Assembly (NCBI GenBank): GCA_019116265.1
Contig: DXBZ01000063.1
Span: 1 to 32,290, forward strand
Reading direction: 5' to 3'
Length of the DNA: 32,290 nucleotides
DNA from: Candidatus Olsenella stercoravium
GTDB lineage: Bacteria; Actinomycetota; Coriobacteriia; Coriobacteriales; Atopobiaceae
In this document: positions 1-32,290 of the stretch, piece by piece
Layout: each line of letters starts with the position of its first letter
Numbering within the stretch: position 1 is the first letter of the stretch
Made by a program: the position numbers and the translations under genes
The notes under the pieces: model-generated
The model's input: the letters and a program-made list of their open reading frames with translations, nothing else
The model's database searches: none
What the model was told of the DNA's origin: nothing

Positions 1-1
1 C

Positions 2-97
2 AGCGAGGGCTTTTGGGCGTTCATCGAGGGCAACGTCGACCCATCCAGGATCGTCACCAAGGTCAACCGGCGGGGGAGCGCGCACGAGGATCGCTGA
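2..97 (+). CDS. C-terminal tail of an upstream CDS truncated by the window edge
   Basis: Open frame SEGFWAFIEGNVDPSRIVTKVNRRGSAHEDR ending in TGA at 95-97; product not identifiable. Confidence 0.45.
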   Translation, partial: SEGFWAFIEGNVDPSRIVTKVNRRGSAHEDR

Positions 98-459
98 GCT
101 CACCGACGCCCTTCTTGCCGAGCGCGTCCGCCCGTCATAGCCGTTGGTGCACGCGGTCGGTCCGGCCCCTCCGCTCTTCTCGGCGGCTTTTCTACCGAGG
201 CGGAGCGGATGCGGAAAACTCTCTATGAAACGGCGCCCCTTTTCCGTAGACGCTCCGTCTCGGCGACGGTGGGTCGGGGCGGATGCCCTGTCCCGGCAGC
301 AGAGGGCGGTCGTAGCCGTCGAGAAGAACGAACGTCGCGTGTGATGGTCGTGGAGTGGTTCTTCTCGGCCGACCGTTCGCGGGCCTAAAATCACCGCCTG
401 CGACATCCCCAAAATTCCCCTTGAAACCCTCTTGAAATGTGCCACCATATGCAGTAACA

Positions 460-490
460 AACTTTCTGTTTGGTAAGCAAACAAAAAGTT
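460..490. promoter_or_regulatory. 13-bp inverted repeat, candidate operator of the ygeX operon
   Basis: AACTTTCTGTTTG-gtaag-CAAACAAAAAGTT, one mismatch, just upstream of the ygeX RBS in an AT-rich stretch. Confidence 0.5.
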
Positions 491-531
491 GACACACAGG
501 AGCACAGCCGCCAAGGAGCAAGGAGGAAGCG

Positions 532-1746
532 TTGAGCGAGAAGATCAAGTGGGTCGCCAACAAGATGCCTAAGAGCGACGACAGGCACCTCGGCATCATG
601 TCCCTCGAGAACGTGGAGGCGGCGCGCAGCTTCCACCGGAGCTTCCCGCAGTACGACGTCACCCCGCTCGCCAAGCTGGACCAGCTGGCGGGCGAGCTCG
701 GCCTTGCGAACCTGGCCGTGAAGGACGAGTCGTACCGCTTTGGCCTCAACGCCTTCAAGGTGCTCGGCGGCTCCTTCGCCATGGCCAACTACATCGCGGG
801 CAAGATCGGCCGCCCGGTCTCCGAGATGACCTACGACTACCTCACGAGCGACGAGCTGGCGCGCGACTTCGGCCAGGCCACCTTCTTCACCGCCACGGAC
901 GGCAACCACGGTCGCGGCGTCGCCTGGGCCGCCAACAAGCTGGGCCAGAGGGCCGTCGTGCACATGCCCAAGGGCAGCGTGAAGAGCCGCTTTGACAACA
1001 TCGCCGCCGAGGGCGCCGAGGTCACGATTGAGGACGTCAACTACGACGAGTGCGTCCGCATGGCTGCGGCCGAGGCCGAGGCCTGCGAGAACGGCGTCAT
1101 CGTGCAGGACACCGCCTGGGACGGCTACGAGGAGATCCCGTCTTGGATCATGGAGGGCTACGGCACCATGGCCTCCGAGGCGGCCGAGCAGTACGCCGCG
1201 GCAGGCGTGGAGCGCCCGACGCACGTCTTCGTGCAGGCCGGCGTCGGCAGCCTGGCCGGCGGCGTGGTGGGCTACTTCACCAACCTCTTCCCCGACAACC
1301 CGCCCACCTTCGTGGTGATGGAGGCCGACACCGCGGCATGCCTCTACAAGGGTGCCGTGGCCGGCGACGGCGACCCGCGCATCGTGGACGGCGACATGCC
1401 CACGATCATGGCGGGCCTGGCCTGCGGCGAGCCCAACACGCTGGGCTGGGACATCCTGCGCAACCACGTGTCCGTGTTCGTGAGCTGCCCCAACTGGGTG
1501 GCCGCCAAGGGCATGCGCGTGCTCGGGGCCCCCAGGAAGGGCGACCCGCGCGTCATCTCCGGCGAGTCCGGAGCCGTGGGCGCGGGCCTGGTCACGACCC
1601 TCATGGAGTCCGACGAGTACGCCGAGCTCCGCGAGGCCATCGGCCTGGACGAGACGAGCTCCGTGCTGCTCTTCTCGACCGAGGGCGACACGGATCCGGT
1701 GAACTACCGCAGGGTCGTGTGGGACGGCGCGTACCCCGCCGAGTAG
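532..1746 (+). CDS. ygeX: Diaminopropionate ammonia-lyase (YgeX/DpaL), PLP-dependent
   Basis: 404 aa ORF with TTG start after AAGGAGG; SYRFGLNAFKVLGGSFA and TDGNHGRGVAWAA are typical of the family. Confidence 0.93.
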   Translation: MSEKIKWVANKMPKSDDRHLGIMSLENVEAARSFHRSFPQYDVTPLAKLDQLAGELGLANLAVKDESYRFGLNAFKVLGGSFAMANYIAGKIGRPVSEMTYDYLTSDELARDFGQATFFTATDGNHGRGVAWAANKLGQRAVVHMPKGSVKSRFDNIAAEGAEVTIEDVNYDECVRMAAAEAEACENGVIVQDTAWDGYEEIPSWIMEGYGTMASEAAEQYAAAGVERPTHVFVQAGVGSLAGGVVGYFTNLFPDNPPTFVVMEADTAACLYKGAVAGDGDPRIVDGDMPTIMAGLACGEPNTLGWDILRNHVSVFVSCPNWVAAKGMRVLGAPRKGDPRVISGESGAVGAGLVTTLMESDEYAELREAIGLDETSSVLLFSTEGDTDPVNYRRVVWDGAYPAE

Positions 1747-1753
1747 GGAAGGG

Positions 1754-1775
1754 CGAGAAGAACGCGTTCTTCTCG
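1754..1775. terminator. Perfect 22-bp palindrome formed by two inverted CGAGAAGAAC motifs
   Basis: CGAGAAGAACGCGTTCTTCTCG, 8 bp after the ygeX stop. Confidence 0.5.
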
Positions 1776-1818
1776 GCAGAAGACTGGTAACGAGGGCGTC
1801 AGAAAGGACGTAATCAAA

Positions 1819-3225
1819 ATGGCCAAGGAACTGGATTTCGAGCAGATCAAGCGCGCTGCGGAGGACTACGGCAAGGACATGACCGCCTTCCTGCGCGCCA
1901 TGATCTCCCACCCCTCCGAGTCCTGCGAGGAGGGCGAGGTCGTGGCCTGCATCAAGGCCGAGATGGAGAAGCTCGGCTTTGACAAGGTCGAGGTCGACGG
2001 CCTGGGCAACGTGATCGGCTGGATGGGCGAGGGCGACAAGATCATCGCCATCGACTCCCACATCGACACCGTGGGCATCGGCAACCGCGACAACTGGGAG
2101 GCCGACCCCTACGAGGGCTACGAGACCGACGAGCTCATCTATGGCCGCGGCGGCTCCGACCAGGAGGGCGGCATGGCGTCCGCCACGTATGCTGCGAAGA
2201 TGATGAAGGACCTCGGCCTCATCCCCGAGGGCTACAAGATCATGGTCGTCGGCTCGGTCCAGGAGGAGGACTGCGACGGCATGTGCTGGCAGTACATCGT
2301 CAACAAGTACTTCGACGGCCCGGAGGACGCGCGCGAGAAGATCGAGTTCGTGATCTCCACCGAGCCCACCGACGGCGGCATCTACCGCGGTCACCGCGGT
2401 CGCATGGAGATCCGCGTGGACGTCCACGGCGTCTCCTGCCACGGCTCCGCGCCCGACCGCGGCGACAACGCCATCTACAAGATGGCCGACATCATCGCCG
2501 ACGTCCGCGCCCTCAACAACAACGGCTGCGACGAGTCCACCGACATCAAGGGCCTCGTCAAGATGCTCGACCCCAAGTACAACCCCGAGCACTTTGAGGA
2601 CGCGCGCTTCCTGGGCCGCGGCACCTGCACCGTCTCCCAGATCTTCTACACCTCGCCGTCGCGCTGCGCCGTGGCCGACTCCTGCGCGATCTCCATCGAC
2701 CGTCGCATGACCGCCGGCGAGACCTGGGACTCCTGCCTCCAGGAGATCCGCGACCTGCCCGCCGTCAAGAAGTACGGCGACGACGTCAAGGTCTCCATGT
2801 ACATGTATGACCGCCCGAGCTGGAAGGGCACCGTCTACGAGACCGAGGCCTACTTCCCCACGTGGATCAACGCCGAGAGCGCCGCTCACGTCCAGGCCCT
2901 CGTCGACGCCCACCACGCCCTCTTCGGCGAGGAGCGCATCGGCTGCGAGCCGTCCATGGACAAGCGCGTCGGCCGCCCGCTGACCGACAAGTGGACCTTC
3001 TCCACCAACTGCGTCTCCATCCAGGGCCGCTACGGCATCCCGTGCGTGGGCTTTGGCCCCGGCGCCGAGAGCCAGGCGCACGCGCCCAACGAGGTCACTT
3101 ACAAGCAGGACCTCGTGACCTGCGCCGCGCTCTACACCGCCGCGCTCAACCTCTACGACCCGTCCAAGAAGACCGGCGACGTCACCGTCTTCCGCGCCGG
3201 CGCCACCGACAACGACATCCAGTGA
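1819..3225 (+). CDS. ygeY: YgeY family selenium metabolism-linked hydrolase (M20 peptidase-like)
   Basis: 468 aa [39 protein letters not shown]. Confidence 0.92.
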
Positions 3226-3292
3226 TACAAAGGGACAGTCCCTTCGTATCATCAAAGACGCAATGAGACAAAGGGACTGTCCCTTTGTCTCA
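3223..3292. repeat. Doublet of 29-bp palindromes (GATAC-type plus GAGAC-type), REP/BIME-like
   Basis: TGATACAAAGGGACAGTCCCTTCGTATCA + 12 nt + TGAGACAAAGGGACTGTCCCTTTGTCTCA. Confidence 0.85.
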
Positions 3293-3307
3293 GGAAAGGA
3301 AACCACA

Positions 3308-4510
3308 ATGGCTAAGGACTTCTCCGCGCTTCTCGACGAGCTCAAGGGCTACGACTTCTCCGGCATGTACGACGCCGACTTCCTGCACACCTGGGACAAG
3401 ACCACCGACGAGCTCCGCGCCCTCTACGCCGTGGCCGCCGCGCTGCGCAACCTCCGCGAGCGCAACATCTCCCCGCGCATCTTCGACTCCGGCCTCGCCG
3501 TCTCGCTCTTCCGCGACAACTCCACCCGCACGCGCTTCTCGTTCTCCAAGGCCACGAACCTCCTGGGCCTCCAGCTCCAGGACCTCGACGAGGGCAAGAG
3601 CCAGATCGCGCACGGCGAGACCGTCCGCGAGACCGCCACGATGATCTCCTTCATGGCCGACGTCATCGGCATCCGCGACGACATGTACATCGGCAAGGGC
3701 GACGCCTACATGGCCGAGGTCGCCGAGTCCGTCGACGAGGCCTACAAGGACGGCGTGCTCGACCACCGTCCCACCCTCATCTCCCTGCAGTCCGACTCCG
3801 ACCACCCGACGCAGTCCTCCGCCGACATGCTCTACCTCATCGAGGAGTTTGGCGGCCTGGAGAACCTGCGCGGCAAGAAGGTCGCCGTGACCTGGGCCTA
3901 CTCCCCGAGCTACGGCAAGCCGCTCTCCTGCCCGCAGTCGCTCATCTCGCTGCTCCCGCGCTTCGGCATGGACGTCACGCTGGCACACCCCGAGGGCTAC
4001 GACCTCATGGGCGACCGCGTGGAGGCCGCGAAGGCCTACGCCGCCGAGTCCGGCTGCACGTTCCGCCAGGTGAACACCATGGCCGAGGCCTTCGAGGGCG
4101 CCGACATCGTCATCCCCAAGAGCTGGGCCCCCTACGCCGCCATGGAGAAGCGCACCAACCTCTACGCCGAGGGCGACGACGCCGGCATCAAGGCGCTGGA
4201 GAAGGAGCTTCTCGCCCAGAACGCCACGCACCAGGACTGGTGCTCCACGACCGATCTCATGGCGAAGACCGCCAACGGCCAGGACACCATCTACATGCAC
4301 CCGCTGCCCGCCGACATCTCCGGCGTCTCCTGCGAGCACGGCGAGGTCATGGCAGACGTCTTTGACATGCACCGCGTGGGCATGTACAAGGAGGCCAGCT
4401 ACAAGCCCTACGCCATCGCTGCCATGATCTTCCTGCAGAAGGTCAAGGACCCGGTGGCCACCCTCGCGGCGCTCGAGGAGCGCGGCCGCGACCGCTGGTA
4501 CCAGGCATAG
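3308..4510 (+). CDS. ygeW: Knotted carbamoyltransferase YgeW
   Basis: SLFRDNSTRTRFSF, HPTQSSADMLYL, MHPLPADI motifs; start placed at ATG 3308 after AGGAAAGG. Confidence 0.92.
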   Translation: MAKDFSALLDELKGYDFSGMYDADFLHTWDKTTDELRALYAVAAALRNLRERNISPRIFDSGLAVSLFRDNSTRTRFSFSKATNLLGLQLQDLDEGKSQIAHGETVRETATMISFMADVIGIRDDMYIGKGDAYMAEVAESVDEAYKDGVLDHRPTLISLQSDSDHPTQSSADMLYLIEEFGGLENLRGKKVAVTWAYSPSYGKPLSCPQSLISLLPRFGMDVTLAHPEGYDLMGDRVEAAKAYAAESGCTFRQVNTMAEAFEGADIVIPKSWAPYAAMEKRTNLYAEGDDAGIKALEKELLAQNATHQDWCSTTDLMAKTANGQDTIYMHPLPADISGVSCEHGEVMADVFDMHRVGMYKEASYKPYAIAAMIFLQKVKDPVATLAALEERGRDRWYQA

Positions 4511-4532
4511 GAACAATCGCTCGTCCGGGTGA

Positions 4533-4600
4533 GGGCCGCCCATAAGTCGTTCGCTCGCTGCGCGCTGCGCAGAAGTCGCTCACTGACTTATGGGCGGCCC
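4533..4600. terminator. Long intergenic hairpin between ygeW and arcC
   Basis: GGGCCGCCCATAAGTC ... GACTTATGGGCGGCCC, 16-bp perfect stem; the loop carries a nested CTGCGC/GCGCAG. Confidence 0.6.
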
Positions 4601-4625
4601 CGTCCTTACGTTGAGAGGGCATCAA

Positions 4626-5567
4626 ATGTCTAAGAGAATCGTCATCGCTCTTGGTGGCAACGCGCTGGGTAACAACCTGCCCGAGCAGATGGAGGCGGTC
4701 AAGCACACGGCGCGCGCGATCGTGGACCTCATCGAGCAGGGCAACGAGGTCGTGGTGGCCCACGGCAACGGCCCGCAGGTGGGCATGATCCAGGAGGCCA
4801 TGACCCAGCTCACGCGCTCGAACCCCGAGAAGTACATCCCGTGCCCGCTCTCGGTCTGCGTGGCCATGAGCCAGGGCTACATCGGCTACGACCTGCAGAA
4901 CGCCCTGCGCGAGGAGATGCTCGACCGCGGGATAGACGTGGGCGCGGCCACCGTGCTCACGCAGGTGGAGGTGGATCCCAACGATCCGGCCTTCGCCAAC
5001 CCCACTAAGCCGATCGGTGCCTTCATGACGCGCGAGGAGGCCGACCGCATGATCGCCGAGCGCGGCTACGACGTGGTGGAGGACGCCGGGCGCGGGTATC
5101 GCCGCGTGGTGGCCTCTCCGCGGCCGGTGGGCATCGTTGAGCTGGACACCATTCGCTCGCTCGTGGAGACCAACCACGTGGTGGTGGCCTGCGGCGGTGG
5201 CGGCATCCCGGTGTTCAAGACCGAGGGCAACCACCTCAAGGGCGCGGCAGCGGTTATCGACAAGGACTTTGCGGCTGCCAAGCTCGCCGAGCAGCTGGAC
5301 GCAGACTTCCTCGTGATCCTCACGGCTGTGGAGAAGGTCGCGGTGAACTTTGGCAAGCCTGACCAGCAGTGGCTGGACGAGCTCACGCCTGCCGACGTGG
5401 AGCGCTACGTGGCCGAGGGCCAGTTCGCACCCGGTTCGATGCTGCCCAAGGTCCAGGCCGCCCTGGCCTTCGCGCAGTCCGGCGAGGGTCGCTCGTCGCT
5501 CATCACGCTGCTTGAGCGCGCGGCCGACGGCATCGCCGGCAAGACGGGTACCATCGTACGTGGCTAG
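4626..5567 (+). CDS. arcC: Carbamate kinase
   Basis: KRIVIALGGNALGNN, VAHGNGPQVG, VVACGGGGIPV, VIDKDFAAAKLAEQLDAD. Confidence 0.95.
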   Translation: MSKRIVIALGGNALGNNLPEQMEAVKHTARAIVDLIEQGNEVVVAHGNGPQVGMIQEAMTQLTRSNPEKYIPCPLSVCVAMSQGYIGYDLQNALREEMLDRGIDVGAATVLTQVEVDPNDPAFANPTKPIGAFMTREEADRMIAERGYDVVEDAGRGYRRVVASPRPVGIVELDTIRSLVETNHVVVACGGGGIPVFKTEGNHLKGAAAVIDKDFAAAKLAEQLDADFLVILTAVEKVAVNFGKPDQQWLDELTPADVERYVAEGQFAPGSMLPKVQAALAFAQSGEGRSSLITLLERAADGIAGKTGTIVRG

Positions 5568-5636
5568 GATACGAAGGGACAGTCCCTTCGTATCATCAAG
5601 AGTGAAATGAGACAAAGGGACTGTCCCTTCGTCTCA
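5568..5636. repeat. Second doublet of palindromes, same order and spacing as 3223-3292
   Basis: GATACGAAGGGACAGTCCCTTCGTATC(A) + 12 nt + TGAGACAAAGGGACTGTCCCTTCGTCTCA. Confidence 0.85.
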
Positions 5637-5650
5637 TGGGACGGGGAGGC

Positions 5651-6604
5651 ATGAGGCCTGACCTCAGGGCATATCTTCTGGGCGACGATGGGCGCCGGGT
5701 CTTTGGGCCCGGTCCCGTCGACCTGCTGGAGCGCGTGGGCGAGCTGGGCAGCCTCCGCGCCGCCGCGATCGAGATGGGAATGGCCTACACCAAGGCCACG
5801 CGCCTCGTGCACGACGCCGAGCGCGCCTTTGGCTTTGCGCTCACCGAGCGGACCGTGGGCGGCTCCGGGGGAGGGGGCTCCCAGCTCACGGCCGAGGCGC
5901 GCGAGCTGATCGGGCGCTATCGCACGTTCGAGTGCACGAGCCGCGCCGCGCTCTCCGCCGCCTACGAGACGTGCTTCTCGGGCTTTGCCGACGTTCCGCG
6001 CCTGGGTTGCGTGGTCATGGCGTCCGGCGAGGGCGCGCGATTTGGCGGTGAGCCGGGCGAGAAGCTCGTGACGCCGCTGGCGGGAGTGCCGGTGCTCGAG
6101 CGCACGCTCGCCGCGCTGCCGGCGGACCTGATCGACGTCGTGGTGGTGACGCGCTGGGACGCGGTGGAGGCCCTCTGTGAGCGGCTCGGCGTGCGCTGCG
6201 TGCGCGCGGAGGGACCCCTCAAGAGCGACACGATGCGCGCGGGCCTCGATGCGCTGGGGCATCGCGCCGGCTGCCTCTTTGTGACCGGTGACCAGCCGCT
6301 CCTGCGCGAGAAGAGCGTGCGCGCGCTGGTGGCCGCGCTCACGCGAGAGCCCACGGCGATCGTGCGCCTGAGCTGGCACGGTCGCCCGGCGAATCCGGTG
6401 CTCTGGCCGAACGACACGCTGGGCGCGCTCGCCCGGCTTGACAATGACACCGGGGGGCGCGTCCTTCTCGACGGCCATTTTGAGCTGGAGGGTCGCGTGC
6501 GCCTGGTTGAGGCCGCCGACGAGTGGGAGCTCGCTGACGTGGACACGCGGGAGGACCTGGCACGCCTGGAGGGCGCGCTGGCCGAGAGAGGGGAGAGCCG
6601 ATGA
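5651..6604 (+). CDS. ModE/LysR-type winged-helix domain fused to a MobA/MocA-like nucleotidyltransferase
   Basis: N-term FGPGPVDLLERVGELGSLRAAAIEMGMAYTKATRLVHDAERAFG; C-term GCVVMASGEGARFGGEPGEKLVTPLAGVPVLERTL...VTGDQPLL. Start at ATG 5651 after GGGGAGG. Confidence 0.82.
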   Translation: MRPDLRAYLLGDDGRRVFGPGPVDLLERVGELGSLRAAAIEMGMAYTKATRLVHDAERAFGFALTERTVGGSGGGGSQLTAEARELIGRYRTFECTSRAALSAAYETCFSGFADVPRLGCVVMASGEGARFGGEPGEKLVTPLAGVPVLERTLAALPADLIDVVVVTRWDAVEALCERLGVRCVRAEGPLKSDTMRAGLDALGHRAGCLFVTGDQPLLREKSVRALVAALTREPTAIVRLSWHGRPANPVLWPNDTLGALARLDNDTGGRVLLDGHFELEGRVRLVEAADEWELADVDTREDLARLEGALAERGESR

Positions 6605-7974
6605 GGAGGATCCTGACAAACGGCACGCTGGTCACGCCGGAGGGCCTGCGTCGCGCCGACCTCGCGCTGGAGGGCGAGAAGATCGCGGAGATCGCCGCGC
6701 ACATCGAGCCCGGGCTCACCGACGTCGTCGAGGATGTCACGGGCTGCTGGGTGTTCCCCGGCTTCATTGACGCGCACACGCACCTGCAGTGCTGGACCGG
6801 CATGGACTGGACGGCGGACAGTTTCGAGACCGGGACGCGCGCCGCGGCCTGCGGCGGCACCACCTGCGTCGTTGACTACGCCACGGCCGACCGCGGCGTG
6901 ACGATGGACGAGGCGCTGGCCGAGTGGCAGGCGCGCGCGGCGTCGGGCGCGGGCTGCACGGCCAACTACGGCTTTCACATGGCCATCTCCGAGTGGGGCG
7001 AGGACTCCGCCGAGCAGATGCGCCGTATGCGCGAGGCGGGCGTCTCGAGCTTCAAGACCTACCTCGCCTACGACCACCTGCGCCTCTCGGACGCCGAGAC
7101 GCTTCGCTGCCTGGAGGTCTGCCGCGACCTGGACGCCGTCCTCTGCGTGCACTGCGAGAACGGTGACGTGGTGAACGAGCTGCAGCGGCGCGTGCTGGGC
7201 GCCGGCATCACGGGGCCGGAGGGACACCCGCTCTCCCGGCCCGCCGAGGCCGAGGCGGACGCCGTCTCCCGTCTGCTCTACCTTGCCCAGATCGCGGGCG
7301 CCCGCGTGAACGTGGTGCACCTGTCCACGGAGCTCGGGCTTCTCGCCGTTCGCACCGCCCGCGAGCGAGGCCAGAGGGGCATCTACGTGGAGACCTGCCC
7401 GCAGTACCTCACGCTCGACGACACGCGCTACCTGGAGTGCGGCGACGACGGCTTCGCGGGCGCCAAGTACGTGATGAGCCCGCCCTTGCGCAAACCGTCG
7501 GACGTGCGGGCGCTGCGCGGGGCGGTGCTTGCCGGTGAGGTGGACTCCATCGCGACGGACCACTGCTCGTTCAACCTGCACGGCCAGAAGGACCGCGGCC
7601 GCGGCGATTTCACCAAGATCCCTAACGGCGGCCCGGGCATCGAGCACCGCCCGGCCGTGACGGCCACGACCTTCGAGGGGCAGCTCGGGCCGACGGAGCT
7701 CTGCCGCCTGCTGTCGGAGGGTCCGGCGCGCGTCTTCGGCCTGTGGCCGGAGCGCGGTCGGCTCGCCGTGGGCGCCGCGGCAGACGTCTGCGTATGGGAC
7801 CCGTCCGCGCGCTGGACGATCAGCGCGGCGACCCAGCACCAGGCCGTGGACTACACGCCGTGGGAGGGCTTCGAGGCGCACGGGAGGGCGCACCTCGTCT
7901 ACGTGGGCGGGGAGCTCGTGGCCCGCGACGGCGAGCCCTGCGGCCCCACCCCCGGCCGCTACGTGGCAAGATGA
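6601..7974 (+). CDS. hydA: Dihydropyrimidinase/hydantoinase family amidohydrolase
   Basis: PGFIDAHTHLQ, SSFKTYLAYD, HCENGDVV, VVHLSTELG, DSIATDHCSF; ATG overlaps the upstream stop. Confidence 0.88.
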   Translation: MRRILTNGTLVTPEGLRRADLALEGEKIAEIAAHIEPGLTDVVEDVTGCWVFPGFIDAHTHLQCWTGMDWTADSFETGTRAAACGGTTCVVDYATADRGVTMDEALAEWQARAASGAGCTANYGFHMAISEWGEDSAEQMRRMREAGVSSFKTYLAYDHLRLSDAETLRCLEVCRDLDAVLCVHCENGDVVNELQRRVLGAGITGPEGHPLSRPAEAEADAVSRLLYLAQIAGARVNVVHLSTELGLLAVRTARERGQRGIYVETCPQYLTLDDTRYLECGDDGFAGAKYVMSPPLRKPSDVRALRGAVLAGEVDSIATDHCSFNLHGQKDRGRGDFTKIPNGGPGIEHRPAVTATTFEGQLGPTELCRLLSEGPARVFGLWPERGRLAVGAAADVCVWDPSARWTISAATQHQAVDYTPWEGFEAHGRAHLVYVGGELVARDGEPCGPTPGRYVAR

Positions 7975-8000
7975 TACAAAGGGACAGTCCCTTCGTATCG
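7972..8000. repeat. GATAC-type palindrome, single copy
   Basis: TGATACAAAGGGACAGTCCCTTCGTATCG; the leading TGA is the hydA stop codon. Confidence 0.85.
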
Positions 8001-8025
8001 TTTCGAGAATGATAAGGAGAAGAAC

Positions 8026-8412
8026 ATGGCAATCGAGGCAATCGTTACCGACAAGGCGCCTGCGGCGCTCGGCCCCTACTCCGCCGCCGTGGCCGCCCCG
8101 GCAACCAAGGCCATCCACGTGTCCGGCCAGCTGCCGATCGACCCGGCCACCGGCGAGTTCGCCGGCGAGGACATCCAGGCCCAGACCCGTCAGAGCCTGA
8201 CCAACATCAAGAACATCCTCGAGGCCGCCGGCGCGAGCATGGCCGACGTCGCCGAGGTCACCGTCCTTCTCGACGACATCGCGGACTTCGCGGCCATGAA
8301 CGAGGTCTACGGCGAGTTCTTCACCGCGCCGTACCCCAGCCGCGCCGCCTTTGAGGTGGCCGCGCTGCCCAAGGCCGCCAAGGTCGAGATCAAGGCCGTG
8401 GCCTACCTGTAG
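8026..8412 (+). CDS. ridA: RidA family (imine/enamine deaminase) protein
   Basis: LGPYSAAV, HVSGQLPIDPATGEF, QTRQSLTNIKNILEAAGAS. Confidence 0.93.
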   Translation: MAIEAIVTDKAPAALGPYSAAVAAPATKAIHVSGQLPIDPATGEFAGEDIQAQTRQSLTNIKNILEAAGASMADVAEVTVLLDDIADFAAMNEVYGEFFTAPYPSRAAFEVAALPKAAKVEIKAVAYL

Positions 8413-8431
8413 GCAGGGCCTCACGCGCGGG

Positions 8432-8508
8432 GGGCGCCCGCCACGCTTCACGCGAGAGTGTTCGCGCTTTGCGCTCAGAACTCTCGCTTAGAAGCGTGAC
8501 GGGCGCCC
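8432..8508. terminator. Long hairpin downstream of ridA
   Basis: GGGCGCCCGCCACGCTTCACGCGAGAGT pairs with ACTCTCGCTTAGAAGCGTGACGGGCGCCC. Confidence 0.6.
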
Positions 8509-8540
8509 GCGTTTGGTCCTCAGGCGCCTGGAGCACTTAT

Positions 8541-8649
8541 CCGGGTGTGTACGAAGTTGCAAAGTTGATGTTATTGTCGGCAGGGCGTCTACCTGCAGGT
8601 TTGTAATCGCTAGGTACCTTATCAATAGCTTAATCTTGTACACGCCCGG
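8541..8649. repeat. ~109 bp imperfect inverted-repeat element at the yqeC 3' end
   Basis: CCGGGTGTGTACGAAGTT ... AATCTTGTACACGCCCGG; internal TACCTGCAGGTTTGTAATC resembles the 28.4 kb element. Confidence 0.5.
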
Positions 8650-9295
8650 AAGAGGGTAGCAAGACGCTGCCCACGAACGACGGGATGGCGAGAAGAGCGG
8701 CGAGGTCGCGGGCCGCATCCGGCGCGGCGTCTGCCTGGTTGACGAGGGCGACGTCGGCGAGGGCCTCGGCGTTTGCAGCGCGCGCCGCGAGCTCGGGCGT
8801 GGTGGGGTCATCCGGCGCGCAGTCGGCGAGCTCGCAGAAGCGCTCCGGGCGGTGGACCCTCTCGCGCACGGGATGGCCGAGGCCGGAGGCGCCGAGCACG
8901 AGGATCGTGCGGTCCGAGCATGCGGGGATGACGGGCTCCCAGGGGGCGTGGGCCTTGAGGGGGAGGCGCCGGGCGCCGTCGGCCTCCACGAGCACGTGGT
9001 CCGCGAGGGACGCCAGCGCGTCGATGCCCAGCTCGGGGGTCACGAGCTTGCCGTTCTTCTCGGCCTGCGAGCCCACGCAGACGACGCGCGACCCCGCGAG
9101 GGCCGTGCGCACGTTGTCGGCGTCGGCCGAGGTCACGAGCGGTACGTTCGGGAATGGCAGGATGTGCGTCGTGGTGGTGAGCACGACCGTGCCCGGCAGC
9201 TCGCGCGCAAGCGCCGCCAAAAGCGACGTCTTGCCGCCGCTGCCGATGACCGACGTCACGCCGGGCCTCACGCCCAGAGTCTCCGCAAAGCCCAC
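8630..9295 (-). CDS. yqeC: Selenium cofactor biosynthesis protein YqeC
   Basis: VTSVIGSGGKTSLLAALARELPGTVVLTTTTHI...VLVEADGARRLPLKAHAPWEPVIP; GTG start at 9295 after GAGGAGG. Confidence 0.85.
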   Translation of the reverse strand: MGFAETLGVRPGVTSVIGSGGKTSLLAALARELPGTVVLTTTTHILPFPNVPLVTSADADNVRTALAGSRVVCVGSQAEKNGKLVTPELGIDALASLADHVLVEADGARRLPLKAHAPWEPVIPACSDRTILVLGASGLGHPVRERVHRPERFCELADCAPDDPTTPELAARAANAEALADVALVNQADAAPDAARDLAALLAIPSFVGSVLLPSSGRVQD

Positions 9296-9332
9296 CTGCC
9301 ACCTCCTCGACGCGATCCTACCGTCCGCCGCA

Positions 9333-9352
9333 TTGTAGTTTTCAAAATACAA
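9333..9352. promoter_or_regulatory. Palindrome in the yqeC/yedF divergent promoter region
   Basis: TTGTAGTTTTCAAAATACAA, near-perfect dyad in an AT-rich spacer. Confidence 0.4.
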
Positions 9353-9413
9353 CGCCCTATTACAATTTTTCTGGTTAGCAGACCGTTTTTCGGCAAACGA
9401 GCGAGGAGAGAAC

Positions 9414-10064
9414 ATGGCAGACACGGTGCTCACGATCGACGCGCGGGGCGAGGCGTGCCCCATCCCCGTGGTGCGGACCCTGAAGGCGCTCGCGGCGCTG
9501 GCCGGACCGGGCAGCGTGGAGACGCTCGTGGACAACGAGATCGCGGTGCAGAACCTCACGCGCATGGGCGAGGGCAAGGGCTGCGCGGTGGCGAGCGAGC
9601 GCCTGGGCGAGAAGGAATGGCGCGTTACCGTGACCACGTCCGTGGCGCTCGGGGTGAGTGACGCGGAGGCCGAGTCGGCAACGTGCGAGGTGCCAGTGCC
9701 GGGCGCGGCAGCCGCGACGGCCGCGCCGCGCCGCGTGGTGGTGGCGATCACCTCCGAGTGCATGGGCACCGGCGACGACGTGCTGGGCAGGAAGCTCATG
9801 GGGAGCTTCGTGTACTCGCTCACGCAGCTCGACGAGCTGCCGGCGACCGTGCTGCTCTACAACGGCGGCGCGCACCTCAGCTGCGAGGGCTCGGCGGCGC
9901 TCGAGGACCTGCGCGGCCTTGCGGCCTCCGGCGTGGAGGTGCTCACCTGCGGGACCTGCCTCGACCATTACGGCATCGCGGACACACTGGCCGTGGGCGA
10001 GGTCACCAACATGTACGTGATCGCGCAGCGCCTGACCGGCGCGAGCCTCGTGGTGCGGCCGTAG
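9414..10064 (+). CDS. yedF: Sulfurtransferase-like selenium metabolism protein YedF
   Basis: TusA-like IDARGEACPIPVVRTLKAL plus DsrE-like C-terminal domain (SECMGTGDDVLGRKLMGSFVYSL). Confidence 0.9.
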   Translation: MADTVLTIDARGEACPIPVVRTLKALAALAGPGSVETLVDNEIAVQNLTRMGEGKGCAVASERLGEKEWRVTVTTSVALGVSDAEAESATCEVPVPGAAAATAAPRRVVVAITSECMGTGDDVLGRKLMGSFVYSLTQLDELPATVLLYNGGAHLSCEGSAALEDLRGLAASGVEVLTCGTCLDHYGIADTLAVGEVTNMYVIAQRLTGASLVVRP

Positions 10065-10084
10065 CGCCGGCGGGGCGGCGGGCG

Positions 10085-10336
10085 ATGGCGCGCGTGCGGG
10101 TGCTGTCTCTGGTGGTGACGTTTCCCACCACGGCGGCGGCGATGTCATGCGAGGAGTGCTGTAAGCGGCGCGGCCTGGGTGGGCGGATGATTCCGGTGCC
10201 CGGCGAGATCGCGGCCGGCTGCGGCCTGGCGTGGAAGACCGCGCCGGAGGCACGCGAGGAGCTCGCGTCCGCGCTGGCCGCCGACGGCGTGCCCGTCGAG
10301 GCCATGACGGTGATCGAGCTCTTGGAGTTTCGCTGA
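10085..10336 (+). CDS. DUF3343 domain protein (putative Se/S carrier)
   Basis: 83 aa; VVTFPTTAAAMSCEECCKRRGLGGRMIPVPGEIAAGCGLAWK. Confidence 0.8.
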   Translation: MARVRVLSLVVTFPTTAAAMSCEECCKRRGLGGRMIPVPGEIAAGCGLAWKTAPEAREELASALAADGVPVEAMTVIELLEFR

Positions 10337-10363
10337 GCGTCGGGCGAGAAGGACGTGGGGCCG

Positions 10364-11509
10364 ATGATCTACCTGGACAACGCGGCAACGACGATGCGCA
10401 AGCCGCAGGAGGTCGTGGACGCCGTCGTGGCGGCGATGGGCTCGCTCGGAAACGCTGGCCGTGGCGCGTCCGCGGGCGCCCTCGACGCCGGGCGCGTGGT
10501 GCTGCGCGCCCGCGAGGCGGTGGCCGCGCTCCTGGGCTGCCCGCACGCCGACCACGTGTGCTTCTCGGCCAACGCCACAGCGTCGCTCAACGCCGCGCTG
10601 TCCGGCCTGGTGGGGCCGGGGGACCGCGTGGTCACGACGGTGCTGGAGCACAACTCCGTGCTGCGCCCGCTCGCGCGCCTGGCGGACGAGCGGGGCGTCG
10701 AGGTTGTATATGCCGGCTGCGACGCGCACGGGTTTCTCGACCTGGACGAGCTCGAGCGGCTGGTCACGCCGGGCACGCGCCTCGTTGTGGTGACGCATGG
10801 CTCCAACGTGACGGGCAACCTCGTTGACGTGACCCGCGTGGCGCAGGTCGCGCACGCTGCGGGCGCGATCTGCCTGGTGGACGCGTCGCAGACGGCGGGC
10901 GCGGTGCCGCTGGACGTGGCGGCTATGGGCCTTGACGTGGTGTGCTTCACCGGGCACAAGGGCCTCATGGGCCCGCAGGGCACGGGTGGCATGGCGGTGG
11001 CCGACGGCGTCGACGTGCGGCCGTGGGCCGAGGGCGGCTCCGGCGTGCGCTCCTTTGAGCGCCGGCACCCTCTGGAGTGGCCCACGCGGCTGGAGGCGGG
11101 GACGCTTAACGCGCACGGCCTGGCCGGCCTTGCGGCGGGCGTTGCGTTTGTCGAGAAGAACGGCGGGCCCGCAGCGGTGGGCGCGCGTGAGCACGCGCTG
11201 GCGCGTCGGCTCTACGAGGGCGTGCGCGACGCGCCGGGCGTGACGGTGTACGGCGGCTGGCCCGTGGCGCCCGAGCGTTGCGGTGGCATCGTGGCGCTCA
11301 ACGTGGACGGGCTGGACTCGGCGGAGGTGGCCGACGCGCTATCGGCTGGCTGGGGGATCGCGTGTCGCGCCGGCGCCCACTGCGCGCCGCTCATGCACCG
11401 CGCACTGGGGACCGAACGCCAGGGCATCGTCCGCTTGAGCTGCGGCTGGTTCACCACCGAGGACGAGGTGGACACTGTCGTGGCTGCGGTACGGACAATC
11501 GCGGCTTAA
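10364..11509 (+). CDS. Aminotransferase class V / cysteine desulfurase-like protein
   Basis: MIYLDNAATTMRKPQEVVDAV, VTTVLEHNSVLRPL, VDASQTAGAVPLDV, FTGHKGLMGPQGTGG. Confidence 0.9.
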   Translation: MIYLDNAATTMRKPQEVVDAVVAAMGSLGNAGRGASAGALDAGRVVLRAREAVAALLGCPHADHVCFSANATASLNAALSGLVGPGDRVVTTVLEHNSVLRPLARLADERGVEVVYAGCDAHGFLDLDELERLVTPGTRLVVVTHGSNVTGNLVDVTRVAQVAHAAGAICLVDASQTAGAVPLDVAAMGLDVVCFTGHKGLMGPQGTGGMAVADGVDVRPWAEGGSGVRSFERRHPLEWPTRLEAGTLNAHGLAGLAAGVAFVEKNGGPAAVGAREHALARRLYEGVRDAPGVTVYGGWPVAPERCGGIVALNVDGLDSAEVADALSAGWGIACRAGAHCAPLMHRALGTERQGIVRLSCGWFTTEDEVDTVVAAVRTIAA

Positions 11510-11512
11510 GCA

Positions 11513-11624
11513 AAAACGGGACGTGTTTATCGCTGCCGCTATTTTGGGACAGGTTTGGACCTGCGGCTTGGAATCCTCGAACCTGTCCCAAAAAAGCTGC
11601 ACCGACAAACACGTCCCGCTTTGG
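11513..11624. repeat. ~110 bp near-perfect hairpin element
   Basis: CGGGACGTGTTTATCGCTGCCGCTATTTTGGGACAGGTT pairs with AACCTGTCCCAAAAAAGCTGCACCGACAAACACGTCCCG. Confidence 0.8.
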
Positions 11625-11731
11625 TAGGTTGGAGCCGTCTGGGTGCGTACATTGGCCGTTCGCGACGTTGGACGGTGGGGCAAACATTTTGTGAGGTAGA
11701 CTTACTCGATGGAAGTCTATCTAGTGAAGAG

Positions 11732-11755
11732 CGTTATGTTTTTGAAGATATAACG
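11732..11755. promoter_or_regulatory. Candidate ModE-type molybdate operator
   Basis: CGTTAT-N12-ATAACG upstream of yqeB-xdhC; layout like the E. coli modA operator as I recall it. Confidence 0.5.
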
Positions 11756-11777
11756 CTGAAGGGGAGGTCGGCGGGGC

Positions 11778-13601
11778 ATGTTGGTCGTGATCCGTGGGGC
11801 GGGCGACATTGCGTCGGGCATAGCGCTGCGCCTGCACCGCGCGGGCATGCAGGTCGTGATGTGCGACCTCGCGGTTCCCACGTCCATCCGGCGCACCGTG
11901 TGCTTCTCGGAGGCCATCCGTCTGGGCGAGACGCGCGTGGAGGGCGTCCGCGGCGTGCTGTGCGCGGACGCCGCGGCGGCGCGCGCGGCAGCGGCGGCGG
12001 GCGACGTCGCCGTGCTCGTGGACCCCGAGGCCGCCTGCGTGCGCGAGCTCGCGCCCGACGCGCTGGTTGACGCCATTCTCGCCAAGCGCAACCTCGGCAC
12101 CACGCGTGACCTGGCGCCCGTCGTGATTGGCGTGGGCCCCGGCTTCACCGCGTGCGAGGACTGCGACGCCGCCGTGGAGACGATGCGCGGCCACTACCTG
12201 GGGCGCGTCTACTACGAGGGCTCGCCGATCCCCAACACGGCGGTGCCCGGGCTCATCGGTGGCTACGCGGGCGAGCGCGTGATGCGCGCGCCGGCAGACG
12301 GCGCCTTCGAGCCGTGCATGGCGATCGGCGCGCAGGTGGCGGCCGGCGACGTCTGCGCCACGGTCGCCGGCGAGCCCATGCGCGCGACGATCGACGGCGT
12401 GGTGCGGGGGCTGCTGCAGGTGGGCGTCCCCGTGCACAAGGGCATGAAGTGCGGCGACGTGGACCCGCGCTGCCACCCGGAGTACATCGAGAGCGCCTCC
12501 GACAAGGCGCTGGCCGTGGGTGGTGGCGTGCTCGAGGCGATTCTCTCGCTCTCGGGCGAGAAGGACAGACGCGTCGAGAAGAACGCGCAGGCCGAGAAGA
12601 ACGCGCGCTCCGTCAACGGCTCGCTCTCCGACGAGGGTTTCGTCTCCGCGCTCGTGGCGGAGCTCGTGGCCGGGCGGCGTGTGGGACTGGCGAGCCTGCT
12701 CGCCACGAGCGGTTCGATGCCGCGCCACGAGGGTGCGCGCCTGGCGGTCCTCGCAAACGAGGCGCTGGTCGGGACCGTTGGCGGCGGCGCCATCGAGCAG
12801 CTGGCCATCGAGCGCGCCCGCGCTGCGTGCTCCGGCGCCGCGCCAAGCCTCGAGTGGTACCACACGGGTGACGCCATGGCCTGCGGCGGCTACGCGCTGC
12901 TCGCCGTGCGCTTGCTCACGGCCGACGACCTGCCCGTCCTTTTCGCCGTACGAAACGCGCTCCAGCGCGACGAGCCCGTTTGCGTAACGGAGCGCTGGAC
13001 AGACGCCGCCGCGCCGACGATCGAGGTCGGCCCGGCCGCGCGCCTTTCCGCCCCGACCTGGGACGACGCGCGTGCCACCTACCGCGAGCCCGTCGCCGCG
13101 CCGAGCCGGCTGCACGTCTTTGGCGCCGGGCACGTGGGCGCCGCGCTCGTGGGACTGGCCGCGCAGGCGGGCTTTGAGGCGCACGTCTACGACGACCGCC
13201 CGGAGCTCGCCACGTGCGAGCGACTGCCCCAGGCAACATCCGTGACCTGCGGCGCGTTCGACGAGCTCGCCGCCGGCGCCCCCATCGGGCCGCGCGACTC
13301 CGTCGTCGTGCTCACGCACGGGCACGCCCACGACGAGACGGTCCTTCTCGCCGTGCTCTCCCGCGACGTCCAGCCCGCCTACGTGGGCTGCATCGGCAGC
13401 GCCCGCAAGGCCGCCCTCGCGCGCGAGCACCTCGCCGCCGCCGGCGTGCCGGCCGAGCGCGTCGACGCCGTGGCCATGCCGATCGGTCTTGCCATCGGCG
13501 CCGTCACGCCCGCCGAGATCGCGCTTGCCATCATCGCGCAGCTCGTCCGCCGGCGCGCCGAGCGTCGTGGTGAGGGCCCGGGGAAGGGCGAGCGCGCATG
13601 A
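11778..13601 (+). CDS. YqeB (Se-dependent molybdenum hydroxylase maturation) fused to XdhC/CoxI family protein
   Basis: N-term VVIRGAGDIASGIALRLHRAGMQVVMCDLAVPTSIRRTVCFSEA; C-term ATSGSMPRHEGARLAV, GTVGGGAIE, HVFGAGHVGAALV, VGCIGSARKAAL. Confidence 0.9.
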   Translation: MLVVIRGAGDIASGIALRLHRAGMQVVMCDLAVPTSIRRTVCFSEAIRLGETRVEGVRGVLCADAAAARAAAAAGDVAVLVDPEAACVRELAPDALVDAILAKRNLGTTRDLAPVVIGVGPGFTACEDCDAAVETMRGHYLGRVYYEGSPIPNTAVPGLIGGYAGERVMRAPADGAFEPCMAIGAQVAAGDVCATVAGEPMRATIDGVVRGLLQVGVPVHKGMKCGDVDPRCHPEYIESASDKALAVGGGVLEAILSLSGEKDRRVEKNAQAEKNARSVNGSLSDEGFVSALVAELVAGRRVGLASLLATSGSMPRHEGARLAVLANEALVGTVGGGAIEQLAIERARAACSGAAPSLEWYHTGDAMACGGYALLAVRLLTADDLPVLFAVRNALQRDEPVCVTERWTDAAAPTIEVGPAARLSAPTWDDARATYREPVAAPSRLHVFGAGHVGAALVGLAAQAGFEAHVYDDRPELATCERLPQATSVTCGAFDELAAGAPIGPRDSVVVLTHGHAHDETVLLAVLSRDVQPAYVGCIGSARKAALAREHLAAAGVPAERVDAVAMPIGLAIGAVTPAEIALAIIAQLVRRRAERRGEGPGKGERA

Positions 13602-14614
13602 CGGCGCTCGCCCGCAGACATCCCGGCCGCGTCATCGCCCTTCTCGGCGTGCTGCTCGTTGCCGTCGTGCTCGTCTCGCTGGCGCTCGGCCGCTACCCCA
13701 TCGGCCCGGCCGACACGCTCGAGCTCCTGGCCTCCCGCGTGGCACCTGGCCTCGGCGACTTCTCCGCGCAGCAGGAGACGCTCTTCTTCAACGTGCGCCT
13801 GCCGCGCATCCTGCTCGTGATCCTCGTGGGCGCGAGCCTCTCGGCCGCCGGCGCCGCCTTCCAGGGCATCTTCCAGAACCCGCTCGTCTCGCCCGACTTC
13901 CTCGGCGCGTCGCAGGGCGCGGCCTTCGGCGCGTGCTGGGCCATCCTCGCGGGCGGCACGTCGCTCGCGATCTCCGGCTCCGCCTTCGCCGTCTCGCTCG
14001 CCGCGGTGGGGATCGTGCTGCTGGTGAGCAGTCGGGCGCGCGGCAACCGGATCCTCGTCACCGTGCTCGCCGGCATCATGGTGAAGTCGCTCTTCGAGGC
14101 CGGCGTCTCCTACACAAAGCTCGTGGCCGACCCGTCCAACCAGCTGCAGGCCATCACGTTTTGGCTGCTCGGCTCGTTCAACGGAGCCAAGGTTGCTGAC
14201 CTCGCGCTGGCGGCCGCGCCCATCGCGATCGGCCTCGCCGGCCTCATGGCCATGCGCTGGCGCCTCAACGTCCTCACGATGTCCGATGACGAGGCGCTCT
14301 CCATGGGCGTCAACGCCCCGCGCGTCCGCGCCGTGGCCGTGCTCTTCTCGGCGCTCGTGACCGCGGCGAGCGTGGCGGTCTCCGGGCTTATAGGCTGGGT
14401 GGGGCTCGTGGTGCCGCACCTCGCGCGCGGCCTCGTGGGCAGCGACTACCGACACCTCCTGCCGGCCAGCATGCTTGCGGGCGCCACGTTTCTTCTCGTC
14501 GTGGACGACATCGCGCGCCTCGCGCTCACGGCGGAGATTCCCATCGGCATCCTCACGTCCGTGGTGGGCGCGCCGTTCTTCCTGTGGCTCATCGTGAAGC
14601 GGGGGCGCGGCTGA
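13598..14614 (+). CDS. FecCD-type ABC transporter permease (molybdate/tungstate or metal chelate)
   Basis: LPRILLVILVGASLSAAGAAFQGIFQNPLVSPDFLGASQGAAFGA, GWVGLVVPHLAR. Confidence 0.92.
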   Translation: MTALARRHPGRVIALLGVLLVAVVLVSLALGRYPIGPADTLELLASRVAPGLGDFSAQQETLFFNVRLPRILLVILVGASLSAAGAAFQGIFQNPLVSPDFLGASQGAAFGACWAILAGGTSLAISGSAFAVSLAAVGIVLLVSSRARGNRILVTVLAGIMVKSLFEAGVSYTKLVADPSNQLQAITFWLLGSFNGAKVADLALAAAPIAIGLAGLMAMRWRLNVLTMSDDEALSMGVNAPRVRAVAVLFSALVTAASVAVSGLIGWVGLVVPHLARGLVGSDYRHLLPASMLAGATFLLVVDDIARLALTAEIPIGILTSVVGAPFFLWLIVKRGRG

Positions 14615-14674
14615 TGCGGGCGAGAAGAACCTGGCGTCCCGGCTCCACGGTGGGCGAGAGGGGGCGCGGCTGAC

Positions 14675-15493
14675 ATGAGCTTTGCAATCTCCGGCCTCAG
14701 CTTCTCCTACGGCGACCACTCCGTGCTCGAAGGCGTGGACCTCTCCGTCGCGGACGGCGAGCTCGCGTGCGTGCTCGGGCCCAACGGCGTGGGCAAGACC
14801 ACCCTCTTCCGCTGCATCCTGGGCCTCGAGCGGCCGCGCGCGGGGACCATCCTCGTGAACGGCCGCCCGCTCGAGGAGCTCTCCGTGGTCGAGCGTGCCC
14901 GCGAGATGGCCTTCGTCCCGCAGAGCCACGCGCAGGTCTTTGACTACGAGGTGCTCGACGTGGTGCTCATGAGCGCGGCGTCGCACCTGGGGCCGCTGCG
15001 CGCACCTGCGGCCGCCGACCGCGCCCGTGCCGAGGAGGCGCTCGAGCGCGTGGGCGTGGCGCACCTCGCGCACCGGAGCTTCATGCAGGTCTCGGGCGGG
15101 GAGCGGCAGCTCGTCCTTATCGCCCGCGCCATCGCTCAGGACGCGCGCTCGATCGTGATGGACGAGCCCACGAGCGCGCTCGACTTTGGCAACACGGCGC
15201 GCGTGATGGCGGTCGTGCGGCGGCTCGCGAGCGAGGGGCTCTCGGTGATCGCGTCCACGCACGCGCCCGATTTGGCCTACCTCTACGCGGACACGGTGCT
15301 CGCGCTTGACGGCGGGCGCGTCCGCGCGTGCGGCGCCCCGGCCGACGTGATCACCGGGCCGCTCCTGAGCGAGCTCTACGGCCTGCCCGTGGAGGTCAGC
15401 TCGCTCCACGGCGACCGGGCGCGCGCCTGCGTGCCCACGGAAGTGTTACGAAGGGACTGTCCCTTCGTAACATCGAGAAGGGAGAAGAAGTGA
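14675..15493 (+). CDS. ABC transporter ATP-binding protein of the FecCD system
   Basis: LGPNGVGKTTLFRCILGLERP, VSGGERQLVLIARA, MDEPTSALD; C-terminal codons run through a palindrome. Confidence 0.93.
   Translation: MSFAISGLSFSYGDHSVLEGVDLSVADGELACVLGPNGVGKTTLFRCILGLERPRAGTILVNGRPLEELSVVERAREMAFVPQSHAQVFDYEVLDVVLMSAASHLGPLRAPAAADRARAEEALERVGVAHLAHRSFMQVSGGERQLVLIARAIAQDARSIVMDEPTSALDFGNTARVMAVVRRLASEGLSVIASTHAPDLAYLYADTVLALDGGRVRACGAPADVITGPLLSELYGLPVEVSSLHGDRARACVPTEVLRRDCPFVTSRREKK
15444..15472. repeat. GTTAC-type palindrome within the 3' end of the ATPase ORF
   Basis: TGTTACGAAGGGACTGTCCCTTCGTAACA, perfect. Confidence 0.85.
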
Positions 15494-16575
15494 GGAGAAG
15501 AACGTTCCTGTCGGCGGTCACGGCGCTTGCGGTGGCGGTGTCGCTCGGGGCGTGCGGCGGCGCGCCGGCTGCGGAGCCCGCTCCCACCGACGAGGCTGCG
15601 ACGCGCGTGGTCACGGACTCGCTCGGGCGCGAGGTGGAGATCCCGGCCGAGGTCGAGCGCATCGCGGCGTCCGGTCCCGTGGCCCAGCAGGTGCTGCTCA
15701 CGGTGGCGCCCGAGAAGATGGTCGGCCTCTCCGGCGAGCTCACGGACGAGCAGCTCGCCTACCTCGGCGAGGACCTCGCCGATCTGCCCGTCTTTGGCCA
15801 GATCTACGGCGGCAAGGGCGACTTCAACCGCGAGGCCGTCGCCGCAGCGGACCCGCAGCTGATCATCGACGTCGGCGAGGCCAAGGACTCGCTCGCCGAG
15901 GAGCTGGACACGCTGCAGGAGCAGCTCGGCATCCCGTGCGTGCACATCGACTCGACCGACCTCCACAGCTACGCCGACCTCTACGACCAGCTCGCGGACA
16001 TCCTGGACTCCGAGAAGGCCGCCGAGCTCGCCGACTACTGCCGCGACGCGGTGGCCGAGGTCGAGGCCGTTGTCGCCGAGGTCCCCGAGAGCGAGCGCCC
16101 GCGCGCGGCGTACCTGCTCGGCGACACGGGCACCAACGCGATGGCGCGTGGCGGCTTCCAGTCCGGCATCATCGACCTGTGCTCCGAGAACGTCGTCGTG
16201 GTGGACGACCCGTCGTCCAGCGGCAAGGGCAACGAGATCGGGCTCGAGCAGATTGCGCTTTGGGATCCCGAGCTCATCGTCTTTGTGGGCGACTCGATCT
16301 TTGACACGGTGGGCGACGAGCTGGCCTGGGCCGAGCTCACCGCCATCAAGTCGGGCAACTACTACCGCGCGCCGAGCGTGCCGTACAACTGGATCTCCAT
16401 GCCGGCCTCGGTCAACCAGATCGTCGGCCTGCAGTGGTACGCGCGCCTGTGCTACCCGGACCGCTTCGACGACGACCTGCGCGACGTGGTGGGGGAGTAC
16501 TACCAGCTCTTCTACGGCCACGACCTCACGGACGAGGAGTACGACGCGCTGATGCGCGGCGCCGTGCGGGAGTAG
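15490..16575 (+). CDS. ABC transporter substrate-binding lipoprotein (FecB/BtuF-like)
   Basis: GTG start, signal peptide with lipobox SLGACGG, RVVTDSLGREVEIPAEVERIAASGP. Confidence 0.9.
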   Translation: MRRRTFLSAVTALAVAVSLGACGGAPAAEPAPTDEAATRVVTDSLGREVEIPAEVERIAASGPVAQQVLLTVAPEKMVGLSGELTDEQLAYLGEDLADLPVFGQIYGGKGDFNREAVAAADPQLIIDVGEAKDSLAEELDTLQEQLGIPCVHIDSTDLHSYADLYDQLADILDSEKAAELADYCRDAVAEVEAVVAEVPESERPRAAYLLGDTGTNAMARGGFQSGIIDLCSENVVVVDDPSSSGKGNEIGLEQIALWDPELIVFVGDSIFDTVGDELAWAELTAIKSGNYYRAPSVPYNWISMPASVNQIVGLQWYARLCYPDRFDDDLRDVVGEYYQLFYGHDLTDEEYDALMRGAVRE

Positions 16576-16577
16576 GA

Positions 16578-16712
16578 CAGAATATCTGGGTACTTTTTTG
16601 CCCGACCCCCAAGTATCACCTTGGTACAGCAAGCATCTGAGCTGGGCAAACAGAAAGTTTTTGCCCCTGACTACTTGAGGTATACGCAAAAAAGTACCCA
16701 GATAAAATTCTG
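16578..16712. repeat. 135 bp inverted-repeat element between convergent genes
   Basis: CAGAATATCTGGGTACTTTTTTGC / GCAAAAAAGTACCCAGATAAAATTCTG, perfect apart from a 3-nt bulge; inner hairpin GGGCAAA...TTTGCCC. Confidence 0.8.
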
Positions 16713-16718
16713 GGTGCG

Positions 16719-17267
16719 TCACATCACAGCGGCAAGGGCCTCGCGCAGCCTTTCGGAGCCGCTTTTGTCGGGGAGGATGAGGGCGCATCGCCCCCAGACG
16801 GGTTCGAGGCGCGCGGCGACCTCCTCGGCGAGCGCCGTGCGTGCGATCACGAGGGCATGGGGCCAGGCGGGTGCGGGGCCGGCATCCAGCAGTTCGAGCG
16901 CCTCGGCGAGCCCGGCGCCGCGGCGCAGCTCGAGCGGGCCGATCTCGTCGATGACGAGAAGGCCGGGGCGCATGACGCCTGCGGCCGCCGCGAGTTCGGT
17001 GAGGTGCGCGTTCACGCGGGCGAGCGCCTCCGCGTCAAAGTCCCAGCCCAGGCCGGTCGAGCACCCATTCCCAGCAGGCGTGGCGAGAAGGACGTGCTCG
17101 CGCGAGGGAAGAAGCACGTTCTCGATCCCGACCTTCTCGCCATCGTGCCACACGCCCGGCGCGAGCACGCCGCGCACGGGCACGCCCGCCGCCTCGAGCT
17201 CGCGTACGCGCGCCTCAAGCCACGTGGTCTTGCCCGACCGAATGTCTCCGGTGAGAATGAACAGCAT
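16719..17267 (-). CDS. Nucleoside-triphosphatase, THEP1-like P-loop protein
   Basis: MLFILTGDIRSGKTTWLEARVRELEAAGVPVRGVLAPG...LLVIDEIGPLELRRG. Confidence 0.8.
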   Translation of the reverse strand: MLFILTGDIRSGKTTWLEARVRELEAAGVPVRGVLAPGVWHDGEKVGIENVLLPSREHVLLATPAGNGCSTGLGWDFDAEALARVNAHLTELAAAAGVMRPGLLVIDEIGPLELRRGAGLAEALELLDAGPAPAWPHALVIARTALAEEVAARLEPVWGRCALILPDKSGSERLREALAAVM

Positions 17268-17297
17268 GACGCCCCCTGACTACCCCGCCTGGAGGAA

Positions 17298-18119
17298 ATG
17301 ATGACAGATGCGTGGTCACTCTACGACCGGATGATCGCCCAGGTTCCCGAGGACGTCCTCGTGCGCAGCGTGGTCATGGGCGCCCACCACTGCTTCGTCG
17401 AGGCGGAGTGCGGCTCGGGCGTGGCGGCGCTTCATCGCGGCGGCACGCGCCTGCGCATGGAGTGCGGCTGGGCGGGCCGCCCCCTGCACGAGCTTGCGAC
17501 CTGCGTGAAGCCGTGGGACTTCGAGGTGGCGTCAGTGGGCGTCGCGGCGCTCAACGCCTGGCATAACCAGAGTGGGCGCCTGGCCACGCTGGGCCTGGTC
17601 ACGGACGCGCCGAGCACGGACCCGTTCGTGTTTCTTGCTCCGGTCGCCGCGCGCATGGCGGCCGAGAAGGACGACGGCTCGCGGCCCCACGCGGTGGTGG
17701 TCGGTCACTTCCCGCACCTCGGCGCCATCGCGGAGCACGCGGACGTCACCGTGCTCGAGCGCGCCGCCCGCTCGGACACGGACCTGCCGGACACTGCCTG
17801 CGAGTACCTGCTGCCGGATGCGGACCTCGTCGTCATGACGGGCATGACGCTCGCCAACAAGACCATGCCCCGGCTGCTCGAGCTCGCGCGCGACGCGCTC
17901 ACCTGCGTCGTGGGCCCCTCGGCCACGATCTGCGCGCCGGTGCTGGAGGCGGGTGCGGATCTCGTCGCCGGCAGCGTGGTCGCTGACGTCGCGCTCGCCC
18001 GCGAGGTCGTGACCTGCGGCGCCCCGCTCCACGGCTCCGGTGCGCTCGAGCACGTGCTCGTGGCCACGTCCCGCGGCCGTGCGGCGCTTGCAAGCCCAGG
18101 TCCTTCTCGCCAGCTCTAG
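17298..18119 (+). CDS. DUF364/DUF4213 putative heavy-metal chelation (Rossmann-like) protein
   Basis: VVVGHFPHLGAI, VLERAARSDTDLPDTACEYLLPDADLVVMTGMTLANKTMPRLLELA, VVGPSATICAP. Confidence 0.85.
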   Translation: MMTDAWSLYDRMIAQVPEDVLVRSVVMGAHHCFVEAECGSGVAALHRGGTRLRMECGWAGRPLHELATCVKPWDFEVASVGVAALNAWHNQSGRLATLGLVTDAPSTDPFVFLAPVAARMAAEKDDGSRPHAVVVGHFPHLGAIAEHADVTVLERAARSDTDLPDTACEYLLPDADLVVMTGMTLANKTMPRLLELARDALTCVVGPSATICAPVLEAGADLVAGSVVADVALAREVVTCGAPLHGSGALEHVLVATSRGRAALASPGPSRQL

Positions 18120-18841
18120 AGCTCGCGCCTCTCGTAGAGCTTGAGGGAGACGGCGGCAGAGATCGCCAGCGCCACGGCCGACAGGGCCACGAGAGCCACG
18201 CAGCCCACGGCCATGCCGGCCGGCGTGTCGAGCGCCTCGAGCGTGGCGGAGACAAGCTCCATGCCCGGGATGCCGTCGTCGAGCATGCCACTGTTGCCGA
18301 GGACGACCACCGGCACCACGAAGAGCAGCACGATCACCGTGGGCAGGATCTGCGTGGCGCGCGTCTGGCCCAGGCGGAAATAGAGCGGCGTCACCACGCT
18401 CGCCACGACGGAGCCGATGAGCAGGGTGAAGCAGGTGACGACGGCCATGACGGAGAGCATGTCGGGGTCAAAGGCGAACGCCTCGCTGACCTCGCCGGGC
18501 AGGCCCACCGCGCTGACGACGGCCGTTGCCACGAGCGCTGCCACGAGGCCCACGACCATGCCGAGCAGGCCAAACGTCACGATGGCGGCGTAGCGGCCGA
18601 GCACGACGTCGCGCCGGGAGAGCGGCAGCGTGAGGCGGAAGAGCTCCCAGTGGTTGAGCTGGTCGTAGGCGGCGAGGCCCATCGCGCTCATCATGAAGAA
18701 CATGCAGGTGAGCGTTGCCGGCATCGCAAGTGGCGTCTGCATGCCGAGGCCGATGCACAGGCTCACGAGCAGCCCCAGTCCCACGAGCTGCCGTGCGTAG
18801 TCGCGAAAGATCGTCATCTCAAGGAGGAATGCGCGCTTCAT
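18116..18841 (-). CDS. ABC-2 family membrane permease
   Basis: Multi-TM ORF; RLTLPLSRRDVVLGRYAAIVTFGLLGMVVG. Confidence 0.8.
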   Translation of the reverse strand: MKRAFLLEMTIFRDYARQLVGLGLLVSLCIGLGMQTPLAMPATLTCMFFMMSAMGLAAYDQLNHWELFRLTLPLSRRDVVLGRYAAIVTFGLLGMVVGLVAALVATAVVSAVGLPGEVSEAFAFDPDMLSVMAVVTCFTLLIGSVVASVVTPLYFRLGQTRATQILPTVIVLLFVVPVVVLGNSGMLDDGIPGMELVSATLEALDTPAGMAVGCVALVALSAVALAISAAVSLKLYERREL

Positions 18842-19731
18842 TATCGGACACCGCCCTTCAGGGTGAGGGTCATGTAGTCGTCTATGGTCATGCGGTCGAC
18901 CGGGATCTCCGGGAAGCTCTCCGCAAAGGCAAAGCGGTCGGGAACGAGCACGTCGATGCCGTAGTCGTGGCGCAGGTAGCGCAGCTCGGCGTCTGCGACG
19001 ACGCCCGCGTCCGCGATCTTCTCGAGGTCCGCCACGCGGCAGCGCGCGACGCCCATCTCGTCGGTGATGACGTCCTTGGGCAGGTCAAAGATGATGCGTC
19101 CGGCGTCGATGCACACGATGCGGTCCGCGATGCGCTCGAGGTCGCTCGTGATGTGGCTGCTCATGAGGATGGCGCGACCGGGCTCGGCCACGAAGTCGCG
19201 CAGCAGGTCGAGCACCTCGTCGCGCGCCATCGGGTCCAGGCCGGCGGTGGCCTCGTCGAGGATGAGCAGGTGCGCGTCGTGCGCGAGCGCGCAGGCCAGG
19301 GAGAGCTTCATGCCCATGCCGCGCGAGAGGCTCTTCACGGTCTTCTTGGCGTCCAGGCCGAACTCGCTGACCAGTCGCTCGAAGCGATGCGCGTCCCAAG
19401 TGGCGTAGGTGCGCTGGTAGATGCGCCCCACGTCGGCGACCTTGAGGTGTTCCGGCAGCGAGATCGCGTCAAAGACGACGCCGACCTGCTCCTTGGTGGC
19501 CGCGCCCGACGCGCGGGAGAGCTCGTCGCTGGGAACGCCGAGTACGCTCGAGGTGCCTCCGTCCACGGGGAAGAGGCCGAGAAGGGCCTTGATGGTGGTG
19601 GACTTGCCGGCGCCGTTCTGGCCGATGAAGCCCACGACCTCGCCCTCGTTCACGGTGAGGTCCACGCCCTCCAGCGAGAAGGCGTCGTAGTGCTTGGTGA
19701 GCCCGCGGGCCTCGATGAGACTGCCGCTCAT
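18841..19731 (-). CDS. ABC transporter ATP-binding protein
   Basis: GFIGQNGAGKSTTIKALLGLFPVDGG, LSRGMGMKLSLACALAHDAHLLILDEATAGLDP. Confidence 0.92.
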   Translation of the reverse strand: MSGSLIEARGLTKHYDAFSLEGVDLTVNEGEVVGFIGQNGAGKSTTIKALLGLFPVDGGTSSVLGVPSDELSRASGAATKEQVGVVFDAISLPEHLKVADVGRIYQRTYATWDAHRFERLVSEFGLDAKKTVKSLSRGMGMKLSLACALAHDAHLLILDEATAGLDPMARDEVLDLLRDFVAEPGRAILMSSHITSDLERIADRIVCIDAGRIIFDLPKDVITDEMGVARCRVADLEKIADAGVVADAELRYLRHDYGIDVLVPDRFAFAESFPEIPVDRMTIDDYMTLTLKGGVR

Positions 19732-19745
19732 GTGACGTCCTTTCT

Positions 19746-19776
19746 GATTCAAAAGGGGACAGACCCCTTTTGAATC
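19746..19776. repeat. GATTC-type palindrome variant
   Basis: GATTCAAAAGGGG-ACAGA-CCCCTTTTGAATC, 13-bp perfect stem. Confidence 0.8.
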
Positions 19777-19788
19777 ACTTTCTGCGCG

Positions 19789-20157
19789 TTACTCCAGTAC
19801 CAGGGCGAACATCTCGGACAGCTCGTCATCGGTGAGGCCAATCGTCCGCCCGCGCTCAACGGCCTTGGCGAGAAGCCCCTCGACCTCCCTCATCTGTTCC
19901 TCGCGGATGAGCTCGGCGTTTCCGCCGGCGACGTAGGTGCCCTTGCCCTGCACCGTCTCGATCAGGCCCGCCGCCTCCAGGTCCGCGTATGCGCGCTTGG
20001 TGGTGATGGCGCTCACGCGCAGGCTGTTGGCGAGCGCCCGGATCGAGGGGAGCTGCTCGCCCTCCGCGAGCTGGCCCGTCACGATCGCCGACTTGATCTG
20101 GTCGGTGATCTGCTCGTAGATGGGCCTGCCGCTCGAAGCTGAGATGATGATGTCCAA
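19789..20157 (-). CDS. GntR family (YtrA-like) transcriptional regulator
   Basis: LDIIISASSGRPIYEQITDQIKSAIVTGQLAEGEQLPSIRALANSLRVSAITTKRAYADLEAAGLIETVQGKGTYV; TTG start at 20157. Confidence 0.9.
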   Translation of the reverse strand: MDIIISASSGRPIYEQITDQIKSAIVTGQLAEGEQLPSIRALANSLRVSAITTKRAYADLEAAGLIETVQGKGTYVAGGNAELIREEQMREVEGLLAKAVERGRTIGLTDDELSEMFALVLE

Positions 20158-20209
20158 GTCGCCGCCCTTCCGTACTGGCCCGCCAGGACGTCTCCTGCGG
20201 GCCGACCGT

Positions 20210-20252
20210 GTATACCCGGTAAGTACAGTATATACACACCTATACACAGTGC
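20210..20252. promoter_or_regulatory. Candidate operator/promoter of the GntR-ABC operon
   Basis: GTGTATA...TATATACAC...TATACAC half-site repeats upstream of the GntR gene. Confidence 0.45.
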
Positions 20253-20280
20253 AAGAGACAAGAGCAAAGTTTTTCTCGGC

Positions 20281-20313
20281 AACGTTACGAAGGGACTGTC
20301 CCTTCGTAACGTT
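20281..20313. repeat. GTTAC-type palindrome, 33 bp perfect
   Basis: AACGTTACGAAGGGACTGTCCCTTCGTAACGTT. Confidence 0.85.
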
Positions 20314-20438
20314 TTGTCTGAGGGACAGGGCAGACAACCTTGCGAAACCGTTAGGGGAGCTTAAGCCCGGACGATGGCGGGCTGGGCGGGCGAGAAGGAC
20401 GATGGGCTTGTCACCAACGCCGCCCGGAAGGAGCCGCC

Positions 20439-21827
20439 ATGCCCGTCACCCTGCGCGTCGCGCTCGGCAACGTCTCGCGCTGCGCACGCGACTACTCGGT
20501 CTACCTTGTCACGCTCGCCTTTGCCACGTGCCTGCTCTACGCGTTCAACGCCTCGGGCGACTACCTCCTGGCGATGCCGCTCACGGACCCGCAGCTTGAG
20601 GTCATCCACAAGGCGCGTGACATCACAGGAGCCTTCTCGGTCTTCGTGGTGCTGGTATTCGCCGTGCTCGTGGCCTACGCCACGCGCTTCATCGTACGGC
20701 GGCGCTCGCGGGAGTTTGGGACGTACGCACTGCTCGGCATGCGCGCGCCCGCACTCGCGGCGATTCTCGCGGCGGAGGGCGCGCTCGTGGGGCTCGCGGC
20801 GCTGGCGGCGGGGCTCGCGCTCGGCGTCGTGGCGTCGCCGGCCTTCGGTGCGATCGCGGCGTTCGTCTTTGGCGTGCCGTGGCAGCTTGCCTGGTCCTTC
20901 TCGCCCGCGGCGGCGCTCGACGCGTGCGCGTGGTTTGCTGGGATCGAGGGGCTGGCGATCGCGCTCTCCGTGGTTGACGTGCTGCGCCGGCCGCTCGTGG
21001 AGCTTCTCGAGCGGGACCGTGCGCCGGAGCAGCTCGCCTTCGCAACGCATCGTGGCGTGACGCGTGCGCAGGCGGTGCTGGCCGTGGTCCTTCTCGCTAT
21101 GGTGTGGGGCTCGTGCGTGGTGCAACCCGGGCTCTTCGTGCTTGCGATTCTGCCGATGGGGTGGGCGGCCTACGTGGCCACCTCGCTCGTCTTTCGCCTG
21201 GTGGCGACGGGCGTGCCCGACCACGTGCGTCGCGGCTCCCGCTACTGGGAGGGGCTGCGCGCCTTCACGCTGCGGCAGGTGGAGGGCCACGTGTCCACGG
21301 GGTGCCAGGCGCTCTCGTGCACCTGCGTGCTCGTGGCGTGCGCGGTCTGCATGATCTGCGCGGGGCTCCTGTTCTCGGTGGGGCAGCGTGCGGCCGGACT
21401 CGCGGACCCGGGAGCGCTGGCGGAGGCGTCGCTCGCACCGATCGGCTACGTGGGGATCTTCTACGGGGAGGCGTTTCTCGTGGCCGCCGCTGCGGTGCTC
21501 GCGCTGCAGCAGGTGAGCCAGGCGGCCGACGGCAGGCGCGCCTATGCCACGCTCATGGCGCTTGGGACGGACGCGCGGGAGGCGCGCGGCGCCGTGCGGG
21601 CACAGGTGGGCGTCGCCTTCGTGCTGCCCGCGGCGCTCGCGGTGGTGCACGACGGCTTCGGTCTCATGCTGGTGCGTCAGCTCGCAGGTGGCGTGCCTGA
21701 CGAGGTGTTTCTCGCCATCGCGGTGTGCTCGGTCGTGGGCACGCTCGGGCTTCTTGCCCTGTACTACCTGCTTTGCGTTCGCGAGTGCTCGCGCGTGCTG
21801 CTGGGTGGGGCGTCGAGTCTTGGTTGA
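20439..21827 (+). CDS. FtsX/BceB-like ABC transporter permease without an adjacent same-strand ATPase
   Basis: MPVTLRVALGNVSRCARDYSVYLVTLAFATCLLYAFN; RRRSREFGTYALLGMRAPALA; multiple TM segments. Confidence 0.8.
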   Translation: MPVTLRVALGNVSRCARDYSVYLVTLAFATCLLYAFNASGDYLLAMPLTDPQLEVIHKARDITGAFSVFVVLVFAVLVAYATRFIVRRRSREFGTYALLGMRAPALAAILAAEGALVGLAALAAGLALGVVASPAFGAIAAFVFGVPWQLAWSFSPAAALDACAWFAGIEGLAIALSVVDVLRRPLVELLERDRAPEQLAFATHRGVTRAQAVLAVVLLAMVWGSCVVQPGLFVLAILPMGWAAYVATSLVFRLVATGVPDHVRRGSRYWEGLRAFTLRQVEGHVSTGCQALSCTCVLVACAVCMICAGLLFSVGQRAAGLADPGALAEASLAPIGYVGIFYGEAFLVAAAAVLALQQVSQAADGRRAYATLMALGTDAREARGAVRAQVGVAFVLPAALAVVHDGFGLMLVRQLAGGVPDEVFLAIAVCSVVGTLGLLALYYLLCVRECSRVLLGGASSLG

Positions 21828-21839
21828 CCGCGCGCGAGA
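21809..21839. repeat. Direct repeat copy 1 (overlaps the permease stop codon)
   Basis: GGCGTCGAGTCTTGGTTGACCGCGCGCGAGA; copy 2 at 25173. Confidence 0.6.
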
Positions 21840-21850
21840 AGGACCAGTTT

Positions 21851-23350
21851 CTATGTCATATCTATCGCCAGCGTGCGCTCGCCGCGAAGAACTTGTCGCT
21901 CGCCCAGACGATAGGCGAGCAGTACCAGCATCCAGCAGATGGCGGCGAACACGGCAACGTGCACGATCGGCATGTTAGCAAGAAATGCTTCCCAGGTTAC
22001 AGGGCTCGCCTCTACCGCGAACACGGTAATGAGGAGGTTGAGCGCTGCCGCCCATGCGAGGGGTCTCGCCACGATGAGGGTGGCCTCTCTGGTGAACATC
22101 CTTCTCACCTGCCTGTGGGTAATGCCCGCCGAGAGCAGCTGGGAGACTTCGCGCCGGCGTTCGGGAATCCTGCCAAGCACGCTCGAGAAAACGTCTGAGA
22201 TTCCTATACAGGCAAGCACACCAGCAAAGACGTCAACAAAGAGCCTGAGGCCTGCTCGCGAGTCCTCGTCGCGCTTGGCCTCCTCGGTGAGACTTAGCAC
22301 TTCTATGTTTTTGTTGCCGGAGAAGCGATTCTCCAGCGCATGAGCTATCTCAGTCTCCGCTGTCGGCGACGTAACGAGGATGTTATAGAAGAGGTCACCG
22401 CTTTCGGCTTTGTGCTCGTCTCCCAACGTGACCGACGACACGCCGTCCATGGCGAGAAGATCGTTGATGAGCGAGTCGTCCGCGCCTGCGGCGGCGCCGT
22501 CGTCAACGGTTATGCGGACATCCCATACTCCGTCGTAGCGCTCGAAGTAGGTAACTTGGGTCGATAGGTGCGATAAAGTCTCGAAGTTGATAAGCGTCAC
22601 GAAGGCGAGAATCGCAAGGGCAATTGAGGCGTTGGCGGTGCGCATGGTGCGCCTTCGCGAGCGCAGGGACTGTGCTGCGAGCGACGTCTCGATTCTCAGC
22701 CGTGTGGCGAGCGCCCGAAAAATAGGGCCCGGGCGTCGTTTGGTAGCATAGTCGTCGTCACCCTCGGACATCGCCTTGATCACGCTGATTTTTCCAAGTC
22801 GGCGTGCGGGCAGGAGCGCTGAGAGCGCTACTGTGGCAGTCGCAACGAGAAGGCCGAGAAGGACTGCGAACGGCGAGAGGCCAACCACGGGCTCATAGGT
22901 GCGCGCGTTTGCAGTTAGCGCAAGCACTCCCGTAACGAGCACGAGCGCAAGCCCCATGCCCACGAGGACGCCAAGGCAGGCCGCGGGAAGCGAGAGCACA
23001 CATCCCTCTGCAAGGAGTAGGCGCCTGATCTGCGCGTCGTTTGCTCCGATTGACTTCAGAATGCCAAGCTGACGAATGCGAGCACTCATGGAAACGCCAA
23101 AGGCGCTCTTGAGCATGAGAACGAGCGCCAACGCGCTTGTCGCCGTCACTACGCCAAAGGCGATGGTCGAGCCTGTGACGCTCGGCGTCTCGCCGAGGTA
23201 GGCCATGCGCGCGAGGTAGTCGGTAACGAGCATATGGGCAACGCCGACCACGAGCCCGAGCAGGGCGGATGCGACGAAGGAGATTGCGGCGAGCGAAGTG
23301 ACCGAGGCACGGTTGTGACGGACGTAGCTCGTAAGATAGTCGCGAAGCAT
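21851..23350 (-). CDS. FtsX-like (MacB-type) ABC transporter permease
   Basis: 499 aa, multiple TM; IRQLGILKSIGANDAQIRRLLLAEG, LLPARRLGKISVIKAMSEGD. Confidence 0.88.
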   Translation of the reverse strand: MLRDYLTSYVRHNRASVTSLAAISFVASALLGLVVGVAHMLVTDYLARMAYLGETPSVTGSTIAFGVVTATSALALVLMLKSAFGVSMSARIRQLGILKSIGANDAQIRRLLLAEGCVLSLPAACLGVLVGMGLALVLVTGVLALTANARTYEPVVGLSPFAVLLGLLVATATVALSALLPARRLGKISVIKAMSEGDDDYATKRRPGPIFRALATRLRIETSLAAQSLRSRRRTMRTANASIALAILAFVTLINFETLSHLSTQVTYFERYDGVWDVRITVDDGAAAGADDSLINDLLAMDGVSSVTLGDEHKAESGDLFYNILVTSPTAETEIAHALENRFSGNKNIEVLSLTEEAKRDEDSRAGLRLFVDVFAGVLACIGISDVFSSVLGRIPERRREVSQLLSAGITHRQVRRMFTREATLIVARPLAWAAALNLLITVFAVEASPVTWEAFLANMPIVHVAVFAAICWMLVLLAYRLGERQVLRGERTLAIDMT

Positions 23351-23352
23351 AG

Positions 23353-24240
23353 CTACTCCTTTCCGTCGACGACACGTCCGTCGGAGATGCGTACGACGCG
23401 GTCAGCCGCAGCTGCCACGCTCTCGTCGTGGGTGACGAGGACGATGGTGGTACCAAAGCGTTCCCGCACCTTTCCTAGGAGGCCCACGACCTTCTCGCCG
23501 TTTTCTCGGTCGAGGCTGCCTGTGGGCTCGTCGGCAAGGACGACGGCAGGACGCGAGACGAGAGCTCGCGCGATGGCCACGCGCTGCTGTTGCCCGCCGG
23601 AGAGCTCGGAGGGCATGCTCTTCTCGCAGTCCGTGATGTTGAGAAGGTCAAGGAGCTCGGCAACCGTTGCCGGGTCCGGACGAGACCCGTCGAAGCGCAC
23701 GGGAAGCTCTACGTTGTCTCGCACGGAGAGGAACGGGACGAGATTGTGGAACTGGTAGACGAGACCGACGGTGTGTCGGCGATAGAGGGCAAGAGCGTCT
23801 GCGCCAAGCGTGGAGAGATCCATGCCGTCCACGACCACGCGACCAGCGGTGGGGGCGTCCACGCCGCCAAGGATGTGCAGCAGCGTCGACTTGCCGGAGC
23901 CCGAGGCGCCCATGATGGCGACGAACTCACCCCGGCGTACGGTGAGCGTGGCACCATCGAGTGCCCTCCGCTCCGCTGCGCCCTCGCCGAAGACGCGCGT
24001 GACGTCCTCGACGATGACCGCTGGGTCGGCATGGTTGCTGCCGATGGTTAGGGGCTGCGCTCCGGTTGCGGAGGTGCCATCAAGTGACACGTCGAAGGGG
24101 ATGCGCCGCTCACGGTCGACTTTCTTTGCAAAGAGCGTGAACGCTGTGGTCATGCTCATTCCGAGGTCGCGACATATTCCCTCCATGGAGCGCTTGGTGT
24201 CCTGATCGAGCCGGAAGTTGACGAGCGTGGTCTCGGACAT
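23353..24240 (-). CDS. MacB/LolD-type ABC ATPase with N-terminal RelB/DinJ antitoxin-like ribbon-helix-helix domain
   Basis: N-term VNFRLDQDTKRSMEGICRDLGMSMTTAFTLFAKKVDRERRIPFDVSLD, then MGASGSGKSTLLHILGG, LSGGQQQRVAIARAL, LADEPTGSLD in one frame. Confidence 0.88.
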   Translation of the reverse strand: MSETTLVNFRLDQDTKRSMEGICRDLGMSMTTAFTLFAKKVDRERRIPFDVSLDGTSATGAQPLTIGSNHADPAVIVEDVTRVFGEGAAERRALDGATLTVRRGEFVAIMGASGSGKSTLLHILGGVDAPTAGRVVVDGMDLSTLGADALALYRRHTVGLVYQFHNLVPFLSVRDNVELPVRFDGSRPDPATVAELLDLLNITDCEKSMPSELSGGQQQRVAIARALVSRPAVVLADEPTGSLDRENGEKVVGLLGKVRERFGTTIVLVTHDESVAAAADRVVRISDGRVVDGKE

Positions 24241-24403
24241 GGGAGCCTCCTTAAAGATATTGTCTTTATATTATCTTACACAGAGAGAAAACAAAAGCTG
24301 GCACCTGGAGTAAATGCCAGAATGCATTTGGATTACAAAGTGGTCTAACGTGGTATAAATGGAATCAAACAATGACACTTGGACAATCGGTAGGGGAGGT
24401 CCC

Positions 24404-24694
24404 ATGGCAACGTCAATGACGTCGCTCAACACCAAGCTGAGCGTCGAGGAGAAGGACGCCTTCGTCAGGAACACCGCCGCCCTGGGCCTGACGCCGTCCG
24501 CTGCCATCAAGGTCTTCGTCCACATGTTCAACGAGTGCGGCGGCTTCCCGTTTGAGGTTCGCCGGCAGGTGAGCGACGAGGCCACAACCTACCTCTCTGC
24601 GGATGATTACGGGCGCTTTGCGAGCGCCCTCGACTCTGCCATGCCCGTGGCTACCCAAGAGCTGCTTGGTCGCGAGTTCTCATGGGAGGGCTAG
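24404..24694 (+). CDS. RelB/DinJ-like antitoxin
   Basis: MATSMTSLNTKLSVEEKDAFVRNTAALGLTPSAAIKVFVHMFNECGGFPFEVRRQ; overlaps the toxin start. Confidence 0.8.
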   Translation: MATSMTSLNTKLSVEEKDAFVRNTAALGLTPSAAIKVFVHMFNECGGFPFEVRRQVSDEATTYLSADDYGRFASALDSAMPVATQELLGREFSWEG

Positions 24695-25167
24695 CGTTTC
24701 TTCGCATTCGCCCGCTTCTCGACGATGACGACGTGAGCGAGTTCTCCTCGGGTAACGACGACAACGACGCCTGGCTCAAGGGGCGCGCGCATCGCGCGAT
24801 GCGCGACGGGACGGCTCGGGTGTACGTCCTGCCCCTCTCAACTGGTGAAATTTGCGGCTACTATGCCCTGAGCACCCATGCGGTGGCGCGGGTCGGGACG
24901 CTCGCCGGCTCGTTGCGTCGAAACGCCCCGGACCCGATTCCCTGCACGCTGCTTGGCCAGCTTGCCGTCGATGAGTGCTATCAGGGGGAGTCGGCGGGAG
25001 CCAGATTGCTGCAGGACGCCATTCGCCGCGCGGCTGCGGCGTCGCGCATCGTCGCATCGCGGGCGCTTGTCGTCGACCCGGCTGACGAGCACGCGGAGGG
25101 CTTCTACGCTCACTTTGGGTTCCAGCGCCTGGCGAGCGATTCTCGCCGCATGTTCGTGCGGCTTTAG
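24682..25167 (+). CDS. GNAT acetyltransferase, TacT-like toxin
   Basis: NDAWLKGRAHRAMRDGTARVYVLP, GYYALSTHAV, LLGQLAVDECYQGESAGARLLQDAIRRA, FYAHFGFQRL. Confidence 0.82.
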   Translation: MGGLAFLRIRPLLDDDDVSEFSSGNDDNDAWLKGRAHRAMRDGTARVYVLPLSTGEICGYYALSTHAVARVGTLAGSLRRNAPDPIPCTLLGQLAVDECYQGESAGARLLQDAIRRAAAASRIVASRALVVDPADEHAEGFYAHFGFQRLASDSRRMFVRL

Positions 25168-25172
25168 TGCGC

Positions 25173-25203
25173 GGCGTCGAGCCTCGGTTGACCACGTGCG
25201 AGA
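25173..25203. repeat. Direct repeat copy 2
   Basis: GGCGTCGAGCCTCGGTTGACCACGTGCGAGA, four transitions relative to copy 1 at 21809. Confidence 0.6.
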
Positions 25204-25287
25204 GACGTCAACCAGCGCTCCTTTGATTCCACTTCCGCTCGACCGCATACTGGAGATAGCAGCTGTTCGCAGCGCCAAGGGGGAGCT

Positions 25288-26439
25288 ATGAGCGAGAGCA
25301 TCAACATCGGCCGAACCATCGCGCGAGAGCGTCGTCGCAAGGGCATCACGCAGGAGGCACTGGCCGCCCACCTCGGCGTCTCGAAGGCAGCCGTGAGCAA
25401 GTGGGAGCTCGGCCAGAGCCTTCCGGACGTGAGCCTGTTGCCGCGCATCACCGCGTACTTCTCGCTCACCCTGGACGAGCTCTTCGACTGGCGCGACGAG
25501 CTCTCTCAGGAGGAGTCCGCTGCACTCTATGCCGAGGTATACGCACTGGGCGAGAAGGACCTTGGCGCCGCGCACGAGCGACTGCGTGCGCTTGCCTCGG
25601 AGCACTACTCGGACGCTAACCTGCTGCTCATGCTGGCGTCGCTCCTCACGGTCTGGGCGGGCGGCATGGCTACGCCGTTCGCGTCGGCGGGCGAGAAGGA
25701 CAGCGTGTCCGATGCCGACGGTCTTACCGACGAGGCGCTCGCCCTGCTCGACCGCGTGCTCGAGGTGGCAACGGACCCCACTGCCCTGTATCTCGCGCAG
25801 CAGCAGAAGGCCACGACGCTCTTCCAGGCAGGCAGCTACGCAGAAGCAACGACGCTGCTGGAGTCACTCGTGCGCCGACAGGACACGAGCGCCCCGACGA
25901 TGCTTCTGGCCTCTGCCTACCGCAAGCTCGGCCGCAACGACGAGGCCCTCGACCTTCTGCAGGCGGAGCGCCTGCGCGCGGCGAGCTTCGTGCTCTCGGC
26001 GCTCATGCAGGAAGTGGGGATGCGAGATGATGCGGCATTTGCGCGGGTGGCTGGCAACGCCGCAGAGGTGGTCTTTGAGGCTCTCGACATGGGCGCGGTG
26101 AACCCGTTTTTCTCGGCAACGATGTCCCTCGAGGTGGCGGAGGTACTGCGCAAGGCTGGCGAGAAGGACGGTGCGCTCGAGGCGCTTGCGCGAGCAATCG
26201 AAGCTGTGACCCTGGAGCATCAGGACGCGACAGACTCTCCGCTCTGGGATCGCATGGCCGACCGTCTCGACCCCGCCTGTGCCGGCGAGGCATGGGCCGA
26301 GCACAAGGCACGTCAGGCAGGCGAGGCAAGATTGCTCATTCGACAGGGTCTCGCCGAGCGCACATCGTCTCCTGAGTGGCAGAGGATTGTGAGCGACAAT
26401 CCTCGTTACCGCGACATTCTTGCGAAGACTCCGCGCTGA
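25288..26439 (+). CDS. XRE-family HTH regulator with TPR-like C-terminal region
   Basis: IGRTIARERRRKGITQEALAAHLGVSKAAVSKWELGQSLPDVSLLPRITAYFSLTLDELF. Confidence 0.88.
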   Translation: MSESINIGRTIARERRRKGITQEALAAHLGVSKAAVSKWELGQSLPDVSLLPRITAYFSLTLDELFDWRDELSQEESAALYAEVYALGEKDLGAAHERLRALASEHYSDANLLLMLASLLTVWAGGMATPFASAGEKDSVSDADGLTDEALALLDRVLEVATDPTALYLAQQQKATTLFQAGSYAEATTLLESLVRRQDTSAPTMLLASAYRKLGRNDEALDLLQAERLRAASFVLSALMQEVGMRDDAAFARVAGNAAEVVFEALDMGAVNPFFSATMSLEVAEVLRKAGEKDGALEALARAIEAVTLEHQDATDSPLWDRMADRLDPACAGEAWAEHKARQAGEARLLIRQGLAERTSSPEWQRIVSDNPRYRDILAKTPR

Positions 26440-26962
26440 TGCTCCGCGTGACGATCTCGTCCTCGTCGCGTCCGGTCACCATGCAGTAGATGATGAAGAC
26501 GAGGCGGACGCCGAGGTTCAGGAACAGCAGCGCGAATATGAACCCGAGGCCGCCTAGGACTACCTGCTGGATGATCGACGTCGGCCCGACGATGAGAACG
26601 AATTTCACGGTGTCGAGCACCCTGAGCGCGAAGGCTGCCGCCGCGACCGCGACGATGACACGTGCGGGCAGCCAGACGCGGCAGACCGCCTGGAGAGACC
26701 TGATGGAGCTCATGATGAGTATCGCGAAGACGAAGAACGCAACGCCGAAGCCCGCGGCGCAGCCGAGCGTGAAGCCGAGGTCGAAGGGCTGATCGTTCGC
26801 CCGTGTCCCCGCGAAGCCGACCGCCGCGCCGAACGCCGCTCCCAGCAGCGCGAATATGACGTACACCACGACGTCGAGACGCCTCTTGCCGTGGATGACG
26901 TCACCTGCGTACTGCATCTCGTCGGACGTGGGCAGCCTTACGAACACAGCCATGCGGAGCAT
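26336..26962 (-). CDS. Multi-pass membrane protein of unknown function
   Basis: 4-5 hydrophobic segments; RBS-like AGGAAAGG upstream of the start; 104-bp 3' overlap with the convergent gene. Confidence 0.6.
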   Translation of the reverse strand: MLRMAVFVRLPTSDEMQYAGDVIHGKRRLDVVVYVIFALLGAAFGAAVGFAGTRANDQPFDLGFTLGCAAGFGVAFFVFAILIMSSIRSLQAVCRVWLPARVIVAVAAAAFALRVLDTVKFVLIVGPTSIIQQVVLGGLGFIFALLFLNLGVRLVFIIYCMVTGRDEDEIVTRSISAESSQECRGNEDCRSQSSATQETMCARRDPVE

Positions 26963-27119
26963 CCTTTCCTAAGGGTGCGCCTAGGGTAGTCGCGCGCCAC
27001 GTGCCGTGCGTAACGAGCCGGTAAGCGCTCTGACAGGGTTTGTGGCGCGGTCCCGTGGGAAAGGACGGTATCGTAGCCATAGGACAGGTTGCTTGGAATC
27101 GGGGAGGCGTTTGCGCGTG

Positions 27120-28019
27120 TTGTCCGGTCGAACAGGACGAAGCGTTGCCTTCGCGTTCGCGGCGGCGGCGCTCTATGCGCTGAGCACGCCGTTTTCCAAG
27201 GTGCTGCTTGCCGATATCGCGCCGAACATGATGGCGGCGTTGCTGTACCTTGGCGCGGGCGCCGGCATGACGGTGCTTTCGCTCGCTGACGGCGTGCGCG
27301 GAGACGCGGGCGAGGCGCGCGGACGGTCCCTCGAGCGGACGGACGTCCCCTACGTGGCCGCGATGGTCGCGCTCGACGTGGCGGCGCCCCTGCTGCTCAT
27401 GGCCGGGCTCTCCCTCTCGTCGGCGGAGAGCGTCTCGCTGCTGAACAACTTCGAGATCGTGGCGACCGCCCTTATCGCCCGCCTCGCGTTCGGGGAGCGG
27501 GTGGGGGTGCGTGCGGCAGTCGGCATCGGTGCCATCTCCCTGGCGTGCGCTCTCCTGTCTTGGGACGCGGGCGCGCGCGGGTTCTCCGCCGGCTCGCTTC
27601 TCACGCTTGCGGCATGTCTGTGCTGGGGCATCGAGAACAACTGCACGAACAGGTTGTCGGACTGCGATCCGGTCAAGGTCGTCGTCATCAAGGGGTGGGG
27701 CTCTGGCGCGGGCGCGCTCGTCGTGGCGCTCTGCGCGGGAGACGCCCTGCCGATGCTCGTCGACGCGTGGCTCGCACTCCTGCTCGGGTTCGTCTCGTAC
27801 GGGCTGTCGATTGCCTGCTACGTGCGCGCCCAGCGCGACCTGGGAGCGGCGCGAACGAGCGCGTTCTACGCGGTGAACCCCTTCATCGGCAGCGCGCTGG
27901 CGTTCGCGCTGTTCCGCACGCCGCTCGCCCCGACGTTCGCCGTCGCGCTCGTTCTCATGGCGCTCGGCACATGGCTCGTGGCGCCGCGAGAGCCTAGTGC
28001 GTCTCGCCCACCAGCTTGA
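27120..28019 (+). CDS. EamA/DMT superfamily transporter
   Basis: SVAFAFAAAALYALSTPFSKVLLADIAPNMMAALLYLGAG; 8-10 TM segments; start uncertain (ORF opens at 27006). Confidence 0.85.
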   Translation: MSGRTGRSVAFAFAAAALYALSTPFSKVLLADIAPNMMAALLYLGAGAGMTVLSLADGVRGDAGEARGRSLERTDVPYVAAMVALDVAAPLLLMAGLSLSSAESVSLLNNFEIVATALIARLAFGERVGVRAAVGIGAISLACALLSWDAGARGFSAGSLLTLAACLCWGIENNCTNRLSDCDPVKVVVIKGWGSGAGALVVALCAGDALPMLVDAWLALLLGFVSYGLSIACYVRAQRDLGAARTSAFYAVNPFIGSALAFALFRTPLAPTFAVALVLMALGTWLVAPREPSASRPPA

Positions 28020-28317
28020 GGCCGATGACGCACGCCACAAGGCCCGCGATGAGCAGGGTCTTTGCCCATGAGAACGACTCCGCGCCGGAGGCGACGCCCC
28101 ACGCCACCGTGAGCGCGGCGCCGATGCCCACCCAGACGGCGTATGCCGTGCCCAGCGGAATCGTGCGAACGGCGTGGCTCAGGCCGAGCATGCTCGCCGT
28201 GAGGGCGACGAGAAACACGATTGAGGGGACGGGCTGTGAGAAGCCCTCGGAGCGGTCGAGGGCCTGGGCCCACACGGCCTCCATCGCGCCCGACACGACC
28301 AAGATGACCCAATCCAT
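27994..28317 (-). CDS. gdx: SMR family transporter, SugE/Gdx-like guanidinium exporter
   Basis: MDWVILVVSGAMEAVWAQALDRSEGF...IPLGTAYAVWVGIGAALTV; guanidine-III riboswitch upstream. Confidence 0.9.
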   Translation of the reverse strand: MDWVILVVSGAMEAVWAQALDRSEGFSQPVPSIVFLVALTASMLGLSHAVRTIPLGTAYAVWVGIGAALTVAWGVASGAESFSWAKTLLIAGLVACVIGLKLVGETH

Positions 28318-28335
28318 GGCAACCTCCAAGATTAT

Positions 28336-28375
28336 GCGCCGTCTTTGCGATTCTGGTACGGCTGCCCTCGTCAGA
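28336..28375 (-). ncRNA. Guanidine-III (ykkC-III) riboswitch
   Basis: Minus strand TCTGACGAGGGCAGCCGTACCAGAATCGCAAAGACGGCGC matches the remembered guanidine-III core (GGACGAGG...GCCGTACC...AAGACGGCGC) and keeps TCTG/CAGA pairing; lies next to the SD of a Gdx-like gene. Confidence 0.88.
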
Positions 28376-28426
28376 GACCCGTTGGGTCTGGGGCATCGTA
28401 GCACAGGTGGCTGCCATGTCTCAAAA

Positions 28427-28639
28427 GAGGTTTGGGTTCAAGTTTTAGCGGTTTCTCGAGTAGGCGGTTACAGAACTCCAGCTCAGCGGGGCGGGTTGTC
28501 TGCCGGCCCTGACGGCGTGAACCCAAACCGGAAAACGGTTTGGGTTCACCACGAGCCTATAGTGCAAAAGCGCGAAGCCGTTACCTGCACGTATGTAACC
28601 TGATACTCGCGAAACCGCCGGAACGTGAACCCAAACCTC
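28427..28639. repeat. 213 bp composite inverted-repeat element with four GTTTGGGTTCA termini
   Basis: Outer GAGGTTTGGGTTCA/TGAACCCAAACCTC; inner GTGAACCCAAACCG-GAAAA-CGGTTTGGGTTCAC; no long ORF. Confidence 0.8.
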
Positions 28640-28783
28640 GAGAGGCGGTGTCTGCGCCTTGCTTTGTGCCGAGTTGGAGGCAGGCAGTTTGCCGGCGAGC
28701 AGCTGCGCAACGGGCTGTTTCTTGTGTGGCTTCGGGCGTGCGGTGACAATGGCCTTACCGAGAGACCCGAGCGAGGAGGACCC

Positions 28784-29611
28784 ATGGCCATCAAGGACGT
28801 CATCACCGCCATCCGCAAGGAGGCGGGCATTACGCAGGAAGAAATGGCGCGCAGGCTCTACGTGACGCGGCAGGCCGTCAGCCGCTGGGAGCAAGGCGAG
28901 ACGACCCCCGGGATCGACATGGTCAAGCTCATCTGCGTCACCTTCGGCGTGCCGCTCGAGCGCTTCTTTGACATGCCCATGAGCTACTACTGCCAGTGCT
29001 GCAGCATGCCCATCCCCGACGAGGAGATGCACGGCACCGAGGCCGACGGCTCCAAGAGCGTGGACTTCTGCAAGTTCTGCTACGACCACGGAGACTTCAC
29101 CGCCAAGGGCATGACGATGGACGAGTTCATCGAGGCCACGGCCCCCATGGAGGCCAAGGCGCTCGGCGTCTCCCTCGACGAGGCGGTCTCGCTCATGGCC
29201 ACGCTGCTGCCGCATCTCAAGCGCTGGCGCGAGGTCGCCGAGAACGAGGCGGCCTACGGCGAGGAGGTTCGGGCTGCCTACGGCGACGAGGTGATGGATA
29301 CTGCTAACGAGAAGTACGTGGCGATGGGGGAGGCCGCCCACCTGCAGGCCGAGGAGCTGGCGCTGGCCATCAACGAGCAGCTGCGCCGCGCTATGGAGGC
29401 GGGAGACCCGGCCGGTCCGGAGGCGCGCAAGCTCGTTGCGATGCACGGCCACTGGCTGCGCATGTACTGGCCGGATGGCCTCTACACGCCCGAGGCCCAC
29501 AAGAGCCTGGCCGATGGTTACGTCTCCGACGAGCGGTTTCGCGCGTACTACGAGAAGGTGGCCCCAGGCGCTGCGCAGTTCCTGCGCGACGCAATCCACG
29601 CGTGCGTGTGA
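28784..29611 (+). CDS. XRE HTH regulator with zinc-ribbon and TipAS-like domains
   Basis: ITQEEMARRLYVTRQAVSRWEQGETTPGIDMVKLICVTFGVPLERFF; CQCCSMPI...CKFCYDHGDF; TipAS-like MHGHWLRMYWPDGLYTPEAHKSLADGYVSDERFRAYYEKVAPGAAQFL. Confidence 0.85.
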   Translation: MAIKDVITAIRKEAGITQEEMARRLYVTRQAVSRWEQGETTPGIDMVKLICVTFGVPLERFFDMPMSYYCQCCSMPIPDEEMHGTEADGSKSVDFCKFCYDHGDFTAKGMTMDEFIEATAPMEAKALGVSLDEAVSLMATLLPHLKRWREVAENEAAYGEEVRAAYGDEVMDTANEKYVAMGEAAHLQAEELALAINEQLRRAMEAGDPAGPEARKLVAMHGHWLRMYWPDGLYTPEAHKSLADGYVSDERFRAYYEKVAPGAAQFLRDAIHACV

Positions 29612-29689
29612 TTCGGCTTCAGGAAGCGTGCCCTGGTTCACACGGTGCACCTTTCTTCCTAATCCGGTTATCGAGCCTTGGTCACTTTA

Positions 29690-29769
29690 ACCTAGCGAAT
29701 TGCGAATCATCTACTTTTGCTAGGTTATCCTAGCAAAAGTAGATATTTGAGAAGTTGCTAGGATATAAT
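29690..29769. promoter_or_regulatory. Promoter region with four GCTAGGWTA half-sites and a 16-bp perfect hairpin
   Basis: ATCTACTTTTGCTAGG-TTAT-CCTAGCAAAAGTAGAT at 29709-29744; fourth half-site TTGCTAGGATATAAT merges with a TATAAT box. Confidence 0.65.
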
Positions 29770-29811
29770 CAGCGCCATGAGTCGCGCAGCATGACCGGAT
29801 AAGGGGGCCTT

Positions 29812-30990
29812 ATGTACGAGCGAGCTTGCGTGGGCCTGTTGGCGGAGCGTCTCAGCGAGCCACGGCGCTTCATCCAGATCGTGGTCGGATCGCGACAGAC
29901 GGGCAAGAGCACCGCCGTGGGCCAGGCGCTCTCTCGTGCGGAGATCCCCTGTGTCGAGTTCGCCTTCGACCGCCCGCGGGACCGACGCGCTCGCAAGCTT
30001 GAGGAGGTCTGGGAGTCCGCCCGCGAGGTCGCCGAGGACGGGGGCGAGGTTATCCTCTCCCTTGATGAGGTGCAGAAGGTTCCCGACTGGGCCTCGACGG
30101 TGAAGTACCTCTGGGACGAGGACACAAGGTGCGGGCGCAGCGTCAAGGTCGTTCTGACGGGGTCCTCTACGCTCACCCTGAAGCGAGGCGTGTCCGAATC
30201 CCTCAAGGGGCGCTACGAGCTCATTCCCTCGACGCAGTGGACCTACGGCGAGTGCCGAGAGGCCTTTGGGTGCACGCTGGAAGAGTATCTCTACTTTGGC
30301 GGCTATCCCGGTGCGGTGCAGCTCCGCGACGACGAGCCCCGATGGAGCGCCTATGTGCGCGACGCCATAATCGAGCCCACGCTGACGCAGGACATCCTCG
30401 AGATGGAAACGGTTCGCAAGCCCGCGCTTCTCCGTGCGCTGTTTGAGGTGGGAGCCGCATATTCTGCCCAGGAGATCTCCTATCGCAAGCTCCTCGGGCA
30501 GCTCGACGACCGGGGCAACACGGATACCATCGCACACTACTTGGAGCTGCTCTCGCACGCGGGGCTTATGAGCGGCCTCAGAAAATACGACGAGAAGATC
30601 CTCAAGGAGCGCGGCAGCTCGCCGAGGCTGCTCGTGCACGACACCTCGCTCATGGTGGTCGCCTCGGGAGAGGACAGGGCGAGACTGCTTGAGGACAGCG
30701 ACCGGCGCGGCCACCTTGTAGAGACAGCGGTCGGCACCTACCTTCTTGCCCGGTCGAAAACGGAGCACTTCTCGGTCAACTGGTGGAGGGACGGGTCGGC
30801 AGAGGTTGACTTCGTGGTGACGCAGGGGAGAAAGAGAACCGCCATCGAGGTCAAGAGCGGCCGCGTCAAGAGCCTCAGGGGACTTGGCGAGTTCGTTCAG
30901 AGATATCCGGGAACTTATGCCCTCGTCATCGGCTCTGACGAGTTCCCCGTTGAGGACTTCCTTCTGGGAAGGGTCCCGCTCTTTCAGTGA
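29812..30990 (+). CDS. AAA ATPase with DUF4143 domain
   Basis: VVGSRQTGKSTAVGQALSR, VILSLDEVQKVPDW, VVLTGSSTLTLKRGVSESLKGRYE, EVDFVVTQGRKRTAIEVKSG. Confidence 0.92.
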   Translation: MYERACVGLLAERLSEPRRFIQIVVGSRQTGKSTAVGQALSRAEIPCVEFAFDRPRDRRARKLEEVWESAREVAEDGGEVILSLDEVQKVPDWASTVKYLWDEDTRCGRSVKVVLTGSSTLTLKRGVSESLKGRYELIPSTQWTYGECREAFGCTLEEYLYFGGYPGAVQLRDDEPRWSAYVRDAIIEPTLTQDILEMETVRKPALLRALFEVGAAYSAQEISYRKLLGQLDDRGNTDTIAHYLELLSHAGLMSGLRKYDEKILKERGSSPRLLVHDTSLMVVASGEDRARLLEDSDRRGHLVETAVGTYLLARSKTEHFSVNWWRDGSAEVDFVVTQGRKRTAIEVKSGRVKSLRGLGEFVQRYPGTYALVIGSDEFPVEDFLLGRVPLFQ

Positions 30991-30998
30991 GGTGCGCT

Positions 30999-31381
30999 AT
31001 GGATCTCTCGCGTATCGACGCCCGCCTTCTCTCGCGACCCGGCGCCACCAAGGCACTCCATGGGAAGTGGGGCCTTTGGTCTACTGGGTTGGCGACAGGC
31101 AGTTCGCCTGCGAGTTCACGGTTTCGTCCGATGCCAAAGCGCCCTACGCGGGGCGCCACCTGCTGTCGCTCAAGTGCGACTCCGACCGCATTCTGGAGCT
31201 ACGCGCCGAGTACCCGGATGCGATTCTGCCCGGCTATTACTCCGACGGGCGCACGTGGATTTCGCTCGACCTTGACGCCGACCTGCCCGAGGGACTCCTG
31301 CTCGAACTGTGCGACATGAGCTACGACCTCGTCTTTTCCAAGCTGCCGAAGCGCGTGCAACGAGAGATCTCCGGCGAGTAG
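30999..31381 (+). pseudogene. MmcQ/YjbR-like protein, frameshifted
   Basis: MDLSRIDARLLSRPGATKAL in one frame, then PWEVGPLVYWVGDRQFACEFTV...YYSDGRTWISLDLDADLPEGLLLELCDMSYDLVFSKLPKRVQREI in another; shift near 31055-31065. Confidence 0.65.
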
Positions 31382-31547
31382 CCGCTACTCCTCTTCGGAG
31401 CCCGCTTGGTACCGAGCGCAGCACATCAGCTTCGCGACGAGCGCCACGACTTGGGGCCGCTCCAGCTCATGACTCAGTCCACGCCGATATGAAGGGCACC
31501 TCGACCGTAGCATCCTAGCGCCATCCCGATTTGGTTCAAAGGTATTC

Positions 31548-32255
31548 TCATCGGGTTTGCACAGGCGAAGGCCCCTCACAGAGGTCAACCTGCTCCACCT
31601 CTGCCTTCGCCGCATCCCTCCACCTCGCTGGCGAAAGGCCGTGCATCCGGGCGAAGGCTGCGGAGAAGCTCGTGGAGGAGCGGTACCCGACCTCTCGCGC
31701 CACCTCGGCGACACCCCTCCCGGCCAGCAGCAGGGCCCTCGCCTCGCGCATCCGCCGCGCGGCTATATAGGCCGACCAAGAGCTTCCGGTCGCCCGTCTG
31801 AACAGGAGCTTGAACTTGGTGATTCCCATGTCGGCGGCTGACGCAGCCTCCCCCTGGCTCGCGCCCTCCCGCCATCGCGCGTTCGCGAGCTCGATGGCGG
31901 CAAGGATGCCGGTTCGTGCGCTGCCTTCCTTCGGAAGAGCTGCTGCCGCGGTCCCGACAAGCGAGCCGAGAAGGACCTTCGCCGCCCCCTCGTAGACAAG
32001 CGCGGCGCCCGGCGCGGCGGGATCGGCGTCGGAGATCTCGCCGAGCGCGGAGAGGACCCCGGGGGCCCAGCCCACGCTGTGCCGCGTCTCGGTGAGAAGG
32101 GACGAGATCCCCTCGATGGACCTCCATCCGAGCTCGGCGAACGCGCCCCGGAGCGCACTCTCGAAGTACTCGACCTCCGCGTAGGCGAAGTGCGAGCCGG
32201 CCGGCACGGGCGTGGTGACCCATCCCTCGCGCGTCTCGATGTAGGCGATCGCCAC
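31548..32255 (-). CDS. AraC family transcriptional regulator (N-terminus may extend past the window)
   Basis: SAADMGITKFKLLFRRATGSSWSAYIAARRMREARALLLAGRGVAEVAREVGYRSSTSFSAAFARMHGLSPARWRD; frame stays open to the window edge. Confidence 0.88.
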   Translation of the reverse strand: MAIAYIETREGWVTTPVPAGSHFAYAEVEYFESALRGAFAELGWRSIEGISSLLTETRHSVGWAPGVLSALGEISDADPAAPGAALVYEGAAKVLLGSLVGTAAAALPKEGSARTGILAAIELANARWREGASQGEAASAADMGITKFKLLFRRATGSSWSAYIAARRMREARALLLAGRGVAEVAREVGYRSSTSFSAAFARMHGLSPARWRDAAKAEVEQVDLCEGPSPVQTR

Positions 32256-32290
32256 GGGATCCGCCGCGCCGCCGCGCCCCTCGCTCGCTG

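What the first reader, a model, noticed from the sequence alone, without database searches (positions are those of the whole stretch)
24241..25167. DinJ-like antitoxin paired with a TacT-like GNAT toxin, divergent from the DinJ-ABC transporter
Characterised TacT-type toxins are usually paired with DUF1778-type RHH antitoxins; here the partner looks RelB/DinJ-like and overlaps the toxin start by 13 nt. The divergent DinJ-ABC fusion shares the ~160 bp intergenic region, which contains CTGGCA...TGCCAG and AAGATATTGTCTT dyads. Together this suggests a toxin-antitoxin-transporter module with one shared operator.
Basis: inference. Interest (0 to 1): 0.75.

Follow-up and report, generated by a model that had tools for sequence, protein, structure and literature searches.

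The report
Hybrid antitoxin beside transporter with antitoxin head
A toxin-antitoxin pair, whose antitoxin joins a DNA-binding head of one family to the toxin-blocking tail of another, sits next to an unrelated mobile transporter cassette that has borrowed a similar DNA-binding head, and the two appear to be switched by separate DNA sites rather than one shared switch.

Summary
The proposed single toxin-antitoxin-transporter module with a shared operator is not supported.

(1) The GNAT gene is TacT-like (PDB TacT-family hits, E about 1e-26). Its antitoxin is not simply DinJ-like: a RelB/DinJ ribbon-helix-helix head (residues 1-55) is joined to a TacA/DUF1778 toxin-binding tail (39.7 bits against a best of 9.3 for 2,000 shuffled tails). 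Pfam finds RelB then TacA1 in two related antitoxins.

(2) The divergent gene is a real RelB-head/ABC-ATPase fusion, found in 12 of 399 genomes of the order at 84-99% identity, in at least four genomic contexts. Only 5 lie beside this TA. Eight same-genus genomes show the empty site. Co-occurrence is no better than chance (Fisher p=0.46).

(3) The AAGATATTGTCTT dyad belongs to the transporter. Its perfect form AAAGACANTGTCTTT precedes RelB-ABC with or without the TA, and was absent from 7 tested genomes lacking the gene. The TA has its own conserved promoter box. CTGGCA/TGCCAG occurs only in four close genomes.

Best reading: two separately autoregulated units brought together by insertion. 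Functions are inferred, not assayed.

The parts
24404..24694 (+). Antitoxin gene, 96 aa, chimeric (RelB-type RHH head plus TacA/DUF1778-type tail)
   Evidence: SD GGGGAGG at 24393-24399; this start is conserved in the relatives while the ATG at 24359 is not. RelB Pfam 22.2 bits and PDB DinJ 9lew E=2.6e-4 over residues 7-62. Tail HMM 39.7 bits.
24404..24568 (+). RelB/DinJ-like ribbon-helix-helix head of the antitoxin (residues 1-55)
   Evidence: the TacA head profile gives no score above shuffles
24569..24691 (+). TacA/DUF1778-like toxin-binding tail (residues 56-96)
   Evidence: 39.7 bits against at most 9.3 for 2000 shuffled tails; Pfam TacA1 positions 41-69 matched in relatives L209 and L210, after a RelB match above cut-off
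24682..25167 (+). TacT-like GNAT toxin gene, 161 aa; predicted catalytic Tyr142; QGESAG acetyl-CoA loop
   Evidence: Pfam GNAT families above cut-off; PDB TacT-family chains E about 1e-26; motifs
24330..24359 (+). TA promoter/operator box GGATTACAAAGTGGTCTAACGTGGTATAAA
   Evidence: TGGTCT or TAGTCT followed four bases or so later by GTGGTATA is kept upstream of the TA in the 19 loci of the main group (L043 reads GTAGTAAA), including empty-site genomes; not recognisable in L210 and L232
23353..24240 (-). RelB-ABC fusion gene, 295 aa
   Evidence: Pfam RelB 35.9 bits at residues 5-52 and ABC_tran 116.5 bits at residues 94-240; single ORF in 12 genomes
24076..24240 (-). RelB RHH head of RelB-ABC (residues 1-55), without antitoxin tail
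   Evidence: pN/pS 0.079 against 0.151 for the ABC part; no hit with the TacA tail profile
24253..24267 (.). RelB-ABC operator, AAAGATATTGTCTTT here; consensus AAAGACANTGTCTTT
   Evidence: exact or 1 mismatch upstream of RelB-ABC in all 9 same-genus genomes that have it, absent in 7 that lack it, and in the 3 fusions of another family
24298..24320 (.). CTGGCA-N11-TGCCAG dyad, lineage-specific
   Evidence: present only in G000, G005, G028, G030; absent at all other TA and RelB-ABC loci read
21851..23350 (-). FtsX-type permease, second gene of the RelB-ABC cassette
   Evidence: Pfam FtsX 67.2 bits; directly follows RelB-ABC in the loci mapped

Best explanation
Two independent, separately autoregulated units stand back to back. 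Unit 1 is a TacAT-type type II toxin-antitoxin pair: the GNAT toxin would acetylate aminoacyl-tRNA; the antitoxin's TacA-like tail would block it, and its RelB/DinJ-like RHH head, which replaces the usual DUF1778 head, would repress the TA promoter through the box at 24330-24359. Unit 2 is a mobile two-gene exporter cassette (RelB-ABC ATPase plus FtsX permease). Its ATPase has captured the DNA-binding head of a RelB antitoxin, without the toxin-binding tail, together with that antitoxin's kind of operator (24253-24267), and most likely represses its own promoter. The cassette inserted between a neighbouring permease gene and the TA promoter in one lineage. Shown here: domain composition, conservation, separate promoter elements, empty sites, lack of co-occurrence. 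Inferred: toxicity, neutralisation, DNA binding, repression, transport.
For: Empty site: FtsX gene directly followed by the TA in G009, G010, G012, G014, G015, G023, G024, G027. RelB-ABC elsewhere with no TA beside it in G007, G013, G021, G023, G164, G212, G214. Fisher test within the genus: 6 both, 11 TA only, 3 RelB-ABC only, 11 neither, p=0.46. Operator AAAGACANTGTCTTT found in 9 of 9 genomes with RelB-ABC and 0 of 7 without, and in 3 further fusions of another family. It also lies upstream of the two stand-alone RelB genes whose beta-strand reads LVNFR as in the fusion (1 and 3 mismatches), and not upstream of the others examined, which read VNIR, INIR or the like. TA box conserved irrespective of the cassette. 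Chimeric antitoxin. Head under purifying selection.
Against: No assay was possible. The antitoxin's own RelB score is just below Pfam's cut-off (22.2 against 22.4), although close relatives score above it. The operator/beta-strand match in stand-alone RelB genes rests on two genomes of one family and was noticed after the fact. In four close genomes the two promoters lie within 160 bp, so read-through or steric effects between them remain possible. The AlphaFold models were weak (mean pLDDT 62 and 43) and were not used beyond noting helices at 14-26, 31-44, 66-77 and 82-88 of the antitoxin.
Confidence: 0.82

Rival explanations
1. One toxin-antitoxin-transporter module with a shared operator.
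For: Divergent genes 163 bp apart, both with RelB-type heads, and the arrangement kept in five genomes.
Against: Neither unit needs the other; distinct conserved promoter elements that stay with each unit elsewhere; the CTGGCA dyad is not conserved.
Confidence: 0.06
2. Separate units that have acquired cross-regulation in the five genomes where they are adjacent, through closeness of the promoters or through RHH heads recognising each other's sites.
For: RHH heads of the same superfamily; 163 bp between the genes; two operators about 60 bp apart.
Against: The two sites share no evident sequence; the heads differ at the DNA-contacting strand (LVNFR against SLNTKL); no joint conservation.
Confidence: 0.15
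3. RelB-ABC acts as an antitoxin or sponge for a RelE/YafQ or GNAT toxin, the transporter part being secondary.
For: It carries a RelB domain above the family cut-off.
Against: Only the RHH head is present; the toxin-binding tail is missing (Pfam match 2-49 of 82; no TacA tail); seven of the twelve copies have no GNAT toxin-antitoxin pair beside them.
Confidence: 0.04

Closest known systems
TacAT / AtaRT / KacAT GNAT-RHH toxin-antitoxin systems (DUF1778 antitoxins)
   Same: Gene order antitoxin-toxin with overlap, TacT-like GNAT with the catalytic tyrosine position, TacA-like antitoxin tail. PMC9177977 describes GNAT toxins as associated with DUF1778 antitoxins.
   Different: The DNA-binding head is RelB/DinJ-like instead of DUF1778; the acetyl-CoA loop reads QGxSxG instead of QGxGxG or similar throughout the clade.
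GNAT-DUF4065 (SocA/Panacea) toxin-antitoxin systems, clade C of PMC9177977
   Same: A GNAT toxin family that changed its antitoxin type; examples occur in the same genus (L046, L047).
   Different: There the whole antitoxin is replaced; here only the head is, and the TacA tail is kept.
RelB/DinJ antitoxins of RelBE and DinJ-YafQ
   Same: RHH head with the conserved PF motif; PDB DinJ 9lew is the closest solved structure.
   Different: No RelB-type tail and no RelE/YafQ toxin at this locus.
MacB/LolD-type ABC exporters with FtsX permeases
   Same: ATPase domain (LolD profile 210 bits, below its cut-off of 307.75) and FtsX-type permease.
   Different: The ATPase carries an N-terminal RelB RHH head with its own operator. 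No description of such a fusion was found in the papers searched, which cover open-licence papers only.

Membership tests
TacAT-type GNAT toxin-antitoxin system | GNAT toxin homologous to TacT/AtaT/KacT | tested here: met
   PDB TacT-family chains E 6e-26 to 1e-9 over nearly the whole length
TacAT-type GNAT toxin-antitoxin system | catalytic tyrosine in the FY..FGF motif | tested here: met
   Tyr142 in EGFYAHFGF, conserved in the clade
TacAT-type GNAT toxin-antitoxin system | antitoxin gene directly upstream, overlapping or adjacent | tested here: met
   13-nt overlap, kept in the relatives
TacAT-type GNAT toxin-antitoxin system | antitoxin with DUF1778/TacA1 domain: DNA-binding head | tested here: not met
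   no score above shuffles with the TacA head profile; RelB head instead
TacAT-type GNAT toxin-antitoxin system | antitoxin with DUF1778/TacA1 domain: toxin-binding tail | tested here: met
   39.7 bits against at most 9.3 for shuffles; TacA1 tail positions found by Pfam in L209 and L210
TacAT-type GNAT toxin-antitoxin system | toxicity by aminoacyl-tRNA acetylation, neutralised by the antitoxin | not testable with these tools
   needs expression and tRNA assays
RelB/DinJ antitoxin family (antitoxin of the window) | RelB RHH head | tested here: inconclusive
   Pfam 22.2 bits against a cut-off of 22.4; NCBIfam TIGR02384 31.9 against 45.65; relatives L209, L210, L232 above the Pfam cut-off
RelB/DinJ antitoxin family (antitoxin of the window) | RelB-type toxin-binding tail and a RelE/YafQ-type toxin partner | tested here: not met
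   the tail is TacA-like and the partner is a GNAT
LolD/MacB ABC exporter (RelB-ABC) | ABC ATPase with Walker A, signature and Walker B motifs | tested here: met
   GxSGSGKST, LSGGQQQR and LADEP in all 12; ABC_tran 116.5 bits
LolD/MacB ABC exporter (RelB-ABC) | equivalog-level membership of LolD or MacB | tested here: not met
   scores below all curated cut-offs shown
Single shared-operator TA-transporter module | the parts co-occur and share one conserved operator | tested here: not met

The most novel reading that the evidence does not exclude
RelB-type RHH heads act as exchangeable DNA-binding cassettes that can move with their operators: one has replaced the head of a TacA-type antitoxin, another has been fused to an exporter ATPase, giving a transporter whose ATPase is its own transcriptional repressor and may couple transport state (ATP or permease binding) to transcription.
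Probability: 0.5. Interest if true: 0.65.

Novelty: new variant of a known kind. Interest (0 to 1): 0.5.

Why it matters
It gives a natural head-swap in a type II antitoxin, where a foreign DNA-binding head is joined to a conserved toxin-binding tail, so head and tail function can be tested separately. Searches that require a DUF1778 domain next to a GNAT, as in PMC9177977, would miss or misname such pairs as RelB/DinJ. The RelB-ABC fusion, with its matching operator, makes a compact test of whether an exporter ATPase can be its own repressor. It is also a caution: adjacency of two RelB-like genes here reflects an insertion, not one system.

Tried and rejected
The genome-contig scan with the whole RelB-ABC protein was swamped by ordinary ABC ATPases, so the first 120 residues were used in whole genomes instead. 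Viral contigs gave no relatives of the GNAT or of the RelB head. A weak plasmid match in Psychrobacter has no GNAT gene annotated next to it. Stand-alone RelB genes with other beta-strands do not carry the operator. The start at 24359 was rejected: no Shine-Dalgarno, inside the -10, not conserved. AlphaFold models had low confidence and no fold search was run. A Pfam call with an out-of-frame tail failed and was repeated. A census in other classes could not be centred on a named locus.

Full report
Observation. The reading frames, the 13-nt overlap and both dyads are as stated. The antitoxin most likely starts at ATG 24404, behind a GGGGAGG ribosome-binding site; the upstream ATG at 24359 lies in the -10 region and is not kept in relatives. 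The divergent gene is a true fusion: RelB Pfam domain 35.9 bits at residues 5-52 and an ABC ATPase at 94-240.

The toxin. The GNAT matches TacT-family chains of the PDB at E about 1e-26 along nearly its whole length and keeps the catalytic tyrosine position (Tyr142). The members of its clade carry QGxSxG in the acetyl-CoA loop where other GNAT toxins of the order carry QGxGxG or similar.

The antitoxin is a chimera. GNAT homologues were found in 63 of 399 genomes of the order and the upstream antitoxins were extracted. Most are TacA1/DUF1778 proteins of about 90 residues ending in a tail like TTRLSxxxFDxFxxALDxPMPxAAxxLLxxxxxWE; two are DUF4065 proteins. The window's antitoxin ends in TTYLSADDYGRFASALDSAMPVATQELLGREFSWEG. 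A profile of the TacA tails gives it 39.7 bits; the best of 2000 shuffled tails gets 9.3; all 21 RelB-headed sequences score 35 to 56 bits. A profile of TacA heads gives none of them a score above shuffles. The head instead matches RelB/DinJ: PDB DinJ 9lew E=2.6e-4 over residues 7-62, Pfam RelB 22.2 bits against a cut-off of 22.4. In the relatives L209 and L210 Pfam finds RelB above its cut-off (27.6 and 30.5 bits) followed by the TacA1 tail positions (the TacA1 parts are below that family's own cut-off), which is independent support. In the GNAT tree 19 RelB-headed loci form one clade (support 100/99); L232 is a long-branched possible second case. A phylum-wide sample of 397 genomes gave full-length matches only in the window's own genus.

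The transporter is a separate, mobile unit. RelB-ABC fusions occur in 12 of 399 genomes of the order: 9 of 31 in the genus and 3 in another family, with 84-99% identity to the window's protein, which suggests horizontal transfer. The permease follows directly in the loci mapped. Five of the twelve lie beside this TA; the rest lie in other contexts. In eight same-genus genomes the neighbouring FtsX gene runs directly into the TA promoter with no cassette. Within the genus, co-occurrence is 6 both, 11 TA only, 3 RelB-ABC only, 11 neither (Fisher p=0.46). The RHH head is more constrained than the ABC part (pN/pS 0.079 against 0.151), so it is not a relic. It stops at about residue 55 and has no toxin-binding tail.

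Two operators, not one. Upstream of RelB-ABC, immediately before the ribosome-binding site, every fusion carries AAAGACANTGTCTTT or a one-mismatch form, the window's AAAGATATTGTCTTT among them. In 16 genomes tested, allowing one mismatch, it was found at this place in all 9 with RelB-ABC (with one further one-mismatch site in G030) and nowhere in the 7 without. Two stand-alone RelB genes whose DNA-contacting strand reads LVNFR, as in the fusion, carry a similar site (1 and 3 mismatches); the others examined, with other strands, do not. This is a post-hoc observation on few, related genomes. The TA promoter has a different box, GATTAC...GTGGTCTAACGTGGTATAAA, kept with small changes with or without the cassette and in another family. 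The CTGGCA/TGCCAG dyad is found only in four close genomes.

How it most likely works. Inferred from family knowledge and the anatomy: the GNAT acetylates aminoacyl-tRNA; the TacA-like tail neutralises it; the RelB-like head represses the TA promoter. RelB-ABC represses its own promoter through its head and, with the permease, exports an unidentified substrate. PMC9177977 documents that GNAT toxins are mainly paired with DUF1778 antitoxins and that one clade changed to DUF4065; PMC2701414 had linked RHH proteins with GNAT genes earlier. I found no paper describing a RelB-headed TacA-tailed antitoxin or a RelB-ABC fusion, but the library holds open-licence papers only.

Noticed in passing
L149 1988-2469 (genome G010): The GNAT toxin gene is interrupted (stop/frame change near residue 102) while the antitoxin reads through, as expected of a decaying toxin-antitoxin pair.
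   Followed up: no
L221 4001-5160 (Collinsella aerofaciens NZ_OY725717.1): A 73-residue RelB/DinJ-family protein overlaps a CAAX endopeptidase gene, with no toxin gene annotated next to it: another RelB head apparently used as a regulator outside a toxin-antitoxin pair.
   Followed up: no
L232 984-1262: A RelB-headed antitoxin (Pfam RelB 37.5 bits) with a TacA-like tail beside a GNAT outside the main clade; possibly a second, independent head swap.
   Followed up: partly
window 24982-24999 and the clade of L028-L042, L207-L210: The acetyl-CoA loop reads QGxSxG in the RelB-headed clade instead of QGxGxG or similar.
   Followed up: no
window 20439-21827: The 3' end of the neighbouring FtsX-type gene differs between genomes with and without the cassette, consistent with an insertion just downstream.
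   Followed up: partly
window 28625-29611 and 29812-30990: A protein with HTH, zinc-ribbon and TipAS antibiotic-recognition domains, and an AAA_14/DUF4143 ATPase, lie downstream.
   Followed up: no
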